A stretch of 64,000 nucleotides of DNA, from the NCBI RefSeq assembly GCF_000756655.1, contig NZ_ARXU01000002.1, forward strand, positions 414,971 to 478,970, in the 5' to 3' direction. The position numbers and the translations under genes are program-made. A model generated the notes under the pieces. The model ran no database searches. It was given only the letters and a program-made list of their open reading frames with translations, and had not been told where the DNA came from. Below are positions 1 through 64,000 of the stretch, piece by piece. The DNA comes from Alcanivorax jadensis T9. Its GTDB lineage: Bacteria; Pseudomonadota; Gammaproteobacteria; Pseudomonadales; Alcanivoracaceae. The stretch's first letter is position 1. Each line of letters opens with the position of its first letter.

Positions 1-187
1 AGGCTCTCAGGGTGGCGGCATCCAGCACCACCTTGTTGGTGATGACCACCTGGGCACCGTCCAGACGCGCCAGACGATCTTGCGGGCGAGTCAGTGGGTG
101 AAAGGTCCAGGGCATCAACGCCTCCAGGGCGGAGAAGTCCATCTCGTCGGGATTGAGGGTATCGGTGTCGAGAAAAACGCCCTGCAT
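1..187 (-). CDS. D-2-hydroxyacid dehydrogenase, N-terminal part (cut by window edge)
   Basis: Only the first 62 codons are in the window. They read MQGVFLDTDTLNPDEMDFSA, followed by a stretch ending in RLDGAQVVITNKVVLDAATL. This is the opening substrate-binding half of NAD-dependent D-2-hydroxyacid dehydrogenases of the glycerate or hydroxypyruvate reductase type, in which a 'thing to avoid or name' strand (VVITNKV) precedes the cofactor domain. The NAD-binding and catalytic Arg/Glu/His residues lie outside the window, so substrate is unknown. It is divergent from the next gene with a 38-base gap. Family assignment rests on the N-terminus alone. Confidence 0.7.
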   Translation of the reverse strand, partial: MQGVFLDTDTLNPDEMDFSALEALMPWTFHPLTRPQDRLARLDGAQVVITNKVVLDAATLRA

Positions 188-225
188 GTTCGGTCACCTT
201 TATCGGGGAAGAAGGGAGGTGTTCC

Positions 226-894
226 ATGCTAACGGATTTGCTGGAAAAGATGGGCTTCGCCCTGCCACAGCATGACTGGCAGAAACCGGTGGTGGGCGTC
301 AGCGCCTGCCTGCTCGGCCAGAAGGTCCGCTACGACGGCGACCACAAACACAACGCCATCCTGGTGCATCAGCTCGGCCCCCTGCTACGTTTTCGCGACA
401 CCTGCCCGGAAGTGGCCATCGGCCTGCCGGTCCCGCGCCCACCGATTCAGGTGGTACAGGTGGACGATGCCCTGCTCGTCAAAGGTGTGGAAAACCCGCA
501 GCAGGATGTCACCGAGGCACTGGAAGACGTGGCCGCCGGCATGAGCGAACCCCTCAGCGGCTTTGTGCTCAAAGCCCGTTCCCCCAGCTGTGGCCACCTG
601 AGCACCCCGGTGCATAACGCCGGCGGTCAACAGATCGGCATGGCCTCCGGCGCCTTCGCCCGCAAGCTCCACGAACTGTTCCCGCGCATTCCCCTGGCCA
701 ACGACAGCGACCTGGAAAAGCCCGCCTTCCTGCAAAGTTTTCTGCTACAGGTGTACTGCTACCACCAGTGGCACAACAACGACCGCCAGGGCCAATGGCT
801 CAATGACATGCAGAGGCAAAGTGAACAGCTGGACGAGCCTCTGCACAGTGGGCTGCGCCACTATCTGGATAAACTGGGGCGGGCGATGCATTGA
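226..894 (+). CDS. DUF523 / TudS-like thiouracil desulfidase family protein
   Basis: The 222-residue protein has the DUF523 signature: SACLLGQKVRYDG around Cys28, CPEVAIGLPVPRPP around Cys60, and SPSCG around Cys122. In the characterised relative TudS three cysteines at these positions hold a [4Fe-4S] cluster that removes sulfur from 2-thiouracil; all three are present here. The protein runs about 60 residues beyond the usual 150-160 of the minimal family and lacks the DUF1722 partner domain seen in longer relatives. A strong GGGAGG ribosome site precedes the ATG. The activity is inferred from the family; the physiological role (thiolated nucleobase salvage) is not shown by the neighbours. 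Confidence 0.8.
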   Translation: MLTDLLEKMGFALPQHDWQKPVVGVSACLLGQKVRYDGDHKHNAILVHQLGPLLRFRDTCPEVAIGLPVPRPPIQVVQVDDALLVKGVENPQQDVTEALEDVAAGMSEPLSGFVLKARSPSCGHLSTPVHNAGGQQIGMASGAFARKLHELFPRIPLANDSDLEKPAFLQSFLLQVYCYHQWHNNDRQGQWLNDMQRQSEQLDEPLHSGLRHYLDKLGRAMH

Positions 895-907
895 TTGTTT
901 TTTTAAC

Positions 908-980
908 CGTTGGAGCCTTGCTCGCAAGGCGAAGGCCCGGGGTACCAGTAAGGCTTCGCCTTGCGAGCAAGGCTCCAACG
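908..980. repeat. GTTGGAGCCTTGC palindromic repeat, copy 1
   Basis: The arms GTTGGAGCCTTGCTCGCAAG... and its reverse complement face each other over about 20 bases, giving a stem of roughly 25 bp just after the TudS-like gene. Two related copies occur at 24839-24903 and 27890-27954. The inner part (CTTGCTCGCAAG) is itself palindromic. It is a REP-like element and may also act as a terminator for convergent genes. Confidence 0.8.
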
Positions 981-1011
981 ATTAGGGGAAGGGTCGGCGG
1001 AACCAACGCCG

Positions 1012-1467
1012 TTAGAAAATCAGCGTCAGCCCACCGGTGACAACGGCAAACAGGATGGACAACCCGATCAGGGTCTTCCAGGGGAACGGTGGCGGGGGCG
1101 GCTCCACTTCGAGCTGCTCTTCCAGATAATTTTTCAGCAGCCTGGTATTGCGGGTATTGGCCTTGAAGATAGCATCAAAGGCATCGCCCACCACCGGCAA
1201 CAGACCACCGAGAAAATCGATGCCCATGTTGCGCAGCATACGCAACTTCACACCCTTGCTGGCTCCGGCCCGCTGCGCTTCGATCAGCACATAGCTGGAC
1301 AGCACCAAACCGGCGGCATCACCCACCAGCGGCACCAGGCCAATGATGGCCTCGGCACCGATCTGGAATTTGGTAAAGGGGATACCGATACTGCTGTCGG
1401 TAAAACGGCTGAATTTTTCCAGCCGCTCCAGCGTTGCCCGTTGCTGGGCTTCAGTCCTTGCTGCCAT
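1012..1467 (-). CDS. DUF4112 domain-containing membrane-associated protein
   Basis: A 151-residue protein starting MAARTEAQQRATLERLEKFS. It carries the two DUF4112 glycine-rich segments, IIGLVPLVGDAAGLVLSSY and FLGGLLPVVGDAFDAIFKAN, followed by a proline patch (EPPPPPFPW) and a C-terminal transmembrane helix. The function of DUF4112 is unknown. Its ATG overlaps the stop codon of the upstream Rieske gene by one base (TAATG), so the two are translationally coupled. A longer reading frame upstream exists but runs inside the Rieske gene and has no support. Confidence 0.85.
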   Translation of the reverse strand: MAARTEAQQRATLERLEKFSRFTDSSIGIPFTKFQIGAEAIIGLVPLVGDAAGLVLSSYVLIEAQRAGASKGVKLRMLRNMGIDFLGGLLPVVGDAFDAIFKANTRNTRLLKNYLEEQLEVEPPPPPFPWKTLIGLSILFAVVTGGLTLIF

Positions 1468-1811
1468 TACATCTCCACAAACAGGTGGCCGTCCTCTTCC
1501 GTGACCGGCCAGGTCTCCAGGGCTTTCTCGCCACGCACCACATTCAACAACTGCACGCCCGGCGGAAAGTTGGCCCACTCGCTCACTTCCCCGGTACGAA
1601 TATCAAACCGCGCACGGTGCAACGGACACTGCACACACTTGTCTTCAACAATCTTGCCCTTACCCAGCGACGCAAACATATGCGTACAACGGGCCTGAGT
1701 GGCATAAAAACCATCGCTCAGGTGATACACCACCAGTTTCTTGCCACCGGCTTCCATGGCACGGCTTTTCCCTTGCGGGAGGTCCTGGCTGGCACAGAGT
1801 TCATAACGCAT
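1467..1811 (-). CDS. Rieske [2Fe-2S] domain protein
   Basis: A 114-residue single-domain Rieske protein. The cluster ligands are visible as CTH (Cys42, His44) and CPLH (Cys62, His65), with the usual intervening loop. It resembles the small NirD/ferredoxin-type Rieske proteins that deliver electrons to an oxygenase or reductase, but no oxygenase is adjacent. It is soluble, with no signal peptide or membrane segment. It forms a two-gene operon with the DUF4112 gene. The electron partner cannot be named from context. Confidence 0.9.
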   Translation of the reverse strand: MRYELCASQDLPQGKSRAMEAGGKKLVVYHLSDGFYATQARCTHMFASLGKGKIVEDKCVQCPLHRARFDIRTGEVSEWANFPPGVQLLNVVRGEKALETWPVTEEDGHLFVEM

Positions 1812-1877
1812 CTTGTTCTCCTTGCTGGCTTGGAAAAATCAGTTGTGAGCGACGAGCTGCTAACCGCTAGCTACAAC

Positions 1878-2049
1878 GCCGCTGTAGGAGCCCATGCTTG
1901 CATGGCGAACCGAGCGTAGCGAGGCGACAGAGATTCAAGGGCCTGACAATGCCATGAATAAAATCTGTCGAGCGCTGAAAGATCTGATCGCCCTGCGGGC
2001 AATTCCGCGTAAACGCGGTTCGCCATGCAAGCATAGCTCCTACAGCGGC
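1878..2049. repeat. Long inverted repeat of the GTAGGAGC family, copy 1
   Basis: Arms GCCGCTGTAGGAGCCCATGC... (from 1878) and its near-complement ending TAGCTCCTACAGCGGC (to 2049) match over about 32 bases with one or two differences and enclose about 105 bases. Related elements are at 10134-10156 (one arm), 10841-10963, 15051-15267, 18123-18211, 21481-21622 and 40440-40595. The enclosed sequence differs between copies, but the GTAGGAGC ends are shared. It separates the Rieske operon from speA. Confidence 0.8.
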
Positions 2050-2082
2050 TTCGTAGAGACGCCTTGAGTGCCTCACACCCCA

Positions 2083-3963
2083 TCACTCCAGATAGGTATA
2101 CCCGGCTAACCCCTCGCGTACCAGCCCGATGAAGGTTTCCTGCTCGCCGTCGCTCAAATGCGCCTGACGACAATGCTGCTCCAGGGACGCCAGCAGCTTG
2201 TCGGTATCGTAGTTCACATAGCGCAACACGGTACTCACCGTATCTCCCTGAATGGCGTGGCTCAGGGTGATGGCGCCATCGGCTTCCACATCCACATCCA
2301 CGGAATCCGTGTCGCCGAACAGGTTGTGCATATCACCGAGGATTTCCTGGTAGGCGCCCACCATGAAGATCCCCAGGTGGCCGTTGAGCTGTTCCGGCAG
2401 CGGCAGGGTGGCTTCCACGCCTTCGCCATCCACAAACTGGTCGATGCGGCCATCGGAATCACAGGTAATGTCCTGAATCACCGCCCGGCGAGTCGCGGGC
2501 TTGTCCAGGCCGGACAGCGGCAGCACCGGGAACACCTGATTGATACCCCACACATCCGGCACCGACTGGAACACGGAAAAATTCACGAACAACTTGTCCG
2601 CCAGGGTTTCGTTGAGACTGTCGAGCAGCTCGCGCTGCTGCTTGCGCAGCGGATTCAGGCGACCGCGCAGGGCCAGCAGGCAGTTGATATACAGCTGCTC
2701 GCCGCGGGCGCGGGTGCTCAGGCCCAGGTCACCGGCGATATAACGCTGGTGAATGTCCTGCCAGGCACCGGTCACTTCCGAGAAGCGCTCCAGCAGATTG
2801 CCCGGCTCACCAGCCAGCGCCTGCTGCAGCTCCCACAGCTGATGCAGCTCGGCCACATCATCCGCCGCCGGCGCGTCCACCGCCACCGATGCCATCTGCT
2901 CCTGGTCGGTGATATTCACCAGCAGCACCGCATGGTGGGCGGTCAGCGCCCGGCCGGACTCGGAAATGATGTTGGGCTCCGGCAAACCGTGCTGGGCACA
3001 CTGCTGCTGCAGGGTCTGCACGATATGACGGGCATAGTCGCCCACCCCGTAGTTCATGGAGCAGTAGGAACGGGAATGGGTACCTTCATAGTCCACCCCC
3101 AGGCCACCGCCCACATCCACGGTTTCCACCGCCGCGCCCAGGGCGCGCATCTCGGTGTAGTAACGGGCCGCTTCACGCATACCCGCCTTGATGTCCTGGA
3201 TATTGGCCACCTGGGAGCCCAAGTGGAAATGCAGCAGCTTCACGCAGTCCAGCCGCCCGGCGGCACGGCAATGCTCGATGGCCGCCATCAGCTGCGGCGC
3301 ACTCAGGCCGAACTTGGACTTCTCGCCCCCGGTGTTCTGCCAGTTGCCCTTGCTGATGCTCATCAGCCGCACCCGCAGGCCGATACGCGGCGACACGCCC
3401 AGCTCGTCGGCCAGCGACAGCAGCGCCGGCAGCTCGGACATCTTCTCCACCACGATGTGCACGTGAAAGCCCAGCTTCTCGCCCATCAGCGCCAGGCGCA
3501 GGTATTCCGCGTCCTTGTAGCCGTTGCAGACGATGGTATCGCCCGGGTTGGACAGCGCCAGCACGGCCAGCAGCTCCGGCTTGGAGCCCGCCTCCAGGCC
3601 AATACGCTCGCCATCTTCACGGGCCCGCAGGATCTCGTGCACCACCCGGCGCTGCTGGTTCACCTTGATCGGGTACACCGGCGTATAACCGCCCTGGTAC
3701 TGGTTCGCCTCGATGGCCTCACGGAAGGCCCCGGCCAGCAGCTTCACCCGCTGGCGCAGAATCCCGGAAAAGCGCGCCAGCACCGGCGCCCGCAACCCGG
3801 CCGCCCGGCAGTTTTCCAGCACCGCTTCCAGCGTGGCCTGGCCGCCCTGCTCGCCATTGGGCCGCACACACAGCTGGCCCTGGTCGTCGATACGGAAGTA
3901 GCTGTCGCCCCAGCGATCCACGTTATAGATGTCGCTGGCGGGTACGGGAGATCTGTCGGTCAT
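2083..3963 (-). CDS. speA: Biosynthetic arginine decarboxylase
   Basis: A 626-residue fold-III, PLP-dependent enzyme converting arginine to agmatine, the first step of the agmatine route to putrescine. The PLP-binding region YTPVYPIKVNQQ is near residue 100, the phosphate-binding loop DVGGGLGVDYEGTHS near 285, and the C-terminal DVWGINQVFPVLPL segment is typical of SpeA. The chosen ATG (MTDRSPVPAS) follows AGGACAGG; an upstream in-frame start would add 30 residues rich in Arg and is unlikely. It is divergent from speE, so both polyamine genes share one 159-base control region. Confidence 0.95.
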   Translation of the reverse strand: MTDRSPVPASDIYNVDRWGDSYFRIDDQGQLCVRPNGEQGGQATLEAVLENCRAAGLRAPVLARFSGILRQRVKLLAGAFREAIEANQYQGGYTPVYPIKVNQQRRVVHEILRAREDGERIGLEAGSKPELLAVLALSNPGDTIVCNGYKDAEYLRLALMGEKLGFHVHIVVEKMSELPALLSLADELGVSPRIGLRVRLMSISKGNWQNTGGEKSKFGLSAPQLMAAIEHCRAAGRLDCVKLLHFHLGSQVANIQDIKAGMREAARYYTEMRALGAAVETVDVGGGLGVDYEGTHSRSYCSMNYGVGDYARHIVQTLQQQCAQHGLPEPNIISESGRALTAHHAVLLVNITDQEQMASVAVDAPAADDVAELHQLWELQQALAGEPGNLLERFSEVTGAWQDIHQRYIAGDLGLSTRARGEQLYINCLLALRGRLNPLRKQQRELLDSLNETLADKLFVNFSVFQSVPDVWGINQVFPVLPLSGLDKPATRRAVIQDITCDSDGRIDQFVDGEGVEATLPLPEQLNGHLGIFMVGAYQEILGDMHNLFGDTDSVDVDVEADGAITLSHAIQGDTVSTVLRYVNYDTDKLLASLEQHCRQAHLSDGEQETFIGLVREGLAGYTYLE

Positions 3964-4040
3964 TACCTGTCCTGAATAAGGGTGTCGTCTGGGGGCATTA
4001 TGCCTGCCGGGGCGCCGCACTCGCACCCCTTTTTCCTGCT

Positions 4041-4068
4041 TTGACAGGGGCACGATAGGACTTACAAT
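4041..4068 (+). promoter_or_regulatory. Sigma-70 promoter for speE
   Basis: A perfect -35 box TTGACA (4041-4046) is separated by 16 bases from TACAAT (4063-4068), one mismatch from TATAAT. The predicted start of transcription, near 4075, gives a leader of about 48 bases before the speE ATG. It lies between the divergent speA and speE genes. Confidence 0.75.
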
Positions 4069-4122
4069 CGCGACTATCGTTCACCCGTCGAACATCCCCA
4101 TTTGCCTCCACCGGAACCGCCC

Positions 4123-4983
4123 ATGAGCAGCACCAAAGACAACTGGTTTTACGAGCACTTCGACACCGCCGGCACCGCCTTCGGCCTGCGCCTCAAGCAG
4201 AAGCTGGAAGAAGTGCAGACCGAGTATCAGCACATCGAGATGTGGGAAACCGACACCTTCGGTTACCTGATGACCATCGATGGCGCCACCATGCTCTCCA
4301 CCCGCGACAACTTCCTCTACCACGAAATGATGTCGCACCCGGTGCTGTTCAGCCACGCCAACCCCAAGCGCGTCATCATTATCGGTGGCGGCGACTGCGG
4401 CACCCTGCGTGAAGTGCTGCGCCACCCCAGCGTGGAAAAAGCCACCCAGATCGACATCGACGAAATGGTCACCCGCTACTCCGAGAAATATTTCCCGGAA
4501 CTGTGCGAGTCCAACAACGACAGCCGTGCCGAACTGCTGTTCGAAGACGGCGTGCAATACATGCGCAACTGTGAAGACGGCAGCGTGGACGTGATCATCG
4601 TGGATTCCACCGACCCGGTGGGCCCGGCGGAAGGCCTGTTCAAGGCCGACTTCTTCCGCGATTGCCACCGCGTACTGGCCGATGGCGGCATCATCGTGCA
4701 GCAGTCCGAATCCCCGCTGCTGCACAGCGATACCATCATCAAGGACCTGCACGCCAACATGCGTGAAGCCGGCTTCACCACCACCCAGACCCTGCCCTTC
4801 CCGCAGCCGGTATACCCCAGCGGCTGGTGGAGCTGCACCCTGGCAGGCAAGAACACCGACGTAAGCGAATTCCGCGAAACGGATGCCACCGGGAAAGGGT
4901 TTGAGACGAAGTATTATTCAGCGGCGATGCATAAAGGGGCGCTGGTGATGCCGCCGTTTATGGAGAAGGCGATTAAGGGCTGA
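4123..4983 (+). CDS. speE: Spermidine synthase (polyamine aminopropyltransferase)
   Basis: A 286-residue SpeE. The decarboxylated-SAM binding loop IIGGGDCGTLREVLRH is near residue 90, the catalytic Asp motif VDVIIVDSTDPVGPA near 160, and the VYPSGWWSCTLAG strand near 235. It transfers an aminopropyl group to putrescine in the cytoplasm. The usual GGGDGG is GGGDCG here, a small variation. An in-frame TTG 21 bases upstream is less likely than the ATG chosen. It stands alone downstream of a strong promoter and ends in a heptamer repeat array followed by a terminator. Confidence 0.95.
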   Translation: MSSTKDNWFYEHFDTAGTAFGLRLKQKLEEVQTEYQHIEMWETDTFGYLMTIDGATMLSTRDNFLYHEMMSHPVLFSHANPKRVIIIGGGDCGTLREVLRHPSVEKATQIDIDEMVTRYSEKYFPELCESNNDSRAELLFEDGVQYMRNCEDGSVDVIIVDSTDPVGPAEGLFKADFFRDCHRVLADGGIIVQQSESPLLHSDTIIKDLHANMREAGFTTTQTLPFPQPVYPSGWWSCTLAGKNTDVSEFRETDATGKGFETKYYSAAMHKGALVMPPFMEKAIKG

Positions 4984-5018
4984 GTTAATAGTTAATAGTT
5001 AATAGTTAATAGTTAATA
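4984..5018. repeat. Tandem heptamer array (GTTAATA x5)
   Basis: Five consecutive 7-bp units GTTAATA begin right after the speE stop codon. Because the unit contains TAA and TAG in different frames, the array stops translation in several frames. Related 7-bp-period arrays are found at 7669-7698, 10203-10234, 12301-12324, 12424-12453 and 16677-16697. Confidence 0.85.
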
Positions 5019-5060
5019 AAGAATGCCCTTGTCTTCGCTGAAAGAAAGGGCATCTTTATT
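5015..5060. terminator. Bidirectional rho-independent terminator between speE and the NTPase gene
   Basis: AATAAAGAATGCCCTT pairs with AAGGGCATCTTTATT with one bulged A, leaving a 15-base loop. A/T-rich flanks supply a U tract in both directions, suiting the two convergent genes. Confidence 0.75.
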
Positions 5061-5088
5061 AAAGGCAGAAATATGAAATGCAAAAAAT

Positions 5089-7542
5089 TTAACTTTTCTC
5101 TGCCTCATTTCGTTCTACCGCAAGCTCTACCCGCTTAAACGTAGCATTAGACTCTTCAAGAACAGCCTCAAAATCCAAATAACTTGGTGCTTGAGTAAAT
5201 CTTTTCCACCTATCCAACAGGTATTTTTTAAACACAGAAGCCCGCTTAAATCTAGAGTCTATAGTAAGAGACTCAAGCTCTTCGCTAATATTTTCTCTAA
5301 CATCAGCACTTAGTATTGGAGTATCAAATACCATCGCATCCAAATAGGCAAACTGTCCCATCCAGCGACGAAAATGATAAGCGCCCGAAGAAGTTATTCT
5401 GAATGAATCAGGCATCTCTCCGATCAAAGCGCCATTTATATCCTCCTCAAAAGTCACTCTTTGCGAGGTCTCTATAAGCTTTTTATTGGTTGATCTTCTT
5501 AGTGACCTCTCTATTTGATCTCCGGTAAAACCGGAGTTCTGCAATTCAGAAAAAAGTTCGCTGGTAAGGCAAAACCCATCATTATCTCTATGCCTTCCAT
5601 CCAAATCCAGGAAAGCCAATATAATAGGCGCCAAAAAATGTTCGTTTGGATCAGAATTGGAGATATCGAACAAATTCATTGCCATTGATGTATCTGAACT
5701 ATAATGCGAATACTCACCCAATAGGGCCTGCTTCGTAAATTCGTGAAGGGGAATTCGATATCTTCCTTTTGTAGCCATTTTTTCTATAATTTTTTCTGCA
5801 TCAACACCTGGACTACCAATAAAGTTTGTAACAAACTCAATCGCTGCCCGGATGTTCCCCCCAGTTATATTTGAAAGAAACTCAAGAAGCTCAGAATTCC
5901 CCCTCAACGAAGAAAGAAGAGCCTTAAGGAACAAAGCCAAGCTCTCAGCATTAACCGCAAAACCACGATAGATTTCACTTGAAACATTCCCTTCAGCCAT
6001 TTTCAAAGCAAACCCAAGTCGCTTTTCAATTACCTTATCAATGCGAGGAGGGGAAATCGTGAATACTTTATGCGGGTATGCTGTAAGCGCCCCAGACCTT
6101 TTTGACCTAAAGAAAGTTTGTGGCCGCACAGAAATAAAAACCATAGACTCCCAATCTTGGGCAAGCTCCTGACCAATAACAAAAGCTTCTTGCTGGACTT
6201 CAAAATCTCTTTGGTCTGCATTATCCAAGCATATTATTATTTGCTTCTGCGATGTTTTTGAATAATAACCTACAACTCGCTTTAAATGCTGATCCCTTTC
6301 ACCATACAAACCCTCTATCTTTTCGAGAAGCTTTGTTTCATACAAATCAGGGTCGGTTTCTTTTTTTCCTCCCCACATCCCTCTCGAGAACCGACTAATA
6401 TCCGCAGCATAAACACCTTTAATTATCCCGCTCTCATAAGGATCAACCTCATATTTATCCACCAACTGTCGCTCCACCTCATTAAGAATGAAAACACGAA
6501 GATTTTCTGTGAGCGAAGCCTTAGAGCCTAAATCAATATAGATATAAAGCGCCTTTTTAAATTCTTCATGAGCGCTGTTATACATAAGATTTTTAATAAA
6601 AGATGTTTTACCAACTCCAACATCGCCCAATAACACAATGGGCCTTTTTGCCACAGCCTCAGAAAGAACTTCTGGCGTAAGATTGTCACTTTTTTTGCTT
6701 TTTACACTTTTTAGGCTGGGCTGCGGCTCTGAACAACTAAATAAAGAAGCATAACGAGCCTCAAGAATCCCTTTACTAAGAAGAGCATATTTTGATAGAG
6801 CGCCACTTTCGCAATAGCATTCGCTGAAAAAACTATGCTCGACATCCGGGTCATAGACGATATCTTGAAGAAACAAATCCGACAAAGATCGCAATGTAGT
6901 TTGTATATCGCTTTTATATCTTGCCTTTGGGTAACCAACAAGGCGAGAGGAAAGCTTATTAGGAAGCTGAGTCTCACCTGAAACCAAAAATCTATTTATT
7001 CTTTTTTCTTTTATCCCATCCGCAGAAAGCAGCTGCCATGCCAAATTAAAATTTCCCTTAAGAACCTCAAGGCTTTCAAAAACAAGCGCCTTCCCATCAA
7101 GAAAAGAAACTCCATCTTGCCTAGATGCCAAAAAAGCAACAAACTGCTTTCCATTAGACAAAATCGCGACAGGAGTTCCTCGCTGAGAACAATAGAAATG
7201 GACCTGATTTATCGCTTTTCCTGTATCAGCACTCAGCCGCGCGAGCGACCTAACATCGGTAACTAACTTCTTAGAGACCCCGGCCGGAATTTCAAAGTGG
7301 AAGCCCTCCCTTTTGGCTTCCAGAATAGCGAACCTTCTAGGCTTTCCCAGCTCATAGTCAGTAAATTTATTATCCTCGGAATTCTCGACCTCTATCTCGC
7401 TTTCTCGGCACCAGCCAAAGCATTCAAAAAGAACTCTATCAATAATATGAAATCTTGTCTGAGCCTCATTAAAATCTGAATCATCATTCAAACTTTCAAT
7501 CAAATCATCTAATGCTTTTTCACCTTGAGCGAGAGATAGCAT
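5089..7542 (-). CDS. Nuclease-like (PD-(D/E)xK) plus P-loop NTPase fusion, candidate defence protein
   Basis: An 817-residue protein. The N-terminus resembles the HSDR_N/PD-(D/E)xK fold: Asp62 (TDYEL), then ILEAKRE with Glu75 and Lys77. A P-loop domain follows, with Walker A GDVGVGKT (306-313), Walker B IIICLDNADQ (435-444) and a sensor strand VFISVRPQTF (468-477). The remaining 300 residues look like a helical STAND or AAA-type effector/sensor region. The start follows AAAGGAGAG; an upstream frame adds 30 residues without support. The gene is clearly AT-rich against its neighbours (abundant AAA, ATA and TTT codons) and stands alone between heptamer repeats, which points to recent transfer. 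I infer an anti-phage or stress-response NTPase; I do not recognise a named system. Confidence 0.7.
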   Translation of the reverse strand: MLSLAQGEKALDDLIESLNDDSDFNEAQTRFHIIDRVLFECFGWCRESEIEVENSEDNKFTDYELGKPRRFAILEAKREGFHFEIPAGVSKKLVTDVRSLARLSADTGKAINQVHFYCSQRGTPVAILSNGKQFVAFLASRQDGVSFLDGKALVFESLEVLKGNFNLAWQLLSADGIKEKRINRFLVSGETQLPNKLSSRLVGYPKARYKSDIQTTLRSLSDLFLQDIVYDPDVEHSFFSECYCESGALSKYALLSKGILEARYASLFSCSEPQPSLKSVKSKKSDNLTPEVLSEAVAKRPIVLLGDVGVGKTSFIKNLMYNSAHEEFKKALYIYIDLGSKASLTENLRVFILNEVERQLVDKYEVDPYESGIIKGVYAADISRFSRGMWGGKKETDPDLYETKLLEKIEGLYGERDQHLKRVVGYYSKTSQKQIIICLDNADQRDFEVQQEAFVIGQELAQDWESMVFISVRPQTFFRSKRSGALTAYPHKVFTISPPRIDKVIEKRLGFALKMAEGNVSSEIYRGFAVNAESLALFLKALLSSLRGNSELLEFLSNITGGNIRAAIEFVTNFIGSPGVDAEKIIEKMATKGRYRIPLHEFTKQALLGEYSHYSSDTSMAMNLFDISNSDPNEHFLAPIILAFLDLDGRHRDNDGFCLTSELFSELQNSGFTGDQIERSLRRSTNKKLIETSQRVTFEEDINGALIGEMPDSFRITSSGAYHFRRWMGQFAYLDAMVFDTPILSADVRENISEELESLTIDSRFKRASVFKKYLLDRWKRFTQAPSYLDFEAVLEESNATFKRVELAVERNEAEKS

Positions 7543-7668
7543 TTTCTCTCCTTTCCCCTCGATTCTAAATTTAAGGCCATGCCACCTTGGCTGACCGGTT
7601 GTTATTTGCGATCCAATCCCGAATCTACACAATCTTGATGGACTTGGAAACGCGCGAGCTGAAAACCA

Positions 7669-7698
7669 ATTAACAGTGAATAGTTAATAATGAATAGC
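7669..7698. repeat. Heptamer-type repeat upstream of the NTPase gene
   Basis: ATTAACAGTGAATAGTTAAT followed by AATGAATAG: units of 7 bp drawn from TTAACAG, TGAATAG and TTAATAA. With the array after speE it brackets the AT-rich NTPase gene. Confidence 0.75.
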
Positions 7699-7739
7699 GA
7701 CAACCGACACCCCCAAGTTAGCAATCGCTATCATTCCAA

Positions 7740-8765
7740 TCAGGCTTCCGGAATCACTGCCGGTTTATCCAGGAACAGGGCGGTGCGGATCAGGTCCACG
7801 TAGATCTGTTCCTTGCCGCCATGGCTGAGCAGGGACAGGGTTTCGCCGTTGCGCAGGTTTAACTGAATCTGGCTGTTTACGAAGCTGCGTTCGCCGGTGG
7901 TGAGTACCTGGTTGAGCTGGACGGATTCCACTTCATTGAACGCCAGGGCGCGGTTGTCGCCGGGCAGGGTGATGGTTTGGTCGCGTCGGTCCAGGCGGGC
8001 GTTGCTGGTGGTGGAGAACAGCACGAACAGGCCGGCCAGGGTGAAGGAGATGGACAGCATCAACGCCTGCATGGTGCCGCCCCACGTCATCTGCGCGAAA
8101 GGAATATGTGACACGAACAGGGCGTCGGCAATGTAGTAGAGCTCCACCGCCAGGCCACCCTGGGGGGCGATCAGAAAGGCCAGGCCCATGCCACTGAGTG
8201 CCCGGCTGCGGGTGATGCGTAACAGGTCAGCCTTGACCGGTTTGATACGGGCGGTGACGAAGTTGCTGCCGCCGCGAACGGGCGCCGCATTGTTGCGGTA
8301 GGCGCCGGGGTCGAGCAACAGGCCGGGGATGTCGCGAGGGTGGCTCGTCAGCCACTGCCTCTCTTCGCGGGTAAGCGCCTTGCTGGGGCGCACCAGCAGG
8401 CAGAACGCCAGCACCACCATGGCGAGCCCCAGAAAGGCAAAGCCCACCCAGGTGCGCAGCAGCCCGCGATAGAGCTGAATGGAGTGGGTTTGCTGGCCGT
8501 CGACGACCTTTTCCAGGCCACCGAGGGTTTTCTGCAGGTGGGCGATCAGCCAGCGGTCGTGGTCGTTGAGGGAGGGTTTGGCCTGGGTGCGGGCAATCCG
8601 GTCGCGGATTTCATCGTACTTCTGCCGTTGTTTCTGCTGGCTTTCCTGCATCATGGTGATGGCACGCTGCTGGGCCTGCCAGGAATTTTTGGCCTTGCTG
8701 ACCGCGCCGCCCACCACCATCGCGATAAACGCGGCAATCAATACACCGTAAACCCATTTCAGCAT
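7740..8765 (-). CDS. Hypothetical membrane protein
   Basis: A 341-residue protein I do not recognise. An N-terminal membrane helix (LKWVYGVLIAAFIAMVVGGA) is followed by a charged Gln/Arg coiled-coil-like region (about residues 28-75), a second helix around 110-130 (VGFAFLGLAMVVLAFCLLV), and a helical hairpin near 205-265. The C-terminal 75 residues form a soluble part (RLDRRDQTITLPGDNRALAF) resembling a small PH-like or beta-rich domain. ATG chosen at MLKWVYG; the reading frame extends 38 residues upstream without a good ribosome site. It follows the MscS gene on the same strand. Confidence 0.7.
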   Translation of the reverse strand: MLKWVYGVLIAAFIAMVVGGAVSKAKNSWQAQQRAITMMQESQQKQRQKYDEIRDRIARTQAKPSLNDHDRWLIAHLQKTLGGLEKVVDGQQTHSIQLYRGLLRTWVGFAFLGLAMVVLAFCLLVRPSKALTREERQWLTSHPRDIPGLLLDPGAYRNNAAPVRGGSNFVTARIKPVKADLLRITRSRALSGMGLAFLIAPQGGLAVELYYIADALFVSHIPFAQMTWGGTMQALMLSISFTLAGLFVLFSTTSNARLDRRDQTITLPGDNRALAFNEVESVQLNQVLTTGERSFVNSQIQLNLRNGETLSLLSHGGKEQIYVDLIRTALFLDKPAVIPEA

Positions 8766-8930
8766 CAGCACGCATCCGTCAGCAACAAAAGATCGGCGAC
8801 GATAGCAAATAATTGCGTATTTTGCAGGCAAGGCATCGCAATGGGTGCGTGGCCTTAAGTGGCACGGGCGGAGAGGCAAGAACGGGCCGCAAACGGTAAT
8901 GAGCGCGTTGTTGCTTGCGGCCTTATTGAA

Positions 8931-10013
8931 TCAGGGCAACACGCTGGCCTGGCCGGTTGGCTCCTGCGGCTCTTCCAGCTGGCCACGATAGCGGGGCAGG
9001 TACTGGGGAAACTGTTTCTGGATAAAGGCGATCATGTCTTCGCGGATGGAGCACCGGAGGTTCCACAATGTGGTGGAATTTTTGGCGCTCATCAGGAAGC
9101 GGATCTGTATGGCTTTTTCCCCGGCTTCCACCACCTGAACGGTGCCGGTGGAACCATCCCACTCCGAGGCTGCTTCCAGCAGGCGATAGAATTCCTCACG
9201 CAACGGCTCGATGGGAATGCCGTAATCCGCCCAGATCAGGGTGCTGCCGATCTGGTCGGCGGTATTGCGTGACCAGTTCTGGAAGGGGTTTTCGATAAAC
9301 CATTGCAGCGGCACCACCAGACGGCGCAGGTCCCACACTCGCAGGACCACATAGGTGGCCGTGACTTCTTCTACCCAACACCATTCACCCTGCACAAACA
9401 TGGCGTCATCGATGCGGAAAGGCTGGGTGAGCGCGATCTGCATGCCTGCCAGCAGGTTGCTGAGTACCGGGCGGGCGGCAAAGCCGAGGATGATGCCGCC
9501 GATACCGGCGGAGGCCAGCAGGCTGGTGCCGATCTGGCGGACGGAATCGAATGTCATCAGGGCGGCGCCGGTGCCGACCAGGACAATGACGATATTCAGG
9601 CAACGGACCAGAAAGCGGGTCTGGGTTTCCACCTTGCGCGCCCGCTTCCATTCGTTTTCGTAGGCCGGGTTCAGTTTGACGATCACGTCGCCAATGGCGG
9701 AGGTGAAGCCGACGGCGGTCCAGGTGAGGGCGATGATCAGCAGCAGTGTGGTGCCGTGGCGGATCTCTGCCAGCCAGGGAAGCTCTTCGGGCACGGTATG
9801 CAGCACACTGCTCAGGGCGATAAGGGCTAACGACACGCCAATGGCCCGCGCCGCCGCGTCAAAGAAGATGCGACCGACGGAGGCAGACTCGGCAAAACGG
9901 CCAATCAGGTAGACCAGCGCCTTATAGACAAGCAAACCGGCAATGATGGCAAGCAAGGCCAACCCTGCAGCATCTACCCACGCGACCAGAGCATCCTGAA
10001 TCATCTGCTGCAT
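8931..10013 (-). CDS. MscS-family mechanosensitive ion channel
   Basis: A 360-residue inner-membrane channel protein. Four predicted transmembrane helices precede the pore-lining helix ASAGIGGIILGFAARPVLSN with its Gly/Ala pattern, then the beta domain (LLAGMQIALTQPFRIDD...) and the alpha/beta vestibule domain with LVVPLQWFIENPFQNWSR. These are the standard MscS features; such channels open under membrane tension to release osmolytes. The loop containing FVQGEWCWVEEV replaces the more usual GxxGxVEEI, keeping the VEEV core. The unknown membrane protein lies downstream on the same strand after 165 bases. Confidence 0.93.
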   Translation of the reverse strand: MQQMIQDALVAWVDAAGLALLAIIAGLLVYKALVYLIGRFAESASVGRIFFDAAARAIGVSLALIALSSVLHTVPEELPWLAEIRHGTTLLLIIALTWTAVGFTSAIGDVIVKLNPAYENEWKRARKVETQTRFLVRCLNIVIVLVGTGAALMTFDSVRQIGTSLLASAGIGGIILGFAARPVLSNLLAGMQIALTQPFRIDDAMFVQGEWCWVEEVTATYVVLRVWDLRRLVVPLQWFIENPFQNWSRNTADQIGSTLIWADYGIPIEPLREEFYRLLEAASEWDGSTGTVQVVEAGEKAIQIRFLMSAKNSTTLWNLRCSIREDMIAFIQKQFPQYLPRYRGQLEEPQEPTGQASVLP

Positions 10014-10133
10014 ATGTCCCCCGCCAAGGCGTCACCGACTCCTTGGTAACTTAACAGGGGTAACGGGGGCAGGTCTGCCCCCGATTTGCTTTCGCAGCCG
10101 ACGCCGGTTCGCATGTCGCAGATCCCCTTGGGG

Positions 10134-10156
10134 GCAAGCATAGCTCCTACAGAGGC
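10134..10156. repeat. Single arm of the GTAGGAGC repeat family
   Basis: GCAAGCATAGCTCCTACAGA matches the right arm of the element at 1878-2049, without a facing left arm. It sits between the MscS and DsbA-like genes. Confidence 0.6.
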
Positions 10157-10202
10157 ACGCTACGTCCGCCCCGGACATTCGACTCCTGTTTTTTTGATTT
10201 TC

Positions 10203-10234
10203 GCTATTAACTATTCACTGTTAACTATTAACTG
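10203..10234. repeat. Heptamer-type repeat supplying the stop of the DsbA-like gene
   Basis: On the minus strand it reads AGTTAATAGTTAACAGTGAA and TAG. The first codons AGT TAA give the last serine and the stop codon of the DsbA-like gene, so the repeat was inserted at, or defines, the gene end. Confidence 0.75.
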
Positions 10235-10818
10235 CCTTTTACCGCTTCTTCCACAAAATCCAGCCGATCCTGGCCGAAGAACATCTCCTTCCCCACGAAC
10301 ATCGTCGGCGCACCGAACACACCGCGCTTTACGGCGGCTTCGGTATTGGCCTTGAGCTGCTCTTTCACTTCGTCGCTGGCGGCTTTTTCCAGCCAGGCTT
10401 GCGCATCCAGGCCGGCGTCGGTGAGGACGCGGGTGATTTCTTCTACCTCGGACAGTTTGCAGGGCTCGCGCCACATGGCGTTGTAGAGGGCAGTGATCAC
10501 TGCGTCCTGTTCCGGGGTGCCGATGGCGGCGGTGGCGATGCGCATGGGGGTGATGGTGTTCACCGGGAAGTGCGGGTTCATGGTGAGCGGCACCTGGTAG
10601 CGCGCGGAGTAGCGGGCCAGGTCACGCATCATGTACATGCCTTTGGCGGGCACGGCGCCGGGCGGGTTGTTGCCGGTGGCCTTGAAGATGCCGCCCAGCA
10701 GCACGGGCACATAAACGAGCTCGGCTCCGGTGCGCTCACACAGGGCGGGGAGTTGGCTCCAGGCCAGGTAGGCGGTGGGGCTGCCCACGTCGAAGAGGAA
10801 TTCGATTTTTTGGGTCAT
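10228..10818 (-). CDS. DsbA-family 2-hydroxychromene-2-carboxylate isomerase-like protein
   Basis: A 196-residue thioredoxin-fold protein of the DsbA/HCCA-isomerase (kappa-class GST) type. The start MTQKIEFLFDVGSPTAYLAW shows the FDxxSPxAYL motif that replaces the DsbA CxxC, typical of glutathione-dependent 2-hydroxychromene-2-carboxylate isomerases. The C-terminal GVFGAPTMFVGKEMFFGQDR with the cis-Pro loop is also characteristic. NahD-type enzymes act in naphthalene degradation, but no other aromatic-pathway gene is near, so the substrate is open. Start chosen after AAAGGAA; 44 upstream in-frame residues lie inside a repeat. No signal peptide, hence cytoplasmic. Confidence 0.87.
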   Translation of the reverse strand: MTQKIEFLFDVGSPTAYLAWSQLPALCERTGAELVYVPVLLGGIFKATGNNPPGAVPAKGMYMMRDLARYSARYQVPLTMNPHFPVNTITPMRIATAAIGTPEQDAVITALYNAMWREPCKLSEVEEITRVLTDAGLDAQAWLEKAASDEVKEQLKANTEAAVKRGVFGAPTMFVGKEMFFGQDRLDFVEEAVKGS

Positions 10819-10840
10819 GGTTTTTCCTTTCAGGTTGTCA

Positions 10841-10963
10841 TGTAGGAGCGTAGCGCAGCGAAGCAACGCCCGCAGGGCGGCTCCGAAGGAGTGAGCGCAG
10901 CGAATAACGACGCTTGAGTCGCGAATTCCACCGCTGGCTTCGCGACTCAAGCGTCGCTCCTAC
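10841..10963. repeat. GTAGGAGC-family inverted repeat, with inner hairpin
   Basis: Ends TGTAGGAGCG and CGCTCCTACG face each other. Inside, GACGCTTGAGTCGCGAA pairs with TTCGCGACTCAAGCGTC around a 13-base loop, a 17-bp perfect stem. It lies between two genes on the same strand. Confidence 0.8.
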
Positions 10964-10993
10964 GGCGGGTTCTATGTTGGCATGCAGCGTTCT

Positions 10994-11719
10994 TCAAAAC
11001 GTTTCCATCCACGGACGCAGATCGATTTCGTGGGTCCAGGCGTCGCGGGGTTGTTGGTGGAGCATCCAGTAGGTGTCGGCGATGTGTTCCGGGTTGAGGA
11101 TGCCACCCTGCTCTTTCTGGGCATACTTGGCCGGAAAGTTGTCGCGGATAAAGGCGGTGTCGATGGCGCCGTCGATGATCGGGTGGACCACATGAATCCC
11201 TTCCGGCCCCAACTCCCGAGCCATACTTTGCGCCAAAGCACGCAGGGCAAACTTGGCACCGGAGAACGCGGAGAAACCCTTGCCGCCACGCAATGAGGCG
11301 GTGGCACCGGTAAAGATGATGGTGCCTTTATTTCGCGGCACCATCACGCGGGCGGCTTCCCGCCCGGCCAGGAAGCCGGCGAAGGCGGCCATTTCCCAGA
11401 CCTTGCGGTAGACCCGGGCGGTGGTCTCGCGGATGGAGAAGAACACGTTGGCGCCGATGTTGAACACCACCACTTCCACCGGGCCCACTTCTTTCTCGAT
11501 GGTGTCGAACAGCGCCACCATCTGCTCTTCATCGCGGGCATCGCAGCCGAACGGGCGGGCCTTGCCGCCGGCGGCTTCGATTTCCTGCACCAGCGGCGCC
11601 AGGGCGTCTTCGCTGCGGCGGGTGACGCAGACGGTATAGCCTTCGCGGGCAAAGCGTTTGGCGATGGCACCGCCGGTGGCATCACCGGCGCCGATGATGA
11701 CGGCAACAGAGTCTGGCAT
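10994..11719 (-). CDS. Atypical SDR (SDR_c10 type) lacking catalytic Ser and Tyr
   Basis: A 241-residue Rossmann protein. The glycine-rich loop is IIGAGDATGGAI (8-19), a weak version of TGxxxGxG. In the active-site stretch FTGATASLRG..SAFSGAK the positions of the catalytic Ser and Tyr are Ala139 and Phe152, while Lys156 remains. NNAG is replaced by FNIGAN. This combination is the hallmark of the SDR_c10 subgroup, in which Phe replaces the active-site Tyr. The protein therefore binds nucleotide but is unlikely to use the normal SDR chemistry. It is divergent from an HxlR regulator that probably controls it. Confidence 0.85.
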   Translation of the reverse strand: MPDSVAVIIGAGDATGGAIAKRFAREGYTVCVTRRSEDALAPLVQEIEAAGGKARPFGCDARDEEQMVALFDTIEKEVGPVEVVVFNIGANVFFSIRETTARVYRKVWEMAAFAGFLAGREAARVMVPRNKGTIIFTGATASLRGGKGFSAFSGAKFALRALAQSMARELGPEGIHVVHPIIDGAIDTAFIRDNFPAKYAQKEQGGILNPEHIADTYWMLHQQPRDAWTHEIDLRPWMETF

Positions 11720-11741
11720 GGGGCCTCCCGATTTCAGTGAG

Positions 11742-11791
11742 CCAACTGTTGGTTCCTATTTGGAACTTATAGTCGGTTCTTTTTGAGAACC
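11742..11791. promoter_or_regulatory. Twin HxlR-type operators in the divergent SDR/HxlR promoter region
   Basis: Two near-identical dyads with a 5-base spacer lie 24 bp apart: GTTCC-TATTT-GGAAC (11752-11766) and GGTTCT-TTTTG-AGAACC (11775-11791), sharing the core GTTCN7GAAC. A third perfect palindrome CCAACTGTTGG adjoins them (11742-11752). They sit between the SDR and HxlR start codons, where an autoregulating HxlR dimer would bind both promoters. Regulation by this HxlR protein is inference. Confidence 0.65.
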
Positions 11792-11833
11792 CGTCAACCC
11801 GGTATGATCAAAGCACGTTCACGGAGGTTTAGC

Positions 11834-12307
11834 ATGCGCTGGCAAGACATCGATCAACAGCCCTGTTCCCTGGCCCGCACCCTGGCCATTATCGGCGACA
11901 ACTGGACGCTGCTGGTGCTGCGCGACTGCTTTATGGGCGTGCGCCGCTTCGATGATTTCCAGCAGCGCCTGGGCGTCACCCGCCATGTACTCAGCGATCG
12001 CCTGCGGAAGCTCACCGAGGGCGGCGTGCTCGACAAGGTGGCCTACCAGGAACGCCCCCTGCGCCACGAATACCGGCTGACAGCCATGGGCAAGGAACTC
12101 TACCCGGTGATCGTGCACCTGGCCCAATGGGGCGACAAACACCTGGCCGGCGAACACGGCGCCCCCCTCACCCGCTACCACCGCCAGTGCGGCGAACCCC
12201 TGGAAGCGCAGCTGCAGTGCAGCCACTGCGGCGACGTGGTGAAGCCCACGGATATTCGGGTGGAGGAGAACCCGTACTGGAAAGGGCAGATTTTAGTGAA
12301 CTGTTAA
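11834..12307 (+). CDS. HxlR-family transcriptional regulator
   Basis: A 157-residue winged-helix protein. The opening PCSLARTLAIIGDNWTLLVL is the HxlR signature (C, then GDxWTLLVLR), followed by the recognition region RLGVTRHVLSDRLRKLTEGG and the wing KVAYQERPLRHEYRLT. The C-terminus adds a CSHCG pair (Cys near 134 and 137) of a kind seen in a subset of HxlR proteins. The start follows GGAGG. It is divergent from the atypical SDR. Its last codons and stop (LVNC) come from the heptamer repeat. Confidence 0.9.
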   Translation: MRWQDIDQQPCSLARTLAIIGDNWTLLVLRDCFMGVRRFDDFQQRLGVTRHVLSDRLRKLTEGGVLDKVAYQERPLRHEYRLTAMGKELYPVIVHLAQWGDKHLAGEHGAPLTRYHRQCGEPLEAQLQCSHCGDVVKPTDIRVEENPYWKGQILVNC

Positions 12308-12324
12308 TAGTTAACAGTGAACAG
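12301..12324. repeat. Heptamer-type repeat at the HxlR 3' end
   Basis: CTGTTAATAGTTAACAGTGA and AACA. The TAA at 12305-12307 ends the HxlR gene. Inverted copy at 12424-12453, with a hairpin between them. Confidence 0.75.
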
Positions 12325-12354
12325 CTCGCGGGGAAGGTTTTCTTTGCCTGCAAC

Positions 12355-12393
12355 CATAGAGGCCGCGCCCATCGCTGGGACGCGGCCTCTATG
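12355..12393. terminator. Hairpin between the convergent HxlR and LysR genes
   Basis: CATAGAGGCCGCG pairs perfectly with CGCGGCCTCTATG (13 bp) around a 13-base loop. There is no clear T tract on either side, so termination is likely but not certain. It is centred between two inverted heptamer repeats. Confidence 0.55.
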
Positions 12394-12423
12394 CTTTGGG
12401 CAACACTGGCGCGATACCGCGCG

Positions 12424-12453
12424 CTGTTAACTATTCACTGTTAACTGTTAACT
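12424..12453. repeat. Heptamer-type repeat encoding the LysR C-terminus
   Basis: Read on the minus strand, CAGTTAACAGTTAACAGTGA ATAG encodes the last residues QLTVNSE and the stop of the LysR gene. The repeat is therefore translated. Confidence 0.8.
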
Positions 12454-13357
12454 GCTCCTGCTGTTCCTTCAACAACCCCAACACCTTCTGCCGCAACCAG
12501 CTATGGGCCGGGTCGGCGCTTTGGTCGCGGTGCCAGTAGAGGTGCATTTCCAGGCCGGGCAGGTCTGCCGGGAAGGATTTGATCACCATGCCCTTGCGGG
12601 ACAGGCGACCGGCCAGGGTGGCCGGCAGGGTGAGCAGCAGGTTGGTGTTCTGCACGGTGCTGATGGCCGCCTGGTAGTGCTGGCAGCGCAGGCGGATATG
12701 GCGTCGGTAGCCCTGCCGGGCCAGGCCGAAATCTTCCAGGCCCGGGCCTTCGCGGCGGGACGACACCAGCACATGCTGGGCGGCCAGGTAGCCGGGAAGG
12801 TCCATGTCATCGGCCAGCTCGTGGCCCTCGCGCATCATCACCACCAGCGGCCCGCTGAGTACCGGCAGATGCTCGATGGATTCCGGCAGGGCCAGCATCA
12901 CGTCGCAGGCCAGGTCCAGCCGGCCGCTGGCCAGCTCAGTGGCCATCTGCTTCCGGCTGATAGTGAGTGATTGCAAACGTACCCCCGGGGCGTCTTCCAT
13001 CAGCTGCGCCATCAGCGACGGCAGCAGGCAGCCTTCCAGACCATCGCGCAGGCCCAGCACAAAGGTGCGCTCCGCCTCGCTGGCATCGAAACCGCCTTCA
13101 TCACTCAAGCATCGCTGAAAGCCCCCCAGGGCATGACGCACCGGGCTGACCATGGCCCGGGCCCGGGCGGTGGGCACCATGCGGCTGCCCTGGCGCACGA
13201 ACAAGGGGTCATCCAGGCGGTCGCGCAGGCGCCCCAGGGCGTGGCTCACCGCCGGCTGGGTGAGGTTGAGCACCTTGGCGGCGCGGGTCAGGGAGCCCTC
13301 GGTGTAGATGGCATCGAAGACCACGAAAAGATTGAGATCGAACCGCGAAACATGCAT
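12431..13357 (-). CDS. LysR-family transcriptional regulator
   Basis: A 308-residue LysR protein. The N-terminal winged helix-turn-helix is plain (FDLNLFVVFDAIYTEGSLTR then AAKVLNLTQPAVSHALGRLR), followed by the two-lobed effector-binding domain from about residue 90. The form resembles the NodD/LinR-like subgroup that begins 'RFDLNLFVVFDAI'. It is divergent from the SDR and phosphatase genes, which it probably controls. The effector is unknown. The final seven residues come from a dispersed repeat, so the native C-terminus may once have been different. Confidence 0.93.
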   Translation of the reverse strand: MHVSRFDLNLFVVFDAIYTEGSLTRAAKVLNLTQPAVSHALGRLRDRLDDPLFVRQGSRMVPTARARAMVSPVRHALGGFQRCLSDEGGFDASEAERTFVLGLRDGLEGCLLPSLMAQLMEDAPGVRLQSLTISRKQMATELASGRLDLACDVMLALPESIEHLPVLSGPLVVMMREGHELADDMDLPGYLAAQHVLVSSRREGPGLEDFGLARQGYRRHIRLRCQHYQAAISTVQNTNLLLTLPATLAGRLSRKGMVIKSFPADLPGLEMHLYWHRDQSADPAHSWLRQKVLGLLKEQQEQLTVNSE

Positions 13358-13384
13358 GGCGTTTATCAGTGATCATTGCGAGGA

Positions 13385-13402
13385 TTCATTGGATTTATTG
13401 AA
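13385..13402. promoter_or_regulatory. Possible LysR-type box
   Basis: TTCA-N10-TGAA, an A/T-rich dyad of LysR-box size, lies between the divergent LysR and SDR genes close to the LysR start. A TGATCA palindrome (13370-13375) is nearby. Assignment is by position and shape only. Confidence 0.35.
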
Positions 13403-13505
13403 ACGCCGTCACTAGCATCGGTCAATGGATAAGACCCCGGATCTCGGCGGGTCGACGCCTGACGCACAATCCGCGACCGAAACCACCATGACCACAGGAC
13501 ACACC

Positions 13506-14336
13506 ATGAGCCAGACCCCACAACGCATCCTGATCACCGGCGGCGCCTCCGGGCTGGGGCGCGCCATGGCCGAGGCCTGGCTGCGCGATGGCGCCCGGGT
13601 ACTGATCGGCGATGTGAACCAGGAGCGCGCTGCAGAAACCTTGGCCGCCCTGAAGGATCTGCCCGGCGAGCTGCAGTTCCAGTATCTGGATGTGCGCGAC
13701 GCGGCCAGCTTCAACAATGCCCGTGAATGGCTGGAGCAGAACTGGGGTGGCGTGGATGTGCTGGTGAACAATGCCGGGGTGGCCGGTGCCGCCCGTATTG
13801 ATCGCGGCGACATGGCCGACTGGGACTGGATTTTCGATATCAACGTGAAAGGCGTGGTGCGCGGCTGCAAGGTGTTCGTGCCGATGATGAAGCGCCAGGG
13901 CCACGGCCACATCGTCAACATCGCTTCCCTGGCCGGGCTGCTGCATGCGCCGGTGATGGGCAGCTATAACGTGACCAAGGCCGGGGTGATTTCCCTGTCG
14001 GAAACCCTGCGCTTCGAGCTGGCGCCTTACGGCATTCATACCACGGTGGTGTGCCCGGGTTTCTTCCGCACCAACCTGCACGAGTCCATGCGTACCCCGG
14101 AGCCGGGCATGATTGAGACGGTGGACAAGCTGCTCTCCAGTGACGAGCTCACCGCCGACCAGATTGCCGAGATGATCAAGAAGGCAGTGGCCAAACAGCA
14201 GTTCTTTCTACTGCCCCACAAGAGTGGTCGCCGAGCTTACTGGATGAAGCGTTTTCTGCCGTTTGTGTTCAACCGGGTGATGCTCAAAGGCGCCGAGCGA
14301 CTGCAGGGCAAACTGGAAAAAGCGGAGAAAGCCTGA
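13506..14336 (+). CDS. SDR-family oxidoreductase
   Basis: A 276-residue classical short-chain dehydrogenase. TGGASGLG (11-18) binds the cofactor, NNAG follows near 88, and the catalytic residues are Ser141, Tyr154 and Lys158 (SYNVTK). The Asp after the second strand (LIGDVN) suggests NAD preference. A basic C-terminal tail (GRRAYWMKRFLPFVFNRVML) is typical of SDRs that associate with membranes or act on lipids. The chosen start follows AGGA; 27 upstream residues have no ribosome site. It overlaps the next gene by one base (TGATG), so they are co-translated. Substrate unknown. Confidence 0.9.
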   Translation: MSQTPQRILITGGASGLGRAMAEAWLRDGARVLIGDVNQERAAETLAALKDLPGELQFQYLDVRDAASFNNAREWLEQNWGGVDVLVNNAGVAGAARIDRGDMADWDWIFDINVKGVVRGCKVFVPMMKRQGHGHIVNIASLAGLLHAPVMGSYNVTKAGVISLSETLRFELAPYGIHTTVVCPGFFRTNLHESMRTPEPGMIETVDKLLSSDELTADQIAEMIKKAVAKQQFFLLPHKSGRRAYWMKRFLPFVFNRVMLKGAERLQGKLEKAEKA

Positions 14337-15013
14337 TGCCGGTGATCTACCTGATCCGCCACGGCCAGGCCAGCTTCGGCAAGGAAGATTACGATCAGCT
14401 TTCAGAGGGCGGCTGGGAGCAAAGCCGGATTCTTGGCCGCGCCCTGCAGAATCAGGATCTGGGGGTGCCCCGCGCCATCTGCGGCACCATGCGCCGCCAT
14501 GTGGAAACCGCGCAAGCGACCCTGGGCGAACTGGGCCTGGCAAAGGAATGGCACACGGATACCGGCTTCAACGAATACAACCACAGCGAGTTGCTGGCCG
14601 TGGACTGGCCCCTGGCCACCGACCGGGCGGCCCTGACACAGTGGCTGGCCGAGCAGGATCACCCGCGCAAGGTATTCCAGGCCCGCTTCGAGCAAGCCCT
14701 GCGCCGCTGGCAGAGCGGCGACGGTGATTACAGCGAAAGCTGGTCCGCCTTTCGCGAACGGGTGCTGGCCAGCACCTACAGCCTGGGCAACTGCCTGAGC
14801 AGCGGCGACAGCGCCCTGGTGTTCACCTCCGGCGGCGCCATCAGCGTGATTATCCAGCGGCTGATGGGGCTCACCGACGAGGCCCTGATCACCTGGAACC
14901 GCACCCTGATCAACACCAGTGTGACCCGAGTGCTTGTGAATGCCGGCAAGCTGCGACTAGTCTCGGTGAACGAACATCTGCATCTGCCGAGCGAGCAGGT
15001 GACGTATCGATAG
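14336..15013 (+). CDS. Histidine phosphatase family protein (phosphoglycerate-mutase-like)
   Basis: A 225-residue protein starting MPVIYLIRHGQASFG; Arg8-His9-Gly10 is the phospho-histidine motif, with the second His expected in SGGAISVII replaced by an SGG motif that normally reads SHG. That position, near residue 165, therefore lacks the usual second His, which may reduce phosphatase activity. Conserved Arg residues (CGTMRRHVETA) are present. It is translationally coupled to the preceding SDR, so the two probably act in the same lipid or metabolite pathway; the substrate cannot be told from sequence. Confidence 0.82.
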   Translation: MPVIYLIRHGQASFGKEDYDQLSEGGWEQSRILGRALQNQDLGVPRAICGTMRRHVETAQATLGELGLAKEWHTDTGFNEYNHSELLAVDWPLATDRAALTQWLAEQDHPRKVFQARFEQALRRWQSGDGDYSESWSAFRERVLASTYSLGNCLSSGDSALVFTSGGAISVIIQRLMGLTDEALITWNRTLINTSVTRVLVNAGKLRLVSVNEHLHLPSEQVTYR

Positions 15014-15050
15014 ACGCGACCTGATAACCTCAACATTTCTACAACGCCTA

Positions 15051-15267
15051 TGTAGGAGCACCGCTTAAGGTGCGAACCGCGCGCCAGCGCGGAATCGTCC
15101 GCAGGACGATCAGGATCCCAGCGCTCGACAGGTTTCAGAAAACATCGGCGAGCGACACAAACGTTGTCGCCTCGCTTCGCGAGGTTCGCGCCTCAAGCGG
15201 CTGTATTCGCTACGCTCACCCTGCGGGCCGACTTACAGTCGTTACTACGCTACGCTTCGTTCCTACA
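15051..15267. repeat. GTAGGAGC-family element, longest copy
   Basis: Begins TGTAGGAGCACCGCTTAAGG and ends CGTTCCTACA. Internal portions TGCGAACCGCGC and GGTTCGCGCCTCAAGCGG pair imperfectly. It fills most of the 278-base gap between the phosphatase and the next SDR gene and leaves only the last 25 bases for a ribosome site. Confidence 0.65.
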
Positions 15268-15291
15268 GCAGCCATTAGCAAGGGGATAACA

Positions 15292-16044
15292 ATGCCGACA
15301 CGCAAGAATATTCTAATCACCGGTGCCAGCTCCGGGCTGGGCGAAGGGATGGCGCGATTGTTTGCGGCCATGGGGCGCAACCTGGCGTTGTGTGCCCGGC
15401 GCATGGACCGGCTGGAAACCTTGAAGGCCGAGCTGGAAGAAAAGCATCCGGGTATCCAGGTTCTGATCAAGCCGCTGGATGTGAACGATTACGACCAGGT
15501 GTTTGCGGTGTTCGATGCGTTCCGCACGGAAATGGCGGGCATTGATCGCGTCATCATCAACGCGGGCATGGGCAAGGGCCAACCACTGGGCACCGGCTAC
15601 TTCTACGCCAACCGGCAGACCGCGGAAACCAACTTTGTGGCGGCACTGGCACAGACCGAAGCGGCCATGGAAATTTTCCGCGCCCAGAACAGCGGCCACC
15701 TGGTAATGATTTCCTCCATCAGCGCCATGCGCGGCATGAAGAAAAACCTCACCACCTACGCCGCCACCAAGGCCGGCGTGGCCATGCTGGCCGAAGGCCT
15801 GCAAGTGGAATTGCAGAATTCCCCGATCAAGGTGACCACTATCTTCCCCGGCTTCATCCGTTCCGAGATCAACGAAAAGGTGAAGAACACGCCTTTCCTG
15901 GTAGACACGGAAACCGGCTGCAAGGCACTGGTGAAAGCCATCGAGAAAGAGCCGAAGAATGCGTCAGTGCCGGGCTGGCCGTGGGGGCCGCTGGGCTTTG
16001 CTATGCGGAATTTGCCGCTGGGGATGGTCGGAAAGATGATGTAG
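15292..16044 (+). CDS. SDR-family oxidoreductase
   Basis: A 250-residue short-chain dehydrogenase: TGASSGLGEG (10-19), a basic residue pair after the second strand (CARRMDR) pointing to NADP preference, NAG near 90, and the active site Ser142, Tyr156, Lys160 (TYAATK). The start MPTRKN follows AAGGGGATAACA; 74 in-frame residues upstream lie within a repeat and are not coding. It stands alone. The C-terminal GPLGFAMRNLPLGMVGKMM is hydrophobic, again suggesting membrane association. Confidence 0.9.
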   Translation: MPTRKNILITGASSGLGEGMARLFAAMGRNLALCARRMDRLETLKAELEEKHPGIQVLIKPLDVNDYDQVFAVFDAFRTEMAGIDRVIINAGMGKGQPLGTGYFYANRQTAETNFVAALAQTEAAMEIFRAQNSGHLVMISSISAMRGMKKNLTTYAATKAGVAMLAEGLQVELQNSPIKVTTIFPGFIRSEINEKVKNTPFLVDTETGCKALVKAIEKEPKNASVPGWPWGPLGFAMRNLPLGMVGKMM

Positions 16045-16114
16045 GCAGCTACAAGCTGCAATGATGTTTGGGAAGAATGATATCGCCAATCACTAAACCC
16101 TGGCCTCTCTATTA

Positions 16115-16156
16115 GGTCCCCTCTCCCTTGAGGGGAGAGGGACAGGGAGAGGGTGA
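16115..16156. repeat. Left 42-bp inverted repeat flanking the DUF559 gene
   Basis: Begins GGTCCCCTCTCCCTTGAGGG and ends GGGAGAGGGTGA. It is the exact reverse complement of 16516-16557 (42 of 42 bases). The arm also folds on itself (CCCTCTCCC with GGGAGAGGG), a REP-like hairpin. The ends of the match are abrupt on both sides. Confidence 0.95.
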
Positions 16157-16191
16157 AGCTACAACGTGCAGGAAGCACAAAAGGCAAAGTA

Positions 16192-16587
16192 ATGGACTAC
16201 CGTCACCGCTTCGCAAAGGATTTGCGAACCCGCATGACAGACGCCGAACGCTTGCTATGGAAACACTTGCGAGCCCATCGGCTAAATGGACAGAAATTCC
16301 GTCGCCAGCAGCCGATAGGCCCTTATATCGTTGACTTCGTCCACCTCGGGGCGAGGCTAGTGATTGAGGCTGACGGAGGTCAGCACAATGATAATGCGGC
16401 GGATCAGGAACGTGATGACTGGCTAAACGCGGAAGGCTATCGCGTGATGCGATTCTGGAACAATGACATCCTGCAGAATACTGATGCGGTTCTGGAAGAA
16501 ATCTTCAAGGCCGTCTCACCCTCTCCCTGTCCCTCTCCCCTCAAGGGAGAGGGGACCCTCCAGGAAGGCCCTAAAGGAAACGATTAA
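16192..16587 (+). CDS. DUF559 (Vsr-like) endonuclease-domain protein inside inverted repeats
   Basis: A 131-residue protein of the DUF559 family, related to the very-short-patch-repair endonuclease fold. Conserved elements are visible: RMTDAERLLWKHLRAHRLNG, KFRRQQPIGPYIVDFVHL with Asp (about 52), VIEADGGQH with Glu/Asp and Gln/His (about 63-69), and YRVMRFWNNDI. These are the PD-(D/E)xK-like catalytic positions. After residue 108 the frame enters the right-hand inverted repeat (SPSPCPSPLKGEGT), so the tail is encoded by repeat DNA. The start follows AAGG. Function of DUF559 is not established; a role in moving the flanking repeats is inference. Confidence 0.88.
   Translation: MDYRHRFAKDLRTRMTDAERLLWKHLRAHRLNGQKFRRQQPIGPYIVDFVHLGARLVIEADGGQHNDNAADQERDDWLNAEGYRVMRFWNNDILQNTDAVLEEIFKAVSPSPCPSPLKGEGTLQEGPKGND
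16516..16557. repeat. Right 42-bp inverted repeat, inside the DUF559 3' end
   Basis: Begins TCACCCTCTCCCTGTCCCTC and ends GAGGGGACC, exact reverse complement of the left arm. It is translated as part of the DUF559 C-terminus. Confidence 0.95.
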
Positions 16588-16631
16588 CTCACCCACTTCG
16601 TTGCTATTCAGAATGAATCTTTACCGATAAT

Positions 16632-16697
16632 CGCGGGCAAAACGTTTTCGTTTACCTACCCTATTGCCCGCGTTGCAACTTTAAACTTTAAACTTGT
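16632..16697. repeat. Hairpin and AACTTTA heptamers before the helicase gene end
   Basis: CGCGGGCAA (16632-16640) pairs with TTGCCCGCG (16664-16672) around a 23-base loop, and three 7-bp units AACTTTA, AACTTTA, AACTTGT follow (16677-16697). It lies between convergent genes and has the same 7-bp period as the TTAATAG arrays elsewhere. Confidence 0.6.
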
Positions 16698-16703
16698 AAC
16701 CCT

Positions 16704-18056
16704 TCAATCAATCGACCCAGGGTTCTTCCGCTTCTTCACGGTCGCAAAGCCGCTATTGGTATCCGGCACCGCCGGCTTGTTGGTACGCGAATTCTTCTTC
16801 GCCACCGGTTTTTTCCTGGCCGGCTTTTTGCCCTTCTTGGCGTCTTCCTTTTTCTTCATTTTTTTCTTTTTGCTGCCCGCAGCCTTGCCGTTGGACTTGA
16901 GGTTTTTCGGGCCAAGGAAGTTGCCTTTCAGGGCTTCGATCAGGCGGTATTCGAAGTTCTGGCGCAGGTAGCGCTGGATGCCGGCCATCAGGTTCCATTC
17001 GTGGGCGGCGATCAGGGAGATGGCGGTGCCGGCGCCGCCCACCCGGCCGGTGCGGCCGATGCGGTGGACATATTCGTCGCCACTGCGGGGCATGTCGAAG
17101 TTGATTACCAGGTCCAGGCCGTCCACGTGGATGCCCCGGGCGGCCACGTCGGTGGCGACCAGCACTTTCACGGCGCCAGCCTTGAGGCGATCCATGGCCA
17201 GTTTGCGGTCTTTCTGGTCTTTCTCGCCGTGCAGGACGAACACTTTCAGGTTGGAGGCCACCAGCACGCCGCCCATGCGGTCGGCCTGCTCGCGGGTGTT
17301 GGTGAACACCACGGCCTTGTCGTAGGTCTCGTTGGCCAGCAGCCACTGCACCAGACGTTCCTTGTGTTTCACGTCGTCGGCGGTGATCACCTGCTGGACC
17401 ACGGATTCGTTCAGGTCACGCACGGAGTCCAGCATCAGGGACTTGGGCTCGCGCAGGGTGGAGGCGACCATTTTCTCCATGGCGTTGCCACCGCTGGTGG
17501 CGGAGAACAGCAGGGTCTGACGCTCGGCGCGGCATTCTGCGGCCAGGCGCAGTACGTCGTCGCTGAAGCCCATGTCCAGCATGCGGTCGGATTCGTCCAG
17601 CACCAGCATTTCCAGATCCTGCAGGCGCAGGTTGCCGGCTTCCAGATGCTCGATCAGACGCCCCGGGGTGCCGATGAGGATTTCCGGGTTCTTGCGCATC
17701 TTGGCGGCCTGCACCTTGAAGTCTTCACCACCGGTGACCAGCTCCGCCTTGATAAAGGTATAGCGCCCCAGCGCCTCGACCTGCTTGAGGGTCTGCTGGG
17801 CCAGCTCGCGGGTGGGCAGCAGAATCAGGGCGCGGGTGTCGGTGCGCGGCCGGGAGTGCTGCAGCAGCTGGTGCAGCATGGGCAGCATGAAGGCGGCGGT
17901 CTTGCCGCTACCGGTGCGGGCGACCACACGCAGGTCGTGGCCGGCCAGGGCCTCGGGGATGGCTGAGGCCTGGACAGGCGTGGGGGTGGTGATTTCCAGT
18001 TCGCCGAGTGCCCTGGTCAGGCGCTCGTGCAAATTGAGGTCGGCAAAAGTGGTCAT
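16704..18056 (-). CDS. DEAD-box ATP-dependent RNA helicase
   Basis: A 450-residue helicase with the Q motif (TTPTPVQASAI), Walker A ARTGSGKT (46-53), PTRELA, TPGRL, motif II as DESD rather than DEAD, SAT, and the C-terminal RecA lobe ending HRIGRTGR. A lysine-rich tail (GSKKKKMKKKEDAKKGKKPA) probably binds RNA. Its organisation resembles RhlE/SrmB-type helicases of ribosome assembly or RNA turnover; which of these cannot be decided. It is a single-gene unit, with an inverted repeat upstream. Confidence 0.93.
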   Translation of the reverse strand: MTTFADLNLHERLTRALGELEITTPTPVQASAIPEALAGHDLRVVARTGSGKTAAFMLPMLHQLLQHSRPRTDTRALILLPTRELAQQTLKQVEALGRYTFIKAELVTGGEDFKVQAAKMRKNPEILIGTPGRLIEHLEAGNLRLQDLEMLVLDESDRMLDMGFSDDVLRLAAECRAERQTLLFSATSGGNAMEKMVASTLREPKSLMLDSVRDLNESVVQQVITADDVKHKERLVQWLLANETYDKAVVFTNTREQADRMGGVLVASNLKVFVLHGEKDQKDRKLAMDRLKAGAVKVLVATDVAARGIHVDGLDLVINFDMPRSGDEYVHRIGRTGRVGGAGTAISLIAAHEWNLMAGIQRYLRQNFEYRLIEALKGNFLGPKNLKSNGKAAGSKKKKMKKKEDAKKGKKPARKKPVAKKNSRTNKPAVPDTNSGFATVKKRKNPGSID

Positions 18057-18122
18057 GCAATGGGCTCCGCTATCGAGGGGCCATTGTAACGACTATCTTG
18101 GCGAATGACTGCCTTATTGCGA

Positions 18123-18211
18123 TAGGAGCTATGCTCACATGGCGAGAAAGGTTCTGTTTCCTGCAAACGCATTGTGAACCTGACAGCCATTCGCCATGCA
18201 AGCATAGCTCC
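18123..18211. repeat. GTAGGAGC-family inverted repeat variant
   Basis: TAGGAGCTATGCTCACATGG and TTCGCCATGCAAGCATAGCT face each other across about 50 bases. The arms match the element at 1878-2049. It separates the helicase from the DUF1653 gene. Confidence 0.7.
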
Positions 18212-18228
18212 AACGGGGACGGGGAGGG

Positions 18229-18444
18229 CTAATCGCCCACCCGGGCGAAGCGCGGCTGGACCTTGCCGTCGCGTTCCACGGTTTCGGTGAACATGGCCAG
18301 GGGGCGCACCCACAGGGCCTGGTCGCCGTAGAGCGGGCGATAGACCACCAGGGTGTCGCCGGTTTCCGAGTGGGTGGCGGTGCCGATGACCTGGTACTCG
18401 TTGCCCTTGAAGTGCCGGTAGCGGCCCGGTTGCAGATCACTCAT
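18229..18444 (-). CDS. DUF1653 domain-containing protein
   Basis: A 71-residue protein: MSDLQPGRYRHFKGNEYQVI, then TGDTLVVYRPLYGDQALWVRP. This is the complete DUF1653 pattern (GxYrHfKG.eY.Vig..ahseT...vVyY..ly...wvRP). Function unknown. Its ATG overlaps the end of the upstream hydrolase gene by 8 bases, indicating one operon and coupled translation. Confidence 0.9.
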   Translation of the reverse strand: MSDLQPGRYRHFKGNEYQVIGTATHSETGDTLVVYRPLYGDQALWVRPLAMFTETVERDGKVQPRFARVGD

Positions 18445-19147
18445 TGCCGGTCTCCGGGCAGCGGGCCAGGCGCTCGGCAATGGCCGCCAGCACCTGGGGA
18501 TTCCAGGGCAGGCCCACATGGGTGCCCTGCACTTCCACATTATCGGTAAGCGGCCCCTCTTCTTCCTGACTGCATTGCCAGGACACGATGCCGTCCTGTT
18601 TGGTGAAAATGGCGGTACAGGGCACCGGCGGCGCCGGGATACGGGCCTCGAAGGCTTCCCGGTCCGGTGGTGGCCGCTTGGGGTTAAAGAGGTTGAACAG
18701 GGAGGTGACGTTGTTGGCTTCCGGGTCGCCATTGATGGGGCTGCCCAGGGTGAAGACCTGGCTGACCCGCTCCGGGTAGGCCCGCGCCAGTTCGCGGGCA
18801 AACACCCCGCCCAGGCTCCAGCCGATCAGCGCCACGGGCTGACCATGACGGGTGTGAATGGCCTGTAGCTGGCTCACCAGCATGGCCTTGCGCTTGCTGT
18901 TCATGCCCAGGTTGGTGCCCTGGGCCCAGCCGTAGACGCTGTAGCCCAGCCGGGTCAGCGCCCGTCGCAGGGGCCGGGTGCTCACATCGCTGGCACCGAA
19001 ACCGGGCAGCACCAGCACCGGCTGACCACGACCGGCGGGGAGCTGACGGTGGCCCAGGCCCCGCAGCAGGTAACGTCCGTAGGCCAGCATGGCCCGGCTC
19101 TCTCCCAGCAACAGCCCCAGGGAGGGCGCGGATGGCTTGTCTGTCAT
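18437..19147 (-). CDS. Alpha/beta hydrolase (lipase/esterase-like)
   Basis: A 236-residue alpha/beta hydrolase with oxyanion region VLVLPGFGASD and nucleophile GWSLGG (Ser111). The acid and His are expected in IFTKQDGIVSW and VQGTHVGLPWNP. The GxSxG and PGF features fit a small lipase or PGAP1-like esterase. The start MTDKPSAP follows TGAGGAA; a longer frame of 33 extra residues is unlikely. It is divergent from the BVMO gene (200-base gap). An ester made by the monooxygenase could be a substrate, but this is inference. Confidence 0.85.
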   Translation of the reverse strand: MTDKPSAPSLGLLLGESRAMLAYGRYLLRGLGHRQLPAGRGQPVLVLPGFGASDVSTRPLRRALTRLGYSVYGWAQGTNLGMNSKRKAMLVSQLQAIHTRHGQPVALIGWSLGGVFARELARAYPERVSQVFTLGSPINGDPEANNVTSLFNLFNPKRPPPDREAFEARIPAPPVPCTAIFTKQDGIVSWQCSQEEEGPLTDNVEVQGTHVGLPWNPQVLAAIAERLARCPETGNE

Positions 19148-19347
19148 CGCAAATTCCTCATGTTTCTCTGCCCCCATCGTAACCGGCGTGGCGGTGACCA
19201 CCTTGGTCATGACGCGGTCAGAGGGCGCGCCCGGGTCATGGCGCATCCGCTTTGTTTATCGTCGGTAACGGTGTGCTGGCAATGCGCAACAGCGGTGGCC
19301 GGGTCGGAGTCCTTACGCCATGATGGTGATAACCAGGGAGGTGCACA

Positions 19348-20841
19348 ATGAGCAAAAACAACAATGCGGCTCGTGCCGATCATCAGGTAATTGTGGTGGG
19401 CGCCGGGTTCTCCGGACTGTGTATGGCGATCCAGCTGAAGGAAGCCGGCTACGATGATTTCGTGGTGCTGGAAAAAGCCGGCGATATCGGCGGCACCTGG
19501 CGGGACAATATCTACCCGGGCTGCGCCTGCGATGTGCCCTCCCATCTGTATTCCTATTCCTTTGCCCCCAACCCGCGCTGGTCGCGCATGTTCGCGCCGC
19601 AGCAGGAAATCTGGGATTACCTGAAACGCTGCGCCGACAAGTTCGGCGTCACCCCACACATGCGTTTCAATTGCGAGGTGGAGCGGGCGGTCTACGACGA
19701 GCAGAAACAGATCTGGCATGTGACCACCCATGACGGCACCGAGCTGACCACCCGGATTTTCGTTTCCGGCATCGGCGCGCTGAGCATCCCCGCCTACCCG
19801 AAACTGCCAGGGGTAGAGAACTTTCAGGGCGAGGCCTTTCACTCCGCCCGCTGGAACCATGATTACGATCTCACCGGCAAACGTGTGGCTGCCGTGGGCA
19901 CTGGCGCCAGTGCCATCCAGTTTGTGCCGCGCATTGCCCCAGAGGTCGAGCAGCTGGATCTTTACCAGCGCACCCCGCCCTGGGTGCTGAGCAAGCCGGA
20001 CCGGCGCATGACCAAAATTGAAAAGCTGCTGTTCAAGACCCTACCGGTGACGCAGAAATTGTTCCGGGGCGGCATCTACTGGTGGATGGAAAGCCGGGTG
20101 CTGGGTCTGGCGGTGGATCCACGGGCCATGAAGCTGGCCGAGCTGTATGGCCGCCACTTTATCCGCCGCAACATCAAGGACCCGGAGCTGCGCAAGAAAG
20201 TCACCCCGGACTACACCATCGGCTGCAAGCGCATTCTCATGTCCGATGAATACTACCCATCACTGAATCGCGACAATGTGGCGGTGCTCACCGATGGCAT
20301 CAAGGAAGTGAAAGCCCACAGCATTGTCGATGGCCAGGGCGTGGAACGCGAGGTGGACTGCATTATCTACGGCACCGGCTTCAAGGTCTCCGACCCTATC
20401 GGCCCGATGCAGATCATCGGCAAGGGCGGCGAGGAAATCCGCGACACCTGGGACGAGACCGGCATGGAAGCCTACCTGGGCGTCTCGGTAAGCGGCTTCC
20501 CCAATTTCTTCATGCTGCTGGGGCCCAATACCGGGCTGGGGCATACCTCCATCGTGTTCATGATCGAGGCACAGGTGAACTACGTGATGCAGGCGGTGAA
20601 AAAACTGCTTGGTGAGGGCGGCGGCTCTTTGGACGTGAAGCCGGAGGTGCAGGCAGGATTCAACCGGCGCCTGCAGGCGCAACTGGATGATGCGGTATGG
20701 TCTTCCGGTGGCTGTGAGAGCTGGTACCTGGACGAATTCGGCAAGAACCGTACCCTGTGGCCAAGCTTCACGTTCCAGTACTGGATGCGCACCCGCAAGT
20801 TCGAGCCGGACAAGTATCTGTTTGAGCCCGAATCGGTCTGA
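19348..20841 (+). CDS. Flavin-containing Baeyer-Villiger-type monooxygenase
   Basis: A 497-residue FAD/NADPH monooxygenase. The FAD loop is VVGAGFSGLCMAI (15-27), and the NADPH loop AVGTGASAIQFVP is near 183. The BVMO fingerprint FxGxxxHxxxW appears as FQGEAFHSARW near 160, followed by NHD where a proline or aspartate is usual, and the ...GTGFKVSD signature is near 345. Such enzymes insert oxygen beside a ketone. The start follows GGGAGGTG. Substrates could be cyclic or aliphatic ketones; not visible in the sequence. Confidence 0.92.
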   Translation: MSKNNNAARADHQVIVVGAGFSGLCMAIQLKEAGYDDFVVLEKAGDIGGTWRDNIYPGCACDVPSHLYSYSFAPNPRWSRMFAPQQEIWDYLKRCADKFGVTPHMRFNCEVERAVYDEQKQIWHVTTHDGTELTTRIFVSGIGALSIPAYPKLPGVENFQGEAFHSARWNHDYDLTGKRVAAVGTGASAIQFVPRIAPEVEQLDLYQRTPPWVLSKPDRRMTKIEKLLFKTLPVTQKLFRGGIYWWMESRVLGLAVDPRAMKLAELYGRHFIRRNIKDPELRKKVTPDYTIGCKRILMSDEYYPSLNRDNVAVLTDGIKEVKAHSIVDGQGVEREVDCIIYGTGFKVSDPIGPMQIIGKGGEEIRDTWDETGMEAYLGVSVSGFPNFFMLLGPNTGLGHTSIVFMIEAQVNYVMQAVKKLLGEGGGSLDVKPEVQAGFNRRLQAQLDDAVWSSGGCESWYLDEFGKNRTLWPSFTFQYWMRTRKFEPDKYLFEPESV

Positions 20842-20911
20842 TCGGGACACCCGGGGAACCCGGCGGCAGGCATCCTGTCCTAACGAAGACCCGAATCATC
20901 AAGGAGATGCC

Positions 20912-21466
20912 ATGCCTCGCCTGACACTTGCCCTGCTCCCCGCCCTGCTACTGCTAGCCGGCCAGACTTTCGCCGCCGATCGCCCGGTATTCGGCTGGGT
21001 GGAAAAGACCACGCTGGAACCCTGGGGGGTGGAACTGAAGGCGAAGCTGGACAGCGGCGCCCTGACCTCGTCAATGCATGCCACGGATGTGGAAGTGTTT
21101 GAAAAAGAGGGCGATGACTGGGTGCGCTTTACCGTGGATGTGCGCGATGAAGCGAGCGGTAAAAAAATGCAAAAAACCTTCGAGAAGCCCCGTTACCGCA
21201 AGGTGCTGATCCGCGGTGCCGGTGGCATTGATCGTCGCCCGGTGGTGTTGATGAATCTGTGCATGGGCAACACCGTCTATGAAGAGCAATTCACCCTGAA
21301 CGACCGCTCGGACATGATCTACCCGGTACTGCTGGGTCGCCGCACCCTGTCGCATCTGGGCTATCTGGATGTGACTCGGACCTTCACCCATTCCCCGGAC
21401 TGTGATGAAGGGTCCATCGTCAAACTGGACAAGGACCAGGAAGACGACAAGGACATTGATGACTGA
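20912..21466 (+). CDS. Exported retropepsin-like (Zn_protease/RimB-type) protein
   Basis: A 184-residue protein with a clear signal peptide (MPRLTLALLPALLLLAGQTF, cleavage after AFA). The mature part contains ELKAKLDSGALTSSMHA, the DSGA active-site loop of the PF05618 family, which is retropepsin-like despite its name, and the paired element YPVLLGRRTLSHLGYLDVTR. The C-terminus is acidic (KDQEDDKDIDD). Relatives usually occur with RimK-like ligases; none is here. The start follows AAGGAG. Cytoplasmic homologues lack a signal peptide; this one is probably periplasmic. Confidence 0.85.
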   Translation: MPRLTLALLPALLLLAGQTFAADRPVFGWVEKTTLEPWGVELKAKLDSGALTSSMHATDVEVFEKEGDDWVRFTVDVRDEASGKKMQKTFEKPRYRKVLIRGAGGIDRRPVVLMNLCMGNTVYEEQFTLNDRSDMIYPVLLGRRTLSHLGYLDVTRTFTHSPDCDEGSIVKLDKDQEDDKDIDD

Positions 21467-21480
21467 TGTCACCCTCCTCT

Positions 21481-21622
21481 TGTAGGAACCGAGCTCGCGA
21501 AGGTAACAGCCGCAGGCTGGCCCGAAGGGTGAGCGCAGCGAATAACGCCGCTTGAGGCGCGAACCGAGCGAAGCGAGGAAGGCTTTCGCAAGTACGTTCC
21601 CGCCTCAAGCGGCGCTCCTACA
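21481..21622. repeat. GTAGGAGC-family inverted repeat
   Basis: TGTAGGAACC and GGCGCTCCTACA form the ends; inside, CGCCGCTTGAGGCGCGAAC pairs with GTTCCCGCCTCAAGCGGCG around a 30-base spacer. It lies between convergent genes and may serve as their shared terminator. Confidence 0.75.
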
Positions 21623-21646
21623 GGGGAAAGTTGAGCCGCTTTCCGG

Positions 21647-22552
21647 TTACGCCGGGTTCACCTCGAAATACCCGAACAACCCATCCAGCGCTTCGCGCAG
21701 TACATTGCCCTGCAGGCTGATGCGCGCCTGCAGTTCTGCCACCGCATCGTCCGCATCCATGGCGTCGATATTTTCCTGTAGAAGATCCAGCGCCTTGATG
21801 CGCTTGATCTCCAGCTTGTCGTTGATATCCAGCTCCAGGGAATCCTGCCAGGCCAGGTTGATGCGGGTGGCCACCATGCCGGTTTCCAGGTGGGCGAGGA
21901 TTTCTTCCTGGCCCAGGTCCACGGCGGTGAATTTCACGGCGGCGCCTTCGTCCTTGGTGCCTTTCAGCTCGCAACGATCACCCAGGGTGAAGCCTTCCGG
22001 CAACAGCTTGGTGTCTTTCAGCCAGTTGCTGAAGCTGGTGTAGGGGGCGGAGTTGGGGGCCGGATACGCTACCGGCAGGGTGCCGATGGCCTTGCGCAGA
22101 CAAGCCACCACTTCTTCGGCACGGCTGGCGGACGAGGCATCCACCATCACCCGCTTGCGCTCAGTATCGATCAGCAAAGAAGTACGGCGGGAGCGAGTGA
22201 AGGCGCGGGGCATCAGCTCGAAGGTGATCTGCTCTTTCAGATCCGCCTTTTCCTTGCGACCCACCTTGCGGCCTTCCTCGTCCTGGATGTGCTCCACTTT
22301 CTCGTCGAGCAGCTCCTTGATCACCGGCCCGGGCAGCAGGCGCGAGGTTTCCTGGTAGGTGCAGTAGATAAAGCCGTCCACCGCATAGACCATGGGGTCC
22401 TGCCCTTTCAGGGGCGGCACAAAACCTTCAGTGCGCAGGGTCTGGGAGCCACAGGGCTGGCAGCGGTTCTGGTCCAGGGTTTCATCGAGCTCGGCCACGG
22501 AGGAAGGAAAGGCCTCTTCGCCCACAAACACAACCAGATTCTTGATCCACAT
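21647..22552 (-). CDS. rdgC: Recombination-associated protein RdgC
   Basis: A 301-residue protein starting MWIKNLVVFVGEEAF, with the RdgC-typical GWVPPL-like segment here as FVPPLKGQDPMVYAVDGF, RVGRKEKADLKEQITFELMP near 98-118 and TDTERKRVMVDASSASRAEE. RdgC forms ring-shaped dimers that coat double-stranded DNA and modulate RecA. Length agrees with the family (about 300). The next gene is divergent with 222 bases between. Confidence 0.95.
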   Translation of the reverse strand: MWIKNLVVFVGEEAFPSSVAELDETLDQNRCQPCGSQTLRTEGFVPPLKGQDPMVYAVDGFIYCTYQETSRLLPGPVIKELLDEKVEHIQDEEGRKVGRKEKADLKEQITFELMPRAFTRSRRTSLLIDTERKRVMVDASSASRAEEVVACLRKAIGTLPVAYPAPNSAPYTSFSNWLKDTKLLPEGFTLGDRCELKGTKDEGAAVKFTAVDLGQEEILAHLETGMVATRINLAWQDSLELDINDKLEIKRIKALDLLQENIDAMDADDAVAELQARISLQGNVLREALDGLFGYFEVNPA

Positions 22553-22774
22553 AAACAGGTTCCAAGCAGGGGGCGACGAGAAAAGGCGCCGCCGGACAGA
22601 AAAGAAAGGCTGGCCACAGTAGCGAAATGGCCGAATCGGCTCAAGCGCTCATTCCGGAGAATCGGACAAGAATCCGGCAGGAACTGCGGCGCCTGTTAAG
22701 GGTCACTGTCATTAGGCTATTTCCGGCTGCCAAAAGCGACCGGGACTATCACACAGCATCTACAGGAGCAGGTG

Positions 22775-23728
22775 ATGAAAACACTGACATTCCCCAACGG
22801 CGACACCATGCCGCAACTGGGCCTGGGTACCTGGAAATCCCAGCCCGGCGAGGTCTACGAGGCCGTGAAGGCGGCCATCGAGATGGGTTACCGGCACATC
22901 GATTGTGCCCATATTTACGGCAACGAGGACGAAATCGGCCAGGCACTGCAGGATGTGTTCGCCGCCGGCACAGTGCAGCGCGAGGACCTGTGGATCACCT
23001 CCAAGCTGTGGAACAGCGACCATGCGCCGGAGGATGTGCAGCCGGCCCTGGAAACCACCCTGAACAATCTGAAGCTGGATTATCTCGACCTGTATCTGAT
23101 GCACTGGCCGGTGGCCCTGAAGAAAGGTGTGCCCTTTCCCCAGACCGGCGATGACATGGTGTCCTTGAACGACCTTCCCGTGGCGACCACCTGGGCAGCG
23201 ATGGAAGCGCTGATGGATAACAACCTGACCCGGCAGATCGGTGTCTCCAATTTCAGCGTGAAAAAGCTGGAAGACCTGGTCGGCAAGGCGCGGTTGAAAC
23301 CGGCCATGAACCAGATCGAGTTGCACCCCTATCTACAGCAGACCGTCATGCTGCGCTTCTGCCAGCAACAGGGCATCCACCTGACTGCCTACTCACCGCT
23401 GGGCTCCTCCGATCGCCCGGACGGCCTCAAGGCCGTGGACGAACCGGTGCTGCTGGAAGACCCGATCATTCATGACATCGCCGACAACCACAGCGCCAGC
23501 CCGGCACAGGTGCTGATCGCCTGGGCCCTGCAGCGCGGCACCGCGGTGATCCCGAAATCGGTGAATCCACAACGGCTGCAACAGAACCTGGCCGCCGCGG
23601 ATCTGACTCTCAGCGAGGACGACATGAACGCCATCGCCGAGCTGGATCGCCACCGCCGCTATGTCGACGGCGGCTTCTGGGCACAGCCGGGCAGTGATTA
23701 CAGCCTGGAAGGTCTCTGGGACGAGTAA
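22775..23728 (+). CDS. Aldo/keto reductase
   Basis: A 317-residue AKR. The catalytic tetrad is Asp43, Tyr48, Lys77 and His110 (MGYRHIDCAHIYGNE, SKLW, LMHWP), and NADPH is bound by the C-terminal VIPKSVNPQRLQQN. The ATG follows AGGAG; the GTG one codon upstream is less likely. It resembles AKR3/AKR4-like aldehyde and ketone reductases. It ends before a long palindrome that probably terminates transcription. Confidence 0.93.
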   Translation: MKTLTFPNGDTMPQLGLGTWKSQPGEVYEAVKAAIEMGYRHIDCAHIYGNEDEIGQALQDVFAAGTVQREDLWITSKLWNSDHAPEDVQPALETTLNNLKLDYLDLYLMHWPVALKKGVPFPQTGDDMVSLNDLPVATTWAAMEALMDNNLTRQIGVSNFSVKKLEDLVGKARLKPAMNQIELHPYLQQTVMLRFCQQQGIHLTAYSPLGSSDRPDGLKAVDEPVLLEDPIIHDIADNHSASPAQVLIAWALQRGTAVIPKSVNPQRLQQNLAAADLTLSEDDMNAIAELDRHRRYVDGGFWAQPGSDYSLEGLWDE

Positions 23729-23749
23729 ACTCCCAACCCTGGCAAAACC

Positions 23750-23834
23750 GTAGGGTGCCACTGAGCCTAAGGCGAACTGCACCGTAACCACCGTGGACAT
23801 GGTGCAGTTCGCCTTAGGCTCAGTGCACCCTACG
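23750..23834. terminator. Long palindrome after the aldo/keto reductase gene
   Basis: GTAGGGTGCCACTGAGCCTA and the matching TTAGGCTCAGTGCACCCTAC pair over about 33 bases around a 17-base loop. This is a GTAGGGTGC-type dispersed palindrome; no U tract, so it may be a repeat more than a terminator. It lies between two genes on the same strand. Confidence 0.6.
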
Positions 23835-23941
23835 CAAACGCCGCCCCTTCTCATTCCTTCACGCCCTTTGGCCCGGGAAGACATGGTCATCAGCGGTCGG
23901 GAACGGCCATCCTTGGGACTTCATTTTCATCAGGATGCCCC

Positions 23942-24835
23942 ATGGATTTTCTGCGCACCCCGGATTCGCGTTTCGAACGACTGCTGGACTACCCTTTCGA
24001 GCCCAACTACACGGACGTGGGTGGCCTGCGCATGCATTATCTGGACGAAGGCCCGGCGGATGCCAAGCCGGTGCTGATGATGCATGGCGAGCCGTCCTGG
24101 TCGTACCTGTACCGGCACATGATTCCGATCTGCGCCGCTGCCGGCCACCGGGTGGTGGCGCCGGACCTGATCGGTTTCGGCAAATCCGACAAGCCCACCG
24201 ACATCAACGCCTACAGCTACCAGAGCCACATGGTCTGGATGCAATCCTGGCTGGAACAGCTGGACCTGCGTGACATTACCCTGGTCTGCCAGGACTGGGG
24301 CTCGCTACTGGGCCTGCGCCTGGCGGCGGAAAACCCGGAGCGCTTCCGGGCCATCGTGGTGGGTAACGGCATGCTACCCACCGGCGATCTGAAAGTGCCG
24401 AAGGCGTTTCAATTGTGGAAGAATTTCGCGCTCTACAGCCCGGTATTCCCCATCGCCCGCATCATCGGCAGTGGCACCTTCAAGAAGCTGGGGCCGGATG
24501 AGCGACGGGCCTACGATGCGCCCTTCCCGAGCAAGAAGTACAAGGCCGGCGCCCGGGCTTTCCCAAAGCTGGTGCCAGTCACCCCGGATGACCCGGCCAG
24601 CGATGCCAACCGCCAGGCCTGGAAGGTACTGGAGCAATGGGACAAACCGTTCCTGACCACGTTCAGCAATGGCGACCCGATCACCCGGGGCGGCGACAAG
24701 TACATGCAGGAACGCATTCCCGGCGCCAAGGGGCAGCCCCACCAGACCCTGGTAGGTGGCCACTTTCTTCAGGAAGATTCGCCGGTGCAGTTTGCCCGGG
24801 CCGTGAATGCGTTGATTGCCGGGCTGGAGTCGTAG
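23942..24835 (+). CDS. Haloalkane dehalogenase (HLD-I type)
   Basis: A 297-residue alpha/beta hydrolase that cleaves carbon-halogen bonds by forming an alkyl-enzyme ester. Nucleophile Asp118 is in QDWGS, the halide-binding Trp119 follows it, the oxyanion loop is HGEPSW (48-53), and His274 is in GGHFLQED; Asp245 (SNGDP) is the probable acid. These match the HLD-I subfamily, in which the acid lies after beta strand 7. The start follows CAGGATGCCCC. It is the only dehalogenation gene seen. Assignment as a dehalogenase rather than an epoxide hydrolase rests on Asp-Trp and HGEP. Confidence 0.88.
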   Translation: MDFLRTPDSRFERLLDYPFEPNYTDVGGLRMHYLDEGPADAKPVLMMHGEPSWSYLYRHMIPICAAAGHRVVAPDLIGFGKSDKPTDINAYSYQSHMVWMQSWLEQLDLRDITLVCQDWGSLLGLRLAAENPERFRAIVVGNGMLPTGDLKVPKAFQLWKNFALYSPVFPIARIIGSGTFKKLGPDERRAYDAPFPSKKYKAGARAFPKLVPVTPDDPASDANRQAWKVLEQWDKPFLTTFSNGDPITRGGDKYMQERIPGAKGQPHQTLVGGHFLQEDSPVQFARAVNALIAGLES

Positions 24836-24838
24836 CTT

Positions 24839-24903
24839 GTTGGAGGCTTGCTTGCAAGGCGAAGCGACCAGATAACTCTTCGCCTTGCAAGCAAGGCTCC
24901 AAC
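24839..24903. repeat. GTTGGAGCCTTGC palindromic repeat, copy 2
   Basis: GTTGGAGGCTTGCTTGCAAG and CTTGCAAGCAAGGCTCCAAC face each other; a single G replaces C near the end. It lies between the convergent haloalkane dehalogenase and diguanylate cyclase genes. Confidence 0.8.
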
Positions 24904-24922
24904 GAATTCTGACCGCTATCCC

Positions 24923-26116
24923 TCAGGCGGGAACCGCTTCCTGGGACAACGACCAGAATGCCATCCGGTTGCGGCCCGCTTCCTTGGCCAGATAGAGGGC
25001 CTGATCCGCCCGGGAGAAGAGCTGTTCCTCACCCAGGGTGTCGCCGGTACCGGAACAGGTGACGCCGAAGCTGGCGCTGATATGGAACGGCGCCTGCCCT
25101 TCCACTTCCACCGGTGTGTCGTTCAGTCGCTGTCGGCAGCGTTCGATGACCTTCTCCGCACCCTGCTGATCCGTTTCCGGCATCAGCAGCATGAATTCCT
25201 CGCCTCCGATGCGACCAATACGATCGGTTTCCCGCAAGCAGTCCCGCAACACCCTGGCCACCATCAATAGCACCTTGTCGCCTATGGCGTGTCCGTAGCG
25301 ATCGTTGATTTGCTTGAAATGATCCAGATCCATGACGCAGACCGACACCGGGTTGCCGCTACGGCGACTACGGGCCAGCTCGTAGCTGAACTGGTCGAAC
25401 AGGGCGCGACGGTTGTCGAGGCCAGTGAGCGGGTCGGTCACCGCCAGGGCCCGGATCTGCTTTTCACGAATCTGCCAGCGCCGCAGCAACACATAGGTGA
25501 AGCCGAACACCATGGCCAGAAACGGCGTGGCAAAGGCGATCATGCTGTTGACCCAGTACACGGAGACCAGATCCTTGGTCACTGGGTCCGCCTTGAGCAT
25601 AGGGGCGTACTGTAATTTTCCCTGCACGATCAGCGCATAGATGGCCAGTACCATCACGGTGTGAATCACCAGGCTGCAGGTGACCCGCTTGAAATCAAAA
25701 AGAATAAAGCCGGTGAGCGGCGAGCCCACCAGCACCAGGCCCACGATCGGGTTATACAACCCCATTACATAACCAATGCCGAGAAAGGAAAAACCGAAGA
25801 AATGGATGCACACATTGGGGTAGGCCACCGAGTGACGCTTGGTCTTGTGCAGGGCCATTCCCCAACAGCTCAGCAACAACCAGCCGATCACGTTGAAAAG
25901 GAAAATATCCCGGGCTAGCCCGGCCCCTTCCACAGACAGGAATTGCTCACCGAAACGGGTGTAGTTCACCGTGAACAGCAGCCAACCGAGAAACCCTAGC
26001 ATCAGCAGGCCGGTGAGCACCGACAGCAACAGGCTCTTGTCCCGATCGCTCCAGTCGAGCAGATCGGTGATGGGCAGCGGATTGCGGTCAACCGCTGGCA
26101 TGGCATGAGTTCTCAT
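24923..26116 (-). CDS. Membrane diguanylate cyclase (GGDEF domain)
   Basis: A 397-residue protein. About six transmembrane helices fill residues 28-210, then a linker and the GGDEF domain (VTDPLTGLDNRRALFDQFSY onward). The active-site motif is GGEEF, preceded five residues upstream by the RETD inhibitory site, so product inhibition by c-di-GMP is likely. The metal and substrate residues (VMDLDHFKQINDRYGH) are present. It should make c-di-GMP in response to a membrane or small-ligand signal; the sensor type is not recognised. The ATG used is the first; an internal Met (MPAVDRN) five codons later is also possible. Confidence 0.92.
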   Translation of the reverse strand: MRTHAMPAVDRNPLPITDLLDWSDRDKSLLLSVLTGLLMLGFLGWLLFTVNYTRFGEQFLSVEGAGLARDIFLFNVIGWLLLSCWGMALHKTKRHSVAYPNVCIHFFGFSFLGIGYVMGLYNPIVGLVLVGSPLTGFILFDFKRVTCSLVIHTVMVLAIYALIVQGKLQYAPMLKADPVTKDLVSVYWVNSMIAFATPFLAMVFGFTYVLLRRWQIREKQIRALAVTDPLTGLDNRRALFDQFSYELARSRRSGNPVSVCVMDLDHFKQINDRYGHAIGDKVLLMVARVLRDCLRETDRIGRIGGEEFMLLMPETDQQGAEKVIERCRQRLNDTPVEVEGQAPFHISASFGVTCSGTGDTLGEEQLFSRADQALYLAKEAGRNRMAFWSLSQEAVPA

Positions 26117-26298
26117 TCATACCGGAATTATGTCACAGGGCCGATCCCGCTGAGTGAAATCTGATCAACGCTGGTGCCCCGGCTGCCACCAGTGGTCGGA
26201 AATACTGCACGGCATTTTCACTGTTCTGGTGCAGACCGGAACGCAGGCAAGCCTCATCATAGAGTGTGATTGCATCGGCACCAGGTGGGGCTCTGCAA

Positions 26299-26826
26299 TC
26301 AGGGGCGAGTACGGGTCATCAGCAGGGCCGGCCCGTCCGGTGTCTTCACCACCTGGCGGGCAACAAAACCGGCATTGCGAAAACAGTGGATGGCGCGAAG
26401 GTTATCTGGCGCCGGATCGGCAATGACTTCAGTTACCTGGGGATCATCAAACAGCCGATCCACAAAGGCACTCACCGCCGAGCAGCCCAGGCCATGATCC
26501 AGGTGGCTCTCGCTGGCGAGAAACACATCCACCCCACGCACGCCCGGGTCATCAATTTCCAGCCACCAGCCTTCATGGTGATGCTCGATGGGCGCATAAC
26601 GCTGAATGAACCCCAGCGGCTCGTCATCCAGACGGATAAAGAAAAACATGGCGCCACCAAAGCAGCGCTGGGCCGGATGGTAATCGCGAATCACCTCTTC
26701 AAGACTGCGCTGCGGCCCCCACCAGCGGCTGACATGCTCGCGACCCAGCCAGTCATGCAACACCGGCAGGCTCGCGTCGGTGAGCGGCGTAAAGGTGAGC
26801 CTGTCCGTTGCCACTGAGACTTTCAT
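26299..26826 (-). CDS. GNAT-family N-acetyltransferase
   Basis: A 175-residue protein of the AAC(6')/IucB-like GNAT type. It reads LHDWLGREHVSRWWGP near the N-terminus, then the strand FIRLDDEPLGFIQRYAP, and the acetyl-CoA loop region around GLGCSAVSAFVDRLF with IADPAPDNLRAIHCFRNAGF as motif A/B. Substrate unknown; the shape is close to aminoglycoside acetyltransferases and to hydroxylysine acetylases, neither of which is supported by context. It is a single gene. Confidence 0.82.
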   Translation of the reverse strand: MKVSVATDRLTFTPLTDASLPVLHDWLGREHVSRWWGPQRSLEEVIRDYHPAQRCFGGAMFFFIRLDDEPLGFIQRYAPIEHHHEGWWLEIDDPGVRGVDVFLASESHLDHGLGCSAVSAFVDRLFDDPQVTEVIADPAPDNLRAIHCFRNAGFVARQVVKTPDGPALLMTRTRP

Positions 26827-27049
26827 AACGTTACGCCACTGCCTCCCTGCCTGCCCCCTGTATAGAAATATCTATACGCCTCCCACAAGAGTAGCCAGCA
26901 TCCATGTTGGTAACTGCCATCGGTTTATCGTTTTCATTCATTCGACACAAAGGTCGATATGGTTAATTAAATAGCGAATTTCACTCTTTACATCAACCTG
27001 AGTTGAGGTTTTATGCTTGACTCTCCTTTTTCCGACAGGGACCCATACC

Positions 27050-27871
27050 ATGGCGCTGGATATTGATGCCTACCTGCAGCGAATCGGCTACCAGGGAGAC
27101 AAGACGCCTACCCTGAATACCCTCAAGGCCCTGCAACGCTTACACCTGCAGGCCATCGCCTTCGAGAACCTGAACCCGCTGCTGGGGCTCCCTGTGCCAC
27201 TGGACAGCCAGGTCCTGATGGACAAGCTGGTTGTTCAGCGGCGAGGCGGATACTGTTTCGAGAATAACCTGCTGTTTCTGGAAATCCTGACTGGGCTGGG
27301 ATTTCAGGCACGTGGTATTACCGGGCGGGTCTACTGGAACCAGCCCGACGATGCCTGGCCGCCGCGCTCGCATATGCTGCTACTGGTGACGATTGACGGC
27401 GAAGAGTATCTCAGCGATGTGGGGTTCGGCGGCATGACTCCGACTGCCCCGTTGAAGCTCCATGCCCGTCATCCACAAAGCACACCGCTGGAGCCTTTCC
27501 GGGTGGAGGCGCATCAGGATCATTACAGCCTGTGGGTACAGCTCGGGGAACAGTGGCGATTGCTTTATCGTTTCGACCTGATGCAACAGGGTGCCGTGGA
27601 TTTCGAGATGGCCAACTGGTATGTGGCCTGCCACCCACAATCCAAATTCGTGAACAATCTGATTGCGGTGCGCACTGGCGAAGACCGCCGCCACACACTG
27701 CTGAACGATCTTTATACGGTTCGCTTTCCGGATGGCAGCAGTGAAAAGCAGACGCTGGGTTCGGCAGCTGAGTTATGGGAATTACTGGAAGGGGTATTTG
27801 CCATCAATATGGCAAAGATAGAGAGAAACAGTCTGGAGAAAGTACTTAAAGAAAAATCACTATTCCGATAA
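27050..27871 (+). CDS. nat: Arylamine N-acetyltransferase
   Basis: A 273-residue NAT with the Cys-His-Asp triad: Cys69 in QRRGGYCFENN, His108 in PRSHMLL, and Asp123 in LSDVGFGG. It transfers acetyl from acetyl-CoA to arylamines or arylhydrazines. The start MALDIDAY is after ACAGGGA; an upstream frame adds 11 residues. It lies between GNAT and cioAB, with no obvious pathway partners. Length agrees with bacterial NAT (about 270-280). Confidence 0.93.
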   Translation: MALDIDAYLQRIGYQGDKTPTLNTLKALQRLHLQAIAFENLNPLLGLPVPLDSQVLMDKLVVQRRGGYCFENNLLFLEILTGLGFQARGITGRVYWNQPDDAWPPRSHMLLLVTIDGEEYLSDVGFGGMTPTAPLKLHARHPQSTPLEPFRVEAHQDHYSLWVQLGEQWRLLYRFDLMQQGAVDFEMANWYVACHPQSKFVNNLIAVRTGEDRRHTLLNDLYTVRFPDGSSEKQTLGSAAELWELLEGVFAINMAKIERNSLEKVLKEKSLFR

Positions 27872-27889
27872 TGGAACAGTGTAAAAATC

Positions 27890-27954
27890 TTTGCCTTGTG
27901 AACAAGGCTCCAACGCATAACTCACCGCTGTTGGAGCCTTGCTCGCAAGGCGAA
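27890..27954. repeat. GTTGGAGCCTTGC palindromic repeat, copy 3
   Basis: TTGCCTTGTGAACAAGGCTC...CAAC and GTTGGAGCCTTGCTCGCAAG face each other just after the NAT gene and before the cioB stop. It may terminate both convergent genes. Confidence 0.75.
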
Positions 27955-27957
27955 TCG

Positions 27958-28956
27958 CTACTCGTAACTCAGATGAGTCGCTTTGCCCCGGAACACCCGA
28001 TAGATAAAGATCGTGTAGCCCAGAATCATCGGCAAGGCGATGATGGCACCCCAAAAAGTAAACAGCAGGGACTCCGTGGCCGACGCTGCTTCCCAAATGG
28101 AAATCTGCCCCAACACGATATCAGGGAACAGGCTGTAGGCCAGTCCGATACTCGCCAGCACGCTCACTACCATCAAGGCGACAAACGCCAGCCAGCCATA
28201 GCCATTGTGCAGGATCTGTTTACTGTTGAAGATCCAGACCAGCGCCACATAGGCCAGCGCTGTGGTGATCGGAATAGGCATCAGACCGATGGCGTTAGGC
28301 AGGGTGAACCATTTGTCAGCGATGGCGCTGCTTACCAGCGGGGTAGCGATGGAAATCAGCAGCAGGAAACCGCCCATAGGCCATACCGCCATTCGTCCCC
28401 AGCGTACCGCCTTGTTGAACAACTCGCCCTCGGTCTTGATCAGCAGCCAGGCGGCGCCAAGCATGATGTACAGGGATGGCAACGCCACCGCGATCAGTGC
28501 AGCGAACAGGGTGCTGGTGGCATCACCGGTGAGCCCGGTGACAAAGGCGCCCAGCATCCAGCCCTGACAGACCGATGCGACCAGGGAACCGAACGCAAAC
28601 AGACGGTTCCATTTCGCCTTGTGCTTGTCGCCGGCCTTGACCCGGAAATCGAACGATACCCCGCGCAGAATCAGCCCCATCAGCATCAGTGTCACCGGCA
28701 GGTACAAGGAGGTGAGCACGATGGAATGCGCCTGCGGGAAGGCAATCAGCAAGATACCCACGCCCAGTACGATCCAGGTTTCATTGGCATCCCAGAACGG
28801 CCCGATGGCCGCCACCATCACATCCTTTTCGTCATCGCTGGCGAAGGGCAGCAACATGCCGATGCCCAGATCGTAGCCATCGAGAACCACATAGATAAGC
28901 AGTGCCAGCCCCATGGCGCCAGCAAAGAACAACGGAAGCCAGTATCCCAGATCCAT
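27958..28956 (-). CDS. cioB: Cytochrome bd-type quinol oxidase subunit II (cyanide-insensitive type)
   Basis: A 332-residue membrane protein, starting MDLGYWLPLFFAGAMGLALL. The CydB pattern is clear: IYVVLDGYDLGIGMLLPF, GPFWDANETWIVLGVGILLI and DFRVKAGDKHKAKWN, with about eight helices. Its ATG overlaps the cioA TGA by one base (TGATG); the GTG one codon upstream is less likely. With cioA it forms a bd-type terminal oxidase that reduces oxygen using quinol. CioB has no conserved heme ligands. Confidence 0.93.
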   Translation of the reverse strand: MDLGYWLPLFFAGAMGLALLIYVVLDGYDLGIGMLLPFASDDEKDVMVAAIGPFWDANETWIVLGVGILLIAFPQAHSIVLTSLYLPVTLMLMGLILRGVSFDFRVKAGDKHKAKWNRLFAFGSLVASVCQGWMLGAFVTGLTGDATSTLFAALIAVALPSLYIMLGAAWLLIKTEGELFNKAVRWGRMAVWPMGGFLLLISIATPLVSSAIADKWFTLPNAIGLMPIPITTALAYVALVWIFNSKQILHNGYGWLAFVALMVVSVLASIGLAYSLFPDIVLGQISIWEAASATESLLFTFWGAIIALPMILGYTIFIYRVFRGKATHLSYE

Positions 28957-30332
28957 CACGCTTCTCCTTCGGCAGTTTCCGCGTCGTTCATGGCCCGTTG
29001 CTGAGGCGTCAGCGTCAGGGAACGTGCCGGCTTGGTGGCCATATAACGCAGGGTGGCGATGTAGGACACCAGCAAGAACAGGTACAGCAATACATAGCCG
29101 AACAGTGTGCCTGCAACAGTGGCACTACTGTGATCCGCCACCACATCGGCGGTTCGTAGCAGCCCATCCACCACCCAGGGCTGACGGCCGATTTCGGTGA
29201 CATACCAACCCGCCAGCACCGCGATCCAGCCAGAGAATGTCATCACCGACAGGGCACGCAACAGCCAGGTCTGTGTCTCGCGACTTTCATCCCGGTTGCG
29301 GAATAACCGCCAGGCGGACCACCAGCCCACTAACACCATCAGCATGCCAATGCCGACCATCACCCGGAACGCCCAGAACACCGGCGCCACCGGTGGGGTT
29401 TCCCCCTCAAACTCATTGAGGCCGAGCACTTCGCCGTCCCACTCGTGGGTGAGAATCAGGCTGGCCAGGTTGGGCACCTTGATGGCCATGTGCGTGGTCT
29501 TTTCTTCCTCATCGGGAAAGCCGAACAGAGTCAGGGGGGCCCCTTTTTCCGTTTCCCAGATACCTTCCATGGCGGCGATTTTGGCGGGCTGGTGCTCCAG
29601 GGTGTTGAGCCCGTGCAAGTCACCGATAAATACCTGTAACGGAGCCAGCACAGCTGCCATCAGCGCACCGGTGCGCATCACCTTCCAGGTGGCCGGGCCA
29701 TCCACACCGCGCATGGCCCGCCAGGCGCTGATACCCATGATCAGGAAAGCCGCAGTCAACAGCGACGCCGTGAACATATGAGCGAAGCGATAGGGGAAAG
29801 ACGGGTTGAAGATGACTTCCCACCAGCTTTCCACGAAGAACACGCCGTCTTCAATGCGATAGCCTGTCGGCGTCTGCATCCAGGAATTGAGGCTGAGGAT
29901 CCAGAATGCAGAGAACGAAGTTCCCACGGCCACCAGGGCGGTGGCAATCAGGTGGGTACGATTGGATACCCGGTCCTTGCCGAACAGCATAATGCCCAGA
30001 AAAGAGGCCTCCAGGAAAAAGGCAGTGAGCACTTCATACCCCAGCAACGGCCCGGCGATATTGCCGGCACGCTCCATAAACCCGGGCCAGTTGGTGCCGA
30101 ACTGGAAACTCATGGTGATACCGGACACCACCCCCAGCGCGAAACTCAGAGCAAAGATCTTTACCCAGAAGAAGTAGGCATACTCCCAGGCCTTGTCACC
30201 AGAAAAGGTGTAGCGCAACCGGAAATAGAACAGCACCCAGCACAGGCCGATGGTGATGGTGGGAAACAGGATATGGAAACTGATATTGGCCGCGAACTGC
30301 AGCCGGGCAAGCAAGAACGGATCGAACTCCAC
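28956..30332 (-). CDS. cioA: Cytochrome bd-type quinol oxidase subunit I (cyanide-insensitive type)
   Basis: A 458-residue subunit that binds the b558, b595 and d hemes. The start VEFDPFLLARLQFAANISFH is a GTG preceded by GGAGG; an upstream GTG adds 5 residues. His ligands lie in FAANISFHIL and in the GNW region. The Q-loop is short (458 residues against about 520 for E. coli CydA), a trait of the CioA class, which is relatively cyanide-resistant. GYRIEDGVFFVESWWEVIFN is typical of this class. A possible FNR/ANR box is upstream. Confidence 0.92.
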   Translation of the reverse strand: MEFDPFLLARLQFAANISFHILFPTITIGLCWVLFYFRLRYTFSGDKAWEYAYFFWVKIFALSFALGVVSGITMSFQFGTNWPGFMERAGNIAGPLLGYEVLTAFFLEASFLGIMLFGKDRVSNRTHLIATALVAVGTSFSAFWILSLNSWMQTPTGYRIEDGVFFVESWWEVIFNPSFPYRFAHMFTASLLTAAFLIMGISAWRAMRGVDGPATWKVMRTGALMAAVLAPLQVFIGDLHGLNTLEHQPAKIAAMEGIWETEKGAPLTLFGFPDEEEKTTHMAIKVPNLASLILTHEWDGEVLGLNEFEGETPPVAPVFWAFRVMVGIGMLMVLVGWWSAWRLFRNRDESRETQTWLLRALSVMTFSGWIAVLAGWYVTEIGRQPWVVDGLLRTADVVADHSSATVAGTLFGYVLLYLFLLVSYIATLRYMATKPARSLTLTPQQRAMNDAETAEGEA

Positions 30333-30420
30333 GGGCGCAACCTCCACATGACAGGCCTGCGAACAGGATTCATAATTTTCTCTAGGCTAGCACATCAGTA
30401 TTACGGCGGCGTGTGACAAA

Positions 30421-30434
30421 TTGCCCTAGGTCAA
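30421..30434. promoter_or_regulatory. Possible FNR/ANR box upstream of cioA
   Basis: TTGCCCTAGGTCAA fits the 5-4-5 layout of TTGAT-N4-ATCAA, with TTG and CAA conserved and the inner positions diverged. It is about 90 bases before the cioA start. ANR control of cioAB is known in Pseudomonas; here it is a guess from the sequence. Confidence 0.4.
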
Positions 30435-30662
30435 CCGCCTGCTAAATAACGGCCTGGGGAACGGTGTTCCCCCTGACAATACGCCAACAAACGCTGAAAC
30501 CCAGCATTATCCCCAGACGCAGCAGAATAGCGCGAACCCCGTCATTTGATGGAACAGGCCCCATAAGGCTGTAAAACCGTCATGCCATCAACACCACGAC
30601 CCCTCTCTCGTTCAACGGCAGTTACCGCACAGCAATTGAACGCACTGGCAAAGCTGAGTAGC
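30435..30662. other. Intergenic region between cioA and the integrase
   Basis: No gene seen. A perfect hairpin GGGGAAC-GGT-GTTCCCC lies at 30456-30472, and the rest is unremarkable. The sequence carries a few CG-rich stretches without coding signal. Confidence 0.5.
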
Positions 30663-30709
30663 TTATTGTCTGTAATCCCTGCATCGTTTTTGCGCGATGC
30701 TGACAATAA
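30663..30709. promoter_or_regulatory. Composite dyad before the integrase gene
   Basis: TTATTGTC (30663-30670) and GACAATAA (30702-30709) enclose GCATCG and CGATGC (30681-30700), which pair across an 8-base loop. The nested dyads lie 18 bases before the integrase ATG. They could be an autoregulatory or recombination site of the integrase; the left interval is nine bases longer than the right. Confidence 0.45.
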
Positions 30710-30727
30710 CCTGACCTGCAGCGAGCC

Positions 30728-31921
30728 ATGGCCCTGACTTCCGCGGATGTCCGCAACGCCGAAACCCTAAAAAAAGACTACAAGCTCCGGGACGACAAGG
30801 GGCTTTACCTGCTGGTAGAGACCAATGGCAGCCGTACCTGGAAATTCAGCTATCGGTTCGATGGCCGCAGCAAAGTCATCACCTTGGGCCCCTGCCCCGA
30901 GGTCACCCTGGCCTTTGCCCGCCAGCTTCGTGACGAAGCCCGGGAGCTGATCGCCGACGGCACTGATCCGCTCACCCGTTGCGAAAAACGCGAAGTGTTC
31001 AGCCCCTCGGTGGAAACCTTCGAGGCGGTGGCGCGGGACTGGCTGGAACGGGTCTACCGCTTTGAGGTCTCGGAAGAACAGTTCCGTCGCACCAAGCGAC
31101 AGATGGAAAACTACCTGATTTCCAGCATTGGCAAGCGGGTGGTCAGCGAAGTGACCCCGGAGGATCTGAAATCCTTGGCGGCCGCCCTGGGCGCCGAAGG
31201 CCATCTGGACAAGGGCAAGCGGGTACTGGGTATCGCCAAACGGGTCTACGGCCATGCCCGCGATACCGGCGTGGCCGGCTTCCAGCAGACCGGTGCCCTG
31301 CGCCGCCGACTTACCGGTTCCGGCACCGAGCCGGAATTCCTGCTCAGCACCCGTGAGCAACTCTTCAATCTGGCCAGTGGCGTGCTCGGACAGTGGAGCC
31401 GCACCACCACCACCGCGGCGCTCAAGCTGACTGTCTGGCTGCTGGCCCGACCCAGCGAGATCGTCAACGCACGCTGGTCGGACATGGATCTGGATGCCGG
31501 CGAATGGCGCATCCGCCGCAAAAATCCGGACAGCCCGGACGGCAACAAGATCATTACCGTGCCCCTGCCCCGCCAGGCGGTGGAGCTATTGCGGGAGATG
31601 GAACCGATCACCGGCCGCCAGGAATATATCTTCCCCGGCACCCGCGATCGCAAGAAGCACCTGGGCGCCAGCACTCTCACCGGCGCCCTGAAAAAAGTGA
31701 CCCGCACGACACCGGTCTCCACCGACAACCTGCGCACCCTGGCTGCCACTGCGCTGGGCGAGCTGGGCTACCAGGCGGAACAGATCCAGTCACAGTTGCT
31801 CAACCAGACCGGCGACGAACAGAGCGATCGTCAGCTCTATCAGGAAAAACGCCGGGAAATGCTGCAGGCCTGGGCGGACTATCTGGATAACACTGTCATC
31901 GGCAAGGTAACACGTCGCTAA
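30728..31921 (+). CDS. Tyrosine-recombinase integrase with lost catalytic histidines
   Basis: A 397-residue P4-type integrase. The N-terminal arm-binding domain (DUF4102) reads YKLRDDKGLYLLVETNGSRT, followed by the core-binding and catalytic domains. Catalytic Arg241 (LLARPSEI), Lys274, Arg336 (DNLRT) and Tyr371 are present, but the two histidines expected before and after the second Arg are Asp333 and Gln360. Normal integrases read HxLRRT and LLNH here. It has no tRNA, excisionase or phage genes nearby, so it may be a domesticated or inactive remnant that kept an open frame. Confidence 0.85.
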   Translation: MALTSADVRNAETLKKDYKLRDDKGLYLLVETNGSRTWKFSYRFDGRSKVITLGPCPEVTLAFARQLRDEARELIADGTDPLTRCEKREVFSPSVETFEAVARDWLERVYRFEVSEEQFRRTKRQMENYLISSIGKRVVSEVTPEDLKSLAAALGAEGHLDKGKRVLGIAKRVYGHARDTGVAGFQQTGALRRRLTGSGTEPEFLLSTREQLFNLASGVLGQWSRTTTTAALKLTVWLLARPSEIVNARWSDMDLDAGEWRIRRKNPDSPDGNKIITVPLPRQAVELLREMEPITGRQEYIFPGTRDRKKHLGASTLTGALKKVTRTTPVSTDNLRTLAATALGELGYQAEQIQSQLLNQTGDEQSDRQLYQEKRREMLQAWADYLDNTVIGKVTRR

Positions 31922-31974
31922 GCGTTACAAAGAACCATGCCGACGCTGGCATCCAATAGCTCGGAGCCGCCACC

Positions 31975-32457
31975 ATGGAACCGTTTGATAATCACCAAAA
32001 CCTGATCCAGACGGTCCTCACTCTCCCCGAGGAGAATGTGCGTCACGGCCTTGGCGGGCCCTTTGCTGCACTGGTGGTCAAAAATGGCGCCATCATTGGT
32101 CAGGGCTGCAACCGGGTAACGGACCAGCATGACCCCACCGCCCACGCGGAAATGGAAGCCATTCGCGCCGCCTGCCGCCAGCTGGGTAGCCACCAGCTGC
32201 ATGGCTGTGTGATCTACAGCAGTTGCGAGCCCTGCCCCATGTGTCTGGGCGCCATCTACTGGGCCCGGCCGGACAAGCTGTTCTATCTCAACAGCCAGGC
32301 CGATGCGGCTCGTATCGGTTTTGATGATCAGTTCATCTACCAGGAGCTGGCTCTCCCTGTCGCGCAGCGCCAGCTGACCACCGAACACCTTGATCATCCG
32401 CGCCGGCTGGTCGCCTTCGAGTTATGGCAGGCCAGCAGCGACCGGGAAGACTACTAG
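31975..32457 (+). CDS. Nucleoside deaminase (guanine deaminase-like, CDA fold)
   Basis: A 160-residue zinc deaminase. HAEMEAI (His about 56, Glu 58) and SCEPCPMCLGAIYWA (Cys pair) give the zinc site and proton shuttle. It resembles the small guanine deaminases of the B. subtilis GuaD type and the TadA-like group. LFYLNSQADAARIGFDDQF fits GuaD more than TadA. No tRNA-binding extension is seen. The ATG follows GGAGCCGCCACC. Confidence 0.88.
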   Translation: MEPFDNHQNLIQTVLTLPEENVRHGLGGPFAALVVKNGAIIGQGCNRVTDQHDPTAHAEMEAIRAACRQLGSHQLHGCVIYSSCEPCPMCLGAIYWARPDKLFYLNSQADAARIGFDDQFIYQELALPVAQRQLTTEHLDHPRRLVAFELWQASSDREDY

Positions 32458-32589
32458 GCAGCCTTTGTTCGATTGTGGGAATGTTGGCGGTTTTTTCAGG
32501 AAGTGCCTGGCCTCCGATACAGCACACCGAATGACCCCGCCCGATCCCTCCTGTTAACCTGTACGCCCATGGTTTGCAGAGCGCCCACA

Positions 32590-34047
32590 ATGACCCGCCC
32601 CTACGGTTTCCAGTTCGACAACAGCTACACCCACCTGCCGGAAGACCTGTTTTCCCGCTGCCCCCTGCAGCCAGTGAAGGCGCCACAGATGGTGTTGCTC
32701 AACCGGGATCTGGCCGGGGAACTGGGGCTGGACGACGAGGCACTGGACAGCCCGGCCGGGGCTGCGATTTTGGCAGGTAATGAGCAGATCGACGGCAGCG
32801 ACCCGATCGCCCAGGCCTACGCGGGCCACCAGTTCGGCAACCTGACCATGCTGGGCGATGGCCGCGCCATTCTGCTCGGTGAGCAGCTCACCCCGGACGG
32901 CGCGCGCCGGGACATCCAGCTCAAGGGCGGCGGCCGCACGGTGTTTTCCCGGGGCGGCGATGGCCGCGCGGCACTCGGGCCCATGTTGCGCGAATACATC
33001 ATCAGCGAGGCCATGCATGGCCTGGGTATTCCCACCACCCGCAGCCTGGCGGTGGTAGCCACCGGTGAGTCGGTATTACGGGAAACCGCCTTGCCCGGCG
33101 CCATTCTCACCCGGGTAGCGGCATCGCACCTGCGGGTGGGCACCTTCCAGTACGCCGCCGGCCGACAAAACCCGGCGCTGCTGGAAGCACTGGTGGATTA
33201 CACCCTGAACCGCCACTACCCGGATCGACAACCCGCCGACAACCCGGCCCTGACCCTGCTGGATGCGGTCATGGACAGCCAGGTGGATCTGATCGTCCAC
33301 TGGATGCGGGTGGGTTTTATTCACGGCGTACTCAATACCGACAACGTGACCCTCAGTGGCGAGAGCATCGATTACGGTCCCTGTGCTTTCATGGACAGTT
33401 TTGACCCGGACACCGTATTCAGCTCCATCGACCACCAGGGCCGCTACGCCTACGGCAATCAGCCCACCATCACCCAGTGGAACCTGAGCCGCTTCGCGGA
33501 AACCCTGCTACCGATGATCGACGAGGATGTGGACAGCGCCATCGAAAAAGCCACCGCCATCATCAAGTCTTTCAGCGAACGCTACAGCGAAAAATGGCTG
33601 GCAATGATGAAGAAAAAGCTGGGGTTGTTCGGTGATGACCCGGTGGATGAAAAACTGATTACCGATCTGCTTGAATGGATGAAGGTGAACCAGGCGGATT
33701 ACACCAATACCTTCCGCGATATCACCGGCGAACACTTTCCCGCCGGTGGTTTTTACCAGGATGACGCCTTCATCAATTGGCACCAGCGCTGGCAGGCCCG
33801 TCTGGGTCGCAACTCCAAACCCCTCAAGTCGTCCCTGTGCCTGATGCGCAATCACAACCCGGCGGTGATCCCCCGCAACCATCGCGTGGCAGAAGCCTTA
33901 ACGGCGGCGGAACAGGGTGACCTGGCTGTCACCTCAGCACTGCTGAACGCACTGGCCGACCCCTATGCCGATCGCGACCCGGACGACAGCTATCGACAGC
34001 CGCCGGCTCCGGAGGAGCGGGTCTGCCAGACTTTTTGCGGAACCTGA
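32590..34047 (+). CDS. selO: Protein adenylyltransferase SelO (YdiU family)
   Basis: A 485-residue SelO pseudokinase, which transfers AMP to proteins. Conserved segments are PVKAPQMVLLNRDLAGELGL, AYAGHQFGNLTMLGDGRAIL, LKGGGRTVFSRGGDGRAALG and GVLNTDNVTLSGESIDYGPC (the metal-binding loop). The C-terminus is VCQTFCGT with two cysteines; family members often end in CxxC or CxxU, and here the spacing is longer. The ATG at MTRPYGF is chosen; an in-frame ATG 21 bases earlier is possible. Length agrees with YdiU (478). Confidence 0.93.
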   Translation: MTRPYGFQFDNSYTHLPEDLFSRCPLQPVKAPQMVLLNRDLAGELGLDDEALDSPAGAAILAGNEQIDGSDPIAQAYAGHQFGNLTMLGDGRAILLGEQLTPDGARRDIQLKGGGRTVFSRGGDGRAALGPMLREYIISEAMHGLGIPTTRSLAVVATGESVLRETALPGAILTRVAASHLRVGTFQYAAGRQNPALLEALVDYTLNRHYPDRQPADNPALTLLDAVMDSQVDLIVHWMRVGFIHGVLNTDNVTLSGESIDYGPCAFMDSFDPDTVFSSIDHQGRYAYGNQPTITQWNLSRFAETLLPMIDEDVDSAIEKATAIIKSFSERYSEKWLAMMKKKLGLFGDDPVDEKLITDLLEWMKVNQADYTNTFRDITGEHFPAGGFYQDDAFINWHQRWQARLGRNSKPLKSSLCLMRNHNPAVIPRNHRVAEALTAAEQGDLAVTSALLNALADPYADRDPDDSYRQPPAPEERVCQTFCGT

Positions 34048-34175
34048 TAACCGGCTGACCCAACCATGGATTGCCCCGCCCCGCAAAAGACTCCGCAGGA
34101 GCGACGCTATTCGCTGCGGGCCGGTCTGCGGTCTTTGCTACGCACCCATGGCAATACTTGAGTCAGCACTTCAGC

Positions 34176-34847
34176 TCAGGAAACCGATGAGACATTCACG
34201 GCGAAACCACTGCGCTGCCATAGCCATGCCACCCTCAGGGTATGCAGATTGATCAACACCGCCAGAGCCCATTCAAAGCCGTCATCCATGGTGTCGTAGT
34301 GCTCGGGCCAGATCACCCCCAGTATCAGCGACGCTATTCCCACCAACAGGGTAAAACCGCATAACCGCAGCAGCAAGTTCCCCGCTGCTGACATCGGACT
34401 GTGCCGCAAAGACACGCTCAGCCCCAGCTGGGCCAGAAAGGTGAGGCCGAAAAATCCCACCACGCCGATCCGGCGCAGCAGGTAAGGGGTATCTCCCTCA
34501 TGGCCAAGGACCACCGTATAGAGCGCCAGGGGCAGCGGCGCCAGCATCCCCAGCCACCACCAGATTTTCGGCTCCACCCGCATGTGGCGCAGCCAGTGAC
34601 GGTTGGCCCACCAGAACAGCATCATGCAGACGCAGGCCGGCAACATGCCGGCCTTGAAAACGAAATAGGCGGTACCGGAACGGGACGCCCGGGAAATACT
34701 GGTGCAGCCCTCGAACCAGGGCAGACACCAGGGCACCAGCTGCTCACTGGCAGACAACAAATAACAGACATGCATAGTCGCCAGCGGCAACAAGGCGGTG
34801 GCCCAGGCCAGGGGGGACAAGCGAACCGGCGTCGATGGCATCGTCAT
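34176..34847 (-). CDS. Integral membrane protein, Frag1/DRAM-like
   Basis: A 223-residue protein with six predicted membrane helices. The segment CLPWFEGCTSISRASRSGTA then YFVFKAGMLPACVCMMLFWW is close to the 'Cy.SL.PyISd' hallmark of the Frag1/DRAM/Sfk1 family. Function in bacteria is unknown. The ATG used (MTMPST) is not preceded by a good ribosome site; the frame runs 7 codons further. It is convergent with selO. Confidence 0.6.
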   Translation of the reverse strand: MTMPSTPVRLSPLAWATALLPLATMHVCYLLSASEQLVPWCLPWFEGCTSISRASRSGTAYFVFKAGMLPACVCMMLFWWANRHWLRHMRVEPKIWWWLGMLAPLPLALYTVVLGHEGDTPYLLRRIGVVGFFGLTFLAQLGLSVSLRHSPMSAAGNLLLRLCGFTLLVGIASLILGVIWPEHYDTMDDGFEWALAVLINLHTLRVAWLWQRSGFAVNVSSVS

Positions 34848-35297
34848 GGCGCCAGCGTAGCGCAACACGGCGCACCGTCACACCTTGCCACCCTCAATAC
34901 AACCCCCAACGCAACGCCTAGCGCAGGATGCACTGAGCCCAGGCGGGCTGTTCCATCAGGACGCCAGCGGTGCACGCCACCAAGTCTCTCCCCCCTGCTC
35001 AACAGGCAACTTGTACGACTCACCGGGCAGGTAGACAGGGAAACAATTCCATTACAAAACATCGCAGTAAATGGCTATAAAAACGTTTTCTTAAGAACAG
35101 AATAAAACCAGTCATAAAAACACAGTTAGGCAGTGGCAACCTCCCTGCAGTCACCCATCAGCATCGCGATAACGCGCTCTCTGTTCGCTATGCCCTGTGA
35201 CATCTCAAGCCCCTGACAGGCGGGCTCTTCTTCAGCCATGAAAGAGACACATGGCACATCCGGTTGCCCCGTCGCTGTCACCCATAGGCGGACAATA
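34848..35297. other. Intergenic region upstream of the lipoprotein hydrolase
   Basis: Divergent 450-base gap. Part of it is AT-rich (AAAACGTTTTCTTAAGAACA at about 35078), which probably holds the promoters, but no clear -35/-10 pair could be picked. Nothing else was recognised. Confidence 0.4.
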
Positions 35298-37484
35298 ATG
35301 ATGAAAAAACAGTACGCATCCATCGCCAGCCTGGCACTGCTTGTTACCGCCTGCGGTGGCGGCGGCAGCTCTGGTAGCGTGTCGCAGACGCCTGGCTCGA
35401 CCCCGCAATCCCCCACCCCCAATCAGCCCGTGCCACCGCCCGACATGCCGGTGGACTGCCAGCGGAACAGCTGGGTGGCAGGCACCACAGAACTGTGCGA
35501 CGGCACACTCATTTACCGTGACTATGTCTATGATGACTACGGCGCGGATACCGGCCTGGTGGGCCTGTCGCCCCTGACCGTGATGAATCTGCTGTCACGG
35601 GGTGGCGGCGTGTTCAATCCGATTGCCAACACCCCCGGGCTGCTGTCTCCCACTGCGGGCGATCAACGCTACCCTGCCGGCATGGAAAACACCGCTGACC
35701 TGGTTTCGCTGGCACTGGCTCTGGATGGCGATGAACTGTCTGTTCGCTTCGAGCTGAATACACTTTATGGCAGTGATGACAGCCTCGCCGTCATCGCCAT
35801 TGATACTGACAATGACAGCAGTACCGGTGGTGGCGTCTGGCCGGGCCTGGGCATTCGCAGTGACGGCTGGGATGAGATCTATACCTTCGCTGAAGGCGAC
35901 CCGATCAATAACATTATTGCTGGTCGAATTCCTGCGCCAGAAACCGAACAGTGGCGCATTCAGGCTGTGGTGGCGCAGCACGACGGCACGGTGATGAATG
36001 TGGCTTTCCGTGGCCCCGATGAATCCGCCCGTGCGGCTTCTATCCCGGAACAGATTCTTCCAGACGCGGGCAATTTCTGGGAAGACAAACAGTCCCAGGC
36101 GCTCGGCAGCGGCGACATTTCCGTTTTCGGGGACGTGGTTTCACGCAGTGATCTGGAAAACCGCATCACCCGCCCTGCGGAGTCCGTCACCGGTTTTCAG
36201 CAGCGCGTTTACACCTCCCAATACACGCTTCCTCCCGGTGAAGGGGTCTCGCTGCGGGGCGTCCCCGGCCGCCAGGGTGATACCGGCCTGCCCTGCGACC
36301 AGTATTTTCATTACCTGGGGAAATACCAGCCCTACGGTTTTTATGTACCGGAGCAGGACGGCCCCCACGAGCTGCAGCTGGTACTGCACGGCTGCGAAGC
36401 CAACCACGCCAGCCAGATCAACCAGAGCAATTTCCAGACCTCTTTCGCCGATGCCAACAACCGCATTCTGGCCGCCCCCCTGGGCCGCGGGCCGCGGGGT
36501 TTCTATACCGGGCTCTCGGAGCGTGATGTGCTGGATGTTCGCGCGGACGTGGAAGAACACTACCCGATCGACAGCCGCAAGGTGCTGGTGAGCGGCTACT
36601 CCATGGGCGGCTATGGCACGCTGAGAATGGCGGCACTGTATCCACAGGATTACGCTGCCGGTGTGAACTGGGTGGGCTTTACCGGCAGCCTGCTGAACCT
36701 GCCATTGGAAAGAACATTGCTCGACTCTTTGACGGATCTCACCGGCATTGAGCTACTGGATGCCCCCTTGTCTGCATTCCAGGAACTGCAGCAGGAGTTC
36801 AGCATTGGTGCGGAAGACAACGTGCTGGATTACCTGGGAAATCTGGAGCATATCCCGGTGGCCAATGCCTACAGTGCGGCCGATGAAATCGTGCATGTCA
36901 CTACGGCTCTGGCACTACAGGAAAAATATGTCGCCGGAAATTCAGACTATGTGTTCTACCTCCATCTACCTGCGGAGCACCTGACCTATATCCTGCTGGA
37001 TGAATGGCAGAAGATGGCCAATTACAGCGCCAACCGTGTGGCCGTTAGCCGGCCGAGCACGGTCAGTTACTACTACGATCCGGCACAGGCCTACCCGGAA
37101 TATGCCATTGATCACAATCGCGCTTACTGGGTCAGCAACATCCTCAATCGCTCCACCGAGCCCAGCCAGATTTCACTGCAAAGCGATGGCTGCGGCACAC
37201 CGCAGATGGATCGCCAGTTCACCTCAGGAGCTGGCACTTACCCGATACCCTGGGTAAGCACGCAACGGACATTGAGCAGCGATTCCTTGCTACCAGGCGG
37301 CAACACCCTGACCGGGTCGCTGGAGAACATTCATCACATGACCATTGATGTTACCGATAGCTGCCTTTCAGGCGCCATCAATCTGGACATCGACAGTGAC
37401 GGCAGCAGCACCCTGGCATTCAGCGATGGCAGAGAGGTAGACCTGGTTCAGGGACGCAACCAGCTGTTCGTGAACCCGCTATAA
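35298..37484 (+). CDS. Lipoprotein alpha/beta hydrolase (PHB-depolymerase/esterase-like)
   Basis: A 728-residue protein with signal peptide and lipobox LVTAC (Cys19), followed by Gly/Ser/Pro-rich linker. The first third (about 60-320) shows a calcium-rich beta region (IDTDNDSSTGGGVWPG). The alpha/beta hydrolase follows: oxyanion strand LQLVLHGCEAN, nucleophile GYSMGG (Ser435), and the C-terminal LPAEHLTYILL with the His. The HGC and GYSMGG segments resemble PHB depolymerase/feruloyl esterases, but the domain order is unusual. A second region (about 600-728) has further beta strands. It probably acts at the outer membrane on extracellular polyesters; exact substrate unknown. Confidence 0.78.
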   Translation: MMKKQYASIASLALLVTACGGGGSSGSVSQTPGSTPQSPTPNQPVPPPDMPVDCQRNSWVAGTTELCDGTLIYRDYVYDDYGADTGLVGLSPLTVMNLLSRGGGVFNPIANTPGLLSPTAGDQRYPAGMENTADLVSLALALDGDELSVRFELNTLYGSDDSLAVIAIDTDNDSSTGGGVWPGLGIRSDGWDEIYTFAEGDPINNIIAGRIPAPETEQWRIQAVVAQHDGTVMNVAFRGPDESARAASIPEQILPDAGNFWEDKQSQALGSGDISVFGDVVSRSDLENRITRPAESVTGFQQRVYTSQYTLPPGEGVSLRGVPGRQGDTGLPCDQYFHYLGKYQPYGFYVPEQDGPHELQLVLHGCEANHASQINQSNFQTSFADANNRILAAPLGRGPRGFYTGLSERDVLDVRADVEEHYPIDSRKVLVSGYSMGGYGTLRMAALYPQDYAAGVNWVGFTGSLLNLPLERTLLDSLTDLTGIELLDAPLSAFQELQQEFSIGAEDNVLDYLGNLEHIPVANAYSAADEIVHVTTALALQEKYVAGNSDYVFYLHLPAEHLTYILLDEWQKMANYSANRVAVSRPSTVSYYYDPAQAYPEYAIDHNRAYWVSNILNRSTEPSQISLQSDGCGTPQMDRQFTSGAGTYPIPWVSTQRTLSSDSLLPGGNTLTGSLENIHHMTIDVTDSCLSGAINLDIDSDGSSTLAFSDGREVDLVQGRNQLFVNPL

Positions 37485-37496
37485 ACGGATGAAACC

Positions 37497-37520
37497 GAAA
37501 GCCCCGGGGACGGGGCTTTC
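37497..37520. terminator. Hairpin between the lipoprotein hydrolase and yghU
   Basis: GAAAGCCCC and GGGGCTTTC pair perfectly around a 6-base loop between convergent genes. T tracts are short on both sides. Confidence 0.6.
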
Positions 37521-37541
37521 GCCATGCCTGGCATGGCCCGG

Positions 37542-38414
37542 TTATTGATTCGCTTGCAGTTTATCCAGCGTACGCAATTCGAAGTCGCTGGCGTCATGCC
37601 GCTCCCACAGTTGGCTGGAAGGGTCACCCCAGGCCCGGTTGACTTTACGGCCACGTTCCACCGCTGGGCGCTTGCTGATCTGCTCGGTCCAGCGCAGTAC
37701 ATTCTTGTAGGTGTGCGCCTCAATAAATTCCGCCGCTTCATACACCTTGTTGGTGACCAAAGCGCCGTACCAGGGCCAGATGGCCATATCAGCAATGGTG
37801 TATTCATCACCGGCGATGTAGTCGTTGTCGGCCAGCTGGCGATCCAGCACATCCAGCTGCCGTTTGATCTCCATGGTGTAGCGATTGATCGGGTATTCGT
37901 ACTTTTCCGGGGCGTAGGCATAGAAATGACCGAAGCCGCCACCCAGAAGCGGCGCACTGCCCATTTGCCAGAACAGCCAGCTGAGCGCTTCGGTACGTTT
38001 GCCTGGGTCCGTGGGCAGAAATTCGCCAAACTTTTCTGCCAGGTAAAGCAGGATATTGCCGGACTCGAACACCCGGCGCGGCGGGGTAACGCTGTGATCC
38101 ATCAAGGCGGGAATTTTAGAGTTGGGATTCACCTCCACAAAGCCGCTGCCAAACTGGTCGCCATTCTGGATATTGATCAGCCAGGCATCGTATTCCGCAT
38201 CCTTGTGGCCTTTCTCAAGAAGCTCTTCGAGCATCACCGTGACCTTTACCCCGTTGGGGGTGGCCAGGGAGTAAAGCTGCAGGGGATGCTTGCCCACTTG
38301 CAGGGCCTTGTCATGGGTGGGCCCGGCGATAGGGCGATTGATATTGGCAAAGGCGCCGCCATTGGCCTGGTCCCACTTCCAGACACGGGGTGGGGTGTAG
38401 GTGGGGTCAGACAT
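37542..38414 (-). CDS. yghU: YghU-type glutathione S-transferase-like disulfide oxidoreductase
   Basis: A 290-residue GST-fold protein: LQLYSLATPNGVKVTVMLEE, the thiol site region NPNSKIPALMD, and SGNILLYLAEKFGEF, with the C-terminal GHFYAYAPEKYEYPINRYTM. These match YghU of E. coli, which binds two glutathiones and reduces disulfides and peroxides. The start MSDPTYTPP follows GGGAGC; 33 upstream in-frame residues are not supported. Its neighbours suggest a role in organic stress, but that is inference. Confidence 0.92.
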   Translation of the reverse strand: MSDPTYTPPRVWKWDQANGGAFANINRPIAGPTHDKALQVGKHPLQLYSLATPNGVKVTVMLEELLEKGHKDAEYDAWLINIQNGDQFGSGFVEVNPNSKIPALMDHSVTPPRRVFESGNILLYLAEKFGEFLPTDPGKRTEALSWLFWQMGSAPLLGGGFGHFYAYAPEKYEYPINRYTMEIKRQLDVLDRQLADNDYIAGDEYTIADMAIWPWYGALVTNKVYEAAEFIEAHTYKNVLRWTEQISKRPAVERGRKVNRAWGDPSSQLWERHDASDFELRTLDKLQANQ

Positions 38415-38518
38415 AGTTGCTCCCGATCGATGACAGGCATGGCCTGTGCACGTTGAATGTTGCCTCATCATGGCCAGCCCGAGCGCCGGGAACAAGCTGA
38501 AAAAAATGAACAAACGCT

Positions 38519-40318
38519 TCAGTTTAATCGATCGATCGACCCACTCTCATGCTGCTGCACGTCCCACAGGTGCGCATACAAACCGCCCCGGGCCAGCAAC
38601 TCAACATGGCTGCCCTGCTCCGCCACCTGGCCGTTGTCCAGCACGATGGTGCGATCCGCATCCATGATGGTGGACAGGCGGTGGGCAATCACCAGGGTGG
38701 TCTGCTGGTGAGAGATGTCGCTAATTGCCTTGAGGATGATCTTTTCCGAGTGGCTGTCCAGGGATGATGTGGCTTCGTCGAACACCATGATCGGCGGATG
38801 CTTGAGCAATGCCCGGGCGATGGACACCCGCTGCTTTTCGCCGCCGGAAAGTTTCAGGCCCCGCTCGCCCACCATGGTGTGTTCTCCCTTGGGCAGGGAA
38901 GCGATGAAGTCGGACAGATAGGCCAGACGAATCGCCTCGCGCACCTCCTCGTCGCCGGCATCAATGCGACCGTAGCGGACATTCTCGAAGATGCTGGTGT
39001 TGAACAGCACGGTATCCTGGGGCACCACACCAATTTGCTGACGCAGGGAGGTCTGGCTGACCTGGCGAATCGACTGGCCATCGATGGTGATATCGCCACT
39101 ACTGACGTCATAGAACCGGAACAGCAGCTTGAACAAGGTGGATTTACCCGCCCCGCTGCTGCCCACAATCGCCACCTTCTGTCTGGATGGCACGGTAAAG
39201 CTGACGCCACGAATAATGTCCCGGGTATCGCCATAACCGAAGTGCACATCATGAAAGCGGATCTCGCCATCGCCCACGGCCAGTGCGGTAGCGCCTTCGC
39301 GATCCACCACACCGGGCTCTACGTCCATCACCGCAAACATGTTTTCAATGTTGGTCATGGCACCCTTCATTTCCCGGTAAACAAAGCCGAGAAAATTCAG
39401 CGGCATGAACACCTGCATCATGAAGGCATTGATCAGCACGAAATCACCCAGAGTCATTACCTTGTCGGTAACCTGCACCGCAGCCATTATCATCGCGGCT
39501 GTGACAGCGGCAGCAATAATAAAAGACTGACCGGCATTGAGAGCAAACAGTGACAGCCGGTTTTTACCCCGTGCCAGCTCCCAGCGCTCCAGGTTCTCGT
39601 CATAGTGACGGGCTTCAAATTCTTCGTTGGTGAAATATTTCACCGTTTCATAGTTAAGCAGGCTGTCGATGGCGCGGGTGCTGCTGGACGATTCCGCCTG
39701 ATTGGCCTCACGAATAAAGGCCAACCGCCATTCGGTGGCAAAAATGGAGAATCCCACATAGGCCACCACAGCTACCGCCACGATCAGTGCGAACCAGGCA
39801 TCGTAATTCCACAGCAACAACCCGATCACCATGCCGATTTCCAACAGGGTGGGCAGAATGTTGAACACCATGAAACGCAGCAGAAAGCTGATGCCGTTGG
39901 TGCCCCGCTCAATATCACGGGACAGCCCGCCGGTGCGGCGATTGAGATGAAAATCCAGATCCAGGGCATGCAGATGCCGAAATACCTTCAGACCGATTCG
40001 TCGCATGGCCCGCTCGGTGACACGACCGAACAGGGTGTCGCGCAGCTCACCGAACAGGACATTGGAGAAACGCACCACCCCATAGGCCAGCAACAGACCC
40101 AGCGGCAGGGTAATCAACTCACTGGCGTCGTTGGCATCCAGCCCGTCAACGATGTGCTTGAGAATAAACGGCAACCCCACGCTGGCCAGCTTGGCCAGTA
40201 CCAGGCAGACCACCGCCAGGGCAATGCGGGTACGGAATTCCAGCAGATAGGGAAACAGGGTTTTCAGCACAGACCAGTCGATGGGCTTGGGGGTAACGTC
40301 CTGGCTCATACCGCGCAT
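38519..40318 (-). CDS. ABC transporter, Atm1/HMT-like exporter (permease-ATPase fusion)
   Basis: A 599-residue half-transporter. Six membrane helices occupy about residues 25-320. The ATPase domain has Walker A GSSGAGKST, Q-loop PQDTVLF, signature LSGGEKQR, Walker B MVFDEATSSLD and the H-loop IAHRLST. The N-terminal domain (RRTGGLSRDIERGTNGISFL, LNYETVKYFTNEEFE) is typical of the Atm1 family, which exports glutathione conjugates or heavy-metal thiols. The start is an ATG with AGGCAGG upstream; a second Met three codons later is possible. Next to yghU, which also uses glutathione. Confidence 0.93.
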   Translation of the reverse strand: MRGMSQDVTPKPIDWSVLKTLFPYLLEFRTRIALAVVCLVLAKLASVGLPFILKHIVDGLDANDASELITLPLGLLLAYGVVRFSNVLFGELRDTLFGRVTERAMRRIGLKVFRHLHALDLDFHLNRRTGGLSRDIERGTNGISFLLRFMVFNILPTLLEIGMVIGLLLWNYDAWFALIVAVAVVAYVGFSIFATEWRLAFIREANQAESSSSTRAIDSLLNYETVKYFTNEEFEARHYDENLERWELARGKNRLSLFALNAGQSFIIAAAVTAAMIMAAVQVTDKVMTLGDFVLINAFMMQVFMPLNFLGFVYREMKGAMTNIENMFAVMDVEPGVVDREGATALAVGDGEIRFHDVHFGYGDTRDIIRGVSFTVPSRQKVAIVGSSGAGKSTLFKLLFRFYDVSSGDITIDGQSIRQVSQTSLRQQIGVVPQDTVLFNTSIFENVRYGRIDAGDEEVREAIRLAYLSDFIASLPKGEHTMVGERGLKLSGGEKQRVSIARALLKHPPIMVFDEATSSLDSHSEKIILKAISDISHQQTTLVIAHRLSTIMDADRTIVLDNGQVAEQGSHVELLARGGLYAHLWDVQQHESGSIDRLN

Positions 40319-40635
40319 AAAAAGGCCTGCCTTGAAGAAAAGAGCCCGCAGTATAACAACATGGCGGGCAACCATCGGATGACCGAAAACCTGAGACCCC
40401 GATTACCGTTAAAGATACTGAATCGTGGGCCAGCCTTTCTGTAGGAGCTTAGCGTAGCGGAGCAACGGCCGCAGACCGACCCGCAGGGTGAGCGAAGCGA
40501 ATAACGTCGCTGGTGGCGCGATTGCTGGCTTCGTGCACCCTGGCGGTTGTTACCTTCACGTGGTTCCGGCTCGCGCCGCCAGCGACGCTCCTACAAGCAA
40601 TGTGAGGCGACCTATGCAGCCATGCATACCGGCTT
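40319..40635. repeat. Intergenic GTAGGAGC-family inverted repeat
   Basis: The gap is 317 bases. The element runs 40440-40595, with TGTAGGAGCTTAGCG and CAGCGACGCTCCTACA at the ends and GTCGCTGGTGGCGCGA versus TCGCGCCGCCAGCGAC inside. No gene was seen. Confidence 0.7.
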
Positions 40636-41592
40636 TCATCGCCGGGACTGCAGCCACACCGCCAGGCCCTGGCTGTTGAGCTGGATATCCAGCCCCAGTA
40701 CAGCCTCCAGCTGCTCGTCTGACATCTCACAGCCGTGTTCACGGGCGCAGCCAAACAAGTACTCCCTCATGGCCGCCATCAACGCCTTTTCCAGCGCATC
40801 ACCGTCGGCGGTTGCCGCCACGGTTTCCGCCAGCGCCACATAGTCGTCCACCATGGTCTGCAAGCGCTCGCCCAGCGGTTGCGGGTTTTCCACCATGCTG
40901 TAATGGGTGAGATAAATACGCTGGGGTTGCAGCGCCAGCAGCTTGCGGATGGAGGCCTTCAATGCCGGCGGATCAAACTGCACCGGAGTGGTGGTCGGGC
41001 AGATAAAGGGCCCCTTGGCGGTGGTCAGCGGCGGATAGGACAAGCCAAAGGTGTCGCCGGTGAAAATCCCACGGGACCTGGGGTCATACACGCAAAAATG
41101 ATGGCGGGCATGGCCGGGGGTATCAATGAAAACCAGCTTGCGATCGCCCACGGTGGCCTCATCGCCGTCGTCCATGGTGCGCACCCGGCGCTCATCCACG
41201 GGAATGATATCGCCGTAGATCTCGGCAAACTGGGCCTCACCGTATACCGCTGTGGCACCGGCCTTGAGCTTTGCCGGATCAATCATGTGGCGGGCGCCGC
41301 GGGGATGTACCAGCAGGGTCGCCGCTGGCAGCGCCTGCATCAGGCCACCGACGCCACCGGCGTGATCCAGATGCACATGCGTCGGAATCACGTATTTCAC
41401 CTTTGCCAGATCAATCTTGCGCTCTTTGAGCAGCGCAAGAATGGTCGGCACGGTGTTGTGGGTACCGGTTTCGATAATGGCGTATTCATCACCGCCGCCC
41501 AGCAGATAACAGGCCGCCAGCCCTTCGTGCACCATGCCCGTATCGATACGGGTAATTTGCTGGCCGAGGTCGTCAAAAGTCTGGAACGTCAT
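40636..41592 (-). CDS. MBL-fold metallo-hydrolase
   Basis: A 318-residue metallo-beta-lactamase-fold protein. The metal site is THVHLDHAGG (His72, His74, Asp76, His77), with IDTPGHARHH and IFTGDTFG adding the second-shell residues. The long insertion and the C-terminal tail with Cys residues are not typical of glyoxalase II. Enzymes of this form can act on esters, lactones or thioesters. The start follows CAGGAGCC; 34 upstream residues are unlikely. It stands alone. Confidence 0.87.
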   Translation of the reverse strand: MTFQTFDDLGQQITRIDTGMVHEGLAACYLLGGGDEYAIIETGTHNTVPTILALLKERKIDLAKVKYVIPTHVHLDHAGGVGGLMQALPAATLLVHPRGARHMIDPAKLKAGATAVYGEAQFAEIYGDIIPVDERRVRTMDDGDEATVGDRKLVFIDTPGHARHHFCVYDPRSRGIFTGDTFGLSYPPLTTAKGPFICPTTTPVQFDPPALKASIRKLLALQPQRIYLTHYSMVENPQPLGERLQTMVDDYVALAETVAATADGDALEKALMAAMREYLFGCAREHGCEMSDEQLEAVLGLDIQLNSQGLAVWLQSRR

Positions 41593-41832
41593 GCGTGGCT
41601 CCTGAGGTCGCTGAGTCCAACGACTATAGGCCACGCAACCGGGGGCAGCCACCCGACCTTTGGTCAGACAGCCTGCCGTTTCAAGCGGGGACACGCTCCC
41701 TCTTTGAGTGCTGATTGGAGACAGGCAAGCAGCACCTGACGTTGCTGGTGGCAGCGGGAAACGCCGGGCTTCACGTCATCTTGCCCTGCCACTGACCACA
41801 CTGGGCTTTTATGCGTGGAAAAGGGCTGCCCC

Positions 41833-42234
41833 ATGACCGGAATGACTGCACTACTGATTTACATCGTCTGGACACTGATTCTGGCACTGAGCTACGCCAC
41901 TTATCGGCTGCCGCTGGTGCTCACCGGCAAGAAGGCCGCGAATCATTGGGAGCGAGGCAAGGCGGTTGATGACCCGGCCATCCTGGTTCGTGCCAAGGCG
42001 GCACATCTCAATTGCCTGGAGAACCTGCCGCTGTTTGCGGCCCTGGTGTTGGTGGCAGCGGCCACCGGCCAGAGCGATACAGTCAACGCACTAGCAGGTT
42101 TTATTGTGGCGGCACGCATCGGACAAAGCCTGGTGCATCTGATCGGCACAAGCTTCCCGCTGGTATTCATTCGCGCCAGCCTGTTCCTGGCCCAGGTGGC
42201 CCTGATGCTGTATCTGGCCTTCGCCTTGATGTAA
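41833..42234 (+). CDS. MAPEG family membrane protein
   Basis: A 133-residue protein with four membrane helices. LSYATYRLPLVLTGKKAANH, then RAKAAHLNCLENLPLFAALV and AARIGQSLVHLIG show the MAPEG pattern (the ENxP and R.xxH motifs). MAPEG proteins are membrane glutathione transferases or relatives. The start follows AAAGGGCTGCCCC. Together with yghU and the Atm1-like exporter it adds to a glutathione theme within 5 kb. Confidence 0.88.
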   Translation: MTGMTALLIYIVWTLILALSYATYRLPLVLTGKKAANHWERGKAVDDPAILVRAKAAHLNCLENLPLFAALVLVAAATGQSDTVNALAGFIVAARIGQSLVHLIGTSFPLVFIRASLFLAQVALMLYLAFALM

Positions 42235-42240
42235 CCCCTT

Positions 42241-42339
42241 CAATCGGGGACACGCACAAATCGACTCAATCCATGCGTGTCCCTGATTGCTGTGTTCTTC
42301 CCTGCAAACAAAAACAGCGGCTCAGGCCGCTGTTTTTGT
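42241..42339. terminator. Repeat hairpin and bidirectional terminator between MAPEG and amidohydrolase genes
   Basis: First, CAATCGGGGACACGCA (42241-42256) pairs with TGCGTGTCCCTGATTG (42274-42289), 15 of 16 matching; the GGGGACACGCA motif also appears elsewhere in the window. Second, ACAAAAACAGCGGC (42308-42321) and GCCGCTGTTTTTGT (42326-42339) form a 14-bp stem with a TCAG loop and A/T ends, a strong terminator in both directions. Confidence 0.85.
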
Positions 42340-42361
42340 ATCAGCACAACGTGCGTCGAAC

Positions 42362-43720
42362 TTAGTCGGCGTTGCCGGCAAGAAAGGCATCCAGCAACAA
42401 GGCGCTGTTGGCCTGCACGGCAGTGGTAATTACCAGGCCCGGATTTTCGATGCGGAATTTCGGGTTGTGATTGAGTGGCGGCAGTTCGCCGGTGCTCATG
42501 TACTTCTTCATCACATCCGGGGCGCCGCCCCCCACTTCCACAAACAGTGTCTCGGCATCGTCAATGCCAGCTACCAGCATGGGGAAATCCTCGGAACCCA
42601 TCACCGGCGGAATGCCGGGCATGATCCGTTTTTTCCCCAGAGCCCCTACCAGGGTGGCATTGGCTTTCTCCGCCAGGGCCGGTTCGTTGATCACCGGTTC
42701 TGCATATCCCAGCATGGTGATGGTGGGCTTCCGCTCCTCCGGCACACCCGCTGCCACGGCAATGCCCTGAGTTTCCCGCTCGATGGCATCCAGCATGGTC
42801 TGACGCACGCCTTTGTCGAACCAGCGCAGGTTCAGCTTCAAGGTGCCGGTTTCCGGAATCACGTTATGGGTTTCACCCACCTGCATGGCGCCCACCGTCA
42901 GCACTGCCGGATCCTGGGCCGGGATATTGCGGCTGACAATGGTCTGGTAGGCCATCACCGCCCGCGCTCCCATGACCACCGGATCAATGGTGCCTTCCGG
43001 GCGAGAGCCGTGGCCACCGATACCGGTAAGATGTACATCCAGCTGATCACTACCGGCCATGCGACGGCCCGCTTTCACCGCCACCGTGCCCGCCGGCCAC
43101 ACCGGGTACACGTGGGCGGAAATCAGCAGGGAGGGCTTGGGCACCTTGTCATAGAGGCCGTCATCCACCATGGCCTGAGCGCCGGCGATCAGCTCTTCCG
43201 CCGGCTGGCCCACCAGCACCAGAGTGCCGGACCAGGCATCGCGGGTTTCCATCATCACCTTGGCGATGCCCAGTAACCAGGCGGTATGGGAATCGTGGCC
43301 ACAGGCATGGGACACATAGCGGGTGCTGCCGTCATCCAGCTCCACCTGCTTCTTGCTGGCATAGGACAGGCCGCTCTCCTCTTTCACCGGCAAGGCATCC
43401 ATGTCACTGCGGAACATGATCACCGGGCCATCACCGTTTTTCAGCACCGCCGCCAGGCCGGTTTCCGCAATGCCGGTATGCACCTGGTAACCCAGTTTCT
43501 TCAGACGCTTGGCCACCAGCGCAGAGGTATCGTGCAGGTCGAAGGCCAGCTCCGGGTTGGCGTGCAACTGACGGAACACCTTTTCCAGTTCCGGCTGCTG
43601 GTCTGCAGCCAGCTTGCCTACCTTTTCGCTCAGCGACGTGGGAATAGCGGCCTGTGCCAGGCCGCAGGCCATCACTGCGCCAGCCAGAAGGCTGCTGCGC
43701 AGCCCATTGATGAATGACAT
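42362..43720 (-). CDS. Exported M20-family amidohydrolase
   Basis: A 452-residue amidohydrolase. A signal peptide (MSFINGLRSSLLAGAVMACG, cleavage after QAA) is followed by the M20 core: IMFRSDMDALPV, HACGHDSHTAWLLG (His and Asp zinc ligands), QPAEE and, near the end, PVMGSEDFPML. These match hippurate hydrolase/IAA-amino acid hydrolase relatives. Such enzymes remove acyl groups from amino acids; most are cytoplasmic, so the signal peptide is notable. The ATG follows GGGAGGGCAC. Confidence 0.92.
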   Translation of the reverse strand: MSFINGLRSSLLAGAVMACGLAQAAIPTSLSEKVGKLAADQQPELEKVFRQLHANPELAFDLHDTSALVAKRLKKLGYQVHTGIAETGLAAVLKNGDGPVIMFRSDMDALPVKEESGLSYASKKQVELDDGSTRYVSHACGHDSHTAWLLGIAKVMMETRDAWSGTLVLVGQPAEELIAGAQAMVDDGLYDKVPKPSLLISAHVYPVWPAGTVAVKAGRRMAGSDQLDVHLTGIGGHGSRPEGTIDPVVMGARAVMAYQTIVSRNIPAQDPAVLTVGAMQVGETHNVIPETGTLKLNLRWFDKGVRQTMLDAIERETQGIAVAAGVPEERKPTITMLGYAEPVINEPALAEKANATLVGALGKKRIMPGIPPVMGSEDFPMLVAGIDDAETLFVEVGGGAPDVMKKYMSTGELPPLNHNPKFRIENPGLVITTAVQANSALLLDAFLAGNAD

Positions 43721-44288
43721 GTGCCCTCCCGTTATTTTTTTGGAATTAAGTTCCATTAATTGATCACAGGATGGGAGAACGGGTCAAGCACAGACTCCTC
43801 AGGCCTGTTCATGGCTGTTCGCTTTGCCAACAAAGTTGCAATGGTGTGGCTGGATCGCTTGGCGCAATCAATGGGCTGCAGCCCCTGTCGCGATCAGCCC
43901 AGTAGCGGGGCCGGTAACTGCATTGGCAACGGCCTGGCATCCTGGATCGGCCCATGAAAATACATGGACCCCAGATCCGCCAGGGAACCTACGCACAACA
44001 TACATTCACCTGCGGCTGGCGCAGAACTTTCCACATAACGCACCCGGTGGCTCGCCTGCCCCCGGTTGCTGGAATACTGCAGCCTCCGATTGGCACGCTT
44101 TGTTTCTTTATCGTCCGGCTTCATCGTCAATTAATCCACGTAAGCGCGACATCTGTGTCGCCCTGGTTCCAGAAAAGCCACAAGATCACCCACTACCGCC
44201 TCTGGCCTGTGGATAGCCAAACTTATCTTCCACTCACAGTCCAGTCGGTGCCACGCACAATGTTTGCTGACAAGGGAGCGCAACGCGC
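43721..44288. other. 568-base region without a convincing gene
   Basis: Short open frames occur on both strands (for example 43760-43957 and 43894-44130), but they have no ribosome site and no recognisable family, and the composition is like non-coding DNA. No repeat was seen. Confidence 0.5.
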
Positions 44289-45365
44289 TCAGTGGCCAAT
44301 CTGGCGCTTGCGCCATTCCCTGGGAGACAGGCCCGTCCACGCCTTGAAGGCGCGGGTGAAATTGGCAGGGTCGCCATAGCCAAGCGCCTCACCAATGCGG
44401 CCGATTTCCAAGTCAGGGTCGGCCAGCATCTGACAGCTGTCCCGGCGCCGAGCGGCTTCCAGCAGCTGCTGATAACTGTAGCCCTGTTCCTGCAGGCGCC
44501 GCCGCAGGGTGCGGGGCGTCAGGTGCAGGCTATCGGCCAGAGCCTCCGGAGATGGGTACCCGTCAGCGCCCAGTACCAGAGCGGCACGAGCACGGCGCAA
44601 GGTGTCATCGGCGTCATCCACCAGCGCACTTTCCCGTTCACACTGGGCCAGCGCCAGAGTAAGGGCCTCCGGGTTGGCGGTGGGTAGGGGCTGATCCAGC
44701 AACGCGATATCTCCCGCCAGGGAAATACCGGCCTGCGGCATCCCGAAACGCACTGTCGGCAGCCGACTTCGCCAGCGATCAAACCCCGACGGCTCCTCGC
44801 CATACAGCCAGATTTGCCGTTGCTCGGGCAGCTGCGGTATCAGAAACTCTATGCCGCGATACATGCTGGTCAGCATGGAGCTCATCAGCATGTCGCGCAG
44901 GGCATCCGGGGCGGAAAGCTCCAGCACCAACTCCATGAACAGGCGATCCTCGCTCTCGCTCACCATCAACTGCGCCCCGCGCCCGCGCAGATGCCAGAAG
45001 CGCTCCAGAATGGCGATGGCCTCCCGAGGAGTACCGGCACACATCAGCGCATACCCCAGGTTGCCATGGGCGGTGAGGGGCATGCGGTCGCCGGAGGCAA
45101 ATCCCAGACTGCCATTACCACTGAGTGATAGTGCCGCCGCCCCCAGCTTCCAGGTATCGTGCAACGACAACCGCCCGGCCGGATCGTCGATCTGGCCGGG
45201 AGTAATACCGGCAACCTGCAACAACTGCTCCCGCGAGGCGCCACTGTCTATCGCCGCCTCCATAAAGGCACGTGGATAGGTAGCGGCCTGATTGCGTTGT
45301 CGTACCCAGGCCGGAAACGATGCCAGTTGTTGTGTGGTTGCTGTCAGAAGTCCGCTGTGCGGCAT
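44289..45365 (-). CDS. AraC-family regulator with arabinose-binding-like N-terminal domain
   Basis: A 358-residue regulator. The C-terminus carries two helix-turn-helix motifs (SLHLTPRTLRRRLQEQGYSY and IGEALGYGDPANFTRAFKAW), with the typical TGLSPREWRK ending. The long N-terminal domain (about 1-240) resembles the OruR/ArgR-like 'Arabinose_bd' type that senses small acids. The chosen ATG is MPHSGLLTAT with GGTGGCC upstream; a further 86 in-frame residues upstream are probably not translated. It is divergent from the first metal-dependent hydrolase and may control it. Confidence 0.9.
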   Translation of the reverse strand: MPHSGLLTATTQQLASFPAWVRQRNQAATYPRAFMEAAIDSGASREQLLQVAGITPGQIDDPAGRLSLHDTWKLGAAALSLSGNGSLGFASGDRMPLTAHGNLGYALMCAGTPREAIAILERFWHLRGRGAQLMVSESEDRLFMELVLELSAPDALRDMLMSSMLTSMYRGIEFLIPQLPEQRQIWLYGEEPSGFDRWRSRLPTVRFGMPQAGISLAGDIALLDQPLPTANPEALTLALAQCERESALVDDADDTLRRARAALVLGADGYPSPEALADSLHLTPRTLRRRLQEQGYSYQQLLEAARRRDSCQMLADPDLEIGRIGEALGYGDPANFTRAFKAWTGLSPREWRKRQIGH

Positions 45366-45474
45366 TTGGCCACCGATGACAAGTACAATGTCCGTGTAGA
45401 ATCTCACGCCCCCTGCCCGTTCACCAGTACCGTATGAGCCATATTGAACAAATACCTCAACGAGGAGTTCTGAC

Positions 45475-46380
45475 ATGAATGCTGTGGTCCCTGTTCGCTC
45501 GGGCAAGGCAAAGGCTCGCAAAGGCCTCAACGGCTCCCTGCGCACCCTGGCCGGCAAAAGCCCCAAGGACATGATTCCCAAGGTTCGCCGTCCCCAGTTC
45601 GCCTTCAGCGAGGCGCAAGACATACCGCGCTACTGGTGGGACAACGATCCGGTGAAAACCCTGCTGCTGGCTGCCATGTCCGCCAGTTTCCCGCCCGGTG
45701 AGCGCTTTTTCATTGATTCGGTGCGTCACTACCAGGATCAGATTACCGACCCGGAACTGAAGAAAGCCATCAAGGGCTTTATCGGCCAGGAAGCGCACCA
45801 CTCCCGCGAGCATGAATTGATGAACGGCTTCCTGCAGGAACGCGGCGTGGATCTGGCACGGCTGGAGCAGGAAATCCTGGGTTTCATGAATCTGCTGCGC
45901 AAACATCTGAGCCCGGAACGTCAACTCGCCCACACCGTCGCGGTGGAACATTTCACTGCGTTGATGGCTGAAGAATTCCTGCTCAAGTACGACGCTCTGG
46001 AACAGATGGATCCACGCATTGCCCCTGTCTGGGCCTGGCATGCCATCGAGGAATCCGAGCACAAGGCGGTGGCCTTTGACGTTTACAAAGCCATAGGCGG
46101 CAGCGAATTCACCCGCGTCACCGAAATGATGATCGTCAGCGTCCTGTTCCCGGTATTCTCTGCCGTGCACCTGGTGCAACTGATGAAAGAAGACGGCCAG
46201 CTGGGCAACATGAAATCCTGGCTCGGCGCCGTGAACTACATGTGGGGCCGCCCCGGGGTGTTCCGCAAGCTGCTGCCCTCCTACTTCAAGTTCTACAGCC
46301 CCAACTTCCACCCGTGGGATCACGACGCCCGCGGCCTGGTGGAGAAAGCGAAAAAGAAATGGCTGGGCGACTGGGGCTGA
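45475..46380 (+). CDS. COG3687-type metal-dependent hydrolase, paralogue 1
   Basis: A 301-residue protein of the PF10118 family. It contains GERFFIDSVRHYQDQITDPE, then FIGQEAHHSREHELMNGFL, AVEHFTALMAEEFLL and WHAIEESEHKAVAFDVYKA; the repeated E...EH patterns point to a ferritin-like diiron site. The C-terminal SPNFHPWDHDAR is conserved in the family. The function is not established. A paralogue at 54566-55453 shares most motifs. It follows an AraC regulator on the opposite strand; the ribosome site is AACGAGGAG. Confidence 0.88.
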   Translation: MNAVVPVRSGKAKARKGLNGSLRTLAGKSPKDMIPKVRRPQFAFSEAQDIPRYWWDNDPVKTLLLAAMSASFPPGERFFIDSVRHYQDQITDPELKKAIKGFIGQEAHHSREHELMNGFLQERGVDLARLEQEILGFMNLLRKHLSPERQLAHTVAVEHFTALMAEEFLLKYDALEQMDPRIAPVWAWHAIEESEHKAVAFDVYKAIGGSEFTRVTEMMIVSVLFPVFSAVHLVQLMKEDGQLGNMKSWLGAVNYMWGRPGVFRKLLPSYFKFYSPNFHPWDHDARGLVEKAKKKWLGDWG

Positions 46381-46398
46381 TTATTCAGCAAGCGAAAA

Positions 46399-46428
46399 CA
46401 GAAAGCCCCGCTCAAGCGGGGCTTTCTG
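46399..46428. terminator. Terminator between metal-dependent hydrolase 1 and TetR
   Basis: CAGAAAGCCCCGC and GCGGGGCTTTCTG form a perfect 13-bp stem with a TCAA loop, followed by TT. It lies between convergent genes. Confidence 0.85.
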
Positions 46429-46493
46429 TTTCAGGGGGAGCAAGCATACGATGCCTCTGTGTTTTCTATTTCTCCCTCTAGAAACAGGCCGAG

Positions 46494-47069
46494 CTAGGCG
46501 GGTAATGCGCTCTCGGTAAACCACTGCAGGATGGCCTCGCGCTGGCTCTCACTGTGCGGATGGGCCAGCAACCCCTCCACCAGAAAGGTACCCACTGTCG
46601 CCAGCATGGCCGCGCGTTCCCTGGCGACGCCATCCGCTTGCAGGGTATGGATCACAGCCGCCTCCACAAAGCGGTGAAACTGGTCATGCCATTCCCGGAT
46701 CACCTCGGACTGTTCCAACCGGGCATGCACCGTGGCCACCAACTCGCGACTCTGCTCGAACTCCCGCAACGCCCAAGCCATCTTCTCCTTCAAGGGTTTG
46801 TCCACGATGGTCGGCAGGCGGACCAGGGTCTGTGACATCTGCCGGTTGAGCACACCCACCAACAGTTCGTCCTTACTGGCGTAGTACCAGTACAGGGTAT
46901 TCGGGGCGACTCCCAGCTCCCGGGCAATCCGGTTCATGGATGTGCCATCGTAGCCCAGTGAGAGGAATAGCCGGGATGCTGTGCTCTCCAGCTCATCCTG
47001 CTTTACCTTCAAATCAATATCGCGCTTGTTCTTGGCCAAGGGGCCCTCTCCCATAGTCTTCCCGGTCAT
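46494..47069 (-). CDS. TetR-family transcriptional repressor
   Basis: A 191-residue regulator with an N-terminal TetR helix-turn-helix (SRLFLSLGYDGTSMNRIARE then LGVAPNTLYWYYASKDELL) and a helical ligand domain. The first ATG is used; an internal Met five codons later has a closer GGGAAG. It is divergent from the alpha/beta hydrolase, and a strong dyad in between is the likely operator. Confidence 0.9.
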   Translation of the reverse strand: MTGKTMGEGPLAKNKRDIDLKVKQDELESTASRLFLSLGYDGTSMNRIARELGVAPNTLYWYYASKDELLVGVLNRQMSQTLVRLPTIVDKPLKEKMAWALREFEQSRELVATVHARLEQSEVIREWHDQFHRFVEAAVIHTLQADGVARERAAMLATVGTFLVEGLLAHPHSESQREAILQWFTESALPA

Positions 47070-47119
47070 CTTGTATGGTATTCAAGAATGCTACGCTTTG
47101 CTCTTGAATGACATACAAG
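47070..47119. promoter_or_regulatory. TetR-type operator between TetR and hydrolase genes
   Basis: CTTGTATGGTATTCAAGA (47070-47087) faces TCTTGAATGACATACAAG (47102-47119); 16 of 18 positions pair. The left arm abuts the TetR start codon and the right arm is 17 bases from the hydrolase ATG, so a bound dimer pair would block both genes. Regulator assignment is by proximity. Confidence 0.7.
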
Positions 47120-47136
47120 AAAACCGGAGCCCGACA

Positions 47137-48087
47137 ATGGATACCCTGCGGCACAGCCCCCAAGACCTGACCTGTGACAGCCAGCGAACCGGGTTTGACT
47201 CCGGCGGAACCTGGTGTGCAGCCACCCTGCACCGGCCAGCGAAGGCCTCAGCAGAAACACTGCCGGCTATCCTCATGCTGCACGGCTGGGGCGGAATACA
47301 GGATGCGTTAACGGTGTCCTACTACGAGGAATTTACCCGGGCGGGCTATGTGGTCATGACTTTTGATTATCGCGGCTGGGGCGACAGTGCCGGCCTGCCG
47401 CGACATGTGATTTCCGCCCGCCAGCGGGTGGCCGATGGCGATGCCGCCCTGGCCTTCCTGAAAAGCCAGCCAGGCATCGACCCACGTCGCATCGTGCTGT
47501 GGGGCTCATCCTTTGGTGGGGGCCATGCGGTGGAACTGGCCGCCGAGCACCCTGAATTGGCCGGGGCAATTGCCCAGGTCCCCATGCTGGATGGCATGGC
47601 CGCAGTACGCGCTGTCCCCCTGCCACGGCTGTTGCGCTTTGGGATCTACGCCATGGCAGACCTGCTTAAGCCGGGCCAGCCGATCTACCTGCCCGTGGTC
47701 AGCAAACCCGGAGCGTTTTCCTCCATGGATCGGGACGATGCCGGCAAAGCCCTGCAACTGGCCGAAATCAGCATCGGTCGTCGTTACGACAACCGCGTAG
47801 CAGCCCGCTCCATGATGACCATGGGCCCCTACCGTCCTTTCAAGCGCCTCAAGGACATCCGCATCCCGACTCTGCTGCTCGGTGCCAGCCAGGATTCCGT
47901 CGCCCCCTTTACGGAAAGTACCCTTCGCAAGGTAAACAACCCCAACCTGACCATCACCAGCATTGAAGCCAATCACTTCGAACCCTATTTCGAACCGGCA
48001 TTCAGCGGCGTGATACGCCAGCAACTGATGTTTCTGGAAGGACTGGACGGCTTTGCGCAGGAGGCAGATCAAAGGCAGAGTGCCTGA
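47137..48087 (+). CDS. Alpha/beta hydrolase
   Basis: A 316-residue hydrolase of the dienelactone-hydrolase/Xaa-Pro-like group: oxyanion ILMLHGWGG, strand VMTFDYRGWGDSAG, nucleophile GSSFGG (Ser115), acid near GASQDSVAP and His in EANHFEPYF. DYRGWGDS suggests a lipid or carboxylic ester substrate, but this is not certain. The chosen start MDTLRHS follows CGGAGCC. It is probably repressed by the adjacent TetR. Confidence 0.88.
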   Translation: MDTLRHSPQDLTCDSQRTGFDSGGTWCAATLHRPAKASAETLPAILMLHGWGGIQDALTVSYYEEFTRAGYVVMTFDYRGWGDSAGLPRHVISARQRVADGDAALAFLKSQPGIDPRRIVLWGSSFGGGHAVELAAEHPELAGAIAQVPMLDGMAAVRAVPLPRLLRFGIYAMADLLKPGQPIYLPVVSKPGAFSSMDRDDAGKALQLAEISIGRRYDNRVAARSMMTMGPYRPFKRLKDIRIPTLLLGASQDSVAPFTESTLRKVNNPNLTITSIEANHFEPYFEPAFSGVIRQQLMFLEGLDGFAQEADQRQSA

Positions 48088-48177
48088 CAGTGAAACGTTG
48101 AGCCGCTGACGCCACTCTCGTGGCGTCATACCCGTCTAGGTCGATCTGCACGCTTGCCGGCTCTTTGTTTTCCCTTT

Positions 48178-48600
48178 TTATATGTCCTGACTGCCTCGTT
48201 GTTTCTCCACTTTCATCCGTGCCGACGCAATGTTCATCAAACGCCGGAACTGTACGCATTCAAGGTGACTGGGCGCCGGGCATTTTGCCGCATGGCGGAG
48301 GCCGTCACGCATGGCAGACAGTTTGCGGATGGTGTCATCCAGCGCATCGGCTTTTGCCGACAAGGCATGCCGGTCGATGCTGGGCTCGCCGCCGGCATCG
48401 AACATTTCGCCAATTTCATCCAGCGTGAATCCCGCTGCCCGCCCCAGGGCGATCAAAGCCAGCTGATCCAGCACTCGCGGGGCAAATATCCGCTTTAGCC
48501 CTCTGCGACCGGTGGAGAGGATCAGCCCTTTCTCTTCGTAATATCGCAGCGTCGACGCCGGCACGCCGGACCGGCGCACCACTTCGGTAATATCCAACAC
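48178..48600 (-). CDS. MerR-family regulator
   Basis: A 140-residue MerR protein starting at a GTG: LDITEVVRRSGVPASTLRYY then EEKGLILSTGRRGLKRIF, the classic winged helix. The C-terminal helix holds one Cys (KCPAPSHLECV has two, at about 107 and 115), which may matter for metal or redox sensing. It is divergent from the DUF2938 gene, and the shared promoter has a long spacer. Confidence 0.9.
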   Translation of the reverse strand: MLDITEVVRRSGVPASTLRYYEEKGLILSTGRRGLKRIFAPRVLDQLALIALGRAAGFTLDEIGEMFDAGGEPSIDRHALSAKADALDDTIRKLSAMRDGLRHAAKCPAPSHLECVQFRRLMNIASARMKVEKQRGSQDI

Positions 48601-48604
48601 GACC

Positions 48605-48637
48605 TTGACCTCAAGCCAGCTTCAAGTTGCAGATTAT
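48605..48637 (+). promoter_or_regulatory. MerR-type promoter for the DUF2938 gene
   Basis: TTGACC (48605-48610) and GATTAT (48632-48637) are separated by 21 bases, a spacer longer than the usual 17. MerR regulators act on such spacers of 19-20. CAAGC-CA-GCTT in the middle gives a short dyad. The same bases resemble a dispersed AGCTTCAAG-type repeat, so a coincidence is possible. Confidence 0.4.
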
Positions 48638-48663
48638 CATCAAAGTCATCTTGAGGAAGCCCC

Positions 48664-49164
48664 ATGGATAACGTCACTGAGTTCCTGAGCAGCATCATTG
48701 TCATCGGGATTTGCGCCACCCTGGTCATGGACGCCTGGAGCTGGCTACGCCAGCCCATACTGGGAGTCGCTCCACCCAACTACGCCATGGTTGGCCGCTG
48801 GTTGCTGCATATGCGCCACGGGCAATTCCGCCACACCGCCATTGCCACCTCACCCGCCATGCCCGGTGAAAAGGCCACGGGCTGGCTGGCCCATTATCTT
48901 ACCGGCCTGGCCTTCGCGGGGATTCTGCTGGGTATAGGAGGGCAAAGCTGGATCGACCAGCCCACCCTGGTGCCGGCATTGCTGGTTGGCATCGGCACTG
49001 TTGCCGCGCCGTTTCTGTTGATGCAGCCAGGCATGGGAGCCGGCATTGCGGCCTCCCGCATGCCGACGCCCAACGCTGCCCGCCTGCAAAGTCTGCTGAC
49101 CCATACCGTATTTGGCCTGGGCCTGTATCTGGGTGGCTGGGTGTCACAGGGGATACTGGGTTGA
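48664..49164 (+). CDS. DUF2938 membrane protein
   Basis: A 166-residue protein with four membrane helices: FLSSIIVIGICATLVMDAWS, HYLTGLAFAGILLGIGG, TLVPALLVGIGTVAAPFLLM and HTVFGLGLYLGGWVS. The WSWLRQPILGVAPPNYAMVGRW and QPGMGAGIAASRMPTP segments are the DUF2938 signatures. Function unknown. The start follows TTGAGGAAGCC; MerR control inferred from position. Confidence 0.87.
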   Translation: MDNVTEFLSSIIVIGICATLVMDAWSWLRQPILGVAPPNYAMVGRWLLHMRHGQFRHTAIATSPAMPGEKATGWLAHYLTGLAFAGILLGIGGQSWIDQPTLVPALLVGIGTVAAPFLLMQPGMGAGIAASRMPTPNAARLQSLLTHTVFGLGLYLGGWVSQGILG

Positions 49165-49288
49165 TGATCACGCTGAACATGGCACCCGGCGATAGTAACC
49201 ATTGGCCTGTGCAGCCATGTATCCTGTACCAACCTCTGCACCTTGCCCGTGTCTCGCGGGCAGGCCTGGACACGTCATCAGGAGCGCC

Positions 49289-49651
49289 ATGACCACCTTA
49301 CTGCTGAATCTGCGCCGGGTTCCGGACGACGAGGCCGATGAAGTTCGCGCCTTGCTGGAACAGCACCAGATCCTGTTCTATGAGACCGCCCCGAGCATGT
49401 GGGGGATCTCCTCCGGCGGCATCTGGCTGACCCAGCCCGATGACCGGGAGCGAGCCAAGGCATTACTGGCCGACTATCAGCAGGAACGCGCCCGGCGTCA
49501 GCGAGAGGCCTATGAGGAGGCACAACGGGAAGGGACGGCCCCGACACTGGCAGGGCGACTGCGTGAACAGCCGCTTCGCGTGGCAGGATTGTTCGTGGTG
49601 GTGCTGGTGCTGTTACTGGTAACGCTGCTGCCGTTCCTGACTCTGGGTTAG
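49289..49651 (+). CDS. DUF6164 family protein
   Basis: A 120-residue protein with the form MTTLLLNLRRVPDDEADEVR, then SMWGISSGGIWLTQPDDRER, a charged coiled region, and a single C-terminal membrane helix (VAGLFVVVLVLLLVTLLPFL). It matches the DUF6164 pattern. Function unknown. The ATG follows CAGGAGC; 29 upstream residues are not translated. Confidence 0.8.
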   Translation: MTTLLLNLRRVPDDEADEVRALLEQHQILFYETAPSMWGISSGGIWLTQPDDRERAKALLADYQQERARRQREAYEEAQREGTAPTLAGRLREQPLRVAGLFVVVLVLLLVTLLPFLTLG

Positions 49652-49698
49652 GGACACTCTGGGGAATTCCTTCTCTACCCTGCCCCCGGTCTTGTTGC

Positions 49699-50544
49699 TC
49701 AGTGCTTGCGTGCACCCAGCACTTTGCGCCAGAGCGGGCGCGGCTGCTCCTTGCGTTCTTCATCCATGCGGGAAAGCATCCCGGTAATGGCATCCGAGAC
49801 CTGTTCGCGCAATTGCCAGAGCACTGCGGGATCTTTTTCCTGGCCTTGCAGGTGAGCCGTCGGAATGGGCTTGCCGATGGCAAAGCGGAAAGGCTCGGCT
49901 TTGGGCAGCAAGGTAGGACCGATGCCTTTCACTAACGGCATGAACAGATCACCGCCGCGCATCAGCGAGTTGATCTTGTCGTTGCCCAGCAACCGCTTGC
50001 CAAGCCAGCCGTTGGCAAAATCGTCACCGTCATAAACGATGTCGTAGGCCTCATCACAGCCCAGTGAGGCAAAGGGGATAATGTCGAACCCCTGCTCAAT
50101 GGCCATGTAGACAAAACCGGTTCGTTTCTTCCACACCAGCTGGTTGATCTCGTCCCGACGCTTGGCTACCTCGCGGGCGCCGCCCGGAAATACCAGCACA
50201 TGCTGGCCGCTTTCCATCAACCGGCGACAGTTTTCACGGGTACCCGGCACGGCGCCAAAACGGGTCACCAGCTTGCCCCACACCGGCGTCGGGAAGTGGA
50301 AGTGATCCCCCAGGGAGCGTGGGAACACCCCGGTCTGCCGATACAGTTCGTAGACGAACAGCGGGGAGTCCAGCACGCCCATCAGCGCGTGATTCCCCAC
50401 AAACAGGCCCGGTCGCTGCGGGTCCACATTTTCCGCGCCTTCCAGCGTCGCGTCGAAATAGCGGCGCTGCATGGCCGTCACCCGGGCCATGGTGCGCAGG
50501 GACGGCGGGCGGAAATCTTCAATGGGGATCTCGATATCGGACAC
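49699..50544 (-). CDS. Lysophospholipid-acyltransferase-type protein (MGAT-like)
   Basis: A 281-residue acyltransferase. The active-site segment is GLFVGNHALMGVLDSPLF; His52 and Asp59 are separated by six residues, longer than the NHx4D of PlsC, and this spacing is found in MGAT/DGAT-like members. FPGGAREVAKRRDEI gives the second motif. The segment GVFPRSLGDHFHFPTP suggests a role on lipids such as wax esters or glycerides, which agrees with a storage-lipid-forming organism but is inference. Confidence 0.83.
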   Translation of the reverse strand: MSDIEIPIEDFRPPSLRTMARVTAMQRRYFDATLEGAENVDPQRPGLFVGNHALMGVLDSPLFVYELYRQTGVFPRSLGDHFHFPTPVWGKLVTRFGAVPGTRENCRRLMESGQHVLVFPGGAREVAKRRDEINQLVWKKRTGFVYMAIEQGFDIIPFASLGCDEAYDIVYDGDDFANGWLGKRLLGNDKINSLMRGGDLFMPLVKGIGPTLLPKAEPFRFAIGKPIPTAHLQGQEKDPAVLWQLREQVSDAITGMLSRMDEERKEQPRPLWRKVLGARKH

Positions 50545-50701
50545 GGTTACCTCGGTCTGTCTTCGCTGGTGTCAGCGCCAGGGTGGGCAAGACTAGCATT
50601 ATACAGGCTGGATACCATGGCAGGGCCGCCGCTGACGGCCAGTCGACAAGGGCTTGAAATCGGCGACCAGAAGGGTTCCCGTCCGGAAGTGCCCGGGGTA
50701 A

Positions 50702-50974
50702 TCACTCGGATGTATCGGCTTGTGCCAATTGCAGCAGGTCGCGGGCGTAGGCATTCACGTCAAAGGGCGTTTCTTCATTCATGCTGACAGCAATATGCGC
50801 CGCCAGCACATCCGCCATTTTTTCCAGTGCTTCTTCACGACCCACCCCCTGGCCGATCAGGTCCATGATCACCAGCCCCGCCTCACGGGGGTGGCCATCG
50901 GCAATCTGGTTTTCCACCGCGTCCACCAGAGCCTTCTGTGCAAAATCGTCTTCTGCCTGTTCCATTTCCTGCAT
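50702..50974 (-). CDS. Small hypothetical protein
   Basis: A 90-residue acidic, helix-rich protein (MQEMEQAEDDFAQKALVDAV, AHIAVSMNEETPFDVNAYAR). I do not recognise a family. The first ATG is preceded by GGGACG. It lies in a short run of small genes; the reading frame is long enough and has normal codon use. Confidence 0.6.
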   Translation of the reverse strand: MQEMEQAEDDFAQKALVDAVENQIADGHPREAGLVIMDLIGQGVGREEALEKMADVLAAHIAVSMNEETPFDVNAYARDLLQLAQADTSE

Positions 50975-51108
50975 GATACGTCCCGTTCTTTATTCACTTA
51001 GCGTCGTGCACAGGATATCACCTGGTGTTCCATCCCATAACAACAGACAAGCCATCCTCGGCCCTTTCACCGCCAAACCACCACCGGGTAAAGGGCGGCT
51101 CTCCATGA

Positions 51109-51138
51109 ATGTATATACATTGACTATCTATATGATAG
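51109..51138. promoter_or_regulatory. Twin palindromes before the RHH gene
   Basis: ATGTATATACAT (51109-51120) is a perfect 12-bp palindrome, and CTATC-TATAT-GATAG (51124-51138) is a second perfect dyad right after it. TTGACT at 51120-51125 may be a -35 box. Such short A/T-rich dyads are typical of ribbon-helix-helix operators. Confidence 0.55.
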
Positions 51139-51211
51139 CCGATAGGGTTGTTGAGTGCCGCGCTTAAACCGGCGAACATGCTGCCCTATTTTCTTAATGA
51201 CGGTTATCGAT

Positions 51212-51385
51212 ATGTCGAAGACCAAAACGCCAAAGAAAAATAGCCAGCTGATCATTCGCATTAATGATGAAGAGCGTGCTCGGTTTGTCTCACTCTGTGA
51301 GGAGCTAGATACCAGTGCTGCACGCGAGGTACGCCGGTTTATTCGCAGCTTTATCAAGGACCAGGAAAAGCAGTCCGGCAATTAG
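51212..51385 (+). CDS. Small ribbon-helix-helix-like DNA-binding protein
   Basis: A 57-residue basic protein: MSKTKTPKKNSQLIIRINDE, then ERARFVSLCEELDTSAAREV and RRFIRSFIK. A short beta strand followed by two helices fits the ribbon-helix-helix fold. Its ribosome site is weak. It follows two palindromes that may be its operator. A longer frame upstream adds 19 residues without support. Function inferred from the fold only. Confidence 0.6.
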   Translation: MSKTKTPKKNSQLIIRINDEERARFVSLCEELDTSAAREVRRFIRSFIKDQEKQSGN

Positions 51386-51435
51386 CCGTATTTCCCCGGC
51401 CCGCTACGACTATCCAGAAAAAGGAAACTGCGATC

Positions 51436-51543
51436 ATGTCCAAGCGTAAAAAACTGAAGAAAGCGATCAAGAACAGCAAATCCAAAATCTCCAAGCAGGA
51501 AAGCACGCTGAAGAAGTTGAAGAAGAAACTCAAGAAGCTGTAA
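51436..51543 (+). CDS. 35-residue lysine-rich protein
   Basis: MSKRKKLKKAIKNSKSKISK followed by QESTLKKLKKKLKKL. Fifteen of its 35 residues are lysine, and the sequence would form an amphipathic helix with heptad leucines and isoleucines. The ATG follows AAGGAAACTG. It ends before a terminator, so it looks like a real unit of its own. It could bind nucleic acid or membranes; nothing further can be said. It lies 50 bases after the RHH gene. Confidence 0.65.
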   Translation: MSKRKKLKKAIKNSKSKISKQESTLKKLKKKLKKL

Positions 51544-51557
51544 GCGCTTCAAGAATC

Positions 51558-51580
51558 AAGGGCCAGTTCCGCTGGCCCTT
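51558..51580. terminator. Terminator after the lysine-rich gene
   Basis: AAGGGCCAG and CTGGCCCTT pair perfectly around TTCCG, followed by CTTG. It separates this gene from the TetR gene on the other strand. Confidence 0.75.
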
Positions 51581-51616
51581 CTTGCCCTGATCCAGATCAG
51601 ACCTTCCCGCCCCGCC

Positions 51617-52252
51617 TCAATCCTGAATCAACCAGGCAGTCAACTTTGACGCCAATATATCCAGCACGGCCTCCTGATCCATCCCGGACGGAGCCATCAA
51701 TACCAGATGCAGCAAACTGCCGGCGGTTGAGGTAGCCATCAGGTAGAGCGAGTAAGGATGCACGTTTACCCGATACTGCTGACGGGTTTTCTGCAAGCCG
51801 GTCTGCAAAACTTCCTGCAATTCTTTCTGCAGTTGCCGGGTCGCAGGTAGCCGGTGCAGATACGGCACCTGAAATACCAGCACCCGCAACAGCTTGCGAT
51901 GCCTGCGCATCAGCGAATACAGCGCGCCCAGAAAATGGCGCATGGCCACATGCAGGTCGTTACGGTTATCGGTCTGATCCAGGCGGTTTTGCAGCAGGGA
52001 CGTGGTTTCCGACAGCAGCTCTTCCGTAAGGCGGGCCACCACGGCTTCCTTGCCCGGGAAATACTCATACACCGAACCGATGCTGACTCCGGCCACCTCG
52101 GCGATGGCATTGGTGCTCAGCCCCGTATAACCATGACGTTCCAGAATCCGAGCACAGGCGCCCACCATGGCAGCCACCGACGCCTTCGAGCGCGCCTGCT
52201 TGGGTTCTTTTTTCATTTTGAAATCAGCAGCTTGCCACTTTTCTGTGCGCAT
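51617..52252 (-). CDS. TetR-family transcriptional regulator
   Basis: A 211-residue TetR regulator. ARILERHGYTGLSTNAIAEV then AGVSIGSVYEYFPGKEAVVA is the DNA-binding domain. The first ATG is used; a second Met twelve codons later could also start. It is divergent from an acyl-CoA-reductase-like SDR which it probably regulates. Confidence 0.9.
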   Translation of the reverse strand: MRTEKWQAADFKMKKEPKQARSKASVAAMVGACARILERHGYTGLSTNAIAEVAGVSIGSVYEYFPGKEAVVARLTEELLSETTSLLQNRLDQTDNRNDLHVAMRHFLGALYSLMRRHRKLLRVLVFQVPYLHRLPATRQLQKELQEVLQTGLQKTRQQYRVNVHPYSLYLMATSTAGSLLHLVLMAPSGMDQEAVLDILASKLTAWLIQD

Positions 52253-52291
52253 GATTCAAAGGCCTGTTCCAGTCAGCAAATCCGAGTTTTT

Positions 52292-52307
52292 CCGAGTATA
52301 TGCTCAG
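52292..52307. promoter_or_regulatory. Possible TetR operator in the TetR/SDR intergenic region
   Basis: CCGAGTATATGCTCAG contains the imperfect palindrome GAG-TATATG-CTC. It lies 40 bases from the TetR start and 49 from the SDR start. A single short dyad, so weak evidence. Confidence 0.35.
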
Positions 52308-52355
52308 ATTACAATGGCTGCACGAATACTCCTTACCGCAAGTTATGAGACCCGT

Positions 52356-53366
52356 ATGGCCAACGATATCCAGTTCAGACGCCCTAGAATCGGCCCCTAT
52401 ATCAGCCGCTTTCGTAATCATTGGGCCTGGAATGCCAAAAGCCTGCTGACGCCCCGGCAGGCCCTGCACGACCGCGTGCACGGCAAGGTGGTATTACTCA
52501 CCGGTGCCAGTTCCGGCATTGGCGAAGGCGTGGCTGAGAAACTGGCCGATGCCGGCGCCACCCTGTTGCTGGTGGCGCGCAATGCAGAAAAACTGGAAGC
52601 CATTGCCAGCAAAATAAAAAAACGTGGCGGCAAGGCCTGCATTTATCCCGGCGACCTGACCGACCTGGAAGAGTGCGACCGCATCTGCCAGCAGGCTCTG
52701 GCGGATCACGGGCGGGTGGATATTCTGATCAACAACGCCGGCCGCTCCATTCGCCGCTCGATCAAATTTACCGTGAACCGTTTCCACGATTACGAGCGCA
52801 CCATGCAGCTCAATTATTTTGCCGCGCTGCGCCTGGCCGTGAACCTGTTACCGGGTATGGAAGCCCGCGATGAAGGCCATATCATCAATGTATCCACCGT
52901 GGGCGTGCAGGCCAACCCGGCCCGCTTTTCCGCCTACCTGGGTTCCAAGTGGGCACTGGAAGGCTGGACCTGGGTCGCGGCCAATGAATATGCCCATACC
53001 AACCTGCGCTTTTCTTCCATCAACTATCCGCTGGTGCGCACGCCAATGATTGCGCCCACCAAAATCTATGACTACCTGCCAGTGATGTCTCCGGAAACGG
53101 CGGTGAACTGGCTACTGGATGTGGTCATCACCCAGAACAAACGCAAGCTCGGCATTTTCGGCAAGGGAGCCCTGGCCATGTATTACCTGCTGCCGAAGAC
53201 CTCTGAGTCCATCGTTAACCTTAGCTACCAGAGCCTGTTTGAAACCCCGCCGGCAGATTATGTGTCGCGCAAGGATCGCTTTGCAGGCGACGATGGCATA
53301 GCAGACAGGGACAACGACAGAAAGGTGGCACCGTTTCGTGCCAGAGAGAACAAGCACCGGGCCTAG
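52356..53366 (+). CDS. SDR-family oxidoreductase, acyl-CoA-reductase-like
   Basis: A 336-residue short-chain dehydrogenase. LLTGASSGIGEG (47-58) binds the cofactor, NNAGRS is near 127, and the active site is Ser180, Tyr194 and Lys198 (AYLGSK). The extra N-terminal 40 residues and the C-terminal region of YLPVMSPETAVNWLLDVVIT resemble the SDR part of Acr1-like fatty acyl-CoA reductases of the wax-ester pathway. The start MANDIQF is used; a longer frame adds 63 residues. Substrate assignment is inference. Confidence 0.82.
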   Translation: MANDIQFRRPRIGPYISRFRNHWAWNAKSLLTPRQALHDRVHGKVVLLTGASSGIGEGVAEKLADAGATLLLVARNAEKLEAIASKIKKRGGKACIYPGDLTDLEECDRICQQALADHGRVDILINNAGRSIRRSIKFTVNRFHDYERTMQLNYFAALRLAVNLLPGMEARDEGHIINVSTVGVQANPARFSAYLGSKWALEGWTWVAANEYAHTNLRFSSINYPLVRTPMIAPTKIYDYLPVMSPETAVNWLLDVVITQNKRKLGIFGKGALAMYYLLPKTSESIVNLSYQSLFETPPADYVSRKDRFAGDDGIADRDNDRKVAPFRARENKHRA

Positions 53367-53379
53367 CTGGCCCGTCTGC

Positions 53380-54279
53380 TCAGTGAACACCCCAGCGGGC
53401 CGGGAGCCGGCCTGGACCGGAATACACACTCAGTGCCGTCACCGCCACCAGTATCAATATAATGCCAACAACCTGAGAACTAGCCAGGCTTTCATGCAAT
53501 ATCAACACACCAAATAATGACGCGGTCACCGGCTCAACCATGGCCACGATGGAGGCCACGGCCGGAGCCACATTCCTGAGGCCGACCACATAAAGCACAA
53601 ACGACAGCCCTGCGCCCAGAACACCCAGCCCGACAAACAGCGGCCAATCCGATGACTTGGCGGCCGCCATAATCTGACCAATATCCGCCGGCCACACCAG
53701 CATCATGACCAACACCGAAAATGCGATGAACAGAATCGCCTGGGGACTGCCATGGGGTGCGGCGTATTTGAATCCGAAAATGAATACGGCATAGCAGACC
53801 CCGGCCAGCATACCGGCAGTAACGCCGATCACCGTCACCCCTTGCGCCCCCATGTCATACACGCGGGTCAGCAAAACGATACCCAGCATCACCACCGCAA
53901 TGGCGGCCCACTTCAAAACAGATGGCTGCTCAAGTCTCAAGGCAAACGACACCAGGTAAACGAACACCGGTGCGCAGTACATCAGCGTGGCCGCCACCGC
54001 CACACTGCCCTGGGAAATACTGAGAAAATAGAACGCGAAATTACCGGCTACACCCAGGCCGGCAATCACAGACCAACCCCATAAGCGCTGACTCGTCAGG
54101 CCATGCCCACCCGGCTGCAGCATCAGCCAGACCAGCACCAGGAGCAGACCAATCGCGCCCCGGTAGAACGACACCAGGTACGCACTCCAGCCTTCGGCCA
54201 TCAACATACCGCCAATGCCACCTGACAGCCCCCAGCACAGGGCCGCCACAATCACCAACGCTGTGCTCACGCGCGCCAT
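53380..54279 (-). CDS. EamA/DMT-family transporter
   Basis: A 299-residue membrane protein with about ten helices in two EamA repeats: LVIVAALCWGLSGGIGGMLM and, from about 150, ILLTRVYDMGAQGVTVIGVT then AGMLAGVCYAVFIFGFKYA. The C-terminal PVTASLFGVLILHESLASSQ is typical. Likely an exporter of a small metabolite or amino acid. The chosen ATG follows GGGAGTGCAG; 22 upstream residues are unlikely. Confidence 0.9.
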   Translation of the reverse strand: MARVSTALVIVAALCWGLSGGIGGMLMAEGWSAYLVSFYRGAIGLLLVLVWLMLQPGGHGLTSQRLWGWSVIAGLGVAGNFAFYFLSISQGSVAVAATLMYCAPVFVYLVSFALRLEQPSVLKWAAIAVVMLGIVLLTRVYDMGAQGVTVIGVTAGMLAGVCYAVFIFGFKYAAPHGSPQAILFIAFSVLVMMLVWPADIGQIMAAAKSSDWPLFVGLGVLGAGLSFVLYVVGLRNVAPAVASIVAMVEPVTASLFGVLILHESLASSQVVGIILILVAVTALSVYSGPGRLPARWGVH

Positions 54280-54565
54280 CTGCACTCCCGCCTCCCTGGC
54301 ACCCTGCAAGGCGCGCCAGGCGACAACGAACGAACCAACACGCAAGCCGCATTTTCATGGGCTCTCATCTGTCACTGAAACGCAGATTTTTTCTGTATGC
54401 AACATCCGCAGAAAGCGCCGCAGGCAGGTCGGAAGCAGTCAGTCGTGGTCGTCACAGGACCACGGGAACGTGATCACCGGTGAGAAAAGGGAAGGTCATA
54501 AACGCCGGCTGACACCACGGTCATGCAGACCATGATGCCAGCCCTCAAGAAACAGGCGGGGACAA

Positions 54566-55453
54566 TCAGGCGGAGGCAGCCGCTTCCTGCTCAGCCAGGA
54601 AACTGTCGATCTGCAGCAGCAACTCACGGTTATCGTGATCCCAGGGATGGAAACCCGGGCGGAAGTAATCCAGGTAGTTGCCAATCTGCTTACGCAGCAT
54701 GCCGATATCGCCGAAGGTGTAGTGGAAAAACTTCTGCCAGCCCTTCCAGTCTGTCAGCTTGCCCTGCTCGCGCAACACTTCAAGAAAGACCGGAATCACC
54801 AGCCCCCAGAACACCACCGTTGCCAGACCCAGTCCGAAACAACGCAGCCCATAGGCGCCAACACCTTTACCCATGACCGCCGTCCAGACATCAAAGGCCA
54901 CCGCCTTGTGCTCGGTTTCTTCCAGTGCATGCCAGCGCCACAACGCGGCATAGGCCGGGTCGGCGCCTTCAACAACGCGAGGATCACTCAACACACTATC
55001 CGCGAGCAGTCCGGTGAAATGTTCCAGGGCAATGGTGCCGCTCAGGGACACCGGGGCACTGTACTTGTTGAAGGTCTTGAGCACGCCCTCCACCAGACGC
55101 TCGAATTTGGGCGCCACCGAGGAAACCGCAAACAGGGCATCGTTATATTCTTCATGCTCCCGGCCATGCATGGCTTCCTGACCGATGAACGCGGTCACCG
55201 CCTTCTTCAGCTCGGGGTCGGTAATCTGATCCCGGTAGGCACGCACACTGTCGATAAAGAAGCGCTCACCCACAGGCAGGATGGTGGAGAAGGTGTTCAG
55301 AAACGCCGTCAGCACGGGCCCGCCCGGGGTGTGCCAGTCTGAAATCCGTTTGGGGTCCACGTTGAAGCGAATACTCCTGCGCGTCGGCACCAGCATGGGC
55401 TTGGCGCGGGTATTATCTGTTACCAGACGTAGCGCTGCAGACAGCTTTCTCAT
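54566..55453 (-). CDS. COG3687-type metal-dependent hydrolase, paralogue 2
   Basis: A 295-residue protein of the PF10118 family, related to the one at 45475-46380. Shared elements are GERFFIDSVRAYRDQITDPE, FIGQEAMHGREHEEYNDALF, ALEHFTGLLADSVL and WHALEETEHKAVAFDVWTA, and GFHPWDHDNREL near the end. The E...EH patterns fit a ferritin-like metal site. Its function is not known. The start follows CTGGAGATTACA. Confidence 0.88.
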   Translation of the reverse strand: MRKLSAALRLVTDNTRAKPMLVPTRRSIRFNVDPKRISDWHTPGGPVLTAFLNTFSTILPVGERFFIDSVRAYRDQITDPELKKAVTAFIGQEAMHGREHEEYNDALFAVSSVAPKFERLVEGVLKTFNKYSAPVSLSGTIALEHFTGLLADSVLSDPRVVEGADPAYAALWRWHALEETEHKAVAFDVWTAVMGKGVGAYGLRCFGLGLATVVFWGLVIPVFLEVLREQGKLTDWKGWQKFFHYTFGDIGMLRKQIGNYLDYFRPGFHPWDHDNRELLLQIDSFLAEQEAAASA

Positions 55454-55877
55454 TGTAATCTCCAGTCATCATAATGCCCTCAGGCACACTGACAGCATGC
55501 CGGGAAAAACAAGGGCCTCATCTAAACATACGCAGGGACCCTTGGCACGATGCTAAAACTTGCATCGCACACGCTATTACTCATAAGGCACCAGCCGCCG
55601 TTAAAGCCACGTGAGGCCTGATTCAGCATGCCGCAAAGCGCGATGGGCAATGGCCTTATCAGGGCGACTTTTCACTGTCTGCGGTTTGTATGGAAAAGGT
55701 CTCAGGAGCGCCCTGCCGGTCACACAAACAGTACTTACCACCACAAAAACCCGGTGATAATCTGTTTCCCTGACGTTGTGATGGATATCGGTACCCGCCC
55801 CCACCAGCGAATGCTGGCCGGAACAGATGCCTCTGTCGAGCCGCACCGTAAATAACAGACAAGAAAGGGATGCAGCC
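55454..55877. other. Intergenic region upstream of the GMC gene
   Basis: A 424-base divergent gap with no gene seen. A GATAAT hexamer at 55755-55760 could be a -10 box for the GMC gene, but no matching -35 was found. Confidence 0.35.
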
Positions 55878-57479
55878 ATGGAAAACGACTTTGACTATCT
55901 CATCATTGGTGGGGGATCTGCAGGGTGCGCCCTGGCCGGGCGATTGAGCGAGGACCCTGACACCCGCGTCTGTCTACTCGAAGCCGGGGGCCAGGGTGAC
56001 GGGCTGCTGGTCAACGTGCCGTCCGGCGCCGTGGCCATGCTCTCCAAGCCCATCAATAACTGGGTCATGGAAACAGTCCCGCAGAAAGGCCTGAATGGTC
56101 GCCAGGGTTTCCAGCCCCGCGGCAAGTGCCTGGGCGGCTCCTCCGCCATCAATGCCATGGTCTATATCCGTGGCCACCGCGAAGACTACGACCACTGGGC
56201 CGCACTGGGCAATGACGGCTGGTCCTACGATGATGTGCTGCCCTACTTCCGCCTTAATGAACACAACGAGCGTCTCGATAACGAATACCACGGCACCGAC
56301 GGCCCGCTCTGGGTCAGCGACAGCCGCACCGGCAACCCGTTTCAGGATTACTTCCTGGATGCCGCCCGAGAGTGCGACATCCCCATTACCGATGACTTCA
56401 ACGGCGCCGAGCAGGAAGGTGCCGGGGTCTTTCAGGTCACCCAGAAGGATGGCGAGCGCTGGAGCAGCGCGCGGGCTTACCTGTTTCCCCACCTGGATCG
56501 GAAGAACCTGCAGGTGGAAACCCTGGCCCAGGTCCAGCGTATCCTGTTCGACGGTAAGCGCGCTGTGGGTGTGGAATTCAAGCAGGGCAAACAGCTGCGT
56601 ACTCTCCGCGTCCGCAAGGAAGTGCTGCTGTCTGCCGGGGCCTTCCAGTCTCCCCAGCTGCTGATGCTGTCCGGGGTGGGCGATATGGAGGAACTGAAAA
56701 AGCACAACATCCATGTGGTGCATCATCTGCCCGGCGTGGGCAAGAACCTGCAGGATCATCCGGATTTCATTTTCGGCTACACCACCGACAATCCGGCTAC
56801 CTTCGGCCTGTCACCGGGCGGCATGTGGCGGGCGCTAATGGCCATGGCAACCTATCGCAAGGAACGTCGCGGGCTGTGGACCTCCAACTTTGCCGAAGCC
56901 GGCGCCTTCCTGAAAACCCGGCCGGAACTGTCCGCCCCGGATCTACAACTGCACATGGTCACCGCCCTGGTGGATGATCACGGTCGCAAGATGCACTTCA
57001 CCCAGGGCTACTCCTGTCATGTCTGCCTGCTGCGCCCGCGCAGCCGGGGCAGCGTGCAACTGGCCAGCGCCAACCCGGACGACCTGCCCCTGATCGACCC
57101 GGCCTTCCTGGACGATCCCCAGGATCTGGAAGACATGGTGGAAGGCTACAAGATCACGCAGAAAATCATGGAAGCGCCGTCACTAAAGCGCTGGATGAAG
57201 AAGGACATGTTCACCGAAAATGTGAAAACTGACGACGACATCCGCGACGTGATCCGCCAACGCGCTGACACCGTTTACCACCCGGTGGGTTCCTGCAAGA
57301 TGGGCACCGATGAACACGCCGTGGTCGACCCGCAATTACGCGTTCACGGCATCGAAGGGCTGCGCGTCATCGATGCCTCCATCATGCCCACCCTGATCGG
57401 CGGCAACACCAACGCGCCGGCAATGATGATTGCGGAAAAAGCAGTGGATATGATTCGGGGCAACAGCCGGGTGGCTTAG
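55878..57479 (+). CDS. GMC-family FAD-dependent alcohol dehydrogenase (AlkJ-like)
   Basis: A 533-residue GMC oxidoreductase. The FAD loop LIIGGGSAGCALAGRLSEDP (8-27) and the GMC signatures GKCLGGSSAINAMVYIRGHR and GAFQSPQLLMLSGVGD are present, with the C-terminal HPVGSCKMGTDEHAVVDPQL giving the His of the active site. The sequence resembles the choline dehydrogenase/AlkJ group that oxidises medium-chain alcohols at the membrane, a role that fits hydrocarbon breakdown. The start follows AAAGGGATGCAGCC. Confidence 0.9.
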   Translation: MENDFDYLIIGGGSAGCALAGRLSEDPDTRVCLLEAGGQGDGLLVNVPSGAVAMLSKPINNWVMETVPQKGLNGRQGFQPRGKCLGGSSAINAMVYIRGHREDYDHWAALGNDGWSYDDVLPYFRLNEHNERLDNEYHGTDGPLWVSDSRTGNPFQDYFLDAARECDIPITDDFNGAEQEGAGVFQVTQKDGERWSSARAYLFPHLDRKNLQVETLAQVQRILFDGKRAVGVEFKQGKQLRTLRVRKEVLLSAGAFQSPQLLMLSGVGDMEELKKHNIHVVHHLPGVGKNLQDHPDFIFGYTTDNPATFGLSPGGMWRALMAMATYRKERRGLWTSNFAEAGAFLKTRPELSAPDLQLHMVTALVDDHGRKMHFTQGYSCHVCLLRPRSRGSVQLASANPDDLPLIDPAFLDDPQDLEDMVEGYKITQKIMEAPSLKRWMKKDMFTENVKTDDDIRDVIRQRADTVYHPVGSCKMGTDEHAVVDPQLRVHGIEGLRVIDASIMPTLIGGNTNAPAMMIAEKAVDMIRGNSRVA

Positions 57480-57537
57480 GCTTAGCCCCGATCAAACCGA
57501 CAAGGCAGCCGCATTCTCATGCCACCGAGATACCCGC

Positions 57538-57885
57538 TCATGAATGAGCGGGCATATGCCTGCCAAGCAGCATTTTCCGGACATCCCCGTTTGTCTGCAC
57601 ACTGAGCACCAGCAGATAGCAGGAGAGGAACAGAGCGCCCCCGAAAAACGCGCACAGCGCCAGCCCGATCCCGGAAAGGGATATTCCCTGCCGCCACAGC
57701 ACCCAGAGTGCCGAAAGCGCCAGCATGAACATGAAATCCAGGTTGAATTGGCCTGGCCACTCTATCGCCGCCATATCGGCGAAGAAGACCGTCAGCAAAT
57801 TCATTCCGTGATTCCCAACCACAACCGCGGTGTACGCGGACAGAATCACGAGCATGGCGACAAGCAAACTGCGAAAAAAAATCAT
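57538..57885 (-). CDS. Small membrane protein (possibly DUF2834-like)
   Basis: A 115-residue protein with three or four membrane helices: FFRSLLVAMLVILSAYTAVV, FNLDFMFMLALSALWVLWRQ and LALCAFFGGALFLSCYLLVL. The pattern FFADMAAIEWPGQFNLDFMF is like DUF2834 proteins, but a match is not certain. The ATG follows GAGGTGAGG; the frame starts with a GTG three codons upstream. Convergent with the GMC gene. Confidence 0.65.
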   Translation of the reverse strand: MIFFRSLLVAMLVILSAYTAVVVGNHGMNLLTVFFADMAAIEWPGQFNLDFMFMLALSALWVLWRQGISLSGIGLALCAFFGGALFLSCYLLVLSVQTNGDVRKMLLGRHMPAHS

Positions 57886-58033
57886 GAACCTCACCTCCCA
57901 GACGCCGAGAAAACGATGATTTTATCGGTTTTACGCTGGTATACCATTACCTGTGAGGTAATGGCACAGATTGCTTGCCCCCTGCCCTATGGCCTATGGA
58001 AGGCAGTAACGGATCGTGGCCCTCGCTGGTGAT

Positions 58034-59182
58034 TCACAGTTGGCCCGGATCAATCAGGATCTTGGCGTGCTGCTCCGGATTACCCAACGCGGCAAAGGCG
58101 TCGTCCACTCCGGACAATCCCACCGTGCCGGTAATCATCGGCCCCACATTCACTTTGCCTTCGGCAATCATGTGTAACGCATCGCGGAATTCGATGGGCA
58201 TGTAGCCCAGGGTAAAACGCAGATCAATTTCCTTGTTGATGGCATTCACCGGGAAAAAGTGATCCCGTTTCATGCAGACGCCCACCACCACAATGCAGGA
58301 GCGCAACGGCGCATCCGCGACGATGCTCTCGATCATTCCCGGAATGCCAACGCACTCGAAAATCACCGGCCGTTTCGGCTTGGTCACCCCGGCCACTTCC
58401 GCCGCCCGCCACAACGGCTCCCAGGGCAACGGCGTCATGCGCAGCATGGCCATGCCATCCAGGGCCATGTCGAACAGCTGCGGCGCATCTACCACAAACC
58501 CGCGTTTCTCAAGGCCTTCATAAGGACTACCTTGTGACGGGTCTACCACCACATGAGCACCCATGGCCTTGGCCAGATTGCGCCGCGTCGGCGAGTAATC
58601 GCTGGCGACGATATGGCGCACACCCTTGGCCTTGAGCATGGCAATCACGCCCAGACCGATCGGCCCACAACCGATCACAATCGCCGTGTCACGACGGCGG
58701 ATCTCGGACCGATTCACCGCATGCAGAGACACCGCCATGGGTTCAGTCAAAGCAGCGTGGTCATCAGAAATTCCGTTGGTTACCGGGAAGGCCAGCGACT
58801 CTTCCACCAGAACACGTTCGGCATAGGCGCCAGGCGCCTGAGTGGACAAACCTGTCAGGTGTGCCACCCCGTTATTGCGACGCATGGGCATGGCCACAAC
58901 ACGTTTTCCTGGCTTCCAACGACGGTGCGTTTTTGCACCGTAGTCTGCAATCTCACCCACAAACTCATGCCCCAGCACCACATGCTCATGACTGCGCATA
59001 ATATGGGGGTACCCGACACGCTCCGTGGCCTCCGCCAGTTCATCCGCATGATGCCGGGCATGCAGGTCCGACCCACAAATACCACAGCGCAACACATTCA
59101 GCAGAATTTGGCCCTTGCCGGGCTCTGGCTCAGCCACATCCTGAACCTCAAAGTCACCGTGGTGGCAAACAACAGCTTTCAT
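58034..59182 (-). CDS. Zinc-type alcohol dehydrogenase lacking the structural zinc cysteines
   Basis: A 382-residue MDR enzyme. The catalytic zinc site is CGICGSDLHARHH and GHEFVGE. In most relatives a loop with four cysteines holds the structural zinc, but here that loop (VAMPMRRNNGVAHLTGLSTQ) has none. The NAD loop VIGCGPIGLGVIAMLKAKG is present. It resembles threonine or formaldehyde dehydrogenase-type enzymes. The start follows GAAAATAACC and has a weak ribosome site. It could oxidise an alcohol in the same catabolic setting as the GMC enzyme; inference. Confidence 0.85.
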   Translation of the reverse strand: MKAVVCHHGDFEVQDVAEPEPGKGQILLNVLRCGICGSDLHARHHADELAEATERVGYPHIMRSHEHVVLGHEFVGEIADYGAKTHRRWKPGKRVVAMPMRRNNGVAHLTGLSTQAPGAYAERVLVEESLAFPVTNGISDDHAALTEPMAVSLHAVNRSEIRRRDTAIVIGCGPIGLGVIAMLKAKGVRHIVASDYSPTRRNLAKAMGAHVVVDPSQGSPYEGLEKRGFVVDAPQLFDMALDGMAMLRMTPLPWEPLWRAAEVAGVTKPKRPVIFECVGIPGMIESIVADAPLRSCIVVVGVCMKRDHFFPVNAINKEIDLRFTLGYMPIEFRDALHMIAEGKVNVGPMITGTVGLSGVDDAFAALGNPEQHAKILIDPGQL

Positions 59183-59560
59183 GGTTATTTTCTCTCACAA
59201 AGCGGGCTTCATTGACCCAGTTATAGTGTCGCGCAAAAACATGACTAAACAGGTCGCATGGAGCCAAATGGTTCATTACCAGCAAGCAAAGAGAAGTCTG
59301 GGAAGCAAAGTCCGGATCGAGGTCCGGGACACGCATAGATTTATAGCGATGGGATTCACAGTAGCAAGCGGGGATTGTTCTTATTAGAGAGCAGTTTCGG
59401 AAAGGTGCTATAAGTTGGGCGAATGAATAGGACTCGTTGAGCTCGGCTCAAACGCACGGGGCAAGACCTGACCCCGATGCTCGACCCCGATGTTCCCGCG
59501 GTTGTAACGAACTCCGCCTACAGACATCAAAGCGCAAACCTAAACCATAGGGATTCTCTT
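59183..59560. other. Intergenic region with repeat remnants
   Basis: 378 bases without a gene. CGGGACACGCATAGATTTA (59325-59343) and CAAGACCTGACCCC (59462-59475) are pieces of dispersed repeats seen next to REP-associated transposases in other genomes, but no transposase is present. Confidence 0.45.
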
Positions 59561-60310
59561 ATGCGCGCGCCGCTTAGTCTGTTTCTTTTTCTTTTGTCTG
59601 CAATGCTGCAGGCCGGCAGCACGCCGCTGACATTCAGCAGTGGCGAACAACAAGTCTCTTTGATTGAGCTTTACACTTCCGAGGGTTGCAGCAGATGCCC
59701 ACCGGCAGACCGGTTCCTGCAATCGCTGGGAAAGCAAGAAGGGCTATTTTCAACGTTTATCCCATTGTCTTTTCACGTGGATTACTGGGATTACATCGGT
59801 TGGGCAGACCCTTATGCCAGCCCGGCCTTTAGTGACCGGCAACGTCGCTACGCTCAGATTCACGACTCAAATCGTGTATACACACCTGGTTTTTTCATCA
59901 ACGGCAATGAGTGGCGCGGCTTTTTTCAACGTGATCGTAACTGGCGGGGTTCCCTATCACGGAAAAAGGTTGGTGTTCTTTCGGTTACCTACCAACACCC
60001 GACATCGCAGGCCACGTTCGAGGGCAAGCTTCCCGATAGCGCACGGCTCAATACCGCATGGATCGGCCTCGGCCTGGAGTCCTCAATACAACGTGGAGAG
60101 AACCGCGGCAAAACCTTACAGCACGATTTCGTTGTTTTGCAGTGGAAAAACCAACCCATGCCGTCTTCTACCGTGACCCTCACGCTACCTTCTCCACCCG
60201 ACAACGGACAACAACGCACCGGGCTGGTGGCCTGGATAAGCCAGAGCAGCGACCCCAGGCCCGTACAAGCCGCGGGCAGTCTCCTGCCGTCAAAAACCAC
60301 AATTCATTAA
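59561..60310 (+). CDS. DUF1223 secreted thioredoxin-like protein
   Basis: A 249-residue protein with signal peptide (MRAPLSLFLFLLSAMLQAGS). The DUF1223 pattern VSLIELYTSEGCSRCPPADR has CSRC (a CxxC redox pair), followed by PLSFHVDYWDYIGWADPYAS and VYTPGFFINGNEWRGFF. The fold is thioredoxin-like. Function unknown; probably periplasmic. The start follows ATAGGGATTC. It is followed after 16 bases by a MipA-family gene on the same strand. Confidence 0.85.
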   Translation: MRAPLSLFLFLLSAMLQAGSTPLTFSSGEQQVSLIELYTSEGCSRCPPADRFLQSLGKQEGLFSTFIPLSFHVDYWDYIGWADPYASPAFSDRQRRYAQIHDSNRVYTPGFFINGNEWRGFFQRDRNWRGSLSRKKVGVLSVTYQHPTSQATFEGKLPDSARLNTAWIGLGLESSIQRGENRGKTLQHDFVVLQWKNQPMPSSTVTLTLPSPPDNGQQRTGLVAWISQSSDPRPVQAAGSLLPSKTTIH

Positions 60311-60326
60311 AGTCTACGGAGACTCC

Positions 60327-61139
60327 ATGTTTGCCAACAAATACTCTTCGGCATGTATTCGTAACGTCGCCGCCAGCCTTCTTTTTCTTTCCTCTTCACT
60401 GGCCGTGGCAGCTCCGACCGCTATCAACACGCCGCTTTCTCGGGCTCCCCTAGATGACACCAGCCACTTCGGTATCGGCGTCACAACGTCAATCACCGAA
60501 CGGCCTTTTGTCGGTGTCGATAAACAAAACGAAGGGCTCCCCTATTTTTCCATCCGCTATAAACGCTTCAGCCTGGAAGGCCTTGATGTCGGCCTGGATC
60601 TCTTTAAAAAAGACAATAGCGTATTGGGGCTGGTCGTCACGCCTCGCTTCTATGAAGTCACCTCAGGCTTTGCTGACAATGGTGAACTTAACGGCATAGA
60701 GACAACACACCGCACCGTCTTTGCCGGGCTGTCTTATGACTATCAGCAGTCCATGTATCAAATATCTGCCAACCTATTGAAAGATATAGGCAATGAGAGC
60801 GACGGCCTGGAAACGAGCATTACTGTCAGCCGCGGGGTTAACTGGGGAGATTTCACCATCGCGCCATCTCTGGGACTGGTTTGGCAGGACGGTCGATTAG
60901 TCGAGCATTTCTACGGGGTGGACGCCGATGAAACTGCGCCCGGCCGACCCGCCTATGGTGAACATAGCTCACTCAATTATCAGGCCGCCTTGACCGCTAT
61001 CTGGACGCCGGGAAAACACTGGCACTTTCTTGCTGTCGTCAAAGAGGATTATCTTGGAGAGGGAATTTCCGATAGCCCTATCATTAATGAACGGTCGCTT
61101 ACCTCCGTCGCGATAGGCGGAATATTTTATTTCTGGTGA
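60327..61139 (+). CDS. MipA/OmpV-family outer-membrane protein
   Basis: A 270-residue exported protein with a signal peptide (about 1-29, ending VAAP). It shows alternating beta strands of a small barrel, LPYFSIRYKRFSLEGLDVGL, VVTPRFYEVTSGFADNGELN and GLSYDYQQSMYQISANLLKD, and the C-terminal aromatic (FYFW). The MipA/OmpV pattern is met; function unknown, perhaps related to envelope assembly. The start follows CGGAGACTCC. It forms an operon with the DUF1223 gene. Confidence 0.86.
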   Translation: MFANKYSSACIRNVAASLLFLSSSLAVAAPTAINTPLSRAPLDDTSHFGIGVTTSITERPFVGVDKQNEGLPYFSIRYKRFSLEGLDVGLDLFKKDNSVLGLVVTPRFYEVTSGFADNGELNGIETTHRTVFAGLSYDYQQSMYQISANLLKDIGNESDGLETSITVSRGVNWGDFTIAPSLGLVWQDGRLVEHFYGVDADETAPGRPAYGEHSSLNYQAALTAIWTPGKHWHFLAVVKEDYLGEGISDSPIINERSLTSVAIGGIFYFW

Positions 61140-61247
61140 TATGCCAGGAACGATCGCCATTTTAAAACGGACAATTTAAAACGATAAAACGGGCATTTCA
61201 TTCATCAAATCTGCTATCGCTGATTTTTATTATTTCTACCTGATCTA

Positions 61248-61261
61248 TTGCCCTGGATCAA
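61248..61261. promoter_or_regulatory. Possible FNR/ANR box before the universal stress gene
   Basis: TTGCCCTGGATCAA fits TTGAT-N4-ATCAA with one half-site fully conserved (ATCAA) and the other starting TTG. It lies 101 bases before the start codon and closely resembles the element before cioA (30421-30434). ANR control of such stress proteins is known in Pseudomonas. Confidence 0.45.
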
Positions 61262-61361
61262 CGACCGGCCCATCTTTTTGGCAACATCCGCTGATCTATG
61301 CCACCCTTTTCAATGTGAAATCTAGTGATGCAATCACTGACTCGGAATAAGGAGAAATGCC

Positions 61362-61781
61362 ATGTACCGGAAGATACTCGTTCCCATCGACCTGGCACAC
61401 ACCGACAAAATGCCGAAGACTCTCAGCACAGCTATCGACATTGCCAAACACTATAGCTCTACGCTGTGCTACGTCAGCGTGACCAGCAGCGCCCCGTCTT
61501 CTGCAGCGCACAGCCCGGAAGAGCTGGCGGAGAAGCTCAGTGCCTTTGCCAAGGAACAAGGCCTGGCCCACGGCATCGACACCGACAGCAAGGTCATATC
61601 GACACCTGACACCGCCGTGGAACTGGATGACCGGCTCCTGGAAGCCATCAAGGACACGGGCGCTGACCTGGTTATCATGGCTTCGCACACCCCGGGCATT
61701 GCCGACAAACTTCACATTCTTCGTTCCAATGGCGCAAACATCGTCAAACACAGCGATATATCGGTTTTCATCGTGCGTTAG
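61362..61781 (+). CDS. Universal stress protein
   Basis: A 139-residue single-domain USP. It starts MYRKILVPIDLAHTDK and has the typical ATP-binding tail, GADLVIMASHTPGIADK, though the usual GxxGx(9)GSVA is changed to SHTPGIADKLHILRSNGANI. The family binds ATP or supports anaerobic survival. The ribosome site is AAGGAGAAATGCC. A candidate ANR box upstream suggests induction at low oxygen. Confidence 0.9.
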   Translation: MYRKILVPIDLAHTDKMPKTLSTAIDIAKHYSSTLCYVSVTSSAPSSAAHSPEELAEKLSAFAKEQGLAHGIDTDSKVISTPDTAVELDDRLLEAIKDTGADLVIMASHTPGIADKLHILRSNGANIVKHSDISVFIVR

Positions 61782-61918
61782 GCATGCGGCAAGCCGGGCC
61801 TTTCATATCTGGCGAAATGGGTGGCCAGACGACGCCATCCATGTCCTACCTTGTTTCTCAAAGAGAGGGGCACGCATAAATTCAGTCATTGCCGGGGCCC
61901 CTTATTCGCCTGCTGACT

Positions 61919-62341
61919 CTAGCTACCTAGTAGGCCTTCCAGCAACTCATCAATTTCCGCTTTGAGTTCTTTGTCCTCAATCTTGTTAGCGCTGACTTTT
62001 GCTTCTTCCAGTTTCTTGATTGCCGCATCGGTTTGGCCTAGATCAACATGCAATTTCGCCATGGAGAATGCGATAGATGAGAGGTGGTCTTTGGAGTTGA
62101 TCTTCTCGGCCTTCGCCAGGGCTTTTTCGTAGCCCTTCAGCGCCTCTTCCAGATCTTCGGTAAAGTCGGCCAGGGTCTCCCATTGCTCCGGGTGGTCCTT
62201 GTCGGTGCTTTCATTCTCGGTACAAATGGCTTGTAGCTGCGCATAAAGAGAATCAAACTCGCCTTTATTGCCTTTTCTGTCAGCCTCCATCAGCTGTTCA
62301 GCCAGCCCATAAACTGCCTTGTATATTTTGGTGTTAATCAT
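61919..62341 (-). CDS. Small TPR-like helical protein
   Basis: A 140-residue acidic, helical protein. The pattern EALKGYEKALAKAEKI, then LSSIAFSMAKLHVDLGQTDA and AIKKLEEAKVSANKI resembles two TPR-like repeats. Function unknown; could mediate protein contacts. Its ribosome site is weak. It stands alone between the USP and cytochrome b561 genes. Confidence 0.65.
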   Translation of the reverse strand: MINTKIYKAVYGLAEQLMEADRKGNKGEFDSLYAQLQAICTENESTDKDHPEQWETLADFTEDLEEALKGYEKALAKAEKINSKDHLSSIAFSMAKLHVDLGQTDAAIKKLEEAKVSANKIEDKELKAEIDELLEGLLGS

Positions 62342-62464
62342 TTTCGCTCTACTGCCAGTGTGTGGGTACTGCCGATTAATGTTTATAGTTTGGCATGCTG
62401 CTCAGGGCTACCCAAGCGGGGGAACGCATCAATCAAGTCGCCACGTAAATCCGGCTAATGCGTA

Positions 62465-62983
62465 TTAGCGGCGACGGCGCCCGGTAATCATGGACAAGGG
62501 AAGGTTTTCCTTGAGGCGACAGCTTTCATACAACACCCCCAGGATGTGGAGAACAACCAACCCCAGCAATGTCGTAGCGAAGCCCCAGTGCAGGTCTTTC
62601 ACCCATTCAACCCCCCAGAACATGTCGGTTTCTTCCATCATATATCCGGTAGTGGCGAGTCCTGCCAGACACGACATCATGAGGATCATCACCACGGCAC
62701 CAAGTGGTGTATGCCCTAGCCGACGGTAACCCTCGCCACGCAGCAAGCTGCTCCAGTGTGCAACCAGCCGTGACGGTGTAGGGAAGAAATCAGACCAGCG
62801 TGCAGCACCATGGCTCACAAACCCCCAGAAAAACCGCAGCACCAACATACCCGCTGCGGTATAACCCAGAATAATGTGGAGATCGCCACCTTTTTCATTG
62901 AAAAAATAGTTGGCGACAAAGACAACAGCAACCGTCCAGTGAAAAATCCGGATCAGCGGATCCCAGACCTGAACAGTAGCCAT
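62465..62983 (-). CDS. Cytochrome b561-type membrane protein
   Basis: A 172-residue protein with four helices. VWDPLIRIFHWTVAVVFVAN, HIILGYTAAGMLVLRFFWGF, LGAVVMILMMSCLAGLATTG and DLHWGFATTLLGLVVLHILG hold the His residues for heme b. This is the cytochrome b561/b-type electron-transfer family. Its ATG follows AAGGACTGATTCAA. It is downstream of the PepSY gene with a 5-base gap, so both are one operon. Confidence 0.9.
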   Translation of the reverse strand: MATVQVWDPLIRIFHWTVAVVFVANYFFNEKGGDLHIILGYTAAGMLVLRFFWGFVSHGAARWSDFFPTPSRLVAHWSSLLRGEGYRRLGHTPLGAVVMILMMSCLAGLATTGYMMEETDMFWGVEWVKDLHWGFATTLLGLVVLHILGVLYESCRLKENLPLSMITGRRRR

Positions 62984-62988
62984 TTGAA

Positions 62989-63255
62989 TCAGTCCTTGAT
63001 CTCGGTCTTCAGTGTTTCGCCGGTGACTGGATCATAGTAAATCTCAACTTTCTTGCCTTCCTCATTCCAGCCATACAGCTCGTAACAATCGCCATCAGTG
63101 ATCTTGAACACCTTGACCTTGTAGCCATCGTCAACCAGCTTCTGCTCGAAAGCATCCTTATCCATCCATTTTGTACGATCTTTCTCCTGGCACTCAGGAC
63201 CCGCAACGGCTGCGGCGCTCAGGGCAAGCAATGACGAAACAAGAACAATACGCAT
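62989..63255 (-). CDS. PepSY domain-containing exported protein
   Basis: An 88-residue protein with signal peptide (MRIVLVSSLLALSAAAVAGP). The mature part MDKDAFEQKLVDDGYKVKVF, then KITDGDCYELYGWNEEGKKV and EIYYDPVTGETLKTEIK is a PepSY domain. Cys residues (Cys22 and Cys57) may form a disulfide. Such proteins often accompany a membrane cytochrome or reductase; here cytochrome b561 follows. Confidence 0.88.
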   Translation of the reverse strand: MRIVLVSSLLALSAAAVAGPECQEKDRTKWMDKDAFEQKLVDDGYKVKVFKITDGDCYELYGWNEEGKKVEIYYDPVTGETLKTEIKD

Positions 63256-63681
63256 GTTTTTTCCTCTTCGGGGTTGAAAACAAGGAGGCTGTACCGACCA
63301 GCATTCAACGGCACGGCCAGCAAGTTTGCCATATCTTTTCAGTCAAGTAACACGCCGCAAAGTTCCTTGGCAGCTCATCCTGCCCGAGGCAAGCCTTCCT
63401 TGGCCCGCACCGTAGGGCACATTCACAAACTGTTCACAACGATGTTGGAAATTTTCCAATTAATGAGTATCACCTACTGCGCCGCACCCCGCAATTGGAC
63501 AAGGCTCCGCTGCGTTATCGAGACACAGCCACCCTTATCGTCTGTCAAACCAAACGATGCACCGGCACGTTTTCTATCCCCCCCCCCAAAAAGATCGGCC
63601 CTCAGAAATTCCTGGAAGCATTGACCGCGACGCTTATCCCGGCAGACACTAGCACCCTCAATATTTTTAAAAGAGCGCACC
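63256..63681. other. Intergenic region with a run of ten C
   Basis: A 426-base divergent gap. Reading frames at 63274-63624 have no ribosome site or recognisable domain. A run of ten C (63578-63587) followed by AAAAA occurs about 95 bases before the cupin gene. Confidence 0.4.
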
Positions 63682-64000
63682 ATGGCCACCTTACTCAATG
63701 CAAATTTCGATCAACGCGTGGTCATTCGTCCCACGGATTACCGATGGGTCACCTCACCCATGCCCGGCGTTGAGCGCATGATGCTGGATCGCATCGGCGA
63801 CGAGGTAGCACGGGCGACCTCCATCGTGCGGTATGCCCCGCATAGTGCGTTCTCGTCCCACACCCATGATGGCGGCGAAGAGTTTCTGGTGTTGGAGGGG
63901 GTGTTCTCGGATGAACATCAGGACTACCCAGCGGGCACCTACGTGCGCAACCCTATTGGCACCACTCACACGCCTCGCATCGGCAAGGAAGGCGCAACGA
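63682..64000 (+). CDS. ChrR-like cupin protein, N-terminal part (cut by window edge)
   Basis: The first 106 codons are present: [20 protein letters not shown] onward. The cupin metal site is [20 protein letters not shown] (two His and a Glu), followed by [20 protein letters not shown]. This is the ChrR-cupin domain that in Rhodobacter ChrR regulates a sigma factor in response to singlet oxygen, although many relatives are stand-alone. The C-terminus is outside the window. Confidence 0.85.

Follow-up and report, generated by a model that had tools for sequence, protein, structure and literature searches.

A candidate mobile cassette: predicted DUF559 nuclease genes between inward-facing BoxC repeats

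Why should a small gene for a predicted nuclease lie between two perfect, inverted copies of one repeat, and can such a unit move? The question is raised by a locus of Alcanivorax jadensis T9, situated in the 64,000-nucleotide stretch of DNA that was analyzed as a whole (the window; features in Table 1). The initial annotation saw in it a possible mobile unit. The answer that we have come to favor, and whose truth we consider about evenly balanced, is a compact cassette: a DUF559 gene between inward-facing copies of the BoxC repeat that would spread by a nuclease cut and by copying during recombinational repair.

The arms and the enclosed gene

The two arms agree at 42 of 42 positions in inverted orientation, just as had been claimed, and the similarity continues outward to give a repeat of 55 nt at 89% identity (16102-16156 and 16516-16570); outer edges like that of the left arm are also found at other hairpin copies in the genome. 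Along each arm the order of blocks is CCCTCTCCC-loop-GGGAGAGGG-loop-GGGAGAGGG, of which the second purine block is turned toward the gene. The hairpin part, CCCTCTCCC-N5-GGGAGAGGG, was found twice in the window, both times without mismatches in a search that allowed up to three, and 0.03 occurrences are expected from shuffled sequences. A pyrimidine block, a purine block, and a second purine block, together able to fold as an intrastrand triplex, make up the BoxC/PIT/TM repeat, according to the accessible text of PMC4666352; for the motif in Escherichia coli, where BoxC was described in the 1990s, the same text has the triplex demonstrated in vitro on an isolated strand, not in duplex DNA or in vivo (PMC4666352). 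Our arms agree with the repeats of Holder et al. 2015 in the arrangement of three blocks and almost letter for letter, and inverted pairs are reported there, too (PMC4666352). Both of our arms hold blocks able to form base triads, and in neither did we see the GTAG tag which, in the available part of PMC3733652, marks (alternatively as CGTC) one end of a REP. Judged by their letters, the arms are a triplex-type repeat of the BoxC/PIT/TM kind and not a REP of the RAYT type; of their earlier description as REP-like hairpins, the hairpin stands and, given the triplex layout and the missing GTAG, the kinship with RAYT-type REPs does not.

The initial annotation was right that little else than a DUF559 gene lies between the arms: it is the sole enclosed gene, and no Y1/HUH transposase accompanies it. 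Its product matches PF04480 (DUF559) with E = 1.6e-41 and 141.1 bits against a curated cut-off of 20.6, does not reach the curated cut-off of the Vsr mismatch endonuclease profile TIGR00632, and is the single DUF559 protein of its genome. The gene extends with its 3' part across the right arm, which, again as first described, is translated as the C-terminal tail (SPSPCPSPLKGEG). The folded core spans approximately residues 13-110; the remainder is the arm-encoded tail, predicted to be disordered, with pLDDT below 50 for residues 111-131 and values of 87-94 for the ten-residue blocks of the core, one at 70 excepted. The fold predicted for the protein most resembles 3hrl, the solved DUF559 structure of Neisseria NGO0050 (function unnamed), the Vsr-fold homing endonuclease I-Bth0305I (3r3p), and Vsr. 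Among the acidic residues of the protein, D48, E59, and D61 are conserved. By its predicted structure, the protein has a Vsr-like nuclease fold, which it shares with I-Bth0305I; the sequence match between the two is insignificant (E = 0.3), no intron, intein, or target site is known for the DUF559 gene of the window, and we know of no counterpart to the BoxC arms at I-Bth0305I. Caulobacter VsrA, a DUF559 protein, is tied to a cytosine methylase.

Other assignments were considered and rejected: the best PADLOC match, to DpdF at 15.1 bits, does not make the locus a defense system, and the one Rfam match has 20.7 bits against a gathering score of 60 bits. Matches to PHROGs were weak as well (27 bits at best), and a scan for intrinsic terminators flagged stems at 16045-16059 and 16763-16775, neither of them in the arms.

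The mobile-unit idea called for further copies of the arms elsewhere, and the genome has them. With up to two mismatches allowed, it holds 12 BoxC hairpins, and the reversed control pattern is found 0 times; two of the hairpins are at DUF559, and the other 10 form two outward-facing pairs and six other occurrences. The sole pair of inward-facing hairpins less than 1.5 kb apart is the one enclosing DUF559.

Table 1. Features at the DUF559 locus (positions in the window)
Feature	Position	Strand	Remarks
Left neighbor, short-chain dehydrogenase-like gene	15070..16044	+	by reading; anchor for site comparison between species
Left-arm outer extension, less conserved	16102..16114		part of 55-nt 89% repeat
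Left arm, BoxC/PIT-type repeat	16115..16156	+	hairpin 16119-16141, 0 mismatches; third strand rightward
Left-arm blocks	pyrimidine 16119-16127, loop 16128-16132, purine 16133-16141, loop 16142-16144, third-strand purine 16145-16153		third block GGGAGAGGG, facing the gene
DUF559 (Vsr-fold) gene	16192..16587	+	131 aa from ATG 16192; in-frame GTG at 16153
Right arm, inverted repeat	16516..16557	-	third-strand block 16519-16527 (mirrored, facing the gene), hairpin 16531-16553; third strand leftward
Right-arm outer extension	16558..16570		part of 55-nt 89% repeat
Right neighbor, DEAD-box helicase-like gene	16704..18056	-	by reading

BoxC and DUF559 in other genomes

The surroundings of DUF559 were compared in 80 loci fetched for holding the gene, a biased set in that they were picked by similarity to DUF559 sequences including the tails; they represent Proteobacteria of many families, one Nitrospira, and one unclassified organism. 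Inverted repeats and the orientation of the third strand could each be scored in 75 of the 80 (for the repeats, five genes lie too near the locus end). The repeats flanking the gene reach a score of at least 12 in 70 loci, of at least 16 in 63, and of at least 18 in 59, and among 870 control placements in the same loci the counts are 20, 1, and 0, respectively. Upstream, the third strand points toward the gene in 57 of the 75 loci and away from it in 4, with 6 repeats lacking it and 8 loci lacking the motif; downstream, the corresponding numbers are 57, 7, 7, and 4. Both third strands point inward in 46 loci and outward in 4, and the arms lie at a median distance of 35 nt (upstream) and 38 nt (downstream) from the coding core. 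Divided by location, the 36 loci outside the prp operon have 22 pairs facing inward and none outward, and the 39 prp loci 24 and 4. The unit thus has a fixed anatomy and recurs at unrelated sites.

Seen from the repeats, the mapped DUF559 lies within 48 of the 50 inward pairs spaced 150-1500 nt apart in the 80 loci; of the remaining two, one encloses an apparent second DUF559. That the arms might flank unrelated genes just as often is refuted by these pairs, albeit from a biased set, and by the pair in the genome of the window. The same 80 loci contain 45 outward-facing, REPIN-like doublets less than 150 nt apart. At locus L149, a second DUF559-like frame, recognized by eye, lies within an inward BoxC pair of its own (3356-3772), directly upstream of the mapped gene.

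A less biased sample came from a class-wide profile search with the core domain only, which gave 29 loci, 27 of them with the core placed. The inverted-repeat score is at least 12 in 16 of the 29, a sample without a control of its own; among the 27, both third strands point inward in 13 and outward in none, and 14 are partial or lack the motif. Some of these 14 hold paired hairpins of other spelling, such as CCTTCTCCC in L103.

A C-terminal tail of the arm-encoded kind, recognized by patterns, is present in 104 of the 120 homologues listed, the best 120 of 1437. Of the loci examined, 70 have a hairpin in the right arm; translation passes through it in the three frames 27, 25, and 11 times, and in 7 the gene stops before the hairpin; as relatives translate it in all three frames, it is the DNA and not the peptide that is conserved. 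An arm finds its best match in its own partner in 9 of 77 loci, with a median score of 23 for own partners and 16 for others, so strictly locus-specific arms are weakly supported, and their letters suggest a family that is common across loci more than specific to each. In an uncultured bacterium (L177, approximately 4001-4339), DUF559 lies within an 89-nt inverted repeat of score 80 that bears hairpins and is unlike BoxC, the same layout built from a different repeat.

The association extends to whole genomes. In 369 genomes of the class, searched for the hairpin with up to one mismatch and a 5-nt loop (a pattern missing other loops such as those at aceE-aceF), the hairpin is present in 42 of the 78 with a strong DUF559 match (E < 1e-15, the 34 genomes with weaker matches being counted as without) and in 29 of the other 291 (p = 1e-15; GC content not matched). 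With one genome per family, the numbers are 17 of 33 with DUF559 and 14 of 125 without, and the reversed control pattern occurs once each in 4 of the 369 genomes. At least 10 copies are found in 11 of the 78 and in 3 of the 291; these three, and the 29 genomes altogether that hold the hairpin without a strong DUF559, count against a cassette, and so do the 36 of the 78 genomes with a strong DUF559 that lack the hairpin in the exact form searched. Two side observations belong here. A. hongdengensis (G002), with three DUF559 genes, has 45 BoxC hairpins over many contigs, many of them in REPIN-like pairs approximately 90 bp apart, and weak DUF559 matches within frames of approximately 1750 residues (G001:C1:2085632-2085796 and G008:C39:36138-36302) represent a different architecture.

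REPs and REPINs are derivatives of RAYTs, and one could regard BoxC as a further REP family of this type, with DUF559 a passenger of composite units driven by RAYT. Genes for Y1_Tnp are indeed present in 16 of 17 members of the genus, REPs or inverted repeats have been described on both sides of RAYT genes (PMC3733652, in the part available), and RAYT is itself a predictor of hairpins (60 of 241 genomes with it, 11 of 128 without), even where a strong DUF559 is absent (25 of 182 and 4 of 109). It is, however, a weaker predictor than DUF559, which also predicts hairpins in genomes without RAYT (7 of 19 with DUF559, 4 of 109 without); none of the 12 RAYT loci retrieved, a subset of the Y1_Tnp matches in the genus, has a hairpin within approximately 1.5 kb, and the arms show no GTAG. 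We regard a RAYT-driven origin as improbable.

Occupied sites, empty sites, and a probable exchange between arms

If the unit moves, sites without it should exist. A survey of 17 Alcanivorax genomes found it at three sites at least, and at all three there are close relatives without it, as the mobile-unit idea had predicted. The site of the window, after the dehydrogenase-like gene, is occupied in 4 of the 16 genomes with an orthologue of that gene (G011 lacks it, and also lacks a PrpF match at threshold); 11 of the 16 have neither unit nor hairpin within 1.5 kb, and in G009 a lone hairpin lies between flanks that, in G007, adjoin the unit. Between aceE and aceF, the unit is present in 3 of 17 genomes (G002, G008, and G014) and the other 14 have a short spacer; the flanks of the sisters G008, occupied, and G005, empty, are 96.5% and 97.0% alike. 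As the unit differs by approximately 18% between G008 and G014, these two genomes have not exchanged the aceE-aceF allele recently. The third site, acnD-prpF, is occupied in G002 and G003 and empty in 13 of the 15 genomes shown (the spacer of G014 is not among them, its start not having been found).

The junctions, on the other hand, are not the clean and uninterrupted ones expected of a classical transposon. The occupied aceE-aceF allele lacks the usual spacer, which has been replaced and not split, and G009 retains its one hairpin at the site of the window. Terminal inverted repeats surround the gene as they do in an insertion sequence, and no target duplication was seen at aceE-aceF; neither there nor at the window site in G009 did we see a target-site duplication or a clean empty site. 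The idea of a mobile unit thus holds for recurrence and for empty sites, and fails for the transposon-like junction.

Of the 80 named loci, 43 are at the acnD-prpF position. Mapped on a tree of 81 DUF559 cores, this label changes 9 times, with at least 3 changes forced by supported branches, and 27 times when shuffled; the position is thus largely inherited, with several moves, and common inheritance may account for the 43. Spacers of acnD-prpF that lack the unit (L202-L210 and L216) often hold other repeats, by eye of the GTAG type (GTAGGAGCCTGCCTGCAGGCGATC).

The strongest single observation on movement is provided by G016, compared with the window genome (G000). The dehydrogenase-like gene is 97.4% identical between the two, the left flank agrees at 71 of 72 positions (with 7 gap columns), both arms agree at 42 of 42, and the right flank is recognizable at 129 of 177. 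Between the unchanged arms, the interior of G016 is inverted and matches at 308 of 359 positions (14% diverged), its DUF559 being 85.2% identical with dS 0.73; in the more distant G007, DUF559 is 93.0% and the dehydrogenase-like gene 90.9% identical to the window. A plain inversion would have diverged like the flanks, and as the interior is far more diverged, a swap of the interior, with the arms as its boundaries, is the better fit to the sequences. In G009, the single hairpin may be what a loss of the interior left behind or the state before its gain; the tree supports no order of G007 and G009.

Could it be that unstable, GC-rich repeats lie beside a common gene by coincidence, and that the inversion and the single hairpin are products of ordinary recombination between repeats of 42 bp? 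The arms, by recombining with each other, could indeed account for a single hairpin unaided, and this would suffice for an inversion; the genome comparison was made without matching GC content, and Holder et al. report, in the text available, raised sequence change around the repeats in E. coli, with replication slippage offered as its cause (PMC4666352). Yet in G016 the divergence is far greater in the interior than in the flanks and arms, the association and the orientation are seen in many families and at unrelated sites, and the present statistics already count against a chance pairing of the repeats with DUF559. Of the explanations discussed, we find coincidence the least credible.

A closer rival, though still an unlikely one in our judgment, is a free-standing homing endonuclease that targets conserved sequence of the neighboring genes in alleles free of the cassette, with the arms serving as insulators or crossover points and not as substrate. 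I-Bth0305I is the nearest characterized fold, and the favored places lie between conserved metabolic genes (acnD-prpF in the named loci, aceE-aceF in the genus). The aceE-aceF spacer is replaced as it would be by allele conversion, and presence or absence at fixed sites agrees with copying into a cassette-free allele. What homing leaves unexplained are the fixed inward orientation of BoxC at unrelated sites and the genome-wide association between hairpin and DUF559.

In E. coli, ycjD is a DUF559 gene with a BoxC arm as its tail. A second copy of BoxC lies downstream with the third strand pointing away, and no left arm was seen, so unlike the window, ycjD has an arm on the right side only. A match to the ycjD region was obtained in 3365 of 5426 genomes, and among the E. 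coli matches listed the gene is at a single place, after sapF. E. coli was rejected as a clean test of occupied and empty sites: five strains lacking ycjD hold TetR/efflux genes before fabI, in one of them seen in full between sapF and fabI. The constancy of ycjD would suit a nuclease kept by the host for repair or maintenance of triplex or hairpin DNA, placed between BoxC copies for regulation, with the repeats being moved otherwise. In agreement with this, dN is low relative to dS, and the accessible text of PMC12907096 ties the family to Vsr-like repair in Caulobacter. A host function does not account for the differing sites and the presence and absence of the unit within one genus, nor for a foreign, inverted interior between identical arms in G016, and we hold it to be less probable than homing.

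The nuclease as a probable partner of BoxC

In the accessible text of Holder et al., BoxC is not linked to mobile elements or to the class or function of neighboring genes, and the words "endonuclease" and "ycjD" do not occur there (PMC4666352). The repeats described there have no partner gene, whereas here a gene family lies between inward-facing copies (PMC4666352). The available parts of the literature searched named no mover of BoxC, and, within open-licence PMC literature, which is no proof of absence, we found no text joining a DUF559 or Vsr-like nuclease to BoxC, PIT, REP, or inverted repeats. As the unit of a gene between repeats recurs at several sites and in many families, the enzyme likely spreads BoxC, and the DUF559 nuclease is likely its missing partner.

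How a cassette might copy itself can be sketched as follows. BoxC would extrude on a single strand during replication and, folded, would serve as the substrate of the protein; the nuclease would nick BoxC or a cassette-free allele, and the cut would start the copying. Repair of the break would use a copy that bears the cassette, and crossovers would fall within the arms or within conserved genes on either side, such as aceE/aceF and acnD/prpF. Single copies of BoxC and tail-out doublets would then relate to the cassette as REPs and REPINs do to RAYTs, being its footprints or nonautonomous derivatives.

The likeness to the RAYT-REP systems lies in a small nuclease gene, in the inverted palindromic repeats around it, and in the scattering of these as singles and doublets. 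The differences are in the enzyme, here with a fold like that of Vsr and PD-(D/E)XK nucleases and there an HUH tyrosine transposase, in the repeat, here a triplex motif without GTAG, and in the movement, which for our cassette is a proposal. We put forward only tentatively, and with less confidence than the cassette at the sites described, that BoxC/PIT repeats in general may be the ends and footprints of widespread self-copying DUF559 cassettes whose nuclease recognizes intrastrand-triplex DNA. Such cassettes would have arrived at the RAYT-REP lifestyle a second time and from an unrelated origin, and their range might extend to cyanobacteria, Deinococcus, and Neisseria, where the triplex sequences would be specific to each lineage.

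Our finding brings together a family of orphan repeats and a family of nucleases that has been little studied, and a specific partner nuclease makes the origin and spread of BoxC directly testable, with ycjD in E. coli K-12 and the solved DUF559 structure 3hrl as materials. If this reading is true, REP-like systems would comprise a second class with DUF559 as its enzyme, and behind many proteins annotated as "endonuclease domain-containing" or "very-short-patch-repair endonuclease" there would be mobile-element genes with repeat-encoded tails.

Some minor observations, made by eye, concern repeats beside more distant DUF559 genes. Triplex-like repeats of other spelling adjoin the gene in Neisseria gonorrhoeae (L249) and Deinococcus (L252), and a CCCCC-GGGGG-GGGGG repeat adjoins it on the Picosynechococcus plasmid pAQ6 (L251); on a Synechocystis plasmid (L250), the upstream triplex-like repeat points away from DUF559. 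Finally, in G015 and G003, the purine block of the left-arm BoxC contains a second short repeat family (CGGCCC...GGGTGAGCG.AGCGAATA; L026 in G015 at approximately 1380-1455, L025 in G003 at approximately 1877), and the window has a related copy, situated upstream of the dehydrogenase-like gene (L001 at approximately 590, window at approximately 15204); this family may target BoxC.
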